Assembly (NCBI RefSeq): GCF_013009075.1
Contig: NZ_CP053108.1
Span: 3,366,517-3,430,516, forward strand
Direction of reading: 5' to 3'
DNA from: Halomonas sp. TA22
GTDB taxonomy: Bacteria; Pseudomonadota; Gammaproteobacteria; Pseudomonadales; Halomonadaceae
DNA: 64,000 bases
The notes below the pieces were generated by a model. That model worked only from the letters and a program-made list of their open reading frames with translations, was not told the DNA's origin and did not search any database. This document shows positions 1 through 64,000 of the stretch, piece by piece; positions within the stretch are counted from its first letter, which is position 1; every line of letters begins with the position of its first letter. The position numbers and the translations under genes were made by a program.

Positions 1-235
1 CCTCACCGCGGTAGTGGTCTCCCACGACATTCAGGAGACGTTGTCGATTGCCGACTATGTCTACGTGATCGCAGATGGCCAGGTGATGGCCCATGGCACC
101 CCAGATGCACTTGATGTCGAGCAGGACGCCCGGGTGAGCCAGTTCATACATGGCAAACCCGACGGCCCGGTTCCCTTCCACTACCCGGCGGCCGACTTCC
201 AGCACGACATTCTGGATGCCGGAGGTCTTGCATGA
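1..235 (+). CDS. mlaF: MlaF, phospholipid ABC transporter ATPase (3' end only)
   Basis: This is the C-terminal part of a gene that begins before the window; the reading frame is open from base 2. The first visible residues, [10 protein letters not shown], are the switch (H-loop) region of an ABC ATPase, with the catalytic His after the Walker B segment. The tail, with a degraded phosphate-loop-free end and '[16 protein letters not shown]', is typical of MlaF. The stop overlaps the mlaE start by four bases (ATGA). MlaF powers the inner-membrane MlaFEDB complex that moves phospholipids between the membranes and keeps outer-membrane lipid asymmetry. The identification rests on the tail plus the following mlaEDCB genes. 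Confidence 0.93.
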
Positions 236-1014
236 TCGACTACTTGATTCGGCTCGGCCGGCGTGGCTGCGAGGTGCTCGAGGCGCTGGGGCGAGCTGGG
301 CTGTTTCTCGCCCAATCTGGCGTGGGAGTGCCCTCCCGGGAGGGGCTTGGTCTCTGGGTGCGGCAGATGCACTTCGTGGGCGTACTGTCGCTTGCCATCG
401 TATTGGTATCAGGACTTTTCATTGGCATGGTGTTGGCGCTTCAGGGCTACACCATCCTAGTCGATTTCGGCGCCGAACAGGCGCTGGGGCAGATGGTGGC
501 CCTGTCGCTGCTGCGTGAGCTGGCGCCGGTCGTGGCGGCCCTGCTCTTTGCCGGCCGTGCAGGCTCGGCACTGACGGCCGAGATCGGCCTGATGAAGGCC
601 ACCGAGCAGCTCACCAGCATGGAGATGATCGGGGTCGACCCGCTACGGCGTATCGTGGCGCCGAGACTATGGGCCGGCTTCGTCTCACTGCCACTGCTGA
701 CCATCGGTTTCAGCGTGGTGGGAATCTATGGCGGTTATCTGGTGGGCGTCGAGTGGCTGGGTGTGTTCGAAGGCTCCTATTGGGGCAATATGCAGGCCAG
801 CGTTACCTTCCTCAATGATGTCGGCAATGGCCTGATCAAGAGCCTGGTGTTCGCGCTGGTCGTGACCTGGATCGCGGTATTCCAGGGGTATGACCTGATT
901 CCGACCTCGGAAGGGATTTCCCGTGCCACCACGCGCACGGTCGTCTACTCCTCGCTGGCGGTGCTGGGGCTGGACTTCGTGCTTACCGCGCTGATGTTTG
1001 GAGGATTGGGATGA
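232..1014 (+). CDS. mlaE: MlaE, phospholipid transport permease
   Basis: A 260-residue MlaE/YrbE permease of usual length. An interfacial N-terminal helix is followed by hydrophobic segments near residues 50-75, 95-110, 145-170, 195-225 and 235-258. The conserved family core is visible around '[26 protein letters not shown]' (approximately residues 88-113). MlaE is the membrane channel of the MlaFEDB lipid transporter. The start overlaps the end of mlaF and the stop overlaps mlaD (both ATGA), so translation is probably coupled through the operon. Confidence 0.97.
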
Positions 1015-1475
1015 AGCGCAGCAAGATGATGGAACTGGGCGTCGGTCTGTTCATGCTGGCGGGAATCGTGGGATTGATCTTTCTCGGGCTGCGTGTCAGT
1101 GGGCTTACGATGGAGCCCGCCCGCAATACCTTTACGCTGCAGGCCAACTTTTCCAATATCGGAGGGCTCAGGCCGCGTGCTCGCGTTACCATGGCTGGTG
1201 TCAATGTGGGACGCGTCACGGCCGTCGAGCTGGACACCGACTGGTACGATGCCCGGGTGATCATGGAGATAGACGGCTCGCTGGAGGGGCAGCTCTCGCG
1301 CGATACCACGGCGGCGATCCTCACTTCCGGGCTGCTTGGCGAGCAGTATGTCGGGCTTTCGGTGGGCGGCGATCCCGATACCCTCGGCGATGGCGATACC
1401 ATCCGCGATACCCAATCGGCACTGGTGCTGGAAGAACTTATCCAGCAATTCGTGTCGAACATGATCAGTGATTGA
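1011..1475 (+). CDS. mlaD: MlaD, MCE-domain phospholipid-binding protein
   Basis: A 154-residue protein with one N-terminal transmembrane helix (about residues 8-28) and a single MCE domain (about 38-117), including the '[18 protein letters not shown]' stretch typical of the family. In known Mla systems MlaD forms a periplasmic hexameric ring anchored to MlaE, and its hydrophobic pore passes phospholipid between MlaE and MlaC. It starts inside the mlaE stop codon. The C-terminal region beyond residue 135 is short and helical, as in other MlaD proteins. Confidence 0.97.
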
Positions 1476-1497
1476 AATCCTTACCTCAGGAGGCGTT

Positions 1498-2178
1498 ATG
1501 ACGCATCTTCTCCCCCTCGCCGCTGGCAGGCGGCTATCGTCGGCCATTGCGCTCACGCTGGGGCTCTGCCTGAGCTTGATGGCAACGCTTGCGTTCGCCC
1601 AGCAGTCCCAGAGCGCCCCAGAGCAGTTGATTCGCGACAGCATCGATGAGCTGATGGGACAGATCGAAGGGCGTCGGGACTACTATGCCGCGAATATCGA
1701 GGAGCTCGAGGCGCTGGTCGACGAAAGTCTCGACGATATCGCCGACTTTCGCTACATCGGTGCAAGCGTCATGGGGCGCTACTTCAACAACGCCACTTCA
1801 CAGCAGCGATCGCGCTTTGCCCAGACCTTCCGTCAGACCCTGATCGACACCTATACCCGAGGACTGGTCACGTTCGACTATCGTGAGTTGCGGGTGCTGG
1901 ACTCGCAGCGCGAGTCGCGCCATGAGGACCAGGCAAGCGTTGCCATGGAGGTGGTCGCCACCAATGGCCAGGTCTATCCGGTCAGCTATTCGCTGCGCCT
2001 CTCCAACGGTGAGTGGAAGGTGGTCAACGTGATCGTCAATGGCATCAACCTAGGGCTTACGTTCCGCAACCAGTTCGACCAGGCCATGCGTGAGCGCAAT
2101 CGAGATTACGATGCCGTGATCAGCAACTGGTCGCCCGAAGTGGGTGTCGAGGAGCTGGAAGAGGGCGGCAATGCATGA
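1498..2178 (+). CDS. mlaC: MlaC, periplasmic phospholipid shuttle
   Basis: A 226-residue MlaC/Ttg2D family protein. A start at 1468 is open but lacks a ribosome site; ATG at 1498 sits behind a strong AGGAGG (1488-1493) and begins directly with the signal peptide. The hydrophobic core is 'AIALTLGLCLSLMATLAFA', with likely cleavage after the AFA. The mature domain contains the family segment 'RYFNNATSQQRSRFAQTFRQ'. MlaC carries single phospholipids across the periplasm between MlaA at the outer membrane and MlaD. The stop overlaps mlaB. Confidence 0.96.
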   Translation: MTHLLPLAAGRRLSSAIALTLGLCLSLMATLAFAQQSQSAPEQLIRDSIDELMGQIEGRRDYYAANIEELEALVDESLDDIADFRYIGASVMGRYFNNATSQQRSRFAQTFRQTLIDTYTRGLVTFDYRELRVLDSQRESRHEDQASVAMEVVATNGQVYPVSYSLRLSNGEWKVVNVIVNGINLGLTFRNQFDQAMRERNRDYDAVISNWSPEVGVEELEEGGNA

Positions 2179-2507
2179 TACTCCTGCTCGATGAGCAAGG
2201 TGCCCGCCTCGAGGCTGATGGCCGGCGGCTGACGGTCTCCGGCGAGGTGGATTTCGACGTGGCAGCGGCGCTTGCCGCCGCTGGCAGTCTCTGGCTTGGT
2301 CAGCAGCGGCCCGGTGAGACATTGTGTCTCGACCTCACCGGTGTCGACCGCGTCAGCAGTGCTGCGCTCAGCATACTGCTGGAGTGGACACGCCAGACCC
2401 GTGCAGCTGGGCTCGAGATCGGCAGTGTGCGGCTTTCACCCCCGCTGGCACGGCTCACCCAGGTGGCGGGTCTCGATGCGCTGTTGCCTGTCGTCGCTGG
2501 CGACTGA
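2175..2507 (+). CDS. mlaB: MlaB, STAS-domain subunit of the Mla transporter
   Basis: A 110-residue STAS-domain protein. The motif 'DLTGVDRVSSAALSILLEW' (about residues 50-68) contains the conserved Asp and the Ser-Ser that caps the STAS switch helix. In the Mla complex, MlaB binds MlaF and is needed for ATPase activity and complex stability. It overlaps mlaC by four bases and is the last gene of the operon, being followed by a hairpin. Its length and position match E. coli mlaB. Confidence 0.92.
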   Translation: MILLLDEQGARLEADGRRLTVSGEVDFDVAAALAAAGSLWLGQQRPGETLCLDLTGVDRVSSAALSILLEWTRQTRAAGLEIGSVRLSPPLARLTQVAGLDALLPVVAGD

Positions 2508-2541
2508 CTCCACTATTCCCCTTCTATATTCCTTCGAACCG

Positions 2542-2571
2542 ACCGCCGCCATCGCCATTGGCGGCGGTTTT
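2542..2571 (+). terminator. Rho-independent terminator after mlaB
   Basis: A nine-base GC-rich stem (ACCGCCGCC / GGCGGCGGT) with a nine-base loop is followed by a short TTTT. It lies between mlaB and ibaG and probably ends or attenuates the mla transcript. Confidence 0.65.
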
Positions 2572-2653
2572 GATTACCATGGGGGCCATTTCGCCTCATG
2601 GTCCGGCCCCTCAGCGCCTCGGGACCCGAATCTGAACAAGGAGACTGCTTCGC

Positions 2654-2923
2654 ATGCAACCCAGCGACGTCAAGGCACTGCTCGAGACTCGTATCGATGG
2701 CTGTGACTTCCATATCCAGGGTGAAGGCTGCAATTTTCAGGTCGTCGCCGTGGGCGATGTCTTCGAAGGCCTGAGCCCGGTCAAGCGTCAGCAATTGATC
2801 TATGGCGCGCTCTCCGACGAGATCGCCAGTGGCGCTCTCCATGCCGTCAGTATCAAGACCTATACTCCTTCACAATGGCCTGATGCACCCGAAAATGGCT
2901 CTGCACAGAGCCTGGGCGCCTGA
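2654..2923 (+). CDS. ibaG: IbaG/YrbA, BolA-family protein
   Basis: An 89-residue BolA-family protein with the class II KH-like fold signature 'VFEGLSPVKRQQLIYGAL' (about residues 36-53). AAGGAG (2639-2644) supports the ATG. BolA-family proteins partner with monothiol glutaredoxins around a [2Fe-2S] cluster; IbaG in E. coli is linked to acid stress. It sits between the mla operon and murA, as in enterics and pseudomonads. Twelve bases separate it from murA, so the two are likely cotranscribed. The family is certain; the iron-sulfur role here is inferred. Confidence 0.93.
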   Translation: MQPSDVKALLETRIDGCDFHIQGEGCNFQVVAVGDVFEGLSPVKRQQLIYGALSDEIASGALHAVSIKTYTPSQWPDAPENGSAQSLGA

Positions 2924-4198
<1,275 letters not shown>

Positions 4199-4229
4199 CC
4201 GGCCGGGTCAAGCGAAATAGAGTGAGCCG

Positions 4230-4889
4230 ATGAACAAGCAATTGATTCTGGCCCTGTCCAAGGGCCGTATTCTCGACGAGACGCTGCCGCTGCTGGCCGA
4301 GGCGGGCATCGAGCCTGCCGAGGAACTGAGCAAAAGCCGCAAGCTGCTCTTCGACACCAACCTGCCCGACGTGAAACTGGTGATCATTCGCGCCACCGAC
4401 GTGCCTACCTATGTACAGCTGGGTGCTGCGGATCTCGGTATTGCCGGCAAGGATGTGCTGCTCGAGCATGGTGCTGAGGGCCTCTATGAACCTCTCGACC
4501 TCGAGATAGCCAAGTGCAGGCTGATGACCGCCGGCGTGTGTGACGCCGAACCGGGCAGGGCCCGGCGCCGGGTCGCCACCAAGTTCGTGCAGGTGGCCAG
4601 GCGCTACTACGCCGAACAGGGCATCCAGGCCGAGGTCATCAAGCTCTACGGTGCGATGGAGCTCGCCCCGTTGATGAATCTCGCCGACGAGATCGTCGAT
4701 ATCGTCGATACCGGCAACACGCTGCGCGCCAATGGTATGGAACCGCGTGAAATGATCGCCGAGATCAGCACCCGGCTGGTGGTCAACAAGGCTTCGATGA
4801 CCATAAAGCACGAGCGGTTGAAGCCGCTGATCGCACGCCTGCGAGACGCGGTGGCAAAGCGCCGCCATGGCGAGACTGCCTCGACTTGA
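4230..4889 (+). CDS. hisG: ATP phosphoribosyltransferase, short (HisG_S) form
   Basis: A 219-residue catalytic subunit that joins ATP and PRPP in the first step of histidine synthesis. The PRPP-binding loop is '[17 protein letters not shown]' (about residues 155-171). At this length it lacks the C-terminal ACT-like feedback domain of the approximately 300-residue long form, so it should need the HisRS-like partner HisZ, which is not in this window. GAGTGAG at 4220-4226 supports the start. It is followed by hisD. Confidence 0.95.
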
Positions 4890-4966
4890 TAGCGCCTGCA
4901 CGCTTGCCCGCCGCCAGGCAGCGTCACGAGCTGCGATAGGTTTTACGTTTGTCACGAGAGATCCAC

Positions 4967-6292
4967 ATGACCGATAACGCCACTGCGATACCCGACATCG
5001 CCAGGCTCTCCACCGCCGCTGACGACTTCGATGAGCGCCTCGAGGCCTTGCTCGCCTGGGAAAGCGTCTCGGACGCCGATCTCCAGGCACGGGTCGATGC
5101 GATCATCGACGCCGTTCGCGAGCGGGGCGACGCCGCACTGATCGAGTACTCCAACCGCTTCGACCGTCTCTCGGCGAATGCCATGACTGAGCTGACCCTG
5201 AGTGCGGAGCGCATGGCGCAGGCCTATCAGGGCCTGCCCGCGGAGCAGCGTGACGCGCTGGCGGCTGCGGCGGAGCGCATTCGGCTCTATCACGAGCGTC
5301 AGAAGCCCGAGTCGTGGTGCTACACCGAAGCCGATGGTACCGTGCTCGGCCAGCAGGTCACGGCCATCGATCGTGCCGGTATCTATGTACCGGGTGGCAA
5401 GGCGGCCTATCCTTCGTCGGTGCTGATGAATGCCATTCCGGCGCATGTCGCCGGGGTGCGCGAGATCATCATGGTGGTGCCGACGCCGGATGGGGTGCTC
5501 AACGAGCTGGTGCTGGCGGCGGCGCATCTGGCAGGGGTCGATCAGGTGTTTACCATCGGTGGCGCTCAGGCGGTGGCGGCACTGGCCTACGGCACCGAGA
5601 CGGTACCGCGCGTCGACAAGATCGTCGGTCCCGGCAATATCTATGTGGCCACGGCCAAGCGGGCGGTATTCGGTCAGGTTGGTATCGACATGATTGCTGG
5701 ACCCTCCGAAATCCTCGTGGTATCCGATGGCGTCACCGATCCCGATTGGCTGGCCATGGATCTGTTTTCCCAGGCTGAGCATGACGAAGATGCCCAGGCA
5801 ATCTTCATCACCTGGAATCGCGAGCACCTCGAGGCGGTGGCCGCCTCCATCGAGCGGCTGCTACCGACCATGGAGCGCGAGGCGATCATCCGTGCCTCGT
5901 TGAGCGGGCGGGGCGCGTTGATCCAGTGCCGCGATCGTGACGAAGCGCTTGGATTGATCAATCGTATCGCTCCTGAGCATCTCGAGCTCTCCATGGCCGA
6001 TCCCGACGCGTTGCTGCCCGAGGTGCGCCACGCTGGCGCCATCTTCATGGGCTCCTATACCGCCGAGGTGTTGGGCGACTATTGCGCTGGTCCCAATCAC
6101 GTACTGCCGACATCAGGCACGGCGCGCTTCTCCTCGCCACTTGGCGTCTACGACTTCCAGAAGCGTTCGTCGATCATTCACTGTTCGGCGCAGGGCGCCT
6201 CCCGGTTGGGGCGTATCGCCTCGACCCTGGCGCGTGGAGAGTCGCTGACCGCCCATGCCCGCTCTGCCGAGTACCGGCTGAGCGAGAAGTAA
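4967..6292 (+). CDS. hisD: Histidinol dehydrogenase
   Basis: A 441-residue zinc- and NAD-dependent enzyme performing the last two oxidations of histidine synthesis. The NAD/zinc region '[20 protein letters not shown]' and 'AGPSEILVV' are present, as is the C-terminal '[21 protein letters not shown]' block with a zinc-ligand His. An upstream TTG at 4949 is in frame, but ATG 4967 with GAGAG about eight bases before it fits better. No hisC follows; a convergent protease gene does. Confidence 0.96.
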
Positions 6293-6324
6293 CGACCGGC
6301 TCGTCGCCATGCAATGGGTCACAA

Positions 6325-6358
6325 CGCGACCGGCCCCGCCATGGCGGGGTCGGTCGCG
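6325..6358. terminator. Long GC hairpin between convergent hisD and degS
   Basis: A 16-bp stem (6325-6340 with 6343-6358, one G-T wobble) with a minimal AT/CATG loop sits between two genes that face each other. Neither side has a T-run, so it is a terminator candidate by position and stem strength only. Confidence 0.5.
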
Positions 6359-6374
6359 TCGAAGATGCGGTTGG

Positions 6375-7619
6375 TTAGGGCGCGGGTTGCGGTTGGCGTG
6401 ACAGCGGGGCGGGTCGTTCGCCGACGGCAAGCGTCACTTCGAGGGTTTCGCCACTGCGAATGACTCGTAGTGGCAGGCTGGAGCCGGGCTCGATGGCGGC
6501 AATGTTGGACATCGCCACGCGGCCATCGAGAATCGGTCGGCCATCGACCTCAAGCAGTACGTCGCCTGGCCTCAGGCCCGCCTCGTCCGCCGGGCCGCCG
6601 GGCACCACGCCGGCAATCACCACGCCCCCCGGAGTGTTGAGTCCGAAGGATTGCGCCAGCTCCTGGCTCATCTCCTGCGCTTCGATCCCCAACCAGCCGC
6701 GTATCACGCGCCCTTGGGTCACCAGCTCGTCGAGAATGTTGCGGGCCAGGTTGGCGGGGATCGCGAAGCCGATGCCCTGGGAGCCGCCGGAGCGAGAGAA
6801 GATCGCCGTATTGATGCCGACCAGTGCGCCTTCGGCATTGATCAATGCTCCCCCCGAATTGCCGGGATTGATCGCGGCATCGGTCTGGATGAAGTCCTCG
6901 TAGGCATTGAGGCCGAGGTGGCTGCGTCCCGTCGCACTGATGATCCCCATGGTGACCGTCTGACCCACGCCGAAAGGGTTGCCGATAGCCAGCGCCACAT
7001 CGCCCACTGCGATATAGGAGGAATCGGACATCGAGATCACCGGCAGGTTGTCGAGCTCGATGCGCAGTACCGCAAGGTCGCTTTCGGGGTCGGTGCCGAC
7101 TACTTCGGCGAGGGTTTCGCGCCCGTCACGCAGCGCCACCTGGATCTGGTCGGCGCCGCTGATCACGTGATGGTTGGTCAACACGTAGCCATCGTGGCTG
7201 ACGATGACGCCGGAACCCAGACTCGACAGCATGCGCTGCCGGCTGGTGGTGTTGTCACCGAAGAACTGTCGGAAGAAGGGATCCGACATCAAGGGATGCT
7301 CCTCGCGCTCGACCATCCGCGACGAATAGATATTGGCGACTGCGGGCGCAGCACGCTCCACCGCCTCGGAGTAGCTGGCTGGTCCCTGCTCCCGGGCAAG
7401 CGGAGGAGCGCTCTGGATGTCGGGAGGCGGGCGGGAGCTTCCCTCACCGACGCTGCGCGTGGGTTCAGCCTGTTGGGTCGAGGTCGTTTGATCGCCCCAG
7501 AGGAAGGCGGGAGGTCTGCCCACCAGTTGCGGAAAGGCGTAGAGCAGCACGATGGCAAACAGGATGCCGGCAATGACCGGCCAGACGAAAGGCCATAGGG
7601 ACGGCAGGGTTCGACGCAT
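6375..7619 (-). CDS. degS: DegS/AlgW-like periplasmic serine protease
   Basis: A 414-residue HtrA-family protease with one N-terminal membrane anchor (about residues 8-31) rather than a cleavable signal, a Pro/Ser-rich linker, a trypsin-like domain and one C-terminal PDZ domain (about 305-400). Catalytic residues are in 'VLTNHHVIS' (His near 147), 'ESDLAVLRI' (Asp near 178) and 'GNSGGALIN' (Ser near 253). One PDZ plus an anchor is the DegS/AlgW architecture: sensing misfolded outer-membrane protein tails and cutting the RseA/MucA anti-sigma factor. AAGGA precedes the ATG. A DegQ-like role cannot be fully excluded. Confidence 0.88.
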   Translation of the reverse strand: MRRTLPSLWPFVWPVIAGILFAIVLLYAFPQLVGRPPAFLWGDQTTSTQQAEPTRSVGEGSSRPPPDIQSAPPLAREQGPASYSEAVERAAPAVANIYSSRMVEREEHPLMSDPFFRQFFGDNTTSRQRMLSSLGSGVIVSHDGYVLTNHHVISGADQIQVALRDGRETLAEVVGTDPESDLAVLRIELDNLPVISMSDSSYIAVGDVALAIGNPFGVGQTVTMGIISATGRSHLGLNAYEDFIQTDAAINPGNSGGALINAEGALVGINTAIFSRSGGSQGIGFAIPANLARNILDELVTQGRVIRGWLGIEAQEMSQELAQSFGLNTPGGVVIAGVVPGGPADEAGLRPGDVLLEVDGRPILDGRVAMSNIAAIEPGSSLPLRVIRSGETLEVTLAVGERPAPLSRQPQPAP

Positions 7620-7657
7620 TCAGTATTCCTTGTCGACGGCGGTCGCTGGGAGGGGCC

Positions 7658-7687
7658 TTGATCGTTACAATCGTTGCCTATTATATC
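7658..7687 (+). promoter_or_regulatory. Putative sigma-70 promoter for the Nif3-like gene
   Basis: TTGATC (7658-7663), a 17-base spacer, then TTATAT (7681-7686). It sits 30 bases before the ATG, between divergent degS and the Nif3-like gene. On the other strand the same box reads TATAAT (7680-7685), so it could also serve degS, although no good -35 was found for that direction. Confidence 0.5.
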
Positions 7688-7718
7688 ACTGCTGCTTTCA
7701 CTCTGTCTGGAGGTGAGA

Positions 7719-8477
7719 ATGATCAGTCGCGACGATCTGGTGGCGGCCTGCGACAATGAGTTGCAGGCCAGGCGTTTCAAGGATTATACCGTCAACGGCC
7801 TGCAGGTGGAGGGACGTCCGCGTATCGCCAGATTGATGACTGGCGTGACAGCCAGTCAGGCGCTTGTCGAAGCGGCGGTGGCCTGGGGTGCCGATGCGCT
7901 ACTGGTCCATCATGGCTATTTCTGGAAGAACGAGCCGGTTGCCGTGACGGGGATGAAGCGTCGCCGGCTCGCGGCGCTGTTGACCCACGATATCAATCTG
8001 CTTGCCTACCATCTGCCGCTGGATGCGCATGTCCGGCTGGGAAATAACGCCCAGTTGGCCGCAAGGCTGGGCTTCGAGGTGATAGGGTGTGTCGACGGTG
8101 AGCTTGGCGAGGGGCTGTTGTGGCTGGGGAGTCCCCCGGCTGGCCTCGATGATCGTGGGCTTGCTGCAAGGCTCTCCGTGGCGCTGGGACGTGAACCGCT
8201 GTTGATCCCGGGCCATGGCGGGGAGCTTTCTCGCATCGCCTGGTGCACGGGAGGGGCTCAGGACATGATTGCCAGCGCCCAGCAGGCCGGTGCGCAGGCC
8301 TTTATCTCCGGCGAGATCTCCGAACGGACCACTCACATGGCGCGGGAGATGGGGATCAGCTACCTCGCGGCAGGTCATCATGCCACCGAGCGTTGGGGGA
8401 TCGAGGCGCTAGGCGAGTGGCTAGCCGAGACCTATGGCATTGCCCACCGATTCATGGATATCGACAACCCGGCATGA
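7719..8477 (+). CDS. Nif3/YbgI-family dinuclear metal-centre protein
   Basis: A 252-residue member of the Nif3-like (YbgI/YqfO) family. Metal-ligand motifs are visible: 'LLVHHGYFWKNE' (His-His near residue 65), 'AYHLPLDAH' (near 100) and the C-terminal 'GHHATERWGIEALG' (near 220). Homologues form hexameric toroids with a two-metal site; GTP cyclohydrolase type 1-like naming exists, but the real substrate is not settled. AGGTGAG directly before ATG 7719 fixes the start, although the frame is open from 7674. The length fits the short bacterial form without the inserted PII-like domain. Confidence 0.9.
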   Translation: MISRDDLVAACDNELQARRFKDYTVNGLQVEGRPRIARLMTGVTASQALVEAAVAWGADALLVHHGYFWKNEPVAVTGMKRRRLAALLTHDINLLAYHLPLDAHVRLGNNAQLAARLGFEVIGCVDGELGEGLLWLGSPPAGLDDRGLAARLSVALGREPLLIPGHGGELSRIAWCTGGAQDMIASAQQAGAQAFISGEISERTTHMAREMGISYLAAGHHATERWGIEALGEWLAETYGIAHRFMDIDNPA

Positions 8478-8500
8478 GCCGGCATCAGAAATGCCGGGCT
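8477..8500. terminator. Hairpin between convergent Nif3-like gene and zapG
   Basis: AGCC-GGCAT pairs with ATGCCGGGCT (one bulged C) around a CAGAA loop, beginning at the stop codon of the Nif3-like gene. There is no clear T-run. Position between convergent genes suggests a shared terminator. Confidence 0.4.
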
Positions 8501-8519
8501 GGCTGGTGGGGTGTGCGCC

Positions 8520-8972
8520 TCAGTAGCGAGGCGGTTGTGTCTGGCCGCTGGTCAGGTCGTTCTCTTCGCGGCGCAGCCCGAAATCTTCAGATAGCGTGCC
8601 GCGATCGCCGTCGGCATAGTCGCGGGGGATGTCCGGCGAGCTTTCCTCTTCCGGCGGGAGCGCTTCGCTTGCAGTGAAGCGACGCTTGATCTGCAGGTCG
8701 TCGCAGAGGCGGTCGGCACCTTGCGACAGTTGCTGCTCGAGTTCCAGGCTTTGGCGTTGAATGCTTGAGACCAGGTCGGCCGCGCGGGAAAAGTGGTCGT
8801 TGATCGCTTCCTTGACCTGGCTGAGCTCCAGCTCGGTCTCCGCCAGACGCTGGCGGACCTTCTGGTTGCGGGCCTGATTGGCATTCAGCAGGTGATAGCC
8901 CAAGGCGCCGATGCCGATGCCGGCAAGCCCGCTGACGATGGCCAGAATCCAGTCGATGTTGCTTTCGTACAC
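8520..8972 (-). CDS. zapG: ZapG/YhcB, DUF1043 cell-envelope/division protein
   Basis: A 150-residue YhcB-type protein: an N-terminal transmembrane helix (about residues 8-28), a coiled coil (about 35-90, heptad-like Leu/Gln pattern 'LELSQVKEAINDHFSRAADL') and an acidic, disordered tail. Homologues bind divisome and elongasome proteins and affect envelope growth. The start is GTG at 8972 with GGAGG eight bases upstream; a nearby ATG is out of frame. It is divergent from zapE, as in E. coli. Confidence 0.9.
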   Translation of the reverse strand: MYESNIDWILAIVSGLAGIGIGALGYHLLNANQARNQKVRQRLAETELELSQVKEAINDHFSRAADLVSSIQRQSLELEQQLSQGADRLCDDLQIKRRFTASEALPPEEESSPDIPRDYADGDRGTLSEDFGLRREENDLTSGQTQPPRY

Positions 8973-9171
8973 GTCATTCCCCTCCGGTTCATTGCGCAGC
9001 GACAGCCGGTTCGTCTCGTCGCTATCGGTACCGATGGCTGAGATGGCGCTGTCGGAGACGGCCCATTATAGGCGGCACTTCGAGATCAAGGTCAACGCAG
9101 GGCGGGATAAAGTCTTGTAACGGTGGCGGTAACATGGCCGTTTCGCACATGCGAAAAGAGTGCGGTCGGCG

Positions 9172-9177
9172 TATAAT
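9172..9177 (+). promoter_or_regulatory. Consensus -10 box (TATAAT) upstream of zapE
   Basis: A perfect TATAAT in the gap between divergent zapG and zapE. No convincing -35 lies 16-18 bases upstream. If used, transcription would begin near 9184, which argues that zapE starts at ATG 9218 and not at the upstream in-frame ATGs (9134, 9176). Confidence 0.45.
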
Positions 9178-9217
9178 GGCCGACTCGATGACACGAGTCC
9201 GAGGTAAGCTAGACCCC

Positions 9218-10408
9218 ATGTGTGCGACAACGACATCCCCGAGTCAACGCCAGGTTGGTACGCCCGATACCCCGATAGGGCGCTATCGGGCCGATCTGGA
9301 GCGCGATGACTTCCAGTACGATGCCGCCCAGGAACAGGCCGTCCAACATCTGCAGCGGCTCTATAACGAACTTGTGACCACGTCGCGTGACCCGGCGCGG
9401 CCCACGGGTGCGCCTGGCAAGGGGCTCAAGTCACGTATGGCCGGACTGTTCGGCAAGAAGCCGGCAGCATCGCCCTTCGAAGCGCCTCCTGCCGTCATGG
9501 GGCTCTATTTCTGGGGCGGTGTCGGCAGGGGCAAGACCTATCTTGTCGATACCTTCTATGAAGCCTTGCCCTTTTCGGACAAGATGCGAACGCACTTTCA
9601 CCGCTTCATGCAGCGCGTGCACAATGAGCTCGAGCACTACAAAGGCGAGAAGAATCCCTTGAAGCTGATCGCCGCCAAGTTCGCCTCCGAGGCGCGAGTG
9701 ATCTGCTTTGACGAGTTCTTCGTCAAGGACATCACCGATGCGATGATCCTGGCCAATCTGCTCGAAGCGCTGTTCGAGCATGGGGTGGTGCTGGTGACGA
9801 CCTCCAATATCGTGCCGGATCAGCTCTACAAGGATGGACTGCAACGGGCGCGCTTCCTGCCGGCCATCGAGCTTCTCAATCGCCACTGCGAAGTCGTCAA
9901 TGTCGATTCCGGGATCGATTATCGACTGCGCGCCCTTGAGCGTGCGAGTATCTTTCACTCGCCTCTGGATGCTGATTCCGAGGCGGAGCTGTCACGCAGC
10001 TTCGGCGAAATTGCCGGCGCGCAGGGGGAGTGGGACGCCCCTATCGAGATCAACCACCGAGTGCTTCAGGCGCGTCGCCTGCATGACGACGTGGTGTGGT
10101 TCGAGTTTCGCGAGCTGTGCGACGGGCCGCGTAGCCAGAACGACTATATCGAGCTTGCCCGTGAATTTCATACTGTACTGGTCTCCAACGTGACGCGCAT
10201 GGGACGCAGCACCGATGACCAGGCGCGGCGCTTCATCAACATGGTCGATGAATTCTACGATCGCGGCGTCAAGCTGCTGATGACGGCTGAGGTGGCGATC
10301 GAGGAACTCTATGACGAGGGCAACCTCTCGTTCGAGTTCGATCGCACGCTCTCGAGATTGCAGGAGATGCAGTCCCACGACTATCTGGCCCTGCCCCACA
10401 AACCCTGA
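9218..10408 (+). CDS. zapE: ZapE (AFG1-like) cell-division ATPase
   Basis: A 396-residue AFG1/ZapE P-loop ATPase. Walker A is 'GGVGRGKTYL' (about residue 103), Walker B is 'VICFDEFFVKDI' (about 163), followed by the sensor region 'VLVTTSNIVPDQLYKDGLQR'. ZapE associates with the Z-ring late in division in E. coli. The frame is open back to 9134, but conserved ZapE sequence begins with 'PIGRYRADL', the -10 box at 9172 would exclude earlier starts, and this start gives close to the usual 375-400 residues. It precedes rplM-rpsI as in E. coli. Confidence 0.92.
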   Translation: MCATTTSPSQRQVGTPDTPIGRYRADLERDDFQYDAAQEQAVQHLQRLYNELVTTSRDPARPTGAPGKGLKSRMAGLFGKKPAASPFEAPPAVMGLYFWGGVGRGKTYLVDTFYEALPFSDKMRTHFHRFMQRVHNELEHYKGEKNPLKLIAAKFASEARVICFDEFFVKDITDAMILANLLEALFEHGVVLVTTSNIVPDQLYKDGLQRARFLPAIELLNRHCEVVNVDSGIDYRLRALERASIFHSPLDADSEAELSRSFGEIAGAQGEWDAPIEINHRVLQARRLHDDVVWFEFRELCDGPRSQNDYIELAREFHTVLVSNVTRMGRSTDDQARRFINMVDEFYDRGVKLLMTAEVAIEELYDEGNLSFEFDRTLSRLQEMQSHDYLALPHKP

Positions 10409-10418
10409 CAAGGATGCG

Positions 10419-10573
10419 TTCCTTTCGGGTAAAAGGTCATGTACAATGCGCGCTCGCTCGACCGTTGTGCCATTTGTCCACCTGCTGGACGGTACAACCA
10501 AGAAAAATAGGGATGGTCCCGTGCCGTTATACTGGCGCTGCGACCCAATACATCGAATTTGGTGATTCAATCC
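10419..10573 (+). promoter_or_regulatory. rplM-rpsI promoter/leader region
   Basis: The 165 bases between zapE and rplM hold two -10-like boxes: TACAAT (10442-10447, weak TTCCTT 17 bases upstream) and TATACT (10528-10533, no good -35). A small GGGA-TGG-TCCC hairpin lies at 10510-10520. In E. coli the L13-S9 operon is autoregulated through its leader; whether that holds here cannot be read from the sequence. Confidence 0.35.
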
Positions 10574-11002
10574 ATGAAGACGTTCAGTGCTAAGCCGCAG
10601 TCCGTCCAGCGCGACTGGTATGTCGTCGACGCCACGGACAAGACGCTCGGTCGTCTAGCTACCGAGATCGCTCGCCGCCTGCGTGGCAAGCATAAGCCCG
10701 AATACACTCCGCATGTCGATACCGGCGACTATATCGTCGTGGTCAATGCCGAGAAAGTGAAGGTGACCGGCAACAAGACCCAGGCCAAGACCTACTATCG
10801 CCATACCGGCTATCCGGGTGGCCTGCGCTCCATGACATTCGACAAGATGCTCGACCATGCGCCAGAGCGCATCATCGAGTCCGCCGTCAAGGGCATGCTG
10901 CCGAAGGGCCCGCTGGGCCGCGCCATGTACACCAAGCTCAAGGTCTATGCCGGTGCCGAGCATCCGCACGTTGCCCAGCAGCCGCAAGAACTGAATATCT
11001 AA
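10574..11002 (+). CDS. rplM: 50S ribosomal protein L13
   Basis: A 142-residue L13 starting '[20 protein letters not shown]', the same length and start as E. coli. An in-frame ATG at 10559 would add five residues not seen in homologues. Conserved L13 blocks include '[23 protein letters not shown]' split by the RNA-binding basic stretch, and '[14 protein letters not shown]'. L13 is an early-assembly protein of the large subunit. It is cotranscribed with rpsI, 13 bases downstream. Confidence 0.99.
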
Positions 11003-11015
11003 GGGATTCTTCGCC

Positions 11016-11405
11016 ATGACACAACAGTATTACGGTACCGGGCGCCGCAAGACTTCGACCGCCCGTGTGTTCCTCAAGCCGGGCTCCGGCAAGATCACCG
11101 TCAATGATCTCGATCTCAATAGCTACTTCGGCCGCGTGACCGGTCGCATGGTGGTGCGTCAGCCCCTCGAGCTGACCGAGACACTGAACCAGTTCGACGT
11201 CTACGTGACCGTCAAGGGTGGCGGTGGCTCCTCGCAAGCCGGTGCCATTCGTCACGGCATCACTCGCGCGCTGATGAACTATAACGAAGAGCTGCGTAAG
11301 CCGCTGCGCGCGGCTGGTTACGTGACTCGCGATGCGCGTGAAGTCGAGCGTAAGAAGGTTGGCCTGCGCAAGGCTCGCCGTCGTCCGCAGTTCTCCAAGC
11401 GTTAA
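11016..11405 (+). CDS. rpsI: 30S ribosomal protein S9
   Basis: A 129-residue S9 beginning '[17 protein letters not shown]' after the Met and ending with the conserved 'RRPQFSKR' tail, whose terminal Arg contacts P-site tRNA in the ribosome. The '[17 protein letters not shown]' block is diagnostic. It follows rplM and ends in a strong terminator, so rplM-rpsI is a closed operon. Confidence 0.99.
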
Positions 11406-11427
11406 TACGCAAGGGTGCGGCAAAAGG

Positions 11428-11462
11428 GCGCTCAGACTCTCCAGGTCTGGGCGCTTTTTTTT
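11428..11462 (+). terminator. Rho-independent terminator of rplM-rpsI
   Basis: The stem GCGCTCAGAC / GTCTGGGCGC (one wobble) with a seven-base loop is followed directly by eight T. AAAA upstream can extend the stem into the T-run. This is a classic strong terminator. Confidence 0.93.
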
Positions 11463-11513
11463 GAAATTCAATAGGTTGGCCGTGGATGTAACAAGAAGAA
11501 AGGCGGCTTGATC

Positions 11514-11542
11514 TTGTGTTAGAGGATGCGTTTTTTTAACAT
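11514..11542 (+). promoter_or_regulatory. Putative promoter for petABC
   Basis: TTGTGT (11514-11519), a 17-base spacer and TAACAT (11537-11542), located after the rpsI terminator and about 80 bases before petA. The match is moderate. Confidence 0.4.
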
Positions 11543-11621
11543 AGGCGCATTTTGATCCGTGGGGTCGCGGATATCCTTCCGCGGGACTACAGCGGGCAAG
11601 TTGATGGGGAGAAAACACAAT

Positions 11622-12218
11622 ATGGCAGATAACGGCGTAAACAAGGGAAGGCGCCGTTTCCTCGTTGGTGCCACTACCGTCGTGGGGGCGGTGGGTGCTG
11701 TCGGGGTTGCGGTTCCCTTTGTAGCTTCCTGGCAGCCGAGTGCCAGAGCAAGGGCGGCGGGTGCGCCAGTGCGTGCCGACGTATCCAAGCTCGAGCCGGG
11801 GCAGCGAATGACCGTCGAGTGGCGAGGCCGTCCCGTCTGGATCATCAACCGCACGCCCGACATGGTCGAGCGTATCGAGAACACTGACCCATCGAGACTG
11901 GCCGATCCCGAGTCGACCACCGAGCAACAGCCGTCCTATATCACCGGTCCGCTGCGTTCGGTTAGACCCGAGATCGGTATCTTGATCGGCATCTGCACCC
12001 ACCTGGGATGCTCGCCGCTCTACCGTCCCGAGCCCGATGCTGCGGAAGGGGGCGACGACTGGCCAGGTGGCTTCTTCTGCCCTTGCCACGGCTCCAGTTT
12101 CGACCTCGCGGGTCGCGTGTTCCGGAATGTTCCGGCACCGACCAACCTCGAGGTTCCGCCCTACCGCTATGAAAGCGACGATATCATCATCGTCGGCGAA
12201 GATGAGGAGGCTGCCTGA
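11622..12218 (+). CDS. petA: Ubiquinol-cytochrome c reductase Rieske iron-sulfur subunit
   Basis: A 198-residue Rieske protein of the cytochrome bc1 complex. The twin-arginine region 'KGRRRFLVGATTVVGA' leads into a single membrane anchor (about residues 15-35). The [2Fe-2S] ligands are in 'CTHLGC' and 'CPCHGS'. It passes one electron from ubiquinol to cytochrome c1. GGGGAGAA before ATG 11622 supports this start; in-frame GTG 11559 and ATG 11604 would lengthen the tail before the Tat motif. Its stop shares a base with the petB start. Confidence 0.96.
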   Translation: MADNGVNKGRRRFLVGATTVVGAVGAVGVAVPFVASWQPSARARAAGAPVRADVSKLEPGQRMTVEWRGRPVWIINRTPDMVERIENTDPSRLADPESTTEQQPSYITGPLRSVRPEIGILIGICTHLGCSPLYRPEPDAAEGGDDWPGGFFCPCHGSSFDLAGRVFRNVPAPTNLEVPPYRYESDDIIIVGEDEEAA

Positions 12219-13480
12219 TGGGTAATCCGAATCGCGTGAAGGCAGAGAGCGGAGTCATGCGCTGGGTCGATGACCGTTTTCCCGCCACGCAGCTGTGGCA
12301 GGATCATCTGTCGAAGTATTACGCGCCCAAGAACTTCAACTTCTGGTACCTGTTTGGCTCTCTCGCCCTGCTGGTGCTGGTCAATCAGATCTTGACCGGT
12401 GTCTGGCTGACTATGAGCTACAACCCGTCGGCCGAAGGTGCGTTTGCCTCCGTCGAGTACATCATGCGCGACGTCGAGTATGGCTGGCTGATCCGCTACA
12501 TGCACTCGACCGGTGCCTCGGCGTTCTTCGTGGTGGTCTATCTGCATATGTTCCGCGGCCTGCTCTATGGCTCCTACAAGGCCCCCCGCGAGCTGGTGTG
12601 GATCTTCGGTATGACCATCTACTTGCTGCTGATGGCAGAGGCCTTCATGGGCTATCTGCTGCCTTGGGGGCAGATGTCCTACTGGGGTGCTCAGGTCATC
12701 ATCTCGCTCTTCTCGGCGATACCGGTCATCGGTCCCGATCTCGCCCAATGGGTGCGTGGCGACTTCCTGATCTCCGGCATCACGCTGAACCGCTTCTTCG
12801 CTCTGCATGTCGTGGCCCTGCCGATCGTCATCCTTGCGCTGGTGGTGTTGCATCTGATCGCGCTGCATGAAGTGGGTTCCAACAACCCCGATGGCATCGA
12901 CATCAAGGACAAGACGGACGAAACTGGCAAGCCGCTGGACGGTGTGCCGTTCCACCCCTACTACACCGTCAAGGACATCTTCGGTGTGGCGATCTTCCTG
13001 TTCGTGTTCTGCGTGGTACTGTTCTACTTCCCGGAAGGGGGCGGTTACTTCCTCGAACGGCCCAATTTCGAGCCCGCCAACCCGATGGTGACGCCCGATC
13101 ACATTGCGCCGGTGTGGTATTTCACGCCTTTCTACGCGATGCTGCGTGCCATTACCTTCCCGCTGTTCGGTCTTGATGCCAAGTTCCTGGGTGTCGTGGT
13201 CATGGGTGGAGCGATCGCTATCCTGTTCGTGCTCCCCTGGCTGGATCGCAGTCCGGTTCGCTCGATGCGTTACAAGGGCTGGCTGTCGAAGATCATGCTG
13301 CTGCTGTTCGCCATCAGCTTCGTGATCCTGGGCGTGCTGGGTGCGCTGCCGGCCACACCGACACGCACGTTGGTATCGCAGGTCTGCACGGCGATCTACT
13401 TCGCCTACTTCCTGCTGATGCCAATCTATACAAGGCTCGAGACAACCAAACCCGTTCCGGAAAGGGTGACTGGCAAATGA
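12218..13480 (+). CDS. petB: Cytochrome b subunit of bc1 complex
   Basis: A 420-residue cytochrome b with about eight transmembrane helices. Heme-ligand histidines appear in the second and fourth helices ('HSTGASAFFVVVYLHMFRGL' and 'FFALHVVALPIVILALVVLH'). The quinol-oxidation site is marked by 'GYLLPWGQMSYWGAQVI' and by PEWY-like 'APVWYFTPFYAMLR', here with PVWY. It holds hemes bL and bH and the Qo/Qi sites. It overlaps both neighbours (1 and 4 bases), showing tight coupling. Confidence 0.98.
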   Translation: MGNPNRVKAESGVMRWVDDRFPATQLWQDHLSKYYAPKNFNFWYLFGSLALLVLVNQILTGVWLTMSYNPSAEGAFASVEYIMRDVEYGWLIRYMHSTGASAFFVVVYLHMFRGLLYGSYKAPRELVWIFGMTIYLLLMAEAFMGYLLPWGQMSYWGAQVIISLFSAIPVIGPDLAQWVRGDFLISGITLNRFFALHVVALPIVILALVVLHLIALHEVGSNNPDGIDIKDKTDETGKPLDGVPFHPYYTVKDIFGVAIFLFVFCVVLFYFPEGGGYFLERPNFEPANPMVTPDHIAPVWYFTPFYAMLRAITFPLFGLDAKFLGVVVMGGAIAILFVLPWLDRSPVRSMRYKGWLSKIMLLLFAISFVILGVLGALPATPTRTLVSQVCTAIYFAYFLLMPIYTRLETTKPVPERVTGK

Positions 13481-14244
13481 AAAAGCAACTGTTCGCACTG
13501 CTGTTTGCGTTGTTGCCGATGACGGCAATGGCAGCGCCGGCAGCCGATGTGCCTCACTCCATGACCCCTGATCTGAACAACCAGGAGTCGCTGCAGCAAG
13601 GCATGCAATTGTTCGTCAACTACTGCATGGGCTGCCACTCGCTGGAGTTCCAGCGCTTTTCGCGTGCCGCTGAGGATCTGGGCATGCCTCAGGATCTGGT
13701 CGAGGAAAACCTGATCTTCTCGTCGGATCTGGCCTATAACGACCAGATGCGTCATGCCATGTCGACCGAGGATGGCGAGAACTGGTTTGGTGCCGCGGCC
13801 CCGGACCTGACGCTGCATGGCCGGTTGCGCGGTAGCGACTGGATCTACTCCTATCTGTTGAGCTTCTACAAGGACCCGTCGCGTCCCACCGGCGTCAACA
13901 ATGCCGTGTTCGACATGGTGGCCATGCCCAACGTGCTCGAACCGCTGCAGGGAGTGCAGGAGATGGTCTGCGCCGAGACCGATCGGCCCGTGGCGGGTCA
14001 ATCACCGGACTCGCTTACTGGCAGGTACCAGTCCTGCGAAGTGCTGCAGGTGACGCAGCCTGGCCAGATGGAGCCCGAGCAGTTCGAGGAGGCGGTCTAC
14101 GATCTGACCAACTTCCTCACCTACGTGGGTGAGCCTTCCAGGCTGCACGCTCAGACGCTGGCTCCCAAGGTGTTGATCTTCATCTTCATCTTCGGCGTCA
14201 TCGCCTATCTGCTCAAGCGTGAGTACTGGCGCGACGTTCACTAA
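13477..14244 (+). CDS. petC: Cytochrome c1 subunit of bc1 complex
   Basis: A 255-residue cytochrome c1. The N-terminal signal peptide is 'MKKQLFALLFALLPMTAMAAPA'-like (cleaved after AMA). The heme c motif is 'CMGCH' (about residue 51), and a C-terminal anchor helix 'PKVLIFIFIFGVIAYLLKREYW' ties it to the membrane. It receives the electron from the Rieske centre and passes it to a soluble or membrane-bound cytochrome c. It is last in petABC and is followed by a long hairpin. Confidence 0.97.
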   Translation: MKKQLFALLFALLPMTAMAAPAADVPHSMTPDLNNQESLQQGMQLFVNYCMGCHSLEFQRFSRAAEDLGMPQDLVEENLIFSSDLAYNDQMRHAMSTEDGENWFGAAAPDLTLHGRLRGSDWIYSYLLSFYKDPSRPTGVNNAVFDMVAMPNVLEPLQGVQEMVCAETDRPVAGQSPDSLTGRYQSCEVLQVTQPGQMEPEQFEEAVYDLTNFLTYVGEPSRLHAQTLAPKVLIFIFIFGVIAYLLKREYWRDVH

Positions 14245-14261
14245 GTCGCTGGTGCTTGTCC

Positions 14262-14296
14262 ATGGGGCGTATGGCCGAAACGGCTATGCGCCCCAT
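14262..14296 (+). terminator. Long hairpin after petC
   Basis: A 15-bp stem (14262-14276 with 14282-14296, two G-T wobbles) with a GAAAC loop, followed by ATTTAT, not a clean T-run. It is the probable end of the petABC transcript. Confidence 0.6.
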
Positions 14297-14379
14297 ATTT
14301 ATCTGAGAGTGACCTGTCCCTTCGGCCGATACGATGCGGAGAGCAGGAGAGCGTTGTCGCGGTCGGGAGTGGCGCGGCA

Positions 14380-14388
14380 TGTTATGAT
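14380..14388 (+). promoter_or_regulatory. Extended -10 element upstream of sspA
   Basis: TG-T-TATGAT forms an extended -10 motif 31 bases before the sspA ATG. There is no good -35, which extended -10 promoters may lack. Confidence 0.45.
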
Positions 14389-14418
14389 CATGGTTCGAAT
14401 TGATGCGAGGATTGTTTC

Positions 14419-15045
14419 ATGGGTGTAGTGGCCAAGCGTTCGTCGATGACGTTCTACTCCGGCAATGATGATCACCTCAGTCATCGGGTGCGTATCGTGC
14501 TGGCCGAGAAGGGCGTTGCCGTCGACATTCTGGAAGTCACTGAAGAGCGTCATCCGGAAGAGCTCGCGGATCTCAACCCCTACAATAGCGTGCCGACGCT
14601 GGTGGATCGTGATCTTGTGCTTTACGAGTCAAAGGTAATGATGGAGTACCTTGACGAGCGTTTCCCCCATCCGCCGCTGCTGCCCGTCTATCCGGTGGCA
14701 AGAGCGCAGAGCCGTCTATGGATGCACCGCATCGAGCGCGAGTGGGCGCCTCTGCTCGAGCAGATCAGCAGCGGTAGCAAGAAGGATGCCGAGAAGGCTC
14801 GTAAGGAGTTGCGTGAAAGCCTGGTAGGCATTTCACCGATCTTCGAGGAGATGCCGTTTTTCATGAGCGAGGAGTTCTCGCTGGTGGATTGTAGTCTGGC
14901 CCCCTTGCTATGGCGCTTGCCGGCACTCGGTATAGAGCTGCCGGAAAAGCAGGTCAAGCCTCTGATGGCTTACATGGAACGTCTCTTCTCGCGCGACTCC
15001 TTCAAAGCCTCGCTGACCGAGAGCGAGCGTGAGATGCGTACCTGA
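14419..15045 (+). CDS. sspA: Stringent starvation protein A
   Basis: A 208-residue glutathione-S-transferase-fold protein without enzymatic function in the known family; SspA binds RNA polymerase holoenzyme and supports stationary-phase and stress transcription. The N-terminal thioredoxin-like domain starts '[20 protein letters not shown]', close to E. coli SspA, and the '[19 protein letters not shown]' cis-Pro region is present (about residues 48-66). GAGGA lies eight bases before the ATG. It is followed by sspB, the usual pair. Confidence 0.96.
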
Positions 15046-15089
15046 ATCCAACAAGTGGAGCTGCCGTTCGCGGCGGCTTGTAGGAGGGC

Positions 15090-15575
15090 ATGATGCTTTC
15101 GAGTCGCCCCTATCTGGCCAGGGCTCTGTATCAGTGGCTGCTGGATAACGATCAGACGCCCTATATCGTCGTCGATGCCGAGCATGACGGTGTCGTGGTG
15201 CCGGGCCAGTTCGTTCAGAATGGACAGATCGTGCTCAACGTGGCGCCAAGTGCGGTACGCGACCTGTTGATGGAGAACGATGGCATAACCTTCAGTGCGC
15301 GCTTCAGTGGGCGGCCTATGCAGGTCATCGTGCCGAGCCAAGCATTGATCGCGCTTTATGCTCGCGAGAATGGCGTAGGGATGGTATTTGGCCATGAGCC
15401 GGTGATGCCGGGCTTCGATCCTATCACCCAAGCGGAGAAGGAGGAGATCAATACGCCGATGCCCCCCTCGCTTTCCAGTGTCGACAGCGAGACGCCAGAA
15501 GAGGAGGCCTCGTTGGAAGGGGAAGACAAGGAGGCGCCACGCAAGAAGCGGCCTTCATTGCGCATCATCAAGTAG
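15090..15575 (+). CDS. sspB: SspB, ClpXP adaptor
   Basis: A 161-residue SspB. The N-terminal domain 'RPYLARALYQWLLDN' through about residue 110 is the ssrA-tag-binding fold; an acidic, flexible linker (about 118-150) leads to the C-terminal ClpX-binding tail 'RPSLRIIK', which matches the XB motif of E. coli SspB. It delivers ssrA-tagged proteins and RseA fragments to ClpXP, so it links functionally to DegS, also encoded here. AGGAGGG precedes the start. Confidence 0.96.
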   Translation: MMLSSRPYLARALYQWLLDNDQTPYIVVDAEHDGVVVPGQFVQNGQIVLNVAPSAVRDLLMENDGITFSARFSGRPMQVIVPSQALIALYARENGVGMVFGHEPVMPGFDPITQAEKEEINTPMPPSLSSVDSETPEEEASLEGEDKEAPRKKRPSLRIIK

Positions 15576-15595
15576 TGTGGCATCACCTCATACGT

Positions 15596-15625
15596 AAAAC
15601 GGCAGACCTCCCGGTCTGCCGTTTT
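15596..15625. terminator. Bidirectional terminator between sspB and dolP
   Basis: A perfect 13-bp stem AAAACGGCAGACC / GGTCTGCCGTTTT with a four-base loop. The A-run and T-run on either side let it act on both strands, matching the convergent genes. Confidence 0.92.
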
Positions 15626-15659
15626 GCATTGCGCGGTTCCGAGTTCCTGTCAGTGAGTA

Positions 15660-16223
15660 TCAATCGAGATATTCGAATGCCTTCACGATGCGCTGGATGC
15701 CGCCGAGCTGTGATACGACCGAGACGATCTGATCGCTTTCGGCACGCGTCACGATGCCCATCAGATAGACGCTGGCATTTTCGGTCACCACACGGATCCG
15801 ACCGGCGTCGATATTCTCGTTGGCAATCAGGTTGGTGCGTATGCGCGTGGCAAGCCAGGTGTCGGAGGTGCGCTGAGCAAGGGGAATATTGGCAGCCACG
15901 GTCAGTTCGTTATGCACGCGACGTACATGCTGTGCTTCGCTTGCGATCGCTTGCGCCTTCTCCTTGAGCTCTTCGCTTGGCACCTGGCCCGTCATCAGCA
16001 CGATGCCGTTGTAACTGTCGATATTGACCCGAGCGTCATTGAAGCGCGCATCCTGCCGCGAGAGATTGCTCTTGATACGGTTTTCGATCCCTTGGTCCTC
16101 GACCTGCATGCCATAGGTGCGTTGACCGTGGTCTTCAGGACCGCCACCCATCTGGGCGCAGCCAGCGAGCCCTAGCGTGAGGCTCAGCATGATGGTGGCG
16201 ATGAAAGGTGTCTTGATAGTCAA
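15660..16223 (-). CDS. dolP: DolP/YraP, dual-BON-domain outer-membrane lipoprotein
   Basis: A 187-residue lipoprotein with lipobox 'LGLAGC' (acylated Cys near residue 22) and two BON domains (about 45-112 and 122-187). Known DolP binds anionic phospholipids, localizes to the division site and supports the BAM complex and envelope integrity. The start is TTG at 16223, with GAGGG about eight bases upstream and three bases after the diaA stop, so it is likely coupled to diaA. An internal ATG would leave the signal peptide too short. Confidence 0.93.
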   Translation of the reverse strand: MTIKTPFIATIMLSLTLGLAGCAQMGGGPEDHGQRTYGMQVEDQGIENRIKSNLSRQDARFNDARVNIDSYNGIVLMTGQVPSEELKEKAQAIASEAQHVRRVHNELTVAANIPLAQRTSDTWLATRIRTNLIANENIDAGRIRVVTENASVYLMGIVTRAESDQIVSVVSQLGGIQRIVKAFEYLD

Positions 16224-16226
16224 TGG

Positions 16227-17242
<1,016 letters not shown>

Positions 17243-19060
17243 TGTCGATCGTCATGCCCGTTGGCAGGCGAAGCGGGGGCTGCGGAGTGCCGTTGGTGAA
17301 CTGGGCCCAAGGGAGTTCACGCTCGACACGGCCATCATTGGCGACTCTCAATGTGCCCGTGGCTCCATGCACCTCACTGCCGGCAATGGCGCGGAACTGC
17401 GGCAGGCGACGCCCGAGCTCATAGGCATCGACTCCCATCGCGGTCAGCTTGAACAGGGCGGGCTCCTCGATATCGCTCAGTTCCATGTAGCTGTCGAAGA
17501 AGGGGAGAGCGTTCTCGCCCCCCACCGCCGCGTTGGGGATCACCCAGGGAATGTCGACGAACATCACGTCATTCAGATCATGGTCGACACGCGGCTGAGG
17601 ACGCCCTTCGAAGAGATGCGAGGTGGCGTAGATCGGCAGGTCACCCGCGTAGTAGTAATCGAGAGTAGGTGGCACCTGACGGGCATAGCTTGGCAGCGCC
17701 AGCAGGAACAGCATGTCGACATCGCTCAGACGTGCCCGATTGCCGCTCACGTTGAGCAGTGGACGCACTGCGCTTGCCACCGCGCCTTGAGGGTTGTAGC
17801 GCACCGAAGAGCTGATGTCGCCACCCTGGCGTTGCCACTCACGACGGAAGGCTTCGCCGACCCGGTTGCCCCACTCGTTGTCGGGCACTAGAACTGCGCT
17901 GCGACGGTGGCCATCCAGGTAGGCGCGGCGCGCCACCTGGCGTGCCTCGTCCTCGGCCGACAGGCCATACTGGAAAAGATCCCTGGCGTGATTGCGCTCA
18001 CCATAGCCATAGTTCAAGGCCAGTGTCGGGATCGGCACGCTGTCGCGGTTCTCAAGCTCGGTCACCTGATCCTTGTCCAGCGGACCGATGACCACCTGAG
18101 CACCGGCCATGCTGGCCTCGGCATAGAGGCTCTGCAGATCGCCACGGCTGGCATCGATGAAGACCATCTGCGGGGTGCTCTGGCCCCCGTTGCCGGCTTC
18201 CATGTGGCGAGCCTGGATGCCGCGGCGAATTTCACTTGCCACATTGGCCAAGGGGCCGGATTCCGGCAGCAGAATCGCCATGCGCCGCACCTCCTGCCCG
18301 CGCAGATCGCGTAGCGCGGCAAACTCGGAGGGGGGGCGGCGAGCCGCGGGGTGGTTGCCGTTACGGTCGCGCCAGTTGGCGTAGAGCGTCAGGAAGCGCT
18401 CGATGTCGCCACCGCTTTGGCGTTGCAGCTCGACAAGCTCGATCCAGCCCGCGGTAACGAGGTCAGCCTCGCGGGCGAGCTCATCGAGCGCCTGGGGGGG
18501 GAGTCGTGACATCAGGCGCCAGATGTCGTCATTGAGGTCGTTGCGTTCGGTATCTGCCTGCACGCCAAGCAGCGCGGCCGCGGCGGCTTGATACTCGCCG
18601 ACCATGCCGAGCGCAAGGCCTTTGCGGTAACGTAGGGTGTTGTGATCGTCGCGGCCAATCTGGATCCCTTCGTCAAGCACCTGGGTGGCCTCGAGGACGG
18701 AAGTGGCATCCTCCTGCTCGAAGGCCAGGCGCGAGAAGAGCAGGGCCCACCGGACACGCTCCTCGCCGGAGAGGAGACTGTCGTCGAGTTGCGAGGCGAC
18801 CTCGAGAGCCTGCGACTCATCGCCTTGACGTGCTAGGATGGCGGCCGCTTCCAGACGCGAACTGGCCGCCTGCTCCGGCGGTTGCTCCTGCGCTTGAGCG
18901 AGCAGCTCCTCCGGCTCGGTGTCGGCAAGGCGGTCGACCATGGCGGGTGGAGCCGCGCAGCCCGCCACGAAGAGTGCCAGAAGGGCAGCCAGTAGCAGGC
19001 TGCGTGGCGAGTTGTCCATAAATCCTTTTCCTTGTCTGTATGCCTTGCTTTGGAACCGGT

Positions 19061-19918
19061 ATGACAAATGCAATCTATGGCGCATTGTACGTGGTCGCCA
19101 CGCCGATTGGGAATCTTGACGACCTTTCGCCTCGTGCGGCGCGCGTGCTTGGCGAGGCGAGCGTGATCGCCGCCGAGGATACTCGGCATAGCGCCAAGCT
19201 GCTGCGCCACCTGGGCATCGAGCGCCCGTTGATCTCCTTGCATGAGCATAACGAGGCGGGGCGTGTTGCGCAGATCGCCGAGCGGCTCGCCCTGGGGCAG
19301 GATGTGGCGTTGATCAGCGATGCCGGGACGCCGCTGATCTGCGATCCTGGATTCGTTCTGGTGCGTGAGTTGCGTGACATGGGGCACCGTGTGGTGCCGA
19401 TTCCTGGTCCCTGTGCGCTGATAGCAGCGCTGTCGGCGGCTGGGCTGCCCACTGATCGTTTCCTGTTCCTGGGATTCCTATCCGCCAAGTCCGGTGCCCG
19501 GCGCGCTCGCCTGCAAGCGCTGCTGGAGCGCGACGAGACGCTGATCTGCTACGAGTCGCCTCACCGCATCCGCGATACGCTGGCCGATATCGCCGATCTC
19601 TTCGCCGATCGTCGAGTCGTGCTCGCCCGCGAGCTGACTAAGACTTTCGAGACGTTTCTCGACGGCACGGCGGCCACTCTCATCGACAGGATCGAGGCTG
19701 ATCCCGATCAGGCGCGAGGAGAGTTCGTGATGATGCTGTCGGGCGCGCCAAAGCGCAGCGAAAGTGAGCACGCCACCATCGACGCCACGATGCTGTTGAC
19801 CAGCCTGCTTGACGAAGGCGTCGGCGTGAAGCAGGTCGCGGCGGTGGCCGCGCGGATGCTCGGAGGGCCCAAGAAGCTCTGGTATGCGCGAGCGCAAGCG
19901 ATCAAGGGCGACGGTTGA
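19061..19918 (+). CDS. rsmI: 16S rRNA 2'-O-ribose C1402 methyltransferase
   Basis: A 285-residue RsmI (YraL) tetrapyrrole-methylase-fold enzyme that methylates C1402 in the ribosomal P site with SAM. It starts with 'LYVVATPIGNLDDLSPRA' near the N-terminus; 'SDAGTPLICDPG' (about residues 85-96) and 'PGPCALIAALSAAGLPTDRF' follow. It is divergent from lpoA with only 41 bases between the start codons. The ribosome site is weak (GGAA). It is followed by rnpB. Confidence 0.95.
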   Translation: MTNAIYGALYVVATPIGNLDDLSPRAARVLGEASVIAAEDTRHSAKLLRHLGIERPLISLHEHNEAGRVAQIAERLALGQDVALISDAGTPLICDPGFVLVRELRDMGHRVVPIPGPCALIAALSAAGLPTDRFLFLGFLSAKSGARRARLQALLERDETLICYESPHRIRDTLADIADLFADRRVVLARELTKTFETFLDGTAATLIDRIEADPDQARGEFVMMLSGAPKRSESEHATIDATMLLTSLLDEGVGVKQVAAVAARMLGGPKKLWYARAQAIKGDG

Positions 19919-19934
19919 GTTTGTCAGTGGCGCC

Positions 19935-19963
19935 TTGAGAGGGGGGCGCCACGCTGGTATTCT
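19935..19963 (+). promoter_or_regulatory. rnpB promoter
   Basis: TTGAGA (19935-19940), exactly 17 bases, TATTCT (19958-19963), placing transcription start about ten bases before the conserved 5' end of RNase P RNA. The -35 sits in the loop of an inverted repeat (GTGGCGCC at 19927 / GGCGCCAC at 19945), which may be the weak rsmI terminator. Confidence 0.8.
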
Positions 19964-19972
19964 CCCCGGCTT

Positions 19973-20340
<368 letters not shown>

Positions 20341-20350
20341 CCCATTTCCC

Positions 20351-20368
20351 GTCGCGGTTCTCCGCGAC
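20351..20368 (+). terminator. Hairpin after rnpB, no T-run
   Basis: A perfect 7-bp stem GTCGCGG / CCGCGAC with a TTCT loop, ten bases after RNase P RNA and 34 bases before rsmH. With no T-run, it may be a processing or pausing signal that lets transcription run into the dcw cluster. Confidence 0.4.
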
Positions 20369-20401
20369 ACCTGGCCACCGCTTGCTGTCACCGAGAGTTC
20401 C

Positions 20402-21358
20402 ATGTCTCCAACCGATAATGCCGCGGTCCCTCCCGCCTATCGCCACGCCAGCGTACTGCTCGACGGCGCCGTGGAGTCGCTGGTTCACGATCCCGGTGGC
20501 GCCTATGTCGATGGTACCTTCGGCCGGGGTGGTCACTCGCGCCGCATTCTCGAGCGTCTCACGGATAGGGGACGGCTGCTGGCGATCGATCGCGACCCCC
20601 AGGCGCTGGCCGAGGCAGCCACGTGGAACGATGCTCGCTTCATTGTCGAGGGGGGTGAGTTCGCCCGACTTGGCGAATTCACCCAGCGTCATGGCCTGCA
20701 TGGACGCCTGGCAGGAGTGCTGCTCGATATCGGTGTCTCTTCGCCGCAGCTTGACGATCCCGAGCGTGGCTTCAGTTTTCTTCGTGATGGACCGCTCGAC
20801 ATGCGCATGGACCCGACCCAGGGTGAGAGTGCCGCGGCGTGGCTTGCCCGCGCCGCCGAGGCCGATATCGTGCAGGTCTTCAAGTCCTATGGCGAGGAGC
20901 GCTATGCCAAGCGCTTGGCCCGCGCCGTTGTCGAGCGGCGTCGGGAGCGTCCCTTCGAGCGTACCGGCGATCTCGCCGAGGTGATCAAGACCGCACACCC
21001 CGCCTGGGAGAAGGGCAAGCACCCGGCGACCCGTGTCTTCCAGGCGCTGCGCATTCACGTCAACGGTGAGCTCGAACAGCTCGATCTGGCCTTGGAGGCC
21101 GCTCTGGAAGCACTTGCCCCGGGTGGCCATCTGGTAGTGATCAGCTTCCACTCGCTGGAGGATCGTCGCGTCAAGCGCTTCATTCGTGAGCACGTGCGTG
21201 GCGATACACACTTGCCTCGTGGCATGCCGGTCCGTGACGATCAGCTCAATCGCCGTCTCGAGTCGCTGGGCAAGGCGCAGCGCCCCGGTGCCGATGAGAT
21301 CGCCGATAATCCCCGTGCCCGCAGCGCCGTGATGCGCATGGCGCGCAAGCGGGGGTGA
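20402..21358 (+). CDS. rsmH: 16S rRNA m4C1402 N4-methyltransferase
   Basis: A 318-residue RsmH (MraW), the first gene of the dcw cluster. The SAM-binding motif is '[16 protein letters not shown]' (about residues 37-52); '[14 protein letters not shown]' and the inserted helical domain are present. It methylates the same nucleotide, C1402, as RsmI encoded just upstream. The frame is open to 20267 but overlaps rnpB; ATG 20402 with GAGAG upstream is the sensible start. No mraZ precedes it. Confidence 0.97.
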
Positions 21359-21367
21359 GGAGAGGTC

Positions 21368-21685
21368 ATGGCTCGGGATAGGCTCTTCCCTTCATTGCTC
21401 GGCAGTCAGCGCCGCTTTCGGCTGAAACTGCTGCTCGTGACGCTACTGGTGCTGGCGACCCTGGCCAGTGCGATGGCGGTCATTACCTCGAGCCATCTGA
21501 CTCGGGTTCAGTACGCTCGCCTGCAGCAGCTGGAGCGTGAACAGAATCAGTTGCAGACCGAGTGGGGGCAACTGCTGCTCGAGGAGAGTGCCTGGTCGTC
21601 GCCGGCTCGCATCGAGCGGCTGGCCATCGAAAGGCTCGAGATGCGCGTGCCGGATGTCAATGAAGTGGAGGTCATACGGCCATGA
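21368..21685 (+). CDS. ftsL: Cell division protein FtsL
   Basis: A 105-residue bitopic protein: short cytoplasmic N-terminus, transmembrane helix (about residues 18-40) and a periplasmic coiled coil starting 'LTRVQYARLQQLEREQNQL'. FtsL forms the FtsQLB complex that activates FtsWI. The sequence is weakly conserved, so identification rests on topology, length and position between rsmH and ftsI. GAGGAGAGGTC precedes the ATG, and the stop overlaps ftsI. Confidence 0.93.
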   Translation: MARDRLFPSLLGSQRRFRLKLLLVTLLVLATLASAMAVITSSHLTRVQYARLQQLEREQNQLQTEWGQLLLEESAWSSPARIERLAIERLEMRVPDVNEVEVIRP

Positions 21686-23394
21686 GAGCCGATGCTCGCG
21701 ATGCAGTGACGCCGCGCCGCCCCCCGCCGATCGAGCCGCTTGGCAAGGGACGCTACCTATTGATCGTGGTGCTGGTGTTGATTGGTCTGGGAGCGCTGTC
21801 GCTGCGCATCGTCAACCTGCACGTCATCGATCGCCCCTTCCTGCAGGGGCAGGGAGATGCACGAACCCTGCGTGTCGAGGCGATCGGCGCGCACCGCGGC
21901 ATGATCACCGACCGTAATGGCGAGCCACTGGCGATCTCGACGCCGGTGGTCAGCCTCTGGGCCAACCCCCAGGAGTTGCCGGAGGACAATATCCAGCGCC
22001 TGATGCTGGCACAGGCGCTGCGCTTCGATCTCGATGATTTCAATGAGCGCATCGAACGCTTCTCGGCGCGCGAGTTCATGTATCTGCGCCGCCAGTTGAC
22101 CCCGGAAGCGGCCCAGCGGGTGCTCGATCTGCGCCTGGCGGGGGTCTATGCCCAGAACGAATATCGACGCTACTATCCCTCGGGCGAGGTGACGGCCCAG
22201 CTACTTGGAGTCACCAACGTCGACGATATCGGACAGGAGGGGCTCGAACTTGCCTATCAGCCCTACCTGGCCGGAGAGCCTGGCCAGCGACGGGTGCTCA
22301 AGGATCGCCGTGGGCGTCTGGTGCGTGATCTGCACATGCTGCGCGAGGCACGTCCCGGTGGGGATCTGACTCTGGCGATCGATCAGCGCCTGCAGTACAT
22401 GGCCTATCGCGAACTCAAGTCCGCCGTGGCCGAGCATGGCGCCGATGGCGGTAGCCTGGTGATGATGGATGCCCGTACCGGCGAGGTGCTGGCGATGGCC
22501 AATCAGCCCTCCTACAACCCCAACAACCGTGCCGGGCTCGATCCCCGCGGCCTGCGCAACCAGGCCATCGTCGATGTCTTCGAGCCGGGCTCGGTGATGA
22601 AGCCGCTGGCCATGGCAGCAGCGCTTGAGACGGGGCGCTATCACCCCGACACGGTGATCGACACCTCACCCGGCTGGATGCGCATCGACCGTTTCACCAT
22701 CCGTGATTTTCGCAACTATGGCCCACTCGACCTGGCTGAAATTCTGGAAAAGTCCTCCAATATTGGCATGTCGCGCATCGTGCTCGAACTCGATGAGACG
22801 CTGATCCCCGATAAGTACCGCTTGCTGGGTCTCGGACAGAGTTCCGAAACCGGCTTTCCCGGCGAGGCCGTCGGCAGTCTTCCTGCCCCGGTGCGTTGGT
22901 CGCGCAGTCAGCGGGCGGCGCTCTCCTATGGCTATGGCCTGTCGGTGTCGGCGCTCCAGCTGGCCAGTGCCTATACGGCGATCGCCAATCGCGGCGAGCG
23001 CTTGCAGCCTTCACTGCTCAAGCTCGACGAGGCGCCGCAGGGCATTCCCGCCATCGAGCCACGGGTCGCCTACGACCTGTTGCGCATTCTCGAGGAGTCG
23101 GTGCAACCTGGCGCGGGGGGACGCCGCGCCGGTGTCGCGGGATACCGGGTCGCCGGCAAGACCGGTACCGTGCGCAAGACCTCCAGCAGCGGCTATCAGG
23201 AGGATGCCTACCGCAGCGTATTCGCCGGCATCGCGCCGGTGTCCGATCCACGTATCGTGACGGTAGTGATGATCGATCATCCGCGTGGCGGTGATTATTA
23301 CGGCGGCGCCGTGGCGGCGCCAGTCTTCTCGAGGGTGACGGGCAACGCCCTGCGTCTGCTGGACGTGCCGCCGGATCAACAGGTCATTCGATGA
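21682..23394 (+). CDS. ftsI: FtsI (PBP3), septal peptidoglycan transpeptidase
   Basis: A 570-residue class B penicillin-binding protein. One N-terminal membrane helix (about residues 29-50), a PBP dimer domain and a C-terminal transpeptidase domain are seen. The active-site triads are 'PGSVMKPL' (Ser near 304), 'SSN' (near 357) and 'KTGT' (near 492). It crosslinks septal peptidoglycan with FtsW and is the target of aztreonam-type beta-lactams. It overlaps ftsL and murE reading frames by four bases. Confidence 0.98.
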   Translation: MRADARDAVTPRRPPPIEPLGKGRYLLIVVLVLIGLGALSLRIVNLHVIDRPFLQGQGDARTLRVEAIGAHRGMITDRNGEPLAISTPVVSLWANPQELPEDNIQRLMLAQALRFDLDDFNERIERFSAREFMYLRRQLTPEAAQRVLDLRLAGVYAQNEYRRYYPSGEVTAQLLGVTNVDDIGQEGLELAYQPYLAGEPGQRRVLKDRRGRLVRDLHMLREARPGGDLTLAIDQRLQYMAYRELKSAVAEHGADGGSLVMMDARTGEVLAMANQPSYNPNNRAGLDPRGLRNQAIVDVFEPGSVMKPLAMAAALETGRYHPDTVIDTSPGWMRIDRFTIRDFRNYGPLDLAEILEKSSNIGMSRIVLELDETLIPDKYRLLGLGQSSETGFPGEAVGSLPAPVRWSRSQRAALSYGYGLSVSALQLASAYTAIANRGERLQPSLLKLDEAPQGIPAIEPRVAYDLLRILEESVQPGAGGRRAGVAGYRVAGKTGTVRKTSSSGYQEDAYRSVFAGIAPVSDPRIVTVVMIDHPRGGDYYGGAVAAPVFSRVTGNALRLLDVPPDQQVIR

Positions 23395-23447
23395 GCATAT
23401 TCGCATTCACTGCAGGCAATGTCTGTCGCGTGATAGAAGGGGAGTCC

Positions 23448-24995
23448 ATGCGGGTTAGCAGACAGCATCTGATCGATAGCTTGGCGAGACGTTGGCCAGA
23501 TGCGGTTGCCGAACTGGCCCAGTTGGCACCGAAGAGGCTGCAAGAGCGTGTGCGGCTGACGCTGGACAGCCGTGACGTGACCCAGGGCGACGTCTTCATC
23601 GCACTGCCCGGCGTGGCGGTGGATGGGCGCGACTATATCGATGGCGCGCTTGGCGGCGGGGCGGGCCTGGTACTGTGTCATGCCGATCCTGGCGCGGAGT
23701 CGAGTGGCGGCGGCGCGGAACGGCTGGCGGTGCTGGCCCTGCCAGGATTGCGCGAGCAGCTCGGCGATCTGGCGCGGGAGCTGTTCGGTGTGCCCGATGA
23801 TCTTGAGCTGATAGGGGTGACCGGAACCAATGGCAAGAGCTCCGTGACCCACTACATCGCTGCGCTCAGTGAAGCGCTCGGCACCCCCTGCGGGCTGGTC
23901 GGAACGCTTGGCGTCGGGAGGCTCGGTGCGGGGGAGCTTGTCGATATTGGCCAGACTACCCCCGGGGCGATGGCGCTGCAGGCGCAACTGGCCGCCCTGT
24001 CCGGTCAGGGGGTGAAGCGCGTGGCAATGGAGGTCTCCTCCCACGCCTTGGAGCAGCACCGTCTGGATGGATGTCGCATGCATGCCGCGGTGTTCACCAA
24101 CCTGAGTCGCGATCATCTCGATTATCATCCGAGCATGGCGGCCTATGCGGCAGCCAAGGCGCGGCTGTTCAAGCGCGACGAACTGGCCCTTGCCGTGGTC
24201 AATGCCGATGATGCGTTGGCACGCCTGATGCTGGCCGGGCTGACCAAGGGGGTGAGAGTGCTGGCGTGTGGTGAGCAGGAGGCCACGACGCTGCGGGTGG
24301 TCGAGTGGCAGCCCCACGCCGCGGGGCAGCGTGCCCTGATTGCCACCCCCCAAGGCGAGCGAGTGTTCGAGCTTACCTTGATGGGACGCTTCAATCTCGA
24401 CAATGTTCTGCTGGCGATCGCGACCCTGTATGGCCTCGGGGAGGGGCTCGATACGCTGTTCGATGCCGCCATGCACCTCGCTGCGGTACCGGGACGCATG
24501 CAGCTCATCAAACGTCCCGGCATGCCCAGTGTGGTGATCGATTACGCCCATACGCCGGATGCGCTGAGCAATGCCATTACCGCCCTCAAGTCGCACCTGG
24601 GTGAGACCGGCACGCTGTGGTGCGTGGTGGGGTGTGGCGGCGATCGCGACCGCGGCAAGCGCCCACTGATGGCAGCCGCCGCGGAGGCCGGCGCGGGACG
24701 GGTGGTGATCACCGATGACAACCCCAGGAGCGAAGAGGCCGCCGAGATTCGCCGGCAGATGCTGGCAGGCCTTGCCCGGCCCACTGACGAACGGGTCTGG
24801 AACGTCGCTGGTCGCGCCGAGGCGATCGCTCGTACCATTGCGGCGGCCGAACCTGGCGACATCGTCTTGATCGCCGGCAAGGGGCATGAATCCTATCAGG
24901 AGATTGCCGGCATCAAGCACCCCTTCTCCGATGTCGCCGAGGCCGAGGCAGCACTGGCGCTCAGGGCCTTGCATGCTAAGGGAGCCTCGTCATGA
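23448..24995 (+). CDS. murE: UDP-MurNAc-tripeptide synthetase (meso-DAP adding)
   Basis: A 515-residue Mur ligase that adds meso-diaminopimelate to UDP-MurNAc-Ala-Glu. The ATP loop is 'TGTNGKSSVTH' (about residue 125), and the DAP-specific 'DNPRSE' motif (about 424) shows the amino acid added is DAP, not Lys. ATG 23391 overlaps the ftsI stop, but ATG 23448 has AAGGGGAG seven bases upstream and begins where homologues begin, so it is preferred; the other would add 19 residues. Confidence 0.95.
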   Translation: MRVSRQHLIDSLARRWPDAVAELAQLAPKRLQERVRLTLDSRDVTQGDVFIALPGVAVDGRDYIDGALGGGAGLVLCHADPGAESSGGGAERLAVLALPGLREQLGDLARELFGVPDDLELIGVTGTNGKSSVTHYIAALSEALGTPCGLVGTLGVGRLGAGELVDIGQTTPGAMALQAQLAALSGQGVKRVAMEVSSHALEQHRLDGCRMHAAVFTNLSRDHLDYHPSMAAYAAAKARLFKRDELALAVVNADDALARLMLAGLTKGVRVLACGEQEATTLRVVEWQPHAAGQRALIATPQGERVFELTLMGRFNLDNVLLAIATLYGLGEGLDTLFDAAMHLAAVPGRMQLIKRPGMPSVVIDYAHTPDALSNAITALKSHLGETGTLWCVVGCGGDRDRGKRPLMAAAAEAGAGRVVITDDNPRSEEAAEIRRQMLAGLARPTDERVWNVAGRAEAIARTIAAAEPGDIVLIAGKGHESYQEIAGIKHPFSDVAEAEAALALRALHAKGASS

Positions 24996-26377
24996 GTCGC
25001 TGCGGCCTGGAAACCCTGGCGGCGCTGGCCGATACGCTGGGGGCCGAGACGTGTGTGAAGAGCGACGAAGCCAGCGAGCAGCGGGTGGGTGCGATTGTCA
25101 CCGACACGCGCAAGCTCGCCTCGGGTGACGTCCTGGTTGCCCTGGTCGGCGAACGTTTCGATGCGCACGACTTCATTGCCGAGGCACGCAAGGCAGGTGC
25201 TCTGGCCGCGGTGGTGTCGCGCCGCGTAGAAGATCCTCTGCCTCAGCTCGTGGTCGCCGATACCCGGCTGGCGCTGGGCCTGCTGGCACAGGCCAGGCGG
25301 CGTGCCTGGAGTGGACGTGTAGTAGCCGTCACCGGCAACAGTGGCAAGACCACCGTCAAGGAGATGCTTGCCACGCTGCTGAATCAGCGTGGCGACACGC
25401 TGGCTACCCATGGCAACCTCAACAACGATATCGGCGCCCCGCTCACGCTGCTGGCGCTTGAGCCGCGTCATTGCCAGGCCGTGATCGAGCTTGGCGCCAA
25501 CCACCTTGGCGAGATCGCCTGGACGACTGCCTTGGCGATGCCCAATGTGGCGGTGATCACCAACGTGACGGGAGCGCATGTCGGGGAGTTCGGCGGCATG
25601 GGGCAGATTGCCCAGGCCAAGGCCGAAATTCTTGCCGGCCTCTCAAGCGATGGTGTCGCCGTGCTCAATCGCGACGATGCCTTCTTTCCGGTGTGGCGGC
25701 GGCTGGCGATGGCGCGCGAGGTGCTCGATTTCAGTATTGGCGATCCGCGTGCGCGTCTGAGCGCGCAGGCGCTGGTGTGTGATGGGCAGGGGCGCTATGC
25801 TTTCACGCTGTCGCTCGATGGGCAGGAGCTTGGGCGCGTGCAACTGGCGCTGCTGGGTCGCCACAACGTGGCCAATGCATTGGCGGCGGCGGCGGCTGGA
25901 ATCGCCATGGGACTCGACGGCTCCCTGGTGATGAGCGGACTTGAAGCGGTACGGCCCATGCCAGGGCGCATGGCCATCGTGCCGGGAATTCGTGCGACAC
26001 GATTGATCGACGATACCTATAATGCCAACCCCGGCGCGGTAAAGGCGGCGATCGACCTGCTGGCCGACCTGCCGGCACCTCGTTGGTGCCTGCTGGGCGC
26101 CATGGCGGAGTTGGGCGAAGCGACCGAGCGGCTGCATGCCGATGTCGGCCACTACGCACGGGAACGAGGGATCGACTTTCTCGGCACCACGGGGTCGCTT
26201 GCCAAGGCGGCTTCCCATGCCTTCGGGGAAGGCGGGTGTCATTTCGACGACTGGGAGGCGCTGGTGCGCCATGCCCATAACCATCTGCCGTCAGGGGCCA
26301 GCGTGCTGGTCAAGGGCTCGCGCAGTGCCGGGATGGAACGAATCATCGCCGCACTGGGCGCCGATGTATCAAGGTGA
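24992..26377 (+). CDS. murF: UDP-MurNAc-pentapeptide synthetase
   Basis: A 461-residue MurF ligase that adds D-Ala-D-Ala to the UDP-MurNAc tripeptide, completing the cytoplasmic precursor. The ATP loop is 'VTGNSGKTTVKEM' (about residue 111); 'LIDDTYNANPGAVKAAID' (about 333-350) and 'LGAMAELG' are family blocks. The start overlaps the murE stop. Confidence 0.97.
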   Translation: MSRCGLETLAALADTLGAETCVKSDEASEQRVGAIVTDTRKLASGDVLVALVGERFDAHDFIAEARKAGALAAVVSRRVEDPLPQLVVADTRLALGLLAQARRRAWSGRVVAVTGNSGKTTVKEMLATLLNQRGDTLATHGNLNNDIGAPLTLLALEPRHCQAVIELGANHLGEIAWTTALAMPNVAVITNVTGAHVGEFGGMGQIAQAKAEILAGLSSDGVAVLNRDDAFFPVWRRLAMAREVLDFSIGDPRARLSAQALVCDGQGRYAFTLSLDGQELGRVQLALLGRHNVANALAAAAAGIAMGLDGSLVMSGLEAVRPMPGRMAIVPGIRATRLIDDTYNANPGAVKAAIDLLADLPAPRWCLLGAMAELGEATERLHADVGHYARERGIDFLGTTGSLAKAASHAFGEGGCHFDDWEALVRHAHNHLPSGASVLVKGSRSAGMERIIAALGADVSR

Positions 26378-26386
26378 ACGCGACAC

Positions 26387-27469
26387 ATGCTGCTTTATCT
26401 GGCCAACTTTCTGGCGCAATTCCACAGCGCCTTCAATGTCTTCAACTACCTGACTCTGCGCATGATCCTGGGGACCCTGACGGCCCTACTGTTGTGCCTG
26501 CTGCTGGGACCGCTGATGATCCGCCATCTGGTGGAGCGTCAGATCGGCCAGGCGGTGCGCGACGACGGTCCGCAGTCGCACCTCTCCAAGGCGGGAACGC
26601 CGACCATGGGCGGTGCGATGATCCTGATGGCAATCGCCATCAGTACCCTGCTGTGGGGTGATCTTGCCAACCACTATGTTTGGATCGTGTTGACGGTCAC
26701 GCTGGGTTTCGGCGCGATTGGCTGGGTCGACGACTACCGCAAGGTGGTGGAGAAGAATCCGCGAGGCCTGCCGGCGCGCTGGAAATACCTCTGGCAGTCG
26801 GTGATCGGTCTGGCGGCCGCGATAGTGCTTTTCCTCACTGCGGCAGGGCCGGTCGAAACCAGCCTGATCGTGCCGCTGTTCAAGGATTTCGTGCTTCAGC
26901 TCGGCATCTTCTACATCGTCCTGACCTACCTGGTGATCGTTGGCAGCTCCAATGCCGTCAATCTCACCGATGGACTGGATGGGCTCGCCATCATGCCGAC
27001 CGTACTGGTGGCGATCGGTCTTGCCGTCTTCGCCTATGCCAGCGGCAACGCGGTCTTTGCCAACTATCTGCAGATACCCCACATCCCGGGCGCCGGCGAG
27101 CTGACGGTGTTCTGCGCCACCATCGCCGGTGCTGGGTTGGGCTTTCTATGGTTCAACACCTACCCGGCCCAGGTCTTCATGGGCGACGTGGGGGCGCTGG
27201 CGCTGGGTGCGGCGTTGGGTGTCGTGGCGGTGATCGTGCGCCAGGAGATCGTGCTGTTCATCATGGGCGGTATCTTCGTGATGGAGACGGTGTCGGTGAT
27301 CCTGCAGGTCGGCTCCTACAAGCTCACGGGGCGGCGCATCTTCCGCATGGCGCCGCTGCATCATCACTATGAGCTCAAGGGATGGCCGGAGCCCCGCGTC
27401 ATCGTGCGCTTCTGGATCATCACCGTGGTGCTGGTGCTGATGGGACTGGCCACCTTGAAGATTCGCTGA
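26387..27469 (+). CDS. mraY: Phospho-MurNAc-pentapeptide transferase
   Basis: A 360-residue polytopic enzyme with about ten transmembrane helices that attaches the UDP-MurNAc-pentapeptide to undecaprenyl phosphate, making lipid I. The catalytic aspartates are in 'GWVDDYRKV' (about residue 115) and '[13 protein letters not shown]' (about 192). The C-terminal '[15 protein letters not shown]' His loop, involved in the tunicamycin/muraymycin site, is present. It lies nine bases after murF. Confidence 0.98.
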
Positions 27470-27494
27470 GCATGTCTCGGTGGGGAGCGATTTG

Positions 27495-28886
27495 ATGGTC
27501 AAGGTGCCTCAAGGAATGACACTGGTAGTCGGCCTCGGCGTATCCGGGCGTGCCATCTGCCGGCACTTGGATCGTGAGGGCACTCCCTTCATGGTGGCCG
27601 ATACGCGACCGGCGCCGCCCGGTGTCGACGACTTCCGTGCGACGCATCCCGGTGTCGCGATCCATTGCGGCGCGCTGACCGAGCTCGATCTCGAGGCGGT
27701 GGAGGAGGTCGTCTTGAGCCCTGGGGTCGATCCCCGTACCCCCGGGCTCGAGTGCCTGACGGGTCGCGTGCGCGAGGCGACTGGCGAGCCAGTGCTGGTC
27801 GGTGAGATTGCACTGTTCGTGCGCCGCTGCCGCTCGCCGATTGCTGCCATTACCGGCTCCAACGCCAAGTCGACCGTGACCACGCTGCTCGGTGAGATGG
27901 CGCGCGCCGCCGGCCGTCGGGTGGCGGTAGGCGGCAACCTGGGCACGCCGGCGCTGGATCTGCTGCATGATGAGCCGGACGCTGACTTCTATGTGCTTGA
28001 GCTATCGAGCTTCCAGCTCGAGATGACGCCGCGGCTAGGGGCCGAGACGGTGGCCTTTCTCAACCTGTGCGAGGACCATCTCGATCGCCACGGCGACATG
28101 CAGGGCTATCGGCTTGCCAAGCAGGGTATTTTTCGCGGCGCTCACCACGCCGTGGTCAATGCCGACGACCCCCTGAGCTGGCCACTAGAACCGATGAAAC
28201 GCGTCGAGTGCTTTACCTGTCATTCGCCCGAAGAGGGGGAGTGGGGGGTCGGGCTCAATGAAGCTGGCGGTAGTGCAGCTCCCTGGCTGCTGCATGGCCA
28301 GATACCGCTGCTGCCTTGTGCCGAAGTGAAGCTCAAGGGGCGTCACAATCAGGCTAACGCCTTGGCCGCTCTTGCCATGGGGCATCGCCTGGAGTTGCCT
28401 ATGGCAGCGATGCTTGACGTACTCAGGCGCTTTCCCGGCTTGCCGCACCGTGGTGAGCTGATTGCCGAGATCGATGGCGTCGACTGGATCAACGACTCGA
28501 AGGGCACCAATGTGGGCGCTACCTTGGCGGCCATCGTCGGGCTCGGTCCCACTCTTTCCGGCAAGCTGGTACTGCTCGCCGGTGGGATGGGCAAGGGGGC
28601 GGATTTCACGCCACTGGCAGCGCCGCTTGCCGAGCATGCGAGGGCCGTACTGACCTTCGGGGTGGATGGCGAGCGTCTGGCGCGCGCTCTACGTGGGAGG
28701 GTGAGCGTCCATGAGGTCGAGGATATGATGTCGGCCATGGCGCAGGCGAAGACTCTTGCCGAACCGGGCGACTGTGTGCTGCTGTCGCCGGCCTGTGCCA
28801 GTCTCGATCAATTTTCCAGCTACCAGGAGCGCGGCGAAGTATTCCGTCGCTGGGTTCAGCAACAGCAGGGCCGGGAGAGGGCATGA
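27495..28886 (+). CDS. murD: UDP-MurNAc-L-Ala-D-Glu ligase
   Basis: A 463-residue ligase adding D-glutamate to UDP-MurNAc-L-Ala. An N-terminal Rossmann-like UDP domain ('VVGLGVSGRAICRHL') precedes the P-loop 'TGSNAKSTVTTLL' (Ala in place of the enteric Gly, as in pseudomonads), then 'WINDSKGTNVGAT'. GGGGAG seven bases before ATG 27495 outweighs the in-frame GTG 27480. Its stop overlaps ftsW by four bases. Confidence 0.97.
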   Translation: MVKVPQGMTLVVGLGVSGRAICRHLDREGTPFMVADTRPAPPGVDDFRATHPGVAIHCGALTELDLEAVEEVVLSPGVDPRTPGLECLTGRVREATGEPVLVGEIALFVRRCRSPIAAITGSNAKSTVTTLLGEMARAAGRRVAVGGNLGTPALDLLHDEPDADFYVLELSSFQLEMTPRLGAETVAFLNLCEDHLDRHGDMQGYRLAKQGIFRGAHHAVVNADDPLSWPLEPMKRVECFTCHSPEEGEWGVGLNEAGGSAAPWLLHGQIPLLPCAEVKLKGRHNQANALAALAMGHRLELPMAAMLDVLRRFPGLPHRGELIAEIDGVDWINDSKGTNVGATLAAIVGLGPTLSGKLVLLAGGMGKGADFTPLAAPLAEHARAVLTFGVDGERLARALRGRVSVHEVEDMMSAMAQAKTLAEPGDCVLLSPACASLDQFSSYQERGEVFRRWVQQQQGRERA

Positions 28887-30091
28887 AACTTCAACGCTGG
28901 CGTGAGCGCCTGTCCACTGCGGATCAGCCTTTCGATGGCTGGTTGCTGCTGGCGGCGCTGACGCTGTTGCTGGTGGGATGGGTGATGGTGACCTCGGCTT
29001 CCACCGAGGTGGCCTCCGGCCTTACCGGAAACCCCTACTATTTCAGTATCCGCCACGGCATCTTCGTGATCATGGCACTTATCATTGGTGCGCTGGTGAC
29101 GCGTGTCCCGCTGTTGTGGTGGAAGGTCAATGGCCCCTTGTTACTGCTGGTCGGCATCGTACTGCTGATTCTGGTGCTATTGGTGGGTCGCGAAATCAAT
29201 GGCAGTCGTCGCTGGCTGTCGGTTCCTGGCATCCCGTTCAATCTGCAGGCATCGGAAGTTGCCAAGTTGTGTCTCATTGCCTACATGGCCGGCTATCTTG
29301 AGCGCTTCCTGCCCCAGGTGCGCCGCGAGTGGGGCGCGTTCGTGCGCCCATTGCTGGTGATGGCGGTCATCGCTTTCCTGCTGATTCTCGAGCCGGACTA
29401 TGGCGCCGTGGTGGTGATGACCGGCTGTGTGATGGGCATGCTGCTGTTGGCAGGCGCACCGCTGTGGCGCTTCGGTCTGATGTTGATTGGGGTGGTGGCG
29501 CTGGGGTTTTATGTAGCGATCGCCGAACCCTACCGGCTCGCGCGCCTGACCAGCTTTGCCGATCCCTGGGCGGATCAGTTCGCCAGCGGCTATCAGCTGA
29601 CCCAGGCGCTGATCGCCTATGGCCGGGGACACTGGCTGGGGCTGGGGCTTGGCAACAGCGTCCAGAAACTCTTCTACCTGCCGGAGGCACATACCGATTT
29701 CGTCTTTGCGGTACTGGCCGAGGAGCTTGGCATGTTTGGGGCAATCGCTGTCATTGGCCTGTTCGCGCTGCTCGTGTGTCGGGCGCTTGCCGTGGGGCGT
29801 CGCGCAGAGCTGGCAAAGCAGCCCTTCGCCGCTTATCTCAGCTATGGCATTGCCCTGATCATCGGCTCGCAAGCCTTCATCAACATAGCGGTAAGTACCG
29901 GCATGCTACCCACCAAGGGGTTGACGCTGCCGCTGTTGAGCTACGGTGGTTCGAGCTTGGTGGTGAGTGCGATCATGGTTGCCATGCTGTTGCGAGCCGA
30001 TGTCGAGACGCGCCAGGCGCTGCGCCGCTCGCGCCCCACCGCACCACGTGCGACGCCGGGCCCCGCCGTGTTCCCGACAGGAGGTCGATAG
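28883..30091 (+). CDS. ftsW: FtsW, septal peptidoglycan polymerase
   Basis: A 402-residue SEDS-family glycosyltransferase with about ten transmembrane helices. Family blocks include 'NGSRRWLSVPGIPFNLQASE' (about residues 105-124), 'GYQLTQALIAYGRGHWLGLGLG' and the C-terminal 'LPLLSYGGSSLVV'. The periplasmic Asp-containing loop 'LPEAHTDFVFAVLAEELG' is the SEDS active-site region. It works with FtsI to build septal glycan. The stop shares a base with the murG start. Confidence 0.97.
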   Translation: MKLQRWRERLSTADQPFDGWLLLAALTLLLVGWVMVTSASTEVASGLTGNPYYFSIRHGIFVIMALIIGALVTRVPLLWWKVNGPLLLLVGIVLLILVLLVGREINGSRRWLSVPGIPFNLQASEVAKLCLIAYMAGYLERFLPQVRREWGAFVRPLLVMAVIAFLLILEPDYGAVVVMTGCVMGMLLLAGAPLWRFGLMLIGVVALGFYVAIAEPYRLARLTSFADPWADQFASGYQLTQALIAYGRGHWLGLGLGNSVQKLFYLPEAHTDFVFAVLAEELGMFGAIAVIGLFALLVCRALAVGRRAELAKQPFAAYLSYGIALIIGSQAFINIAVSTGMLPTKGLTLPLLSYGGSSLVVSAIMVAMLLRADVETRQALRRSRPTAPRATPGPAVFPTGGR

Positions 30092-31176
30092 TGAATCGAG
30101 TGCAGGGGCGGCGCGTCCTGATCATGGCGGGTGGCACGGGGGGGCATGTCATCCCGGCGCTCTCCCTTGCCAAGGGGCTCGCCGAGCAGGGAGTCGAGGT
30201 GCAGTGGCTGGGCAGTCCCAGGGGGATCGAGAATCGTCTGGTACCCCAGGTCAACATTACGCTGCACTGCATCGACATCGCCGGTCTGCGCGGTAACGGA
30301 GCGTCGGGTTGGCTGATGGCGCCAATTCGGTTGGCACGTGCCATATGGCAGGCCCGGCAGGTGATCAAGCGCGTCGATCCGCAGCTGGTGGTGGGGCTAG
30401 GTGGCTTTGCCAGTGGCCCCGGTGGGCTTGCGGCCTGGATGATGCGTCGTCCGCTGGTCATCCACGAGCAGAATGCCGTGGCGGGTCTGACCAATAGAGC
30501 ACTGTCGCGGCTGGCCAGGCGAGTCTATGCCGCTTTTCCGCAAGCCTTCGGTGAGCGAGCCGAAGTGGTGGGCAACCCGGTGCGCGATGAGATAGCCGTG
30601 CTGGGCGAAACACCGCGTCGTGCCGAGCAGATGCAGGAACGTCGCCTGCGGCTGCTGGTGGTGGGTGGTTCGCTCGGTGCCAAGGCACTCAACGATACCC
30701 TGCCGCTCGCCCTGGCTCGGCTCGATGTCGCGCTCCGCCCGGAGGTGAGGCACCAGGCGGGGCGCGACAAGGAGCAGGTGACGCTGGCGCTTTATCAAGC
30801 TCAGGGAGTGGAGGCCGAGGTGAGCGCCTTCATCGATGACATGGCCAGTGCCTTCGATTGGGCCGACCTGGTCGTGTGTCGTGCTGGAGCGCTGACCGTC
30901 GCCGAGCTTGCCGCGGCCGCCAAGCCGTCGCTGCTGGTCCCCTTTCCACATGCGGTGGACGATCACCAGACCGCCAACGCCCAGGCACTGGTCGAGGCCG
31001 GCGCGGCGCGCCTGATGCCCCAGCCAACGATGACCGACGAGACGCTCGCCAACTGCCTGATTGAGATACTGAACCCCGATACCCTTGCCGCCATGGCGAG
31101 CCGTGCCCGGGCCGATGCCCAGTTGGATACGGTCGCCCGCCTGGTGGCCGGCTGCATGGAGACAGGTTTTGAGTGA
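30091..31176 (+). CDS. murG: MurG, lipid II synthase
   Basis: A 361-residue GT28 glycosyltransferase adding GlcNAc to lipid I on the cytoplasmic face. The N-terminal loop is '[19 protein letters not shown]' and the C-terminal UDP-GlcNAc site is '[16 protein letters not shown]...[14 protein letters not shown]'. GTG 30091 with an ideal AGGAGGT upstream is the start; the frame remains open far upstream (29329) as an antisense-free shadow of ftsW and should not be used. Confidence 0.97.
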
Positions 31177-32635
31177 TATTTTCCCTTCCGCACTGCCGAG
31201 CCCTGCCAATGCTGGACTCGGCATGCGGCGTATTCGCCGTATCCACTTCGTCGGTATCGGTGGCGCCGGCATGTCCGGTATTGCCGAGGTGCTGGCCAAC
31301 CAGGGGTACGCCGTCAGTGGCAGTGACCTTCGCGAGTCGAGCGTGGTAAGGCACCTGCGCGGCTGCGGCATCGAGGTCGCCATCGGTCACGACGCCCGCC
31401 ATGTGACGCATGCCGATGTGGTGGTGGTATCGACGGCCGTGGATAGCGAGAATCCCGAGATCCGCTGGGCCCATGAGCATCGCATACCGGTGGTGCGGCG
31501 TGCCGAGATGCTTGCCGAGCTGATGCGCTTTCGCCACGGGATCGCCGTGGCCGGTACCCACGGCAAGACCACGACCACCAGCATCACCGCAACGCTGCTG
31601 GCCGAAGGCGGGTTCGACCCGACCTTCGTGATCGGTGGAAAGCTGACCAGTGCCGGCACCAACGCACGCCTGGGCGAAGGGGACTACTTGGTCGCCGAGG
31701 CCGACGAGTCGGATGCCTCCTTTCTCCATCTGCAGCCGATGGTCTCCATCGTCACCAATATCGATGCCGATCACATGTCCACCTATGGTGGCGACTTCGA
31801 GCGTCTGAAGAGTACCTTCATCGAGTTTCTGCACAACCTGCCGTTCTATGGGCTGGCGGTGCTGTGCATCGATGACGAGCATGTACGTGGACTGCTTGGG
31901 CAGATCCATCGTCAGTTCGTCACCTACGGGTTCAGCGAGGATGCCGACTACCGTCTGGCCGACTTCGTGCAGGAGGCCGGGGAGGTACGTTTCACTGCTC
32001 ACCGCCCGGATGCGCTGGCGCCGCTTGTGGTGCGGCTGGCGATGCCCGGACGTCACAATGCCCTGAACGCCATGGCAGCGATTGCCGTGGCCACCGATGC
32101 CGGTGTCAGCGACGAGGCGATCCTGCGCGGCCTGAGAGGATTTGCCGGCGTTGGTCGGCGTTTCCAAGTACATGGTCACTTCGCCACCCCCAAGGGCGAT
32201 GGCGAAGTGATGTTGGTCGACGATTACGGTCACCACCCCCGTGAGGTGGAGATGGTGATCAGGGCGGTGCGTGCCGGCTGGCCCGACCGCCGTCTGGTGA
32301 TGGTCTATCAGCCGCACCGCTATTCGCGTACCCGCGACCTCTATGAGGACTTCGTGCGCGTGCTCTCCGGTGTCGACATGCTGCTGCTGCTGGATGTCTA
32401 CAGTGCGGGTGAGGCGCCGATCGCCGGTGCCGAAGGGCGTACGCTGGCGGGCTCCATCCGGCAGCGCGGCAAGATCGATCCGCTGTTCGTGGAAGCCAAG
32501 GCCGAACTGCCGGCTCTGCTCTCCAGCGTATTGCGCCCCGGCGATATCCTGATTACCCAGGGGGCGGGGGACGTTGGCAGCATCGCCCTGCGCCTGGCCG
32601 ACAGCCACTTGCGCCTTGATGAGGTAGTGCTATGA
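31169..32635 (+). CDS. murC: UDP-MurNAc-L-alanine ligase
   Basis: A ligase adding L-Ala to UDP-MurNAc; '[23 protein letters not shown]' is the N-terminal UDP fold and '[11 protein letters not shown]' the ATP loop. The best start is uncertain. TTG 31169 overlaps the murG stop and yields 488 residues with an 18-residue lead-in, similar to the lead-in of E. coli MurC; ATG 31223 yields 470 residues and begins exactly at MRRIRR but has no clear ribosome site. I prefer TTG by homologue length. Confidence 0.93.
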
Positions 32636-33585
32636 GTCATTTCGACAGCTCATCACCCCCGCTTGCCAGGCCCGCGGGTGAGTATGGTCGCGTGGTGCTG
32701 CTTTACGGTGGCAGTTCCGCCGAGCGTGAGGTGTCGCTGGCGAGTGGTGCGGCTGTACTGGCGGCTCTTCAGCGAAGCGGCCTCGACGTGCACGGCTACG
32801 ATCTGGCCGAGGGTGGCCTGGCCGGGCTTGAGGCGCTGGCGCCGGATCGTGTGTTCATCGCCATGCATGGGCGGGGCGGGGAGGATGGCACGCTGCAGGG
32901 GGCACTTGAGCTGTTGGGCGTTCCTTATACTGGCAGTGGCGTGCTGGCCTCCTCGCTGGGTATGGACAAGCAGCGTACCAAACTGCTGTGGCAGGCGATG
33001 GGGCTGCCGACACCCGAGAGCGTGACCCTCGATGCCCAGGCGGACTGGGCGGCCGTGTGCGATGAGTTGGGCTTGCCGCTGATCGTCAAGCCCGTGCATG
33101 AAGGCTCGACCCTCGGCATCAGTATCGTCGATAGTCGCGAAGCACTTGAGGCTGCCTATCACGAGGCAGCGCGCTTCGATGCTCAGGTCATGGCCGAGCG
33201 CTTCATCGAGGGCCCGGAGTATACCGTGTCGCTGCTCGACGGCTGCGTATTGCCGCCGATCCGGGTGGAAGTGCCCAGCGGCTTTTACGATTACGAGGCG
33301 AAATACCACTCCAACGAAACCCTCTACCATCTTCCCAGCGGGCTCTCCGAGCAGGACGAAACGGCGCTAGGTGAGCTCTGTCAACGCGCCTTCGAGGCGA
33401 TCGGTGGCGAGGGGTGGGGGCGTGTCGATGTGATGCGCGATGCACAAGGACGCTTCTGGCTGCTTGAAGTGAATACCTCGCCAGGCATGACGGACCATAG
33501 CCTGGTGCCGCAATCCGCCGCCTATGCCGGGCTCGATTTCGATGCGCTGGTACTGCGCATTCTCGACACCACCCTGGAGCGCTGA
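32632..33585 (+). CDS. ddlB: D-alanine-D-alanine ligase B
   Basis: A 317-residue ATP-grasp enzyme making the D-Ala-D-Ala dipeptide used by MurF. '[19 protein letters not shown]' (about residues 20-38), the ATP-lid region '[14 protein letters not shown]' and '[15 protein letters not shown]' (near 284-298, metal ligands and substrate clamp) are all present. It overlaps murC by four bases and precedes ftsQ, the usual DdlB position. Confidence 0.97.
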
Positions 33586-33590
33586 ACGGC

Positions 33591-34319
33591 ATGAGCGGCA
33601 AGCGTGGCTCTCTGGTTGGCCTGATTCTGTTCGTGGTGTTGATGGGGGCAGGAGGCAAGGCGCTCTGGCTGTGGCTGGACCGACCCATCGAGCGGGTATC
33701 GATCAGTGGCGAGTTCACATACGTGAGTGCGGCCTACCTTCGCGAAGAGCTCTCTCCGCTGATTCAGGGGCAGACCTGGCTCTCCGTCGACCTGGGCGAT
33801 CTGCGCCAGCGTGCACGCGAGATCAGTTGGCTCTCCGAAGTCACGGTATCGCGGGAGTGGCCCAATTCGCTCTCCTTCGAATTGGCCGAACAGATTCCGG
33901 CGGCGCGCTGGAACGACGAATTCCTGATCAATCCGGATGGAGAGCCCTTTGCCATCGGGCCGGTAACGATGCCCGAAGGCTTGGCGGATCTGGCGGGGCC
34001 GGCGGGCAGCGGTCCCGAAGTGCTGGCTTATTTCGACCATCTCTCCCGGCGTCTTTCGACGCTTGGCCTGGATATCACGCAGCTCAGGCTCGAGGCCCGC
34101 GGCGCCTGGCGTTTACAATTGAACGATGGCGCTTGGGTCATGCTGGGACGCAATGATCGTGAGGCACGTTTATCGCGCTTGAGCGCTGCCTGGCAACGTC
34201 AATTGGGTGCGCAGGCATCCTATATACGCTACATCGATTTGCGTTATCCGAATGGAGTGGCCGTTGCCTGGCATGGCGAAACGGATGCCGGCGAATCGGA
34301 GGAGCCGGAAAATACCTGA
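33591..34319 (+). CDS. ftsQ: Cell division protein FtsQ
   Basis: A 242-residue bitopic division protein: short cytoplasmic segment, transmembrane helix (about residues 7-26), a POTRA domain beginning 'IERVSISGEFTYVSAAYLREEL' (about 36-57) and the beta domain, with 'SWLSEVTVSREWPNSLSFELAEQIPAARW'-type FtsQ core. It scaffolds FtsL and FtsB. It lies six bases after ddlB and is the last gene before an AT-rich gap. Confidence 0.95.
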   Translation: MSGKRGSLVGLILFVVLMGAGGKALWLWLDRPIERVSISGEFTYVSAAYLREELSPLIQGQTWLSVDLGDLRQRAREISWLSEVTVSREWPNSLSFELAEQIPAARWNDEFLINPDGEPFAIGPVTMPEGLADLAGPAGSGPEVLAYFDHLSRRLSTLGLDITQLRLEARGAWRLQLNDGAWVMLGRNDREARLSRLSAAWQRQLGAQASYIRYIDLRYPNGVAVAWHGETDAGESEEPENT

Positions 34320-34514
34320 CAACGTTAATTGCTGATTATCACAAATGGCATGCGAGGGGTATTTCTTTTGGTTAAAAAGGCCCGTATTCTTTGTGCTGTT
34401 TTAGGCTTGTCCTCCCGAACAAGCAAAGTAGTTCCTATAAGTGGGCCAAGTTTCTTATCTCGCCCTTATAAAGGACTCTCAAATACGGATAAGATTGAGG
34501 AGTGATCCCGACCC
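34320..34514 (+). promoter_or_regulatory. AT-rich ftsA upstream region with promoter-like boxes
   Basis: This is the only sizeable gap inside the dcw cluster (195 bases) and it is visibly AT-richer than its surroundings. It contains -10-like boxes TATTCT (34385-34390, weak TTTCTT 17 bases upstream) and TATAAA (34467-34472), and a small hairpin GCTTGT/ACAAGC (34405-34410 with 34419-34424). GAGGAG (34497-34502) serves ftsA. A separate ftsAZ promoter here fits the need for high FtsZ levels; exact start sites cannot be read. Confidence 0.5.
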
Positions 34515-35804
34515 ATGGCAGTACAATCCAACGCTTCCAATATGGTAGTCGGGCTGGATATCGGAACATCCAAGGTCGTGGCGATCGTTGGGCAGGCTAC
34601 CGATGATGGTGGAATAGAAATTGCCGGTATCGGTTCACACCCTTCGCGTGGCATGAAAAAAGGTGTCGTCATCAATATCGAGTCCACCGTGCAGTCAATT
34701 CAGCGCGCCGTGGAAGAAGCCGAATTGATGGCGGGTTGCGATATTCATTCGGTCTATGTCGGCATCGCCGGCAGCCATATCAGCTCTATGAACTCCGATG
34801 GCGTAGTTGCTATAAAAGAGCGTGAAGTGACGCCATCGGATATCGATCGAGTCATCGACTCTGCTCGTGCTCGTGCCATTTCCGAAGGGCAACGGGTGCT
34901 GCATGTATTGCCGCAGGAGTTCGCCATCGACAAGCAGGAGGGGATTCGTGAGCCCTTGGGCATGTCGGGCGTTCGACTGGAGGCGCGCGTACACCTGGTC
35001 ACGGCAGCGCTCAATGCTGTACAAAATATAGAGAAATGCGTACGTCGTTGCGGGCTCGAAGTGGATGCCATCATTCTTGAGCAGCTCGCCTCGAGCCACG
35101 CCGTACTGACCGAAGACGAGCGCGAGCTCGGCGTATGCATGGTCGATATCGGTGGTGGCACGACGGACATTGCCGTGTTCACCGAGGGGGCAATCCGCCA
35201 TACGGCGGTGATACCGATTGCCGGCGACCAGGTCACCAACGATATCGCCATGGCATTACGTACGCCGACCCAGTACGCTGAGGAGATCAAGGTCAAGTAT
35301 GCCTGCGCCCTGACGCAACTAGCGTCGAGCGATGAAATGATCAAGGTGCCCAGTGTCGGCGAGCGTCCCGCTCGCGATCTGTCACGACAGTCGCTGGCCG
35401 AGGTGGTGGAGCCGCGCTACGAGGAGCTTTTCACACTGATTCGCGAGGAGCTGCGTCGTAGCGGCTATGAGGATCTGGTCGCTGCCGGGGTCGTGCTGAC
35501 CGGTGGCACCTCGCGGATGGAGGGTGTGGTCGAGCTGGCTGAGGAAATTTTTCACATGCCGGTACGTATCGCCAGCCCGCAAAACGTCAGGGGGCTAGCC
35601 GACGTGGTGCGTAACCCGATTTATTCTACGGGGGTCGGTTTGCTACATTACGGTATGCGTGACGCCAGGAACAGTCATGGCCTCCAGGGACCTGGGCGAG
35701 TAGTGTTGCCCCCGCCCAGAAAGGAGGACATCTCCCGGCGCAGCTTCAAGGACGGTTTTCCGGCACTGGACAAGATCAAGGGCTGGTTCAAAGGAAATTT
35801 CTGA
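34515..35804 (+). CDS. ftsA: Cell division protein FtsA
   Basis: A 429-residue actin-fold ATPase tethering FtsZ to the membrane. Phosphate-1 'VVGLDIGTSKVVAIVG' (about residues 11-26), the inserted 1C domain, phosphate-2 'VDIGGGTTDIAVF' (about 210) and 'VLTGGTSRMEGV' (about 325) are present. The C-terminal amphipathic helix 'LDKIKGWFKGNF' is the membrane-targeting peptide. It precedes ftsZ by 33 bases. Confidence 0.98.
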   Translation: MAVQSNASNMVVGLDIGTSKVVAIVGQATDDGGIEIAGIGSHPSRGMKKGVVINIESTVQSIQRAVEEAELMAGCDIHSVYVGIAGSHISSMNSDGVVAIKEREVTPSDIDRVIDSARARAISEGQRVLHVLPQEFAIDKQEGIREPLGMSGVRLEARVHLVTAALNAVQNIEKCVRRCGLEVDAIILEQLASSHAVLTEDERELGVCMVDIGGGTTDIAVFTEGAIRHTAVIPIAGDQVTNDIAMALRTPTQYAEEIKVKYACALTQLASSDEMIKVPSVGERPARDLSRQSLAEVVEPRYEELFTLIREELRRSGYEDLVAAGVVLTGGTSRMEGVVELAEEIFHMPVRIASPQNVRGLADVVRNPIYSTGVGLLHYGMRDARNSHGLQGPGRVVLPPPRKEDISRRSFKDGFPALDKIKGWFKGNF

Positions 35805-35837
35805 CACGGGCCGCATGCGGTCCAGGAGATGGGGCTT

Positions 35838-37007
35838 ATGTTCGAACTGGTAGATAACGCACCCTCAAGCAGTGCCATCATCAAGGTGATCGGTGTCGGC
35901 GGCGGCGGCGGCAACGCGGTCAACCACATGGTCGAGAGCAAGATCGAGGGCGTGGAATTCATCTGCGCCAATACCGATGCTCAGGCGCTCAAGCGGGTGT
36001 CCGCCAAGACCGTCCTACAGCTGGGCGGCGAGATCACCAAGGGATTGGGGGCGGGTGCCAATCCTGAAGTGGGTCGCCAGGCGGCAATGGAAGATCGCGA
36101 TCGCATTGCCGAGCTGATCGAGGGGGCCGACATGGTCTTCATCACCGCTGGCATGGGCGGGGGCACCGGCACGGGTGGTGCGCCGGTAGTGGCTCAGATC
36201 GCCAAGGAGCTGGGTATCCTGACCGTGGCCGTGGTCACGCGTCCGTTCCCCTTCGAAGGGCCCAAGCGCATGCGGGCGGCCGAAGAGGGGATGAAGGAGC
36301 TCTCGCAGTACGTCGACTCTCTGATCACCATTCCCAATGAGAAGCTGCTTGCCGTGCTTGGCAAGAACGCCAGCTTGTTGACTGCCTTCAGTGCCGCCAA
36401 TGACGTATTGCTGGGTGCGGTGCAGGGGATTGCCGAGCTGATCACCAGCCCGGGCATCATCAACGTCGACTTTGCCGACGTGCGTACCGTGATGTCCGAA
36501 ATGGGCATGGCGATGATGGGCACTGGCGGCGCCACGGGCGAGAACCGCGCTCGTGAGGCGGCCGAGAAAGCGATTCGCAGCCCGCTGCTGGAAGACATCG
36601 ATCTTCACGGCGCCCGCGGTATTCTCGTTAACATCACTGCCGGTCCGGACCTCTCCATCGGAGAGTTCAACGATGTGGGGGCTACCGTCCAAGAGTTCGC
36701 ATCGCAAGATGCCACCATCGTGGTGGGAACTTCCATCGATATGGAGATGTCCGACGAACTGCGCGTCACCGTGGTTGCCGCTGGCCTTCAGGGGCGCCAG
36801 GAGAAAGCCGCACCGCGCGAAACGGCGGCGGTTCGACCCGAGTCGACGGATTATCGCAAGCTGCAACAGCAGCCCGCAGTGATTCGTCAGCAGGCATCCA
36901 AAGCGGAGCAGGAGTCGGCTGCCAAGGCGCGCGCCGACAAGCGCAAGTCTCAAGAGCTTGACGATTATCTCGATATCCCCGCGTTCCTGCGCCGACAGGC
37001 CGATTAG
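35838..37007 (+). CDS. ftsZ: Cell division GTPase FtsZ
   Basis: A 389-residue tubulin homologue that forms the Z-ring. '[13 protein letters not shown]' (about residues 18-30), tubulin signature '[18 protein letters not shown]' (about 105-122) and T7 loop '[15 protein letters not shown]' are present. The C-terminal linker is short, and the tail '[16 protein letters not shown]' binds FtsA and ZipA. The AGGAG at 35823-35827 abuts ATG 35829, so the second ATG at 35838 (nine bases away, 'MFELVDN') is the better start. Confidence 0.97.
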
Positions 37008-37045
37008 GCTTGCTATTGTCAGAAGTAAGTAGCCGGGGATTTTTT

Positions 37046-37074
37046 TTGTTAAAGCGCGAGTTCACTGTTATAGT
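37046..37074 (+). promoter_or_regulatory. lpxC promoter
   Basis: TTGTTA (37046-37051), exactly 17 bases, TATAGT (37069-37074), 40 bases before the lpxC ATG. It lies just after a nine-base T-run that follows ftsZ. Both hexamers match consensus at four or more positions. Confidence 0.75.
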
Positions 37075-37078
37075 GAAC
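37060..37078. promoter_or_regulatory. Perfect palindrome over the lpxC -10 (possible operator)
   Basis: GTTCACT-GTTAT-AGTGAAC is a perfect seven-base inverted repeat that covers the whole -10 box. A second, overlapping repeat CACTGTT (37063-37069) / AACAGTG (37076-37082) uses some of the same bases. The symmetric form and position suit a dimeric repressor site; the protein is unknown. Confidence 0.5.
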
Positions 37079-37114
37079 AGTGTTTGATAACTAATGACGG
37101 CCTGGCTACTGCCC

Positions 37115-38026
37115 ATGATTAGACAACGTACTCTCAAGAACACGATCCGTGCCACAGGTGTAGGCCTGCACTCTGGCGAGAAGGTCTATCTGACGCTTCG
37201 CCCGGCACCGGTCAATACTGGCATCATGTTCGTGCGTACCGACCTGGAGCCGCAGGTGACGATTGCCGCTCGCGCCGAGAATGTGACGGACACCATGATG
37301 TGTACGGCGCTCTCTCAGAATGGCGCCAAGGTGGCGACGGTCGAGCACCTCATGTCCGCCTTCGCGGGGCTGGGCATTGACAATGCGTTTGTCGACGTCA
37401 GCGCTCCTGAAGTGCCGATCATGGATGGTAGTGCCAGCCCTTTCGTCTTCTTGATCCAGTCGGCGGGCATCGATGAACAGGAAGCCGCCAAGAAGTTCAT
37501 TCGCATCAAGCGCGAAATCGTGGTGCGTGAGGGTGACAAGGAGGCGATGTTCCTCCCTCACAATGGCTTCAAGGTTTCCTTTGCGATCGACTTCGATCAT
37601 CCTGTCAGTGAGCTTCGTCAGCAAATGACGGTAGTCGACTTTTCCACTACTTCCTTCGTCAAGGAGGTGTCGCGGGCGCGTACCTTCGGCTTCATGCGCG
37701 ACTTGGAGCTTCTTCGTTCTCAGAATCGGGCATTGGGCGGCAGTCTCGACAATGCCATCGTGGTGGACGACTACCGTATCCTCAACGAGGGCGGGCTTCG
37801 CTACGACGATGAGTTCGTCAAGCACAAGGTACTTGATGCCATTGGCGATCTCTACCAGCTCGGCTACAGCTTGATCGGCGAATTCCGTGGTATCAAATCC
37901 GGTCATGCGCTCAACAATCAATTGTGTCGCGCAATGTTAGCCCAGCCAGAGTGCTTCGAAATTGTGACCTTCGAGGACGAAGCGCAGCGCTCGCCGATCT
38001 CCTACGCTGCACCGGCCATGGCGTAA
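37115..38026 (+). CDS. lpxC: LpxC, UDP-3-O-acyl-GlcNAc deacetylase
   Basis: A 303-residue zinc deacetylase, the committed step of lipid A synthesis. It begins '[21 protein letters not shown]', like E. coli LpxC, so ATG 37115 is chosen over 37094. The zinc ligands are in '[12 protein letters not shown]' (His near 79) and '[15 protein letters not shown]' (His/Asp near 238-242). It has its own promoter after ftsZ. In E. coli LpxC level is set by FtsH proteolysis; the C-terminal tail here ends '[10 protein letters not shown]', hydrophobic and Ala-rich, compatible with tail-dependent degradation, but this is inference. Confidence 0.97.
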
Positions 38027-38057
38027 GCCCGGCGATCACTCAAGCCGTCAAACATTG

Positions 38058-38086
38058 ACGCCGTCTCCTCCGCGAGACGGCGTTTC
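38058..38086. terminator. Terminator between lpxC and dciA
   Basis: A ten-base perfect stem ACGCCGTCTC / GAGACGGCGT with a six-base loop, then TTCTCGTT. It lies between the convergent lpxC and dciA genes and probably ends the dcw/lpxC transcripts. Confidence 0.7.
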
Positions 38087-38117
38087 TCGTTCAGGGCATG
38101 AACACTGCAGGATGCCG

Positions 38118-38579
38118 TTACTGCTGGCGCTGGGCGTGTGCGGCGAGACGCTGCAGGGCCTGCTTGAGGCGCGGGTTCTCGGTGTCGTCGGCGCAGAGTG
38201 AAATCTCGTCGGCGGCACTTGGCGACAGTTGGCGTGTCTGGCGCGGTAGGGCCTTGTGCGGACGAATTGGCCTCACCTTTAGCGTGAATCCCAGTACCGC
38301 CTCGAATTCGGGCAGACGGCGCAGCAGGGTCAGCAGCCGTGGCTGTTCGTAGCGCAGCCAGGTGAGCCAGACCGCGCGGTCGGTGATCAGGGTCAGCTTG
38401 CCTTGGCGGTATCCACCGACAAAGACATGCGGGCGCACCTCTTCAGGTAGGTGGTAACGCAACTCCTGCTGGGCATGATCGATGAGACTGGCCATGCGCA
38501 TCAACCCGCCCAACTCGCCGTTACCGGAAAGCAGTCGGGTCACGGGCTGGGCGCGGAAACGCTTAACCTTTATACTCAT
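38118..38579 (-). CDS. dciA: DciA (DUF721), DnaB-helicase loader-type protein
   Basis: A 153-residue DUF721 protein with the KH-like core 'HVFVGGYRQGKLTLITDRAVWLTWLRYEQPRLLTLL' spread over about residues 50-87 and a basic N-terminus ('MSIKVKRFRAQPVTRLL'). DciA is the ancestral operator of the replicative helicase DnaB in bacteria lacking DnaC. Its position beside secA matches pseudomonads. It is divergent from the small gene upstream of secA, and the two share a 65-base intergenic region. Confidence 0.88.
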   Translation of the reverse strand: MSIKVKRFRAQPVTRLLSGNGELGGLMRMASLIDHAQQELRYHLPEEVRPHVFVGGYRQGKLTLITDRAVWLTWLRYEQPRLLTLLRRLPEFEAVLGFTLKVRPIRPHKALPRQTRQLSPSAADEISLCADDTENPRLKQALQRLAAHAQRQQ

Positions 38580-38644
38580 GGGCTTGCACTTTGATCAATT
38601 GACGGTAGCGCGCAATCTATCATGCCCCGGAGTTCACCAACAGC

Positions 38645-39016
38645 ATGAGCCAAGCAGGCCCGGAGTCGATGCTCACCCCCCATGGTGCTGGCGTTCAAGC
38701 GTCCCGCCACCGCGTGCGCGCACGCTGGTGGCTGGCGGGGCTGCTGGTGGGTTGCCTGTTGCCGGCAGGGCTTGCTCAGAGCGACGCCGTGCGCCTGGTC
38801 AACCGGGTGGTCCAGATCTGCTGGCTGGTACCCGAGACGATTCGTGCCGAGAGTCGACGCCTGGCGCGGCGCTGCCGCTGGCAGCCCCGACGTCGCCATG
38901 GCGCGGATCATAGGCGACGCCTGATCCGCATTGCTAGTCCCCCGCCGTCTTTCTGTGCCGGCCTCGATGTGCTGACGCGACGTGGCCCTCCCGCCATCCT
39001 ACGCAATTTCGCCTAG
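38645..39016 (+). CDS. Small signal-sequence protein before secA; candidate Sec-monitoring arrest peptide
   Basis: An unrecognised 123-residue protein. N-terminal part: basic region 'RHRVRAR' (residues 21-27), hydrophobic core 'WWLAGLLVGCLLPAGLA' (28-44) and a plausible cleavage near AGLA/Q. The middle is very Arg-rich (about 65-95). The end is 'LTRRGPPAILRNFA', with Arg113-Gly114-Pro115-Pro116 seven residues before the stop. It lies 75 bases upstream of secA on the same strand, with no terminator between. Enteric SecM has the same layout (signal sequence, C-terminal RAGP stall motif, next to secA), but there is no other similarity. An alternative start is Met9 (38669). GGAG lies about 12 bases before the first ATG. 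That this is a real gene is likely; the arrest function is inference. Confidence 0.6.
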   Translation: MSQAGPESMLTPHGAGVQASRHRVRARWWLAGLLVGCLLPAGLAQSDAVRLVNRVVQICWLVPETIRAESRRLARRCRWQPRRRHGADHRRRLIRIASPPPSFCAGLDVLTRRGPPAILRNFA

Positions 39017-39091
39017 CCGCCCATCGGGCGCCGGTTAGTCGTGTTCGCGACTCTCCGCTTCGTTTTGGCAACAGCACATAGTGGACTTTTC

Positions 39092-41821
39092 ATGATCAAT
39101 TCTCTGTTACGCAAGGTGGTCGGTTCCAAGAACGACCGCGAAGTCAAACGCCTGAGCAAGCCGGTCACGCAGATCAACGAGCTCGAGCCGCGCTTCGAGG
39201 CCCTCGACGATGCGGCGCTTAAGGCCGTTACTGGTGAGTTTCGCGAACGTATCGCTGGCGGCGAGACGCTGGACAAGCTATTGCCGGAAGCCTTTGCCGT
39301 GGTGCGCGAGGCGAGCAAGCGCGTCATGGGCATGCGCCATTTCGATGTACAGATGATCGGCGGCATCGCCCTGCATCGTGGTCGTATCGCCGAGATGAAG
39401 ACCGGCGAGGGCAAGACGCTGGTCGCCACGCTCGCGGTATATCTCAATGCCCTGCCCGGCAAGGGCGTACACGTGGTCACCGTCAATGATTACCTGGCGA
39501 CCCGCGACGCCGAGTGGATGCGCCCGCTCTACGAGTTCCTCGGATTGTCGGTGGGTACCATCTACGCCGGCCAGGATAGCGGCCAGAAGCGCCAGGCCTA
39601 CGCCTGCGACATCACCTACGGCACCAACAACGAATTCGGCTTCGACTATCTGCGCGACAACATGGCCTTCTCGCTGGAGGACAAGGTTCAGCGCAAGCTC
39701 AACTACGCCATCATCGATGAGGTCGACTCGATCCTGATCGATGAGGCGCGCACGCCGCTGATCATTTCGGGACCGGTGGAAGAGAACACCGAGATGTACA
39801 AGGTGGTCGACCGCCTGGCTCAGCAAGTGGTCAAGTGCAGCGATCCGGAGGATCCGGCCAGTGGCGACTTCCTGCTCGACGAGAAACAGAAGCAGGTCGA
39901 GTTGACCGAAGAGGGGCACCACAAGGTCGAGGCACTGATGCGTGCCGAAGGCCTGCTGGGTGAAGAGGATTCCCTGTACGCCGTACAGAACCTCAACCTG
40001 CTCCAGCACATGCATTCGGCGCTGCGTGCGCGCCATCTCTACCAGCGCGATGTCGACTATATCGTCAATGATGGCCAGGTGGTGATCGTCGACGAGCATA
40101 CCGGGCGCAGCATGCCGGGGCGCCGCTGGTCCGAAGGATTGCACCAGGCGGTGGAGGCCAAGGAAGGGGTAACGGTGCAACGCGAGAGCCAGACGCTGGC
40201 CTCGACGACGTTCCAGAACTATTTCCGCCTTTATGACAAATTGGCCGGCATGACCGGGACTGCCGACACCGAGGCGTTCGAGTTCCGCCAGATCTATGGC
40301 CTGGACGTAATGGTGATCCCCACCAACCGTCCGTTGGGGCGTCGCGATCTCAACGACCTCGTCTACCTCTCCACCGAAGAAAAGTTCGAAGCGATCATCA
40401 AGGATGTCCAGGCCGAGACGGCGGCGGGCAGGCCGGTACTGGTCGGTACGGCTTCCATCGAGAGCTCCGAGTATCTGGCCCGCCTCATGAAAGAGGCCAA
40501 CCTGACATTCAACGTGCTCAATGCCAAGCAGCACCAGAGCGAGGCGGAGATTATCGCCCAAGCTGGGCGGCCGGGGGCAATCACCATCGCCACCAACATG
40601 GCCGGCCGGGGTACCGATATCGTGCTGGGGGGTAACTGGGAAGCCGAGGTGGCCAAGCTCGAGAATCCCGACCAAGCGCAGATCGATACTGCCAAGGCGG
40701 CATGGCAGGAGCGTCACGAGGCGGTATTGGCAGCGGGCGGTCTGCATGTGATCGGCTCCGAGCGTCACGAGTCGCGGCGCATCGACAATCAGCTGCGTGG
40801 GCGCTCCGGCCGTCAGGGTGATCCGGGCTCCACCCGCTTCTTCCTGTCGCTGGAAGATAGCCTGATGCGGCTATTCGGTTCCGATCGCGTTCAACGCATG
40901 ATGAAGGCGCTGGGGATCGAGCGTGGCGAGGCGATCGAGCACAAGATGGTCTCAAACGCAGTGGAGCGTGCCCAGAAGAAGGTGGAGGGCCGCAACTTCG
41001 ATATCCGCAAGCAGTTGCTCGAGTACGATGACGTGGCCAACGCCCAGCGTCGCGTGATCTACGAGCAGCGCGACGAGATCCTTGGCGCCGAGGATGTCTC
41101 CGCCAACGTGCGTGGCATCCATGAAGAGGTGCTGGAGCAGGCGATCAGCGATTTCGTCCCGCCCCAGAGCCTGCCCGAGCAGTGGGATCTGGAGGGATTG
41201 CAGGCGCATCTCAAGACCGAGTTCAACCTCGAGGCTCCGCTGCTGGAGTGGGCCGAAGCGGATGAGCATTTTCACGAAGAGCAGTTGCGCGAACGGCTGC
41301 AGGCCCAGCATCGCGATGCCTATGCTGAGAAAGTGAAGAGTGTGGGCGAGGAGTTGATGCGCCGTTTCGAGAAGCAGGTCATGCTGCAGGTGCTCGATAC
41401 CCGTTGGAAGGAGCATCTTCAGGCCATGGATCACCTGCGCCGGGGTATCCACCTGCGAGGTTACGCGCAGAAGAATCCCAAGCAGGAGTACAAGCGCGAA
41501 TCCTTCGAGCTGTTCCAGATCTTGCTGGCCAATATCAAGGCCGATATCACGCGCATCCTCAGTCATGTCAAGGTGCGCCGTCAAGAGGAGGTCGAGGAGC
41601 TTGAACGCAAGCGCCGTGAGGCGCTCGAGCGCGAGAAGGCCGCGGCCGCCAGCCGTCATGACGAGTATGATACCTCTCCCGAAACGCCGGCCGCTGGCGA
41701 AGCCGCACCGGGGAGCGACGGAAAACCGCTGCGTCGCGAGGGGCCCAAGGTCGGACGTAACGACCCCTGTGTCTGCGGGTCGGGCAAGAAGTACAAGCAG
41801 TGCTGTGGAAAACTCAACTAG
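39092..41821 (+). CDS. secA: SecA, preprotein translocase ATPase
   Basis: A 909-residue motor that pushes preproteins through SecYEG. Walker A is '[13 protein letters not shown]' (about residue 103), DEAD-like '[17 protein letters not shown]' (about 208), and the second motor half '[16 protein letters not shown]' follows. The tail is the zinc-binding SEC-C motif '[13 protein letters not shown]', which binds SecB. ATG 39092 begins '[16 protein letters not shown]'; an in-frame earlier start at 39041 is not homologous. The ribosome site is weak (GGA), fitting translational control by the upstream small gene. Confidence 0.98.
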
Positions 41822-41833
41822 GGAGATCGCATC

Positions 41834-43042
41834 ATGGCGGTGGGCAAGGCGTTTTTTCCGGCAATGCCAGCGATCGATGGGGTACGGCTCGGCACGGCCA
41901 TGGCCGGTATCAAGAAACCGGGCCGCCGTGACTTGGTCGTCATCGAGATCGCCGAAGGTGCCTCGGTGGCGGGAACCTTTACGCGCAATGCCTTCTGTGC
42001 GGCGCCGGTGCATGTCGCCAAGCGCCACCTTGGGCTCGATACGCCACGCTACCTGGTGATCAATACCGGTAACGCCAATGCCGGTACCGGTGATATCGGC
42101 ATGCGAGACGCCGAAGCCAGCTGCGCTGAGCTCGCGCGTCTCGCTGGGGTGCCGGGCACCACGGTACTGCCGTTCTCTACTGGCGTGATCGGCGAGCCGC
42201 TACCCATGGAACGCCTGCTGGCGGGGTTGCCGGCGGCCCTCGAGTCACTGGAGGCACGTGGCTGGGAGGCGGCGGCACAGGGCATTCTCACTACCGATAC
42301 GCGCCCCAAGGGTGCCTCGAGGCGTCTCAAGATCGGCGGTCAGCAGGTCACCATCAACGGCATCAGCAAGGGCTCGGGCATGATCAAGCCCAACATGGCG
42401 ACCATGCTGGGCTTCGTTGCCACCGATGCGGCCATCGGGCAGGGGTTGCTCGAACGGTTGCTGCGCGAGGGGGTGGAGCGCTCCTTCAACTGCATCACCG
42501 TCGACAGCGACACCTCGACCAATGATGCCTGCATGCTGATCGCGACGGGGCGCGGCGCCAGTATATCCACCGAGGAGCAGGTCGCCTTGTTCCGGGCAGC
42601 GCTCGATGAGGTGCTGATGGAGCTGGCCCAGGCGATCATTCGGGATGGCGAGGGGGCGACCAAGTTCGTCACGCTCGAGGTGAGTGAAGCCAGCTCCCGA
42701 GAGGAAGCGCTCGAGGTGGCCTTCACGGTGGCGCACTCACCACTGGTCAAGACTGCCCTCTACGCCTCGGACGCCAACTGGGGGCGCATCTTGGCAGCGG
42801 TGGGCCGTGCTCCGCTCGAGGCGTTCGATGTCTCGCAGGTGGTCATCGAGCTTGGCGACGTGCGGCTAGTGGAGCATGGCGGCAGGGCCGCGAGCTATAC
42901 CGAGGAGGCCGGCAGTACCGTGATGGCCGGCGAGGAAATCGTCATTGGAATTCGCTTGGGACGCGGTGAGTCCTCCGCTACGGTGTGGACCTCCGATCTT
43001 TCCCATGACTATGTCTCAATCAACGCCGAATACCGTAGCTAG
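41834..43042 (+). CDS. argJ: ArgJ, glutamate N-acetyltransferase / amino-acid acetyltransferase
   Basis: A 402-residue Ntn-fold enzyme that recycles the acetyl group from N-acetylornithine to glutamate in arginine synthesis. The self-cleavage region 'KGSGMIKPNMATMLGF' (about residues 179-194) contains the Ala-Thr bond whose Thr becomes the nucleophile; 'ILTTDTRPKGAS' (about 152) precedes it. GGGAGA before the ATG supports the start. It lies 12 bases after secA, so it may be cotranscribed. Whether it is mono- or bifunctional cannot be told from sequence. Confidence 0.95.
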   Translation: MAVGKAFFPAMPAIDGVRLGTAMAGIKKPGRRDLVVIEIAEGASVAGTFTRNAFCAAPVHVAKRHLGLDTPRYLVINTGNANAGTGDIGMRDAEASCAELARLAGVPGTTVLPFSTGVIGEPLPMERLLAGLPAALESLEARGWEAAAQGILTTDTRPKGASRRLKIGGQQVTINGISKGSGMIKPNMATMLGFVATDAAIGQGLLERLLREGVERSFNCITVDSDTSTNDACMLIATGRGASISTEEQVALFRAALDEVLMELAQAIIRDGEGATKFVTLEVSEASSREEALEVAFTVAHSPLVKTALYASDANWGRILAAVGRAPLEAFDVSQVVIELGDVRLVEHGGRAASYTEEAGSTVMAGEEIVIGIRLGRGESSATVWTSDLSHDYVSINAEYRS

Positions 43043-43088
43043 TCCGCGCGGATAGGACGTTGCCCTTGATGGAAAGGTTGTGAACGAA

Positions 43089-44036
43089 ATGGTGAAGAGA
43101 CGGGTACATGTGGCAGCCGCCGCCATCGTCAGCCGTGATCGGCAGCAGGTATTGATTGCCCGACGCCCTTCGAGCGTGGATCAAGGGGGGCTGTGGGAGT
43201 TTCCCGGTGGCAAGCTGGCGCCTTACGAGACTGGCTTCGAAGCCCTCAAGCGCGAGCTGCATGAAGAGCTGGGCGTGGAGATCCAGCGTGCTCAACCGCT
43301 GATACGCGTGCATCACGAGTATCCGGACAAGCATATTTTGCTGGATGTGTGGCAGGTGCATGCCTATGCCGGTGAGCCTTTCGGTCGCGAGGGGCAGGCG
43401 GTACGCTGGGTGGGAATGGATGAGCTGTTCCAGTACCCGTTTCCGGCCGCCAATCTGCCAATCCTGCGCGCAGTGATGCTACCCACCGAATACCTGATCA
43501 CGGCCGAGGAGAGCGACGACGAGCTGTTCATGACGCGTCTGGAGCGTGCCCTGCGCGAGGATGGCATTCAACTGGTGCAGCTGCGCGCCAAGCAGCTAGA
43601 CGAGAGCGCCTATCGGGTGCGTGCCGAGCGGGCGCTTGCGCTGTGTCGCGAGTATGGGGCGCGCCTTCTGCTCAATGGCGAGCCTGAGCTTCTCGAGTCG
43701 GTGGATGCCGATGGCATCCACTTGACCAGCGAGCGGCTGATGGGGCTTGAGCGCCGGCCCATTGCCGATGGTAAATGGCTCTCTGCCTCGACCCATGATC
43801 GGGTACAGCTCGACCAGGCGCGACGTATCGGCTGCGATTTCGTGACGCTCTCTCCGCTGCGCACCACGCCGACGCATCCGGATGCCGAGCCGCTGGGCTG
43901 GCACGATTTCCAGCAGTTGGTGGAGACCGCGGCGATGCCGGTCTTCGCCTTGGGCGGCATGACCCGCTTCGATGCCAACCATGCGCGTGCGGTGGGGGCG
44001 CAGGGGATCGCCTCGATTCGCGATTTTTGGAAATAA
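43089..44036 (+). CDS. Nudix hydrolase fused to a ThiE/TenI-like domain
   Basis: A 315-residue two-domain protein. The N-terminal Nudix domain is MutT-like, with the full Nudix box in 'GGKLAPYETGFEALKRELHEELG' split over about residues 38-60 (G-x5-E-x7-REL-x-EE-x-G kept); MutT removes oxidised 8-oxo-dGTP. The C-terminal half (about 140-315) resembles thiamine-phosphate synthase: 'IQLVQLRAK', 'DADGIHLTSERL', 'SASTHD', 'LSPLRTTPTHPDAEPLGW', 'VFALGGM'. The usual NDR phosphate loop is 'LLNGE', so true ThiE activity is doubtful. The start is ATG 43089 after GGAAAGG, not GTG 43080. Pseudomonads have the same fusion. Confidence 0.9.
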   Translation: MVKRRVHVAAAAIVSRDRQQVLIARRPSSVDQGGLWEFPGGKLAPYETGFEALKRELHEELGVEIQRAQPLIRVHHEYPDKHILLDVWQVHAYAGEPFGREGQAVRWVGMDELFQYPFPAANLPILRAVMLPTEYLITAEESDDELFMTRLERALREDGIQLVQLRAKQLDESAYRVRAERALALCREYGARLLLNGEPELLESVDADGIHLTSERLMGLERRPIADGKWLSASTHDRVQLDQARRIGCDFVTLSPLRTTPTHPDAEPLGWHDFQQLVETAAMPVFALGGMTRFDANHARAVGAQGIASIRDFWK

Positions 44037-44045
44037 TCCACCAAC

Positions 44046-44072
44046 AAAAACCCGCCATATGGCGGGTTTTTT
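44046..44072. terminator. Bidirectional terminator after the Nudix/ThiE-like gene
   Basis: AAAAACCCGCCA-TATGGCGGGTTTTTT is a near-symmetric hairpin with A- and T-runs on either side. It lies between convergent genes and should stop both transcripts. Confidence 0.92.
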
Positions 44073-44091
44073 GTGGCATGCGATGGCAGGA

Positions 44092-44988
44092 TCAATCGCG
44101 ATAACGGCGAGTCAGGTCGCCATAGGCATCGATGCGACGATCGCGCAGGTAGGGCCACATGCGCCGAATATACTCGCTGCGGCTCATGTCGAGCTCGACG
44201 AGCAACTGCTCGGACTCCTCCCCGGCATGCGCCAGAAGCTCCCCTTGCGGACCACAGATGAAACTGCCGCCCCAGAAGTTGATACCATCGCTGACGCCGG
44301 AGTGATCGGGCTCGAAGCCGACCCGGTTGGCGACTAGTACCGGCAGGCCGTTGGCCACGCCATGCGAGCGCTGGATCAGCGTCCAGGCCTCCTTCTGGCG
44401 GCCCTTCTCGGGCAGGTCATCGGGCGGATGCCAGCCGATGGCTGTCGGGTAGAGCAGCAGCTCGGCGCCGGCCAGGGCCATCAGGCGTGCCGCTTCCGGA
44501 TACCACTGGTCCCAGCAGACCAGCACGCCCAGGCGACCCACCGAGGTATCGATGGGGGTAAAGCCTCGCTCGCCGTCGGCATCGCCTGGGGCGAAGTAAA
44601 ACTTCTCATAGAAGCCCGGGTCATCAGGGATATGCATCTTGCGGTAGTGGCCTACACGTCCCTGCTGGCGGTCGTAGACCACTGCGGTATTGTGGTAGAG
44701 CCCCGCTGCGCGCCGCTCGAACAGCGAGCCCACCAGCACAATGTCCAGTTCGGCTGCCAAGTGCGCCAGGCGCTGGCCGGTGGGGCCGTCGAGTGGCTCG
44801 GCGAGGTCGAACAGCTCGGCATCTTCGTACTGGCAGAAGTAGTGGGTGGCATGCAGCTCCTGCAGCAGAACCAGTTTGGCGCCCTGGGCGGCGAGTTCGC
44901 GCACCCCGGCCTCGCTCTCGTCCAGGCTTTTGGCCTTATCCGGCCAGGCCGCTTGCTGGACCAGTCCGACCTTGAGGGTCTTGCTCAT
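44092..44988 (-). CDS. aguB: N-carbamoylputrescine amidase
   Basis: A 298-residue nitrilase-superfamily amidase. The catalytic triad is visible: Glu in 'LLQELHATHYFC' (about residue 44), Lys in 'YRKMHIPDDPGFYEKFYF' (about 118) and Cys in 'VLVCWDQWYPEAARLMAL' (about 157). It hydrolyses N-carbamoylputrescine to putrescine, ammonia and CO2. It overlaps the end of aguA by four bases, and the pair completes agmatine-to-putrescine conversion. Confidence 0.95.
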   Translation of the reverse strand: MSKTLKVGLVQQAAWPDKAKSLDESEAGVRELAAQGAKLVLLQELHATHYFCQYEDAELFDLAEPLDGPTGQRLAHLAAELDIVLVGSLFERRAAGLYHNTAVVYDRQQGRVGHYRKMHIPDDPGFYEKFYFAPGDADGERGFTPIDTSVGRLGVLVCWDQWYPEAARLMALAGAELLLYPTAIGWHPPDDLPEKGRQKEAWTLIQRSHGVANGLPVLVANRVGFEPDHSGVSDGINFWGGSFICGPQGELLAHAGEESEQLLVELDMSRSEYIRRMWPYLRDRRIDAYGDLTRRYRD

Positions 44989-46046
44989 TGGGTTTTCTCC
45001 TCGTCAACGCAAAACGGAGTCAGGGTGCCGCGTGGTAACTGCATGGTCAGGCAGTGAAGGCTGCCATGTTGACGAATCACGGCGCGACAGTCGATGGGGA
45101 TGATGTCGCGATCGGGAAACGCCTCGTCCAGGGCCGCCAGCGCCGCGGCGTCGGCGGCATCGGCATAGGTCGGCACCAGCACTGCGCCATTGATGATCAG
45201 GAAGTTGGCATAGGTCGCCGGCAGGCGATGACCATCCTCAGGATCGAAGCAGGGGCGTGGCCAGGGTAGCGCGATCAGCCGATAGGGCTGGCCATTGACC
45301 TGGCGCAAGGCACGAAGTTCCGACTCCATGGCCTTGAGTGCCGGGTAGTGAGCGTCGCGCTCATCGTCGCAGCGAACATAGGCGATGGTCTGCGGGTCAC
45401 AGAAGCGTGCCAGCGTATCGACATGGCTGTCGGTGTCGTCGCCCTCCAGATGGCCATGGGCGAGCCACAACACGCGCTGGGCGCCGAGCTCGTCGGCCAG
45501 GCGCGTCTCGACATCGGCCCGGGCCAGGGTCGGATTGCGGTTGGGATTGAGCAGGCAGGCCTCGGTGGTGAGCAGGGTGCCCTGGCCGTCGCTCTCGATG
45601 GCGCCTCCTTCGAGTACCCAGTCGTGGCTCTCGATGGGCACCTGGTAGAGGCCCGCCTGTGCCAGGTTGGCGGTCACTGCGTTGTCGCGCGTCGCCGCGA
45701 ACTTGCCGCCCCAGCCGGTGAAACGGTAATCGAGCAGGCACGGGCTGCCGTCGCGCTCCACGGCGAGGGGGCCGAAATCGCGGGTCCAGGTATCGTCACT
45801 GGCAACGATCGCCAGGCGCAACCGCTCGGCAGGCACGCCCAGGCGTGCGAAGCTGGCCACCAGTCGCTCACGGGTTGGCATGTCGGCCACGCCGATCACC
45901 ACCGCCTGGTAGCGAGCAATGGCCACCACCAGCGCTTCCAGGGTTGCCTCGATGCGTTCGAGGATCTCCGACCAGTCGCTCTCTGCCGTTGGCCAGGTCA
46001 GTTGCACGGCATCCTGGGGATGCCATTCGGGGAACATGCGATTCAC
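44985..46046 (-). CDS. aguA: Agmatine deiminase
   Basis: A 353-residue member of the guanidino-group-modifying family that converts agmatine to N-carbamoylputrescine. Signature blocks: 'DDTWTRDFGPLAV' (about residue 84), 'GWGGKF', 'LEGGAIESDGQGTLLTTEACLLN' split around residue 145, 'HLEGDDTDSHVD' (about 200) and catalytic Cys in 'HGSLHCLTMQLPRG' (about 336). The start is GTG 46046, with GAGAAGAG seven bases upstream; ATG 46037 is an alternative. It begins the aguA-aguB operon. Confidence 0.95.
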   Translation of the reverse strand: MNRMFPEWHPQDAVQLTWPTAESDWSEILERIEATLEALVVAIARYQAVVIGVADMPTRERLVASFARLGVPAERLRLAIVASDDTWTRDFGPLAVERDGSPCLLDYRFTGWGGKFAATRDNAVTANLAQAGLYQVPIESHDWVLEGGAIESDGQGTLLTTEACLLNPNRNPTLARADVETRLADELGAQRVLWLAHGHLEGDDTDSHVDTLARFCDPQTIAYVRCDDERDAHYPALKAMESELRALRQVNGQPYRLIALPWPRPCFDPEDGHRLPATYANFLIINGAVLVPTYADAADAAALAALDEAFPDRDIIPIDCRAVIRQHGSLHCLTMQLPRGTLTPFCVDEEKTQ

Positions 46047-46188
46047 TATGACGCTCTTCTCACCGTTGTGTGGTATACGCTGGACGGCGCAATGTAGGGC
46101 GCCGGGGAGGCGGATGCAAGCCCACCGACGATGCAGATTGAATGAAAAAAACGTACCATGAGCGCCCTCTGAAAAGGAAACGATCGTA

Positions 46189-47430
46189 ATGCTCGACCGC
46201 TTGCCCCTGATGCTTGGCCTGCGCTATGTCCGCGCCAAGCGACGCAATCACTTCATCTCCTTCATTTCATTGACTTCCATGCTGGGCCTGATGCTCGGGG
46301 TGGCGGTGCTGATCCTGGTGCTGTCGGTGATGAACGGCTTCGATCATGAGCTGCGCACTCGCGTGCTCGGCATGGTGCCGCATACCAAGATCGAGCAACG
46401 CGGGGGCATGACCGATTGGCAGCCGCTGGCCGAGCGGCTGGTTCAGCGCGAGCGGGTACTCGGTGCCGCGCCCTACGTCGAGCAGCAGGGGATGTTTTCG
46501 GTGGGCGGACGCAACGAGGGCGCCATGGTCAATGGCATTCAGCCCGAGTACGAGGATCGCGTCTCGATCATCGGTCGACACATGCAGCGGGGCAACCTCG
46601 ACGACTTGGCCCCCGGCGAGTGGAACATCGTGCTCGGCTCATTGCTTGCACGTAATCTCGGTGTGGGCGTAGGCGACCGGGTCACGCTGCTTGTGCCCGA
46701 GGCCTCGATCACCCCGGCCGGTGTCTTCCCAAGGCTCAAGCGCTTTACCGTCAGTGGCATCTTCAGTGTGGGAGCCGATCTGGATGCCAACCTGGCCTAC
46801 GCCAATATCGAGGATATGCAGACCCTGGCGCGGATGGGCGATGCCGTCGGCGGACTGCGCCTGGAACTCGATGATCTGTTTGCCGCCAACAGCGAGACGC
46901 GCGCGATCATCGATGAGCTCGGTGCCGGCTATCGCGGCCTCGACTGGACCTTCTCGCATGGCAACCTGTTCCAGGCGATCCAGATGGAGAAGCGCATGAT
47001 TGGTCTGCTACTGACCGTCATCATTGCCGTGGCGGCGTTCAATATCGTCTCGACGCTGGTGATGGTGGTGACCGATAAGCATGCCGATATCGCCATCCTG
47101 CGTACCATTGGCGCCACGCCGCGCTCGATCATGGGTATCTTCATCGTCCAAGGGATGGCCATCGGCATCATCGGTATCCTGATCGGACTGATACTTGGAG
47201 TGGTTCTGGCACTGACGATCTCCGATATCATCAGCTTCTTCGAGTCGGTGCTGGGCATCCAGTTCCTCGATGCCAATGTCTACTTCATCAGCTATCTGCC
47301 CTCGCGCCTGAACTGGGAAGACGTGGGCAATATCGTACTGGCCGCCTTTGTATTGACGTTCCTATCCACCCTATATCCGGCCTGGCGTGCGGCCCGGGTC
47401 CAGCCTGCCGAGGTGCTTCGCTATGAGTGA
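46189..47430 (+). CDS. lolC: Lipoprotein-releasing ABC transporter permease (LolC/LolE/LolF type)
   Basis: A 413-residue MacB-type permease: transmembrane helix at about 22-46, a long periplasmic domain (about 47-265), then three helices (about 270-292, 315-345, 375-395). The conserved 'FISFISLTSMLGLMLGVAVLI' is present. 'TPAGVFPRLKRF' (about residues 177-188) matches the LolC Hook that grabs LolA. It extracts outer-membrane lipoproteins from the inner membrane with LolD. Only one permease gene is found here, so the complex may be a LolF-like homodimer. AAAGGA precedes the ATG. Confidence 0.92.
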   Translation: MLDRLPLMLGLRYVRAKRRNHFISFISLTSMLGLMLGVAVLILVLSVMNGFDHELRTRVLGMVPHTKIEQRGGMTDWQPLAERLVQRERVLGAAPYVEQQGMFSVGGRNEGAMVNGIQPEYEDRVSIIGRHMQRGNLDDLAPGEWNIVLGSLLARNLGVGVGDRVTLLVPEASITPAGVFPRLKRFTVSGIFSVGADLDANLAYANIEDMQTLARMGDAVGGLRLELDDLFAANSETRAIIDELGAGYRGLDWTFSHGNLFQAIQMEKRMIGLLLTVIIAVAAFNIVSTLVMVVTDKHADIAILRTIGATPRSIMGIFIVQGMAIGIIGILIGLILGVVLALTISDIISFFESVLGIQFLDANVYFISYLPSRLNWEDVGNIVLAAFVLTFLSTLYPAWRAARVQPAEVLRYE

Positions 47431-48142
47431 GATGGCCGCGATGAGAGAGCAAGATGGCGCACTTGGCGAGGTGATGCTGCAGTGCCTCGGCCTGACGCGG
47501 GTCTATCGGGAGGGGCCGCAGGACATCACCGTACTGCATGAGCTTAACCTCGAGGTGCGCGCCGGGGAGCGTGTCGCCGTGGTCGGCAGCTCCGGCTCGG
47601 GCAAAACGACCCTGCTCAACATGCTCGGCGGGCTCGACAAGCCCAGTGGTGGCAAGGTAATGGTGGCCGGTCGGTCGTTGGCCGAGCTGGGCGAGGCGGC
47701 GCTGGGCAAGTTTCGCAATCGGCATATCGGTTTCGTCTACCAGTTCCACCACCTGCTGGCCGAGCTCACTGCGTTGGAGAACGCCGCGTTGCCGCTGATC
47801 GTGCGCGGAGAGCGCAGCAAGCAGGCCAAGGCAAGAGCGCTCGAGATTCTCGAACGGGTGGGGATGGGACCGCGGGCGGAGCACAAGCCTGGCGAGCTCT
47901 CTGGAGGGGAGCGGCAACGCGTGGCGATCGCGCGCGCGCTGATCGCCGATCCCAGCCTGGTATTGATGGACGAGCCGACGGGGAATCTCGATCAGGCTAC
48001 TGCGGCGAGCATTCTGGCGCTGATGGACGAGTTGGCGCGCGCAAGTGCCTGTGCCTTCGTGATCGTCACCCACGACCCCGCGCTGGCGGCACATCAGGAT
48101 CGCGTGCTGCGCCTCGATGGCGGGCGCCTGACGCCTGACTGA
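47423..48142 (+). CDS. lolD: LolD, lipoprotein-releasing ATPase
   Basis: A 239-residue ABC ATPase with Walker A '[14 protein letters not shown]', the LolD motif near '[21 protein letters not shown]', signature 'LSGGERQR' and Walker B '[12 protein letters not shown]'. ATG 47423 overlaps the end of lolC by eight bases. It provides ATP hydrolysis for lipoprotein release. No lolE follows; the next gene is convergent. Confidence 0.96.
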
Positions 48143-48147
48143 CCTCC

Positions 48148-48699
48148 TCAGCAGTTGTCGTCGTAAGGTCCCCGAAAGTGGTTGCGCCGCCGTCTACGAT
48201 GGCGGCGCTTCCAGTTGCGCGCGACCTGCCAGCGCCACAGCAGACGCACCACCAGGTTCGCGATAAGCCCGAGCACAACTGCCGAGACTAAAGAGCCCAC
48301 CACCAGGATGGGCAGGATCTCGACCATCTGCTCGGCGATCCAGCGTGTCGATATCTCAGTGGGAGCCTCCCTGACCGGAGTGCTCATCAGCCAGGAACCG
48401 AGCCGATAGTTGCCATAGAAGATCAGCGGCATGGTCAGCGGGTTGGTGATCCATACCAGGCCTACCGAGAGCGGCAGATTGCAGCGCAGCAGCCAGGCGC
48501 CGAAGGCCGCAACCACCATCTGAAAGGGAATCGGCAGCAGGGCGCTGAACAGCCCCACCATGAAGGCGTTGGCGACCGAGCGACGCGACAGTACCCATAA
48601 TGATGGGTTACTGATTAAATGCCCCATGAAGCGCAGGGAGCGATTGCGCTTCAGGGTGTCCGGATGGGGCATATGGCGCTGGAGAAGTCGGCGCAGCAT
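48148..48699 (-). CDS. DUF2062 membrane protein
   Basis: A 183-residue DUF2062 protein of unknown function. The basic N-terminus 'RRLLQRHMPHPDTLKRNRSLRF' is followed by membrane segments at about 45-80 and 132-160 and a very basic C-terminus ('KRRHRRRRRNHFRG'). ATG 48699 begins as homologues do; TTG 48720 is in frame but has no ribosome site. It lies between lolD (convergent) and comEC (divergent). No reaction can be assigned. Confidence 0.85.
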   Translation of the reverse strand: MLRRLLQRHMPHPDTLKRNRSLRFMGHLISNPSLWVLSRRSVANAFMVGLFSALLPIPFQMVVAAFGAWLLRCNLPLSVGLVWITNPLTMPLIFYGNYRLGSWLMSTPVREAPTEISTRWIAEQMVEILPILVVGSLVSAVVLGLIANLVVRLLWRWQVARNWKRRHRRRRRNHFRGPYDDNC

Positions 48700-48713
48700 G
48701 GGCTCGGTGGCAA

Positions 48714-48742
48714 GACTCAATGAATGGCGATTCGGGTATTAT
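48714..48742 (+). promoter_or_regulatory. Weak promoter-like pair before comEC
   Basis: TATTAT (48737-48742) with a poor -35 (GACTCA, 48714-48719) at 17 bases, 76 bases before the comEC start. It is listed because comEC heads a divergent operon and needs a promoter here. Confidence 0.3.
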
Positions 48743-48817
48743 CCATACATGCTACGTGCCCCGCCATGCCTCACCGGCCTGGAAAGCGGAATCACTGGTT
48801 GGCGGGGAGGCATGAGC

Positions 48818-51079
48818 ATGGGCTGGGCCATGCCCTTGAGTGGCGCCGTTTTGCTGGGGATCGTCCTGGGTTACCTGGCCCCGGTGGCACTCTTCGAGCT
48901 CTGGGCGCTGGCCCTGCTGCTGGTCTGGCGCTGGCGCGGCGTACGGCTGCTTGTCATGGCGATGCTGCTGCCGATGGTGTCGATACTCGCCTCCAGCGGC
49001 GCCGTCTTGCCCCAGGGACTATCACGGGAAGACCTTTCCATCGTCGGGGTGGTCACTCAGGTCGATTCCGAAGGGGATGGAATGAGTCGCCTTCATCTCG
49101 ATATCGCTGAGTGCGCTCCCCTTGCGGTGCGCAGAATGCCTTGCGACGGCCTGCGTCATGTGCGCCTGAGCGTATTTGGTTACGAAACGTTCAGGGTCGG
49201 AGAGCATTGGGCCTTGACGGTACGTTTGCGACCTCCCGCGGGGTTCAGTAATCCAGACACCTTCGACTTTCAGCGCTGGCTGTGGCGCGAGGGGATAGAC
49301 GCGACGGGATACGTGCGCCAGGAGCCGGCGCCTCGACGAGTCGAGCAGGCCGCTGTATCCCTTCGCGACAGTGCGCTTAAACTGCTCGATGCGCGCCTAC
49401 CCGATGGCACGTCGCGACGTTGGTTGGCGGCCCTGACGCTGGGTGCCGGTGAGCGGCTCAATGATGTCGATTGGGCGCTACTCAATGCCAGCGGCACCAC
49501 CCACCTGGTAGTGATATCCGGCCTGCATGTCGGGCTGGTAGCAGCCTTTGCGCTGCTTGCCGGTCGCGGGCTGGCACGCTTGACGATGCCGGGTACCTGG
49601 CGACTCGTCACCTGGCCATGGTGGTTTGCCGCCATGGTGACGGTCGGGTATGCGCTCCTGTCCGGTTTCGGTCCCCCGGCTCAGCGCGCCATGATCATGA
49701 CCCTGGTCGGCCTGTGGGTGGCCAGCGGTCGCCACGCTCCCGGCCCTTGGCAGGCGTGGTGGCTGGCACTGGCGCTGGTACTGCTGGTCGACCCGCTGTC
49801 GTTGTGGCGCCCGGGGCTGTGGCTCTCCTTCGTTGCCGTGGCGCTGCTGATCGTGATCTGGCAGGGCCGCACGAAACCGGGGGGCATCAAGGGCTGGTGG
49901 TGGGCGTTGCTGCGTACCCAGCTTCTGCTTGCCCCGCTGATGGCCGGGGCGGTGCTGCTGGCCTTCGATCGACTGGCACCGGCGGCGCCGCTGGTCAACC
50001 TGATCGCCGTTCCGCTGGTCAGCCTGATGATGGTGCCGCTTGGCTTGCTGGGGTGGCTGTTCGTCTGGCTACCGCCGTTATCGGCGCTGTGCTGGTGGTT
50101 GTTCGCAGCGCTGGTCGAAGCGCTTTATGGATTGCTCAAGTATTCGGTCGAGTGGTTGCCACTCTGGTCTCCCGAGCCCTGGCAAGTATGGCCCCTTGCC
50201 TTGGCCTTGGCCTTGCTGGCACTACTCTGGGCGCTGCCGGCCCTTGCCGTGTCGCTGCGCGTTGCCGGCAGCCTAGTGCTTGCCGTGCTGCCTTTCAGCC
50301 TGCCGGCGCCTGAACTTCCTCACGGCATGGTTCAGGTACGTGTGCATGACGTGGGCCAGGGCCAGCTGGTCGACCTGCGTACGGCGCAGCACCGCTTGCT
50401 GTATGACACGGGGCCGCGCTTTCGCTCGGGATCCATGCCGCTGGAAAGCCTATGGCGCACGCCGCAGCGTTTCGACAAGGTGGTGGTCAGCCACGTCGAC
50501 ACGGATCATGCCGGAGGTGTGCCGGTACTGGCCGAGCACCGTGTCGAGCGCTTTTTGGCACCGCGCGGCGAACAGGTCGGGGTACCGTTCGACGCCTGTC
50601 AGGCAGGCGAGGGCTGGCATTGGGATGGTGTCGAGTTCCGCTTCCTATGGCCCCCCGCTGGCAGCGACAATGACGAGTGGTTCAGCAATGATCGTTCCTG
50701 CGTACTACTGGTCGAGGCGGGGACGCAGCGGATTTTAATCACCGGTGATGTCGGCCGTCAGGTCGAGCGCCGCTTCCTGCTGGCCATCGAGCCGCCAGTC
50801 AACCTGCTGGTGGCCGGTCACCACGGTAGCCGTACTAGTACCGGCCCGCAGCTGGTCGACATGTTGAAGCCTCATCATGTCATCTTCAGTGCCGGTCGCG
50901 ACAATGCCTACGGCCACCCCCACGACGAGGTGGTGCAGCGGCTGCGCGATCCGTTGCGCTGTCTCTGGAGTACGGCGCTGGATGGGGCCGTGACCTGGCG
51001 ATTGGGAAGTGATGAGGCGCCACACGTCAAGGCCGAGCGTTCCAGCACATGGCGGCGGTGTCGAAGCCCGTTGCCATAG
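48818..51079 (+). CDS. comEC: ComEC/Rec2 DNA-uptake channel
   Basis: A 753-residue protein: N-terminal membrane segments, an OB-like domain ('LSIVGVVTQVDSEGDGMSRLHLDI'), the Competence membrane domain starting near 'LTLGAGERLNDVDWALLNASGTTHLVVISGLHVGL', and a C-terminal metallo-beta-lactamase domain with 'DVGQGQLVDLR', 'SHVDTDHAGG' (about residue 558) and 'GHHGSRTST'. It passes single-stranded DNA through the inner membrane in transformation. GGGGAGG sits too close to ATG 48812 and seven bases from ATG 48818, which is preferred. It leads the exbBD-msbA-lpxK operon, as in pseudomonads. Confidence 0.92.
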   Translation: MGWAMPLSGAVLLGIVLGYLAPVALFELWALALLLVWRWRGVRLLVMAMLLPMVSILASSGAVLPQGLSREDLSIVGVVTQVDSEGDGMSRLHLDIAECAPLAVRRMPCDGLRHVRLSVFGYETFRVGEHWALTVRLRPPAGFSNPDTFDFQRWLWREGIDATGYVRQEPAPRRVEQAAVSLRDSALKLLDARLPDGTSRRWLAALTLGAGERLNDVDWALLNASGTTHLVVISGLHVGLVAAFALLAGRGLARLTMPGTWRLVTWPWWFAAMVTVGYALLSGFGPPAQRAMIMTLVGLWVASGRHAPGPWQAWWLALALVLLVDPLSLWRPGLWLSFVAVALLIVIWQGRTKPGGIKGWWWALLRTQLLLAPLMAGAVLLAFDRLAPAAPLVNLIAVPLVSLMMVPLGLLGWLFVWLPPLSALCWWLFAALVEALYGLLKYSVEWLPLWSPEPWQVWPLALALALLALLWALPALAVSLRVAGSLVLAVLPFSLPAPELPHGMVQVRVHDVGQGQLVDLRTAQHRLLYDTGPRFRSGSMPLESLWRTPQRFDKVVVSHVDTDHAGGVPVLAEHRVERFLAPRGEQVGVPFDACQAGEGWHWDGVEFRFLWPPAGSDNDEWFSNDRSCVLLVEAGTQRILITGDVGRQVERRFLLAIEPPVNLLVAGHHGSRTSTGPQLVDMLKPHHVIFSAGRDNAYGHPHDEVVQRLRDPLRCLWSTALDGAVTWRLGSDEAPHVKAERSSTWRRCRSPLP

Positions 51080-51124
51080 GGTAGAATCGCACCCTATACA
51101 AGAGGGCGGTGCGAGAGACCCCGA

Positions 51125-51811
51125 ATGGAAATGCTTGAAGCTCTGCTGGCCGTTGGCTGGCTGATGTTGCCGCTGTTTGGCTGTTCACTCGTCGCCTCGG
51201 TGATCATCATCGAACGTTGCTGGACCCTGCGGCGGAGTCGAATTGCGCCGCTGGGGCTGGGCCAGGAGATCTGCATGCTGATCGCCCGCGGTCAGGTCAA
51301 CCTGTTCTGGCTGGAGAGCCACTCGCCGCTGGGCGGTGTGCTCGCCTCGGGCCTGCGTAACGTTAGCCTGGGTCATGACCAGGTGCGAGCCCGCCTGCAG
51401 GATGCCGCCACTGCCGTGATCCACGATATGGAGCGGTTTCTGAGTCCGCTAGGTACCATCGCGGCTATCGCCCCGCTGATCGGCCTGCTGGGGACGGTAG
51501 TGGGAATGATCGAGGTGTTTGCGGTGATCGTCAGCGCCGACGGTGCCGATAGGGCAGTGGACATGGCTGGGGGAATTTCCCGCGCCTTGATGACTACCGC
51601 GGCGGGTCTGACCGTGGCCATTCCGGCGTTGATGTTCCATCGTCACTTTCAGCGCAAGGTCGAGGATATTACTGTCGCCATGGAGGAGCAGGCTGGGCAG
51701 ATGGTGGAGTTTCTGGCGCACCATGGCGGTGACATCGTGCTGGCTGAGCGGCGCTCGGAAGGGCATGGCGCGGGCGAGTCGCGCGATGTCTCGCAGGTCG
51801 CTGGTACATGA
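51125..51811 (+). CDS. exbB: ExbB/TolQ-type proton channel subunit
   Basis: A 228-residue MotA/TolQ/ExbB-family protein with three membrane segments (about 12-32, 110-135, 150-175). 'LIGLLGTVVGMIEVF' and 'GISRALMTTAAGLTVAIPALMFH' are the channel helices of the family. With the ExbD partner directly downstream it should form a proton-driven motor. No TonB or TolA gene accompanies it, so its client is unknown. Confidence 0.9.
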   Translation: MEMLEALLAVGWLMLPLFGCSLVASVIIIERCWTLRRSRIAPLGLGQEICMLIARGQVNLFWLESHSPLGGVLASGLRNVSLGHDQVRARLQDAATAVIHDMERFLSPLGTIAAIAPLIGLLGTVVGMIEVFAVIVSADGADRAVDMAGGISRALMTTAAGLTVAIPALMFHRHFQRKVEDITVAMEEQAGQMVEFLAHHGGDIVLAERRSEGHGAGESRDVSQVAGT

Positions 51812-52236
51812 AGTTCGCCCGGCGGCGGCGCGACCCGGTCGATGTCAATCTCACCCCGCTGATCGATGTCGTGTTCCTGCTGTTGATCTTTTTCATGGTC
51901 TCGACCACCTTCGATACTCGTCAGGCACTCGAACTGGTATTACCTCAGAGCAGTAGTAGTGAAGTGTTGACGCCGCTGCCGGTGACGCTATCGGTCACTG
52001 TCGATGGCGACTATCGCCTGGGTAATCGAATCCTGTTCCTGGCGGAGCTGAGTGTGGCTCTGGCGGAGGTGGCTGAGTCGGCGCGCGAACATGGCCTGAT
52101 CCTCGAAGCCGACGAGCGCAGTACGCACGGGGCCGTCGTGGCCGCCCTCGACCGCGCCGGTGCATTGGGAATTCAACATATCCGTATTGCCACCCGTGAC
52201 GGGCAGGCATCTCTCTCACACGTGGAGATACCGTGA
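51808..52236 (+). CDS. exbD: ExbD/TolR-type biopolymer transport subunit
   Basis: A 142-residue bitopic protein. The single helix 'LTPLIDVVFLLLIFFMVSTTF' (about residues 14-34) carries the conserved Asp that relays protons; the rest is periplasmic. It overlaps exbB and msbA by four bases each. Together with ExbB it harvests the proton gradient; in this operon a link to envelope or LPS processes is possible but unproven. Confidence 0.9.
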   Translation: MKFARRRRDPVDVNLTPLIDVVFLLLIFFMVSTTFDTRQALELVLPQSSSSEVLTPLPVTLSVTVDGDYRLGNRILFLAELSVALAEVAESAREHGLILEADERSTHGAVVAALDRAGALGIQHIRIATRDGQASLSHVEIP

Positions 52237-53972
52237 CGCAAGCATCCAGCTGGAACCTTTACACGCGACTGCTTGGCTACGTCAAACCGCACTGGAGGTC
52301 GTTTGCGCTGGCCGTAGTGGGCTATGTCATCTACGCCGCGTCGAGCACGGCGCTTGCGGAAATGATGAAGCGGCTGATCGACGGCATTCAGAATCCCGAT
52401 GCCTCCTTTCGGCTCTTCCTGCCGCTGTTCGTGGTCGGCATGTTCGCCGCCCGCGGCTTGGGGACCTTTCTTGGCACCTATTACATGAGCAATGTGGCAC
52501 GCAATGTCGTGCATTCACTGCGCTGCAACGTATTCAACCATATGCTGCATCTCCCCGGCCGTTTCTTCGATTCCCACTCCAGTGGCCACCTCATTTCCCG
52601 AGTGACCTATCACGTCGAGCAGGTCACCGGGGCGGCAACCAATGCCGTGACCATTCTGCTGCGTGAAGGGCTCTTCGTGGTCGGCCTGATTGCTTATCTG
52701 CTGTGGACCAACTGGCTGCTCACGCTGCTGTTTCTTGGCGTGACGCCGCTGATCGCCGGGGTGGTCAACTATGCGAGCAAGCGCTTTCGCGACATTTCCC
52801 AGCGTATCCAGCACTCCATGGGGGACGTGACTCACGTCGCTTCCGAGGCGTTGACCGGCTATCGCGTGGTGCGCACCCATGGCGCGGAGGAGCACGAAAA
52901 GCAGCGCTTCGCCGCCGTCAGCAACTACAATCGCCAGCAGAGCATGAAGGAGGCGTTGACCAGGGCGGTCAGCACCCCGGTCATCCAGCTGTTGGTCGCG
53001 GTGGCGCTGGCGGTGCTGGTGTGGCTGGCAATGTCGCCGGCGCTGATGGACAACATGACGCCAGGTGAATTCGTGGCCTTCGTCACGGCGGCCTCGCTGA
53101 TGGCCAAGCCGGTGCGCCAGCTCACCGAAATCAATAGCGAGATTCAGAAGGGGATCGCCGCATCGGCCGAACTCTTCATGCTGCTAGAAGAGCCGCTCGA
53201 ACATGACGAAGGCACGCGCGACCCCGGCCGCCTGGTAGGGAAAGTGAGTCTGCGCGGCATTCGCTTCAACTATGCCCCCGGTCAGCCCGAGGTGCTCAAG
53301 GGTATCGATCTGGAAGTCAAGGCCGGTGAGATGATCGCCATCGTCGGACGCTCGGGAAGCGGAAAATCGACGCTGGTCAGCCTTTTGCCGCGTTTCTATC
53401 GGCCAAGTGCCGGTAAGATTCGCATCGATGGGGTGCCGATCGAAGAGTTCCGTCTCGCGCCGCTACGCCGTCAGATCGCACTCGTCTCCCAGCAGGTCAC
53501 GCTATTCAATGCCAGTGTTGCCGACAATATCGCCTATGGCGTGCCCGCAGCCGAGCGCGAAGCCATCGTCGCCGCCGCCCGGGCAGCCTATGCTCATGAC
53601 TTCATTGCGGCACTGCCCAAGGGCTACGATACGGTGATCGGCGATAATGGCGTGATGCTCTCTGGCGGCCAGCGCCAGCGACTGGCCATTGCCAGGGCCA
53701 TCTTCAAGAATGCACCGCTGCTGATCCTCGATGAGGCGACCTCGGCCCTGGATAGCGAATCCGAGCGCTACATCCAGCGAGCCCTGGAGGAGGTGTGTCG
53801 CGGGCGAACCACCTTCGTCATCGCCCACCGCCTTTCGACCATTGAGCGCGCCGACCGCATCCTGGTCATGGAGCAGGGCGAGATCGTCGAGCAGGGGACT
53901 CATGCCGAACTCCTGGCCCGCGAGGGTGCCTATGCGGCGCTACATCGCCTGCAATTCCAGGAGCCGGCATGA
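52233..53972 (+). CDS. msbA: MsbA, lipid A flippase
   Basis: A 579-residue ABC half-transporter with six transmembrane helices (to about residue 310) and a nucleotide-binding domain: Walker A 'VGRSGSGKSTLVSLL' (about 370), signature 'LSGGQRQRLAIARA' (about 475) and Walker B 'LLILDEATSALDSES'. It flips core-lipid A to the periplasmic leaflet. It is followed by lpxK through an ATGA overlap, the standard pair. Confidence 0.97.
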   Translation: MTQASSWNLYTRLLGYVKPHWRSFALAVVGYVIYAASSTALAEMMKRLIDGIQNPDASFRLFLPLFVVGMFAARGLGTFLGTYYMSNVARNVVHSLRCNVFNHMLHLPGRFFDSHSSGHLISRVTYHVEQVTGAATNAVTILLREGLFVVGLIAYLLWTNWLLTLLFLGVTPLIAGVVNYASKRFRDISQRIQHSMGDVTHVASEALTGYRVVRTHGAEEHEKQRFAAVSNYNRQQSMKEALTRAVSTPVIQLLVAVALAVLVWLAMSPALMDNMTPGEFVAFVTAASLMAKPVRQLTEINSEIQKGIAASAELFMLLEEPLEHDEGTRDPGRLVGKVSLRGIRFNYAPGQPEVLKGIDLEVKAGEMIAIVGRSGSGKSTLVSLLPRFYRPSAGKIRIDGVPIEEFRLAPLRRQIALVSQQVTLFNASVADNIAYGVPAAEREAIVAAARAAYAHDFIAALPKGYDTVIGDNGVMLSGGQRQRLAIARAIFKNAPLLILDEATSALDSESERYIQRALEEVCRGRTTFVIAHRLSTIERADRILVMEQGEIVEQGTHAELLAREGAYAALHRLQFQEPA

Positions 53973-54976
53973 GCCTTGGCCAGCACATGCTGCGCGCCTG
54001 GTATGACGATGCCGCCTGGCTCGCCGCACTGCGGCCGCTGGAGATGATCTATCGCGGTGCGATGCGTCGGCGTGAGGTCGCTTATGCCAGCGGTCGCAAG
54101 CCGGTGTGGCGAGCGCCAGTACCAGTCATCGTGGTTGGCAATATCACGCTGGGCGGTACCGGCAAGTCGCCGCTGGTCGCCTGGCTGGGGCGTTATCTGA
54201 GCGAACACGGCTGGCGGCCCGGACTCCTTTCGCGTGGCTATGGCGGCAGTAGCGAGGGTTATCCGCTGCAGGTGACGAGGGATACTCCAGTAACCCAGTG
54301 CGGCGACGAGGCATTGATGTTGGTCGGCCAGACTGGCCTGCCGATGGTGGTCGACCCCGACCGACCGCGGGGCGCCAGGGCGCTGGTCGAGGCCGGCTGC
54401 GACATCTTGATCAGCGACGACGGCTTGCAGCATCTGGCACTTGCGCGTGATCTCGAGCTGGTCGTGGTCGATGGGGCGCGAGGAGTGGGCAATGGGCGTT
54501 GCCTGCCCGCTGGACCGCTGCGCGAGCCTATCGATCGTCTTGCGCGGGTCGATGCCGTGATCGTCAACGGCACGCCTCATCGGCCCCTGCCGGTCGCTGG
54601 CCATACGATGCACCTCGAGCCGAGCCGCTGGCGCCGCGTGATGGACGATACGCCGTCATCACTGACACCGCTTCCCTTTACCGCACCGGTACACGCCCTG
54701 GCCGGTATCGGGCATCCGGTGCGTTTTTTTGCCACGCTTGAATCACTCGGCATCGATTACACGCCACACCCCTTTGCCGACCATCACGCCTTCGGTGCCG
54801 ACGATCTGCGTTTCAGCGATTCGCGGCCAATCGTGATGACCGCCAAGGATGCCGTGAAATGCCAAGCCTTCGCCGATAGCCGCTGCTGGGCGCTGGATGT
54901 CGAAGCCTGCCCCGCTCCCGCCTTCGTGGCGTGGTTCGCTCAGCGCGTCGAGGCCTTGTCCGCTCGGACACCCTAA
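53969..54976 (+). CDS. lpxK: Tetraacyldisaccharide 4'-kinase
   Basis: A 335-residue membrane-associated P-loop kinase that phosphorylates the 4' position of the lipid A precursor to lipid IVA. The atypical Walker A is 'VGNITLGGTGKSPLVAWL' (about residues 51-68); 'DDGLQHLALARDLELVVVDG' and 'RGYGG' are family motifs. An N-terminal hydrophobic segment anchors it. It is coupled to msbA. Confidence 0.96.
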   Translation: MSLGQHMLRAWYDDAAWLAALRPLEMIYRGAMRRREVAYASGRKPVWRAPVPVIVVGNITLGGTGKSPLVAWLGRYLSEHGWRPGLLSRGYGGSSEGYPLQVTRDTPVTQCGDEALMLVGQTGLPMVVDPDRPRGARALVEAGCDILISDDGLQHLALARDLELVVVDGARGVGNGRCLPAGPLREPIDRLARVDAVIVNGTPHRPLPVAGHTMHLEPSRWRRVMDDTPSSLTPLPFTAPVHALAGIGHPVRFFATLESLGIDYTPHPFADHHAFGADDLRFSDSRPIVMTAKDAVKCQAFADSRCWALDVEACPAPAFVAWFAQRVEALSARTP

Positions 54977-55007
54977 CGTCGATCAACTCAACTACGGGAT
55001 CGTAACC

Positions 55008-55250
55008 ATGACGATAGACAAGGAATTGCTGACCATGCTGGTCTGCCCACTCTGCCAGGGCAAGCTCAAATATGATCGTGAGGCAGAGGAGCTAAAATGC
55101 CACTTCCACGGCCTGGCCTTCCCGGTACGTGATGGTATTCCCGTCATGCTGGAGGAGGAGGCGCGGCTTATGGATACCGATGAGAAGCTTGGCAAGTCTG
55201 TCGTTTCTCCTACGGCTCCCTCCGGAGGCATCGGCGGAGACTCTGCATGA
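55008..55250 (+). CDS. ycaR: Trm112/UPF0434 (YcaR) small protein
   Basis: An 80-residue Trm112-like protein. '[21 protein letters not shown]' holds three of the usual zinc-site positions (Cys, Cys, Cys; the fourth reads His in CHFHGL), followed by '[12 protein letters not shown]'. ATG 55008 gives the usual N-terminus '[16 protein letters not shown]'; the frame is open upstream but unrelated. The role in bacteria is unclear. It lies between lpxK and kdsB, as in E. coli and Pseudomonas, and overlaps kdsB. Confidence 0.92.
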
Positions 55251-56047
55251 GCGAGTTCGTCGCGGTCATACCCGCGCGCTTCGCCTCCTCGCGTCTGCCC
55301 GGCAAGCCGTTGCTTGCGATTGGCGGAGAGCCCATGGTGGTCCGGGTTTGGCGTCAGGCCAAGAAAAGTGGCGCCACTCGGGTGGTGGTGGCCACCGATG
55401 ATGCACGCATCGCCAAGGCAGTCGACGCGGTGAGGGGGGAGGTAATCATGACCCGCCCCGATCACCCGTCGGGCACCGACCGGCTAGCGGAAGTCGCCGA
55501 GCGCCTGGCACTTGATGACCAGGCCATCGTGGTCAATGTCCAGGGTGACGAACCGCTCTTGCCCCCCGCCCTGATCGATCAGGTGGCCAGGCGTCTGGCC
55601 GAGGATCGCGACGCCTCGATTGCGACCCTGGCCGAGCCGATCGATGATCTCGATACACTTTTCAATCCCAATGTGGTCAAGGTGGTCCGCGATCTGCAGG
55701 AGCATGCGCTCTATTTCTCTCGAGCGCCCATCCCCTGGAACCGCGAGGCGTGGCGGCGTGAGACCTGGCAGGGTAACGGCACAAGCCGGAACGCCGAATC
55801 TTTCGGTTCCGATACCTGGCTGCGCCACATCGGGCTTTACGCCTATCGGGTGGGCTTTCTCAACGCCTACCGGTGCTGGCCACCGGCGCCTCTCGAGGCG
55901 CTCGAGCAGTTGGAACAGCTGCGCGCCCTGCAGCAGGGGCATCGTATCTTGGTGGCCCTGGCCTGCCAGACCCTGCCGGGTGGCGTCGACACTGCCGAAG
56001 ACCTGGCGCGGGTTCGCGACTGGGTGGCACGCAACGAGGAGGTGTGA
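55247..56047 (+). CDS. kdsB: 3-deoxy-manno-octulosonate cytidylyltransferase
   Basis: A 266-residue enzyme activating Kdo as CMP-Kdo for LPS inner core. N-terminal '[18 protein letters not shown]' (about residues 4-21), '[17 protein letters not shown]' and '[16 protein letters not shown]' (about 95-110, metal-binding Asp) are signature blocks; '[10 protein letters not shown]' follows. It begins in the ycaR stop and ends two bases before the ptpA remnant. Confidence 0.97.
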
Positions 56048-56049
56048 CG

Positions 56050-56175
56050 ATGCGAGCACCGTTCGATGTCGCCGATGTGCTGGGCAGGGCGCTCCCCGAT
56101 CCCTGCTACGGGGGGAGGGAGGGCTTCGATCATGCGCTGGAGCTGATCGAGCATGCTGCGGATGGCCAGTGGTGA
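56050..56175 (+). pseudogene. Remnant of low-molecular-weight protein tyrosine phosphatase (ptpA)
   Basis: A 41-codon open frame whose last 27 residues, 'LPDPCYGGREGFDHALELIE' then HAADGQW, match the C-terminus of LMW tyrosine phosphatases (general-acid loop DPYYGG and the final helix). The N-terminal P-loop C-x5-R-S/T is absent, so no phosphatase activity is possible. Pseudomonas has an intact ptpA (about 150 codons) exactly here, between kdsB and murB. The start codon (two bases after the kdsB stop) and the four-base overlap of its stop with the murB GTG are kept, which suggests a large in-frame internal deletion in a gene still translated to feed ribosomes to murB. Confidence 0.75.
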
Positions 56176-57191
56176 ATGACATCGTCACCGACCATGACCT
56201 GAGTGGGGCCAATACACTCGGGTTACCCTGTATCGCCGAACGATACGTTGCCGTGACGCAGGCAGCGCGCCTTCCAGCATTGCTGGCGATGGCCAAGGCT
56301 CGAGGCTGGTTGATCACCGTACTGGGCGGCGGCAGTAACGTGATTCTCCCGCCACGCCTGGAAGGACTTGTGATTCAGCCGATGTTTCGCCGCTTCCAGC
56401 TAGAGGAGTTAGGAAGAGAGGAGGTCACCGTGCTTGTCGAGGCGGGTCTCCCATGGCATGAGCTGGTCATGGCCACGGTGACAAGGGGACTATGGGGCAT
56501 CGAGAACCTGGCGTTGATTCCCGGTAGCTGCGGTGCGGCCCCGATCCAGAACATCGGTGCCTATGGTGTCGAGCTTGCCGACGTGCTGGAGAGTGTTGAG
56601 ATCATGCACCTCGATACCGGGCTGCATGAAACGCTGAGTCGGGATGACTGCGAGCTTGCCTACCGCGATAGCATCTTCAAGCGCTCCCTCGAGAACCGGG
56701 TGTTGATCACCCGGTTGACGCTTCGCCTGTCGCGTCGCCCTTGCCCACGCCTGGCCTATGGAGATCTTGTCAAGCGACTCGGAGAGGCGCCGACTGCACT
56801 GGAGGTGGCGCAGGCGGTCAGCCAGGTGCGTCGCGAGAAACTTCCCGATCCCACCGTGCTGGGCAATGCCGGGAGCTTCTTCAAAAATCCGCTGGTGTCT
56901 GCTGGCAAGGCTAGAGCGCTGCTGGAAGCACACTCGACGATGCCCCATTTTCCCCAGCCGGATGGCAGCGTCAAGCTCGCCGCTGGCTGGCTGATCGATC
57001 GGTGCGGGTTGAAGGGGTATCGCCAGGGGGCGTTTGGCGTGCATGATCGACAGGCGCTGGTGATGGTACACCATGGCGGTGGCGATGCACGAGGCTTGCT
57101 TGAGTTCGCCGCCGAGGTGGCGGGGCGGGTAGAGACCCATTTCGGGATTCATCTGGAGCGCGAACCACGCTTGATAGGCGCAACTGGATAG
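56172..57191 (+). CDS. murB: UDP-N-acetylenolpyruvoylglucosamine reductase
   Basis: A 339-residue FAD enzyme (type I, E. coli-like length) that reduces enolpyruvyl-UDP-GlcNAc to UDP-MurNAc using NADPH, the step after MurA. FAD site 'VLGGGSNVILP' (about residue 50), 'GIENLALIPGSCGAAPIQNIGAYG' (about 113-136) and the proton-donor loop 'NAGSFFKNP' (Ser near 232) are present. The start is GTG 56172, inside the end of the ptpA remnant (GTGA); no other in-frame start fits, so murB translation probably depends on coupling. Confidence 0.95.
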   Translation: MNDIVTDHDLSGANTLGLPCIAERYVAVTQAARLPALLAMAKARGWLITVLGGGSNVILPPRLEGLVIQPMFRRFQLEELGREEVTVLVEAGLPWHELVMATVTRGLWGIENLALIPGSCGAAPIQNIGAYGVELADVLESVEIMHLDTGLHETLSRDDCELAYRDSIFKRSLENRVLITRLTLRLSRRPCPRLAYGDLVKRLGEAPTALEVAQAVSQVRREKLPDPTVLGNAGSFFKNPLVSAGKARALLEAHSTMPHFPQPDGSVKLAAGWLIDRCGLKGYRQGAFGVHDRQALVMVHHGGGDARGLLEFAAEVAGRVETHFGIHLEREPRLIGATG

Positions 57192-57247
57192 TTGCACAGC
57201 GGAAGGTCAGCAGAGAGTCGCCTCGCTGGTCGTGTCGATTCAACACG

Positions 57248-57280
57248 AAAAAGCCCGCCCATGTTGATGGCGGGCTTTTT
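57248..57280. terminator. Bidirectional terminator between murB and rne
   Basis: A perfect 12-bp stem AAAAAGCCCGCC / GGCGGGCTTTTT with a nine-base loop serves both convergent genes. Confidence 0.93.
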
Positions 57281-57320
57281 CTTGGACTCAAGGCGCATCC
57301 GAGGGGTGCGCCCGTTACGG

Positions 57321-60300
57321 CTATTGACTATCTTCCGCCTTGGCCTGCTGCTGACGACGACGGATCTCGCGCGGGTCGTTGTGGGCACGACGACGGGCGC
57401 GGGGGGGAGTTGCAGCCTCAGTCTCGGCGGCGGGTTTTCCGACTTCGCTCGGCGTCTCGTCGACGTTGGGCTTCTCGGCCTTGGGCATTTCAGGCTCGGG
57501 CGCTTCGGCCTGAGACGAAGGCGCTTGCTCATCCGCTTTGGCTTGCGCCTGGGACCGAGCTGCAGCCTTTTCCTTGGGCTTGCCGGCAGTGGGATTTTCG
57601 GTGACAGATGCCTTGACGGCAGCGGCCTCGACGGGCTCAGCCGGAGCTGGTGCCGCCGGCTTGGCTGCCGATTCTGGCTCTAGCTCAGGCGCTTTGGGCT
57701 TAGGTGAGTCATTCTCAGATGCTTTCGGCTCGACCTCGCCTGGCTCAGGCTTGGCGGCTTCCTCAAGCTTGGTCTCCTCTTGCGCCTCGGTAGCTGCGGC
57801 AGGCGCCTGTGCATTGCCGGCAGTCGGCCTGGCTTCTAGCGTCTTGGCTTTCGCTACTGCCCCTGCTTTGGTGTCAACCGTAGATGTGGTGCTTGGCTTT
57901 GAAGCATCACTGTTGCCAACCTCGCTCTTGGCGATGTCCGGTTGACGCTTAGGCGCTTCTTCGGTCTTGACGTCGGCCTTCTCCTCGAGAGCGGTCTCCT
58001 CGACGGGCTTGGCACTCGTCATGTTTTCCGGCTCGGCAGAGGCGGCCTTGGGTGTTGCGCGCTTGTCGTTAGCCTCTACCACAGCCTTGGCCTCGATGTG
58101 CTCCTCTTTCGAGGCAGTCTCCTTTGGCGCTGACGTCTGCTGCGTGCTTTCGAGCTTCGCGGTATCGGTCTGCGCTGCCTTGTCCTGCGAGGAGCCAGGC
58201 TTGGTTTCCGGCGTGGCATCGGCGTTAGCTTCGCTCAGGCCAGCGTCACCCTTCACTCCCTCGGCCTGCAGCTGTTGCTGCTCGGCTTCGGCCTGCGGGT
58301 TGATTGCGCGCTTGCGGCTGCGATTGCGCGGATTGTTGCGGGTACGCTTGGGCTTGCCGTCATCCTTGGCCATATTGGCTTGCGCATCGGCGCTGGCGGG
58401 CTTGGTGGCAGGCGCTTCCCTGCTGCTGTCGGTCCCCTCGCTGGGCTGGCGCTGTGAGCGACGCTCGTCGTCCTGGCGCGCACGGCCACGCTGATTGCGA
58501 CCTTCGCTTGGTGGTCGAGCGGCGCCACTCTGGCTCTCTGGCTTGCTCTCGGGTCTGGCATCGCCCTTGTTGTCACTCTTGCTATCGTGACGCGACGTCT
58601 CCGGGCGGGCGCCACGAGTCTGGCGGCTGTTGTCGTCACGGCTCTCGCCGCGCGGCTCGTTACGCGAACCGCGGCGATTGCCGCCACGTGCGCCACGACT
58701 GCCACGCTCCTGGCGCGAATCGCTGCTGTCGCTGCTGTCTCTACGTGGTGCCTTGGTAGGGACCTCTGCGGTGGCACTCTCCTGGCGCGGCTTGGCGGGC
58801 GCTGCACTAGGAGCGTTGTCACCGCCGCCCAGCAGCTTACCGAGACCTCTGACCAGACGAGAGAGCACGCCGGTCTCTTCGGCGGGAGCAGCGCTCGAGG
58901 CGGGTTCGACCTTCTTCTCGACTTCGCGAGGGGTGACCGGCGCCGGCTCCTGCTGGAGCGAGGCGGGCGCGGGGGCGTTGTGGATCACGGACTTGACCGC
59001 CGCCTCGGCACGCTGGATCGGCTTGTGGTTGCTGGGGTCGGGCTCTCTGCCAATGTCGGTGTCGACGGAGAGTTCGAAGCTGGACTTGTCAGCGTCATCC
59101 TCATCGAGGTGATCGTCGCGCAGCCGCTGCACGTCGTAGTGCGGGGTATCCATGTCGGGATTGGGCAGCATCAAGACGCGAACCCCTTGACGGCGTTCGA
59201 TCTCGGCCAGCACGTTGCGCTTTTCGTTGAGCAGATAGGTCGCCACCGGCACTGGCAGAATGGCACGGATCTGTGCGCTGCGCTCCTTCATCGCCTCCTC
59301 TTCGATCAGGCGCATGATGGAGAGCGACAGCGAACGCACGTCGCGAATGGTGCCCTGGCCATCGCAACGCGGGCAGACCACGCCGCTGGTCTCGCCTAGC
59401 GAGGGACGCAGGCGTTGGCGCGACATCTCCATCAGGCCGAAGCGCGAGATACGTCCGATCTGGACGCGAGCGCGATCGAGCTTGAGCGCATCGCGCATGC
59501 GATTCTCGACTTCACGCTGGTTTCGGGCCGGATTCATGTCGATGAAATCGATCACGACCAGGCCGCCGATGTCGCGCAGGCGCAGCTGGCGGGCGATCTC
59601 ATCGGCGGCCTCGGAATTGGTCTGGAGTGCTGTCTCCTCGATGTCACTTCCGCGAGTGGCGCGGGCCGAGTTGATGTCGATGGAGACCAGTGCTTCGGTG
59701 TGGTCGATGACGATCGAACCACCGGAAGGCAGCTTCACTTCGCGCTGATAGGCGGTCTCGATCTGCGACTCGATCTGGAAGCGTGAGAAGAGGGGAACTT
59801 CGTCGACGTAGAGCTTGATCTTCTGCTGGTAGGAGGGCATCACCTGGCGGATGAAGGCTAGCGCTTCCTCGTGCACTTCGGCGTTATCGATCAGCACCTC
59901 GCCGATATCCTGGCGCAGGTAGTCTCGCATCGCACGGATGATCACGTTGGACTCACGGTAGATCAGGAAGGGAGCGGCGCGCTTGCCGGCCTCTTCAGTG
60001 ATCGATTCCCACACTTGGACCAGATAGTCGAGATCCCACTGCAGTTCCTCGGGGCTGCGGCCGATCCCCGCGGTGCGCACGATGACTCCCATCTTGTCGG
60101 GCAGCGTCAGGTGGTTCATGGCCTCCTTGAGCTGGGTGCGCTCATCGCCTTCGATACGACGCGAGATGCCGCCAGCCCGAGGATTGTTGGGCATCAGTAC
60201 CAGAAAACGGCCCGCCAGGCTGACGAAGGTGGTGAGTGCCGCGCCCTTGTTGCCGCGCTCCTCCTTGTCGACCTGGACAATGACTTCCTGTCCCTCCTTG

Positions 60301-60575
60301 AGCACCTCCTTGATGTTGGGGCGCCCGGAGGGCTCCTTGAGGAAGTATTCGCGGGAGATCTCCTTCAGGGGAAGAAAGCCGTGCCGGTCGGCACCGAAAT
60401 CGACGAAAGCGGCTTCCAGAGAGGGTTCGACACGGGTGATCTTGCCGCGATAGATATTGGCTTTCTTCTGCTCTCGAGCGCCGGATTCGATATCCAGGTC
60501 GTACAGGCGTTGTCCATCGACTAGAGCGACGCGCAGCTCTTCTGGCTGAGTCGCGTTGATGAGCATTCGTTTCAT
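57321..60575 (-). CDS. rne: Ribonuclease E
   Basis: A 1084-residue endoribonuclease. The N-terminal catalytic half has an S1 domain (about residues 35-125), the 5'-sensor region, DNase I-like residues in '[16 protein letters not shown]' and 'VVIDFIDM' (Asp pair near 303 and 346) and Zn-link 'CPRCDGQG' (about 404). Near 568-584, '[16 protein letters not shown]' is an amphipathic helix like the membrane-targeting segment. The long C-terminal half is Arg-rich (about 605-760), then Ala/Lys/Glu-rich and disordered, a degradosome scaffold. The end '[15 protein letters not shown]' is a conserved microdomain. It starts mRNA decay and rRNA/tRNA processing. Confidence 0.97.
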
Positions 60576-61163
60576 AGTGTCTCGCTAGTTGGAGCGTGCC
60601 GAATGGCGTCCACTAGGCATCGACGAAGGCGAACCTCTGGGTGCTGCGTGCTTGTGCTCAGCTTATGTCGCGCATGTTGGTGCGACCTCCCCCGAAGGCT
60701 GCTTGTCAGGCTGGCTGCCGGGGCGAGACCATGTTGAGTACGCGGCGGTGGCAGGACATGTTTCGGTGAGCAACGCGCTCATCCGGCCCTGCGGTCAACC
60801 GCCAGACACCTGGCATTCATCGATTCGCCAACGCCGGCCACCGGCACGCTGTTAGGTATTCCCGTGACTGGTAAACGCTCCCGTCAAAACCGGACGGAAG
60901 GGGACCCAGGGTCGGGCGTGGCGTAAATTTCGTTCTGTGCTGCTCTTCTGCGGACGGCATGGATGCGGCGCTTGCCTTCATCGATGCGGCCTTGTTCGTC
61001 GCTCTGGCCGGCGTGTATGGCGTGCCGGCGCGTTGCGGGCATTAGTGACCCATTCAAGCGAACCAGAAATATAACAGCAATAAGGGTGAGCGGCAATTGA
61101 CGCCGAGCCGGTCGGGGTGCGCTACAATGCGCGGCTTAATGAGGTAAGTGACGGAGTGGCGTT
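60576..61163. other. 588-base gap between divergent rne and rluC: rne leader and two promoters
   Basis: No gene is supported here. On the minus strand it holds a good promoter (61068-61096) and then an approximately 490-nt rne leader containing GC-rich inverted repeats (for example around GCCGGCCACCGGC near 60836). On the plus strand TTGACG (61097-61102) and TACAAT (61123-61128), 20 bases apart, form a loose promoter for rluC; its -35 abuts the rne -35. In E. coli, RNase E controls its own mRNA through a 361-nt leader, so a long leader here fits. Confidence 0.6.
61068..61096 (-). promoter_or_regulatory. rne promoter
   Basis: Reading the minus strand: TTGCCG (61096-61091), exactly 17 bases, TATATT (61073-61068). 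Transcription would start near 61061. Confidence 0.65.
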
Positions 61164-62111
61164 ATGGCCGAAGGGCGTGAGGTACAGTGGGTTGAAGTCA
61201 CCGAAGGCCAGGTGGGACAGCGCATCGACAATTTTCTGCGCACTCGTCTCAAGGGCGCGCCCAAGGCATTGATCTACCGCATCGTTCGCAAGGGGGAGGT
61301 GCGCGTCAACAAGAAGCGCGTCAAGGTCGACTATCGCCTTGTGATGGGCGACATGGTTCGCATTCCGCCGCTGCGGCTCGCGCCCGAGGAGGCGGTGCGC
61401 GACGTCAGCGACAATTTGCGCAACCTGCTGGCGGGGAGCGTGCTGGTCGAGGGGCCGGACTGGCTGGTGATCAATAAGCCCTCCGGTCTTGCCGTGCATG
61501 GCGGCAGCGGGGTCAAGATCGGCCTGATCGAGGCGCTGCGCCAGATTCGCGAGGATCTCGATTTTCTGGAGCTGGTGCATCGGCTCGACCGCGATACCTC
61601 GGGCTGCCTGTTGCTCGCCAAGTCGCGTCCGGCCCTACTCACACTCAACAATGCCCTCAAGCAGCGCCAAATGGACAAGCAGTACCTGGCGCTGGTTGCC
61701 GGGCGCTGGCCGGACAAGCGGGACTATATCAGTGCGCGCCTGGATCGCTACGAGGCGGGTAACGGCGAGCGGCGGGTGCGGGTCGACCCCGACGGCAAGA
61801 TATCGCGGACCCGATTTGCGGTGCGCGAAACATTCTCCAGCACCACGCTGGTGGAGGCGGAGCCGGTCACTGGTCGTACCCACCAGATACGCGTGCATGC
61901 CGCGCATGCCGGACACCCGCTGCTTGGCGACGACAAGTATGGCTCGCGTGAGGGGCAGCGTCAGGCGGAGCAATTGGGACTCTCGCGGCTGTTCCTCCAT
62001 GCAGCGGCGCTGACTTTTCCCGAGCCCAACAGTGGTCGACCGGTACATATCAAGGCGCCTCTTGGTGAAGAGCTCGAGGCGGTACTTGCCCGCGCTCGCC
62101 AGAAAGCCTAG
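61164..62111 (+). CDS. rluC: 23S rRNA pseudouridine synthase RluC
   Basis: A 315-residue RluA-family enzyme. An N-terminal S4 RNA-binding domain ('GQRIDNFLRTRLKGAPKALIYRIVRKGEVRVN', about residues 16-48) precedes the synthase domain with catalytic Asp in 'HRLDRDTSGCLLLAK' (about 138-152) and 'GRTHQIRVHAAHAGHPLLGD'. RluC modifies U955, U2504 and U2580 in E. coli. Its position divergent from rne is the usual one for rluC. Confidence 0.96.
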   Translation: MAEGREVQWVEVTEGQVGQRIDNFLRTRLKGAPKALIYRIVRKGEVRVNKKRVKVDYRLVMGDMVRIPPLRLAPEEAVRDVSDNLRNLLAGSVLVEGPDWLVINKPSGLAVHGGSGVKIGLIEALRQIREDLDFLELVHRLDRDTSGCLLLAKSRPALLTLNNALKQRQMDKQYLALVAGRWPDKRDYISARLDRYEAGNGERRVRVDPDGKISRTRFAVRETFSSTTLVEAEPVTGRTHQIRVHAAHAGHPLLGDDKYGSREGQRQAEQLGLSRLFLHAAALTFPEPNSGRPVHIKAPLGEELEAVLARARQKA

Positions 62112-62125
62112 GACGAGAGGATCGG

Positions 62126-62776
62126 ATGCGCTACCGACTGGTGATTTTCGATTGGGATGGCACGCTGATGGATTCCGAAGCGCGTATCGTTGCCTGCATG
62201 CAGGCGGCGGCGCTTGACGTCCAGTGGGGGGCGCTGAGTCGCGAAGCGGTACGCGACATCATCGGCCTAGGCCTGCCCGAGGCGATCGCCAGGCTGTGCC
62301 CAGGCATTGCCAGCGAGCAGGCCGACGCGCTGAGGTCGCGTTATAGTCACCATTTCGTGGCGGCCGAGCAGACCCCCTTGTCCTTCTTTCCGGGCGTCGA
62401 GGCCGGCGTGGCAAGACTCAGGGAGAGCTCATCGCTGCGGTTGGCGGTCGCCACCGGCAAGAGTCGGCGAGGGCTAGAGCGTGTATTTGCCGCCAATGGC
62501 AGCGGTGCCTGGTTTCATGCCAGCCGTACTGCCGACGAGACGCGCTCCAAGCCGCATCCGCAGATGCTCGAGGAACTCCTGGCCGAGACCGGCGTCGATG
62601 TCAGCGAGGCGTTGATGGTGGGCGATACCGAGTACGACCTGGAGATGGCGCGGGCATTGGGCATGGATCGGGTGGCGGTCACCTATGGGGTGCATGAGCG
62701 CGCCCGGCTGGCGGCCTGCGCGCCGATCTTCTCAACCGATGCCTTTCCCGAATTGATCGATTGGCTCCATTCTTGA
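62126..62776 (+). CDS. HAD-superfamily phosphatase (Gph-like)
   Basis: A 216-residue HAD hydrolase. Motif I is 'FDWDGTLMDSEARI' (nucleophile Asp near residue 7), motif II 'VATGKSRRGL' (about 112), and motif III/IV 'KPHPQMLEEL' and 'VGDTEYDLEMARALG' (about 173). A helical cap lies between motifs I and II, as in phosphoglycolate phosphatases. The substrate cannot be named from sequence. It lies 14 bases after rluC and before sppA, an order shared with pseudomonads. Confidence 0.9.
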   Translation: MRYRLVIFDWDGTLMDSEARIVACMQAAALDVQWGALSREAVRDIIGLGLPEAIARLCPGIASEQADALRSRYSHHFVAAEQTPLSFFPGVEAGVARLRESSSLRLAVATGKSRRGLERVFAANGSGAWFHASRTADETRSKPHPQMLEELLAETGVDVSEALMVGDTEYDLEMARALGMDRVAVTYGVHERARLAACAPIFSTDAFPELIDWLHS

Positions 62777-62794
62777 CCGCTTGGCAGGGTGACG

Positions 62795-63883
62795 ATGAGT
62801 AACGATGACGATAGACAGGATGACCGCTGGACCCAGGGGCCCGAGCTGACCCCCGAGGAGGTTAGGCGTCAGCGAGCTGATGCGGCAAGGGCCGCCGCGG
62901 GAGGACGTCATGACGATGCCGATACGCTGCGCGAGCGCCAGCGTCTGCAGCAGCTCGAGACGATGGATCGCTGGATTGGTGGGGTGCTGGCTGAGCAGCG
63001 TCGAAGCCGGCGCTGGAAGCTGTTTTTCCGCTTTGCATTCCTGCTCATTTTGCTGCTGCCGTTGGGCTTCACGCTATATGGTCTGTTCGGTGCGCAGCGC
63101 GATGCGGGGCCCACCGAGGCGCATTTGGGGGTAGTGGAGGTCAATGGCGTGATCGATAGCGATTCGCCAGCCAACGCCGAACGTATCATCGAAGGGCTGA
63201 ACCGGGCGTGGGATAACGATGCCGCCGCTGCCGTAGTGCTGCATATCAATAGCCCCGGTGGCAGCCCCGTCCAGTCGCAGCGCATCTATGACGAGATCAT
63301 GCGTCTGCGCGACGAGGGGGACAAACCGATATTCGCCGTGATCGAGGATGTGGGAGCGAGCGGTGCCTACTATATCGCCGCGGCCGCCAACGAGATCTTC
63401 GTCGCGCCCTCGAGCCTGGTGGGATCGATCGGGGTGGTCTTTGCAAGCTTTGGGCTGGAGGAAGCCATCGAGCGCCTGGGAATCGAGCGCAGAGTCTTCA
63501 TCGCTGGCGAGAACAAGGCGTTTCTTGATCCTTTTGCCGCGATCGACCCTGATCAACGCCTGTTCTGGCAGGATGTGCTGAATACCACTCATCGTCAGTT
63601 CATCGAGGCGGTGAGGGCCGGGCGAGGCGAGCGGTTGAGCGAGGACGACCAGCTCTTCTCTGGCCTTATCTGGACCGGCGAGCAGGCCATCGAGTTGGGG
63701 CTGGTCGACGAGATCAACAGTCTGGATGGGTTGTCGCGGGAGCTGTTCGGCGAAACGCGCCTGCGCGACTATACACCGAGCCTGGACCCCTTCGAGCGGT
63801 TGACCCGCCATTTTGGGCGGGTGACCGCCGACTGGCTGGGTATTCCCAGTGCCCACTCACCGGTGCGCTATCAGCTGCCTTGA
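62795..63883 (+). CDS. sppA: S49 signal peptide peptidase (SppA short form)
   Basis: A 362-residue S49 protease: acidic/charged cytoplasmic N-terminus, one transmembrane helix (about residues 75-97), then the ClpP-like domain. 'HINSPGGSPVQSQRIYDEI' (about 152-170), the Ser nucleophile in 'DVGASGAYYIAAAANEI' (about 191) and general-base Lys in 'GENKAFLDPF' (about 241) are present. It is about half the length of E. coli SppA, so it is the single-domain form that assembles as an octamer. It clears signal peptides from the membrane. ATG 62795 is chosen over GTG 62789 for ribosome-site spacing. Confidence 0.93.
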   Translation: MSNDDDRQDDRWTQGPELTPEEVRRQRADAARAAAGGRHDDADTLRERQRLQQLETMDRWIGGVLAEQRRSRRWKLFFRFAFLLILLLPLGFTLYGLFGAQRDAGPTEAHLGVVEVNGVIDSDSPANAERIIEGLNRAWDNDAAAAVVLHINSPGGSPVQSQRIYDEIMRLRDEGDKPIFAVIEDVGASGAYYIAAAANEIFVAPSSLVGSIGVVFASFGLEEAIERLGIERRVFIAGENKAFLDPFAAIDPDQRLFWQDVLNTTHRQFIEAVRAGRGERLSEDDQLFSGLIWTGEQAIELGLVDEINSLDGLSRELFGETRLRDYTPSLDPFERLTRHFGRVTADWLGIPSAHSPVRYQLP

Positions 63884-63910
63884 GCGGCTACCTGAAGAGC
63901 GGGGCGGGAT

Positions 63911-64000
63911 TCAACTCAGCGGGTCGATTCCCACCTCGCGCAGCAGTGCGCACAGGCGTATCAGTGGCAGTCCTATCAAGGTGTTGGGGTCATCACCTTC
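63911..64000 (-). CDS. Maf-family nucleotide pyrophosphatase (YceF type), 3' end only
   Basis: Only the last 29 codons are inside the window. 'EGDDPNTLIGLPLIRLCALL' is the C-terminal signature of Maf proteins of the YceF subgroup, which hydrolyse 7-methyl-GTP and similar modified nucleotides. The order sppA then maf on the opposite strand matches pseudomonads, where yceD-rpmF-plsX follow. It is convergent with sppA. Confidence 0.88.
   Translation of the reverse strand, partial: EGDDPNTLIGLPLIRLCALLREVGIDPLS

Follow-up and report, generated by a model that had tools for sequence, protein, structure and literature searches.

Arrest peptides encoded by upstream ORFs (uORFs) were searched for in more than 30,000 genomes by Fujiwara et al. 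(2024; PMC10987492). Passages of that paper describe uORFs with RAPP or RGPP motifs before secA in a subset of Pseudomonadales, a group called uA_RQH_Pseudomonadales. One member of this group (R109GPP) arrests the ribosomes of both E. coli and B. subtilis in vitro, with a fraction arrested of more than 0.9, and RQH members stall with the third residue of the motif in the P site (passages of PMC10987492). The arrest peptides ApdA and ApdP, which are compared here by description, have RAPP and precede secDF, and thus differ from the peptide studied here in taxon and in downstream gene. According to passages of a second report, no other RAPP-like variant tested arrested as stably as RGPP, the arrest of ApdA and ApdP is not relieved by EF-P, and proteomes avoid RGPP (PMC12992588). 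Another RGPP peptide, uDF_RQH_Enterobacterales of Alteromonas naphthalenivorans, likewise compared by description, controls secDF2 in another order; a stem-loop covers the downstream Shine-Dalgarno sequence, and mutants showed its importance (passages of PMC10987492). SecM of E. coli has the arrest sequence FxxxxWIxxxxGIRAGP (passages of PMC10987492), arrests at the third residue of R-x-x-P, and has an RNA arm near the stall (P+7..P+14 in K-12) that is complementary to the secA start.

The window analysed here is a stretch of 64,000 nucleotides from Halomonas sp. TA22, whose genome is a single 3.73-Mb contig. The original prediction, made from the letters of this stretch, described a 123-codon ORF with a hydrophobic segment at residues 28-44, the motif R113-G-P-P, a tail of seven residues and a gap of 75 nt before secA, and all of these features were confirmed (Table 1). 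The tail separates P116 from a TAG stop codon, and the gap extends from 39017 to 39091. The statement that no terminator lies between the uORF and secA also held, as there were 0 terminator-like sites in 38000-39200 (shuffles: mean 0.9); the number of sigma-70-like promoters in the same interval was also 0 (shuffles: 0.2). On the minus strand within the uORF (38843-38925), Rfam gave a sub-threshold match to nhaA-II RNA (27.9 bits, gathering threshold 70.4, E 0.04), which is probably due to chance. The matches of the window protein to MFS_MOT1 (0.012) and CcdA (0.055) in Pfam/NCBIfam are far under the cut-off and were regarded as chance, as was a second weak match in the same genome (30% identity, with a TGA inside).

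Table 1. Features of the uORF and its surroundings, in positions of the window
Feature	Position	Strand	Basis or remark
dciA, divergent neighbour	38118..38579	-	Pfam DciA, E 1.5e-8
Candidate arrest-peptide uORF, 123 aa	38645..39016	+	intact; homologues in 257/275 family genomes
Signal-type hydrophobic segment WWLAGLLVGCLLPAGLA, residues 28-44	38726..38776	+	inspection of residues 23-46 and conservation; L34, C37, L38, P40 identical in 30/30 sequences of alignment A1
Second conserved block R..NR.VQIC..P..IRAESRR.A (also R..ER.VQIC..AP..IRAESRR), codons 50-79	38792..38881	+	leader alignment
Candidate 5' arm AUGUGCUG masking the secA start, in codons D108-V109-L110	38967..38974	+	pairing search
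Putative arrest motif R113-G114-P115-P116, codons CGT GGC CCT CCC	38981..38992	+	R, P, P in 74/74 and G in 72/74 non-redundant leaders
Predicted P-site codon of the stall, Pro115	38987..38989	+	analogy with RQH members (passages of PMC10987492)
UCCGCU, arm of the alternative hairpin, pairing with 39080-39085	39054..39059	+	folding
3' arm CAGCACAU, just upstream of the Shine-Dalgarno sequence of secA	39072..39079	+	8 Watson-Crick pairs with 38967-38974
Putative secA Shine-Dalgarno sequence GUGGAC	39081..39086	+	most relatives NGGAC/NGGAU, similar spacing
secA	39092..41821	+	ATG at 39092

The window uORF resembles uA_RQH_Pseudomonadales in being a uORF of unknown function directly before secA, on the same strand, in the GTDB order Pseudomonadales, and in having an N-terminal signal, RGPP near the C terminus and a spacer of over 30 residues between them. 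The window protein agreed with that group in every sequence feature tested, and several of its relatives have the motif Arg at residue 109, like the R109GPP member tested in vitro. Halomonadaceae is one of the families in a single order Pseudomonadales according to passages of PMC7498684, in agreement with GTDB. Judged by these features, the window peptide is possibly already counted in the published group; word searches of the main text of PMC10987492 gave no mention of Halomona, Chromohalobacter, Cobetia, Kushneria, Salinicola or Zymobacter. Among the matches listed in word searches of the literature, whose scope did not extend to supplements and most subscription journals, there was no paper on this gene in Halomonadaceae. 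The original prediction had proposed that the gene senses Sec activity and controls secA, and that it is an independent invention. The first part is supported by the signal, the motif and the gene order, whereas the second is not supported, since RAPP/RGPP uORFs before secA in Pseudomonadales were reported in 2024 (passages of PMC10987492); this kind of control is already described in other bacteria and is not a lone new invention.

To map the gene across the family, several sets of sequences were used. A profile search found it in 257 of 275 family genomes and in 20 of 24 genera. The 18 genomes with no profile match were all of g3 (8) and g5 (6), one each of g23 and g24, and two of g11 (incomplete genomes); the wider family can thus do without this control. 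When 58 genomes were searched with the whole protein, 29 clear relatives (E <= 7e-7) were found, all from the same family, and these together with the window protein make up alignment A1. The loci read are L002-L111, in which L002 is the window; they were extracted regardless of the motif, and the database scan started from the signal segment, not from the motif. Eighty named loci, retained from 166 confirmed loci and overlapping in species with the unnamed ones, include Halomonas, Chromohalobacter, Billgrantia, Vreelandella and Modicisalibacter. Chromohalobacter belongs to Halomonadaceae, and we take the other four genera to belong there as well. After near-duplicates were removed at 88% similarity, 74 of 109 leaders were left; L038, in which the uORF runs into secA without a stop, was excluded from the RNA and alignment counts. 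The one-per-genus set consists of one locus for each of 20 genera among L002-L031.

The ORF was intact in the relatives read, and R[G/A]PP was present in all 110 loci (RGPP in 108 and RAPP in 2, with the window included; 99 distinct protein stretches), a count that refers to these loci and not to all 257 profile-matched genomes. secA comes next in each of the 110 loci, with a gap of 15-207 nt across the 74 leaders. R113, P115 and P116 are invariant in A1, and G114 is replaced by Ala in two of its 30 sequences. The residues upstream of the motif are also well kept, with D108 in 71, V109 in 68 and L110 in 65 of the 74 leaders; residues about 80-104 are poorly conserved, and the tail behind the motif is unconserved and 2-15 residues long. 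The motif and the signal core are the best-conserved parts of the protein in related genomes, a point that the original prediction had proposed to check. Across the family, the motif Arg is encoded by CGT, CGC, CGA, CGG or AGA, and all four Gly codons and all four Pro codons are used. The residues of the motif are near-invariant while its synonymous codons vary freely, which indicates that selection acts on the peptide.

Two loci of genus g7 (L028 and L030) have RAPP in place of RGPP at 175-188 nt ahead of secA and have lost D-V-L; in both, codons that follow the motif match the secA start. In Halomonas socia CKY01 (L038:2875-5634), the uORF and secA form one open frame with no stop, and RGPP lies upstream of the secA Met; a similar open frame of 919 codons was seen in G071, which is possibly the same genome. 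The fused frame in L038 reflects a sequencing error if it is not a natural case of read-through.

The signal core is conserved as strongly as the motif in A1, and the counts for the 74 leaders agree. Since the database scan was seeded on L30, A31, G32, L34, C37 and L38, the 80 named loci cannot count as independent evidence for the conservation of these residues; A1 was built from the whole-protein search and is free of this seed. The invariant Cys of A1 (C37, 38753-38755) is in the middle of the signal core, and such conservation within the core of a signal peptide seems unusual. A lipoprotein signal (L-V-G-C at 34-37, with Cys37 invariant) was considered and rejected, because it is preceded by only about nine hydrophobic residues and the hydrophobicity continues as far as residue 44. 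The distance of about 70 residues from the signal to the motif, which had been given for the window, was confirmed; counted from Cys37, the third motif residue lies 77-84 residues further on in 74/74 leaders. When the ribosome is stalled, the second conserved block would be about 36-65 residues from the peptidyl-transferase centre, outside the exit tunnel. The spacer is basic (mean 22% Lys+Arg vs 5% Asp+Glu), which might make it a poor and hence sensitive export substrate.

Our preferred reading of these sequence comparisons, to which we give a probability of about 0.86, is that translation stalls at Pro115 in an export-sensitive way and that this raises secA; the ORF very probably encodes a functional candidate for a Sec-monitoring arrest peptide. 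The N-terminal signal would direct the growing peptide to the Sec translocon. Once Pro115 occupies the P site and Pro116-tRNA has entered the A site, peptide-bond formation would be blocked by the Arg-Gly-Pro/Pro sequence. If export is brisk, translocation would pull the chain and the ribosome would be freed; if export is slow, the ribosome would remain and secA translation would rise. Most likely, the stalled ribosome would do so by disturbing the pairing of the ORF end with the secA ribosome-binding site. The intact ORF, the family-wide order of signal, motif and secA, the selection for the peptide at the motif, and the excess complementarity described below were all computed here.

In the window, the candidate arm in the D-V-L codons can form an 8-bp helix with the segment before the secA Shine-Dalgarno sequence (p 0.117 vs synonymous recoding, window alone), and the window ORF end ranked 8th of 74 ORF ends against its own secA start. 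The alternative hairpin covers the Shine-Dalgarno sequence itself and crosses the 8-bp helix, so the two exclude each other. Their predicted shares vary with the length of RNA folded (helix 0.07-0.94, hairpin 0.03-0.55), and the folding of the window leader is no better than that of shuffles (z -0.79 and -0.73). The stalled state was modelled by removing all RNA up to 17 nt past the start of the P-site codon. In this model the hairpin has a probability of 0.81, so that static folding predicts no release in the window, and the accessibility of the Shine-Dalgarno sequence is 0.21 stalled vs 0.20 free. The 5' arm occupies positions 13-20 nt upstream of the P-site codon and so falls at the ribosome's trailing edge, where coverage is not clear, whereas the SecM arm is downstream of the P site. 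Arms on this exit side might be covered by a queued second ribosome.

The ordinary folding, the lack of predicted release and the p value of 0.117 are on the side of another explanation, in which the stalling peptide acts on secA by translational coupling or by protecting the mRNA, and the window genome has no specific masking helix. This explanation overlaps with our preferred one, and two results count against it. As a positive control, the E. coli secM-secA helix was put through the same test and gave p 0.113, about the same as the window, which means that significance is not to be expected from a single genome and that one genome cannot decide. The other result is an excess of complementarity across the family that was absent, for the 74 leaders, from the three preceding 42-nt segments.

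Two regions were paired for this comparison: the stall region, from 24 nt upstream of the first base of the P-site codon to 17 nt downstream of it, and the secA start region, from 30 nt upstream of secA to 3 nt inside the gene. Compared with the average over synonymous recodings, the best uninterrupted helix between them was stronger in 63 of 74 leaders (-14.5 vs -11.8 kcal/mol, p 3e-10); the same held for 17 of the 20 one-per-genus loci (p 0.0014), and single leaders reached p 0.05 against synonymous recoding in only 7 of 74 cases. When the stall-site codons of each genome were compared with those of other genomes, the native codons also gave stronger helices (-14.5 vs -12.0, p 1e-8, 74 leaders; 16/20, p 0.007, genus set). 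Among the control segments, [-66,-24) gave p 0.63 for the 74 leaders and p 0.044 (14/20) in the one-per-genus set, and [-150,-108) deviated the other way (p 0.011). Kinship of species is only partly handled in these tests, through the one-per-genus sets. With full folding, the Shine-Dalgarno sequence paired with the ribosome-covered part at a mean of 0.25 vs 0.09 in synonymous controls (p 6e-6) and 0.04 in shuffles. Modelled accessibility rose from 0.29 in the free RNA to 0.43 with the RNA up to the front edge of the ribosome removed (a difference of 0.15; shuffles 0.03); in the stalled-state model, the secA start was not clearly more accessible than in shuffles (p 0.08). Taken together, the claim that the RNA at 39017-39092 takes part in masking the secA start is supported family-wide and only weakly for the window genome taken by itself. 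We consider control with no specific masking helix in the window genome unlikely, and an RNA step there, in which the stall disturbs the masking of secA, somewhat favoured.

The position of the arm differs among the leaders. Of the 74 leaders, 30 have their best arm on the entry side, 23 have it in the D-V-L codons of the exit side, and 21 in the motif. The Gly-Pro-Pro codons had been considered as the main anti-Shine-Dalgarno arm, and this was narrowed, as the per-position profile of folded pairing peaks on the D-V-L codons. Pairing of the D-V-L codons extends over 11-13 positions in five leaders whose Shine-Dalgarno sequence is CAGGAC or CAGGAU (L012, L047, L092, L095 and L103). The wobble base of the Asp codon covaries with its partner (T-A 22, T-G 3, C-A 4, C-G 9; Fisher p 6e-4, uncorrected for kinship) in the 38 of 71 leaders that were usable, that is, with A or G as partner; 3 of the 74 leaders are without the GGA/GGG anchor. 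The association between AGG-type Shine-Dalgarno sequences and the Val codon GTC was not significant (20/25 vs 27/46, Fisher p 0.11). Over 11 positions, leaders paired with their own partners at 7.11, which is more than in all 5000 permutations (mean 6.81), a small and consistent excess that is uncorrected for kinship. In L028, which has RAPP and lacks D-V-L, the arm is ten nucleotides after the motif, where AUUCUGUCCU pairs with AGGACAGAAU adjoining the secA ATG; like that of E. coli secM, this arm is on the entry side. These comparisons give about an even chance that the arrest codons of Halomonadaceae are doubly coding, with D-V-L-(S/T)-R-R-G-P-P and its neighbours serving both as peptide and as a mask of the secA Shine-Dalgarno sequence, the arm having drifted among genera between exit side, motif and entry side and always staying within reach of the stalled ribosome.

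The order signal, arrest motif, secA is the same in SecM, and both the position on the same side of secA and the third-residue class of the stall would fit a divergent SecM homologue instead of a separately evolved arrest peptide. The motif of SecM is RAGP, in contrast to RGPP in the window peptide. From residue 100, the window protein reads PPSFCAGLDVLTRRGPP, and the positions of F, W, I, G and I in SecM hold P, A, G, T and R, respectively. BLASTP of the window protein against E. coli SecM gave no alignment up to E 100, and profile comparison gave a probability of 0.1%. The 30 members of A1 had best E values of 0.012 in Pfam and 0.029 in NCBIfam, and no SecM family was among the matches. The earlier observation that there is no resemblance to enteric SecM outside the motif was upheld in these searches.

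The genomes without the ORF also bear on this question. The region before secA was read in 30 of them: 13 of the 18 from the same family (G175, G176, G177, G236 and G266 were left out) and 17 from outside it, each from a different one of the 21 other families of the order that occurred in the whole-protein search. The reading covered ORFs with 40 codons or more that end at most 500 nt from secA. None of these 30 genomes had RGPP or RAPP near the end of an ORF before secA. Instead, an M23-type peptidase-like gene of about 310-360 codons was found at that spot in 27 of them (12/13 in the family and 15/17 outside); the M23-type call was made by eye from an HVH-type signature, and two were confirmed as Peptidase_M23 by Pfam. 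The exceptions were L127, L131 and L132, and in L127 a frame with an HVH-type signature is nearby but not among the ORFs ending at most 500 nt from secA. When the M23 protein was compared with six genomes that have the arrest ORF, matches with 28-47% identity were found, all in longer open frames (342-609 codons); most spanned only the peptidase domain, and the longest covered residues 61-307 of 310. It seems from this that the arrest ORF replaced the M23-type gene within Halomonadaceae, which suggests a later gain and argues, along with the searches above, against descent from SecM. A SecM homologue is accordingly very unlikely, and we conclude that the window peptide is not one, as far as sequence can tell.

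The five g3 loci read (L115, L119, L121, L123 and L124) lack the arrest ORF, and their M23-type protein terminates in RSAP-stop or RAAP-stop (5/5), unlike the endings elsewhere, which are commonly of the -RASR type. These endings might cause a weak stall at the stop codon.

That the ORF instead encodes a small exported envelope protein with its own function, and RGPP is coincidental or a structural C-terminal motif, would agree with the conservation of the signal core and the block at 50-79 but is the least probable explanation, as R, P and P are kept in every leader beside a poorly conserved region at about 80-104 and tail, secA follows in every locus read, and the 30 members have no Pfam or NCBIfam match below the E values given above.

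An export-sensitive arrest peptide ahead of secA is thus the reading that we retain. New here are the map across the family, the M23-type gene at loci without the ORF, and the evidence for arrest codons that double as an arm masking secA. The M23-type gene at the same spot in most of the relatives read without the ORF offers a case for dating the gain of the switch. Most of a family of halophiles would have a probable Sec-monitoring switch ahead of secA, and with so many natural variants of one arrest peptide and RNA switch, the sharing of codons by peptide and RNA constraints can be studied.
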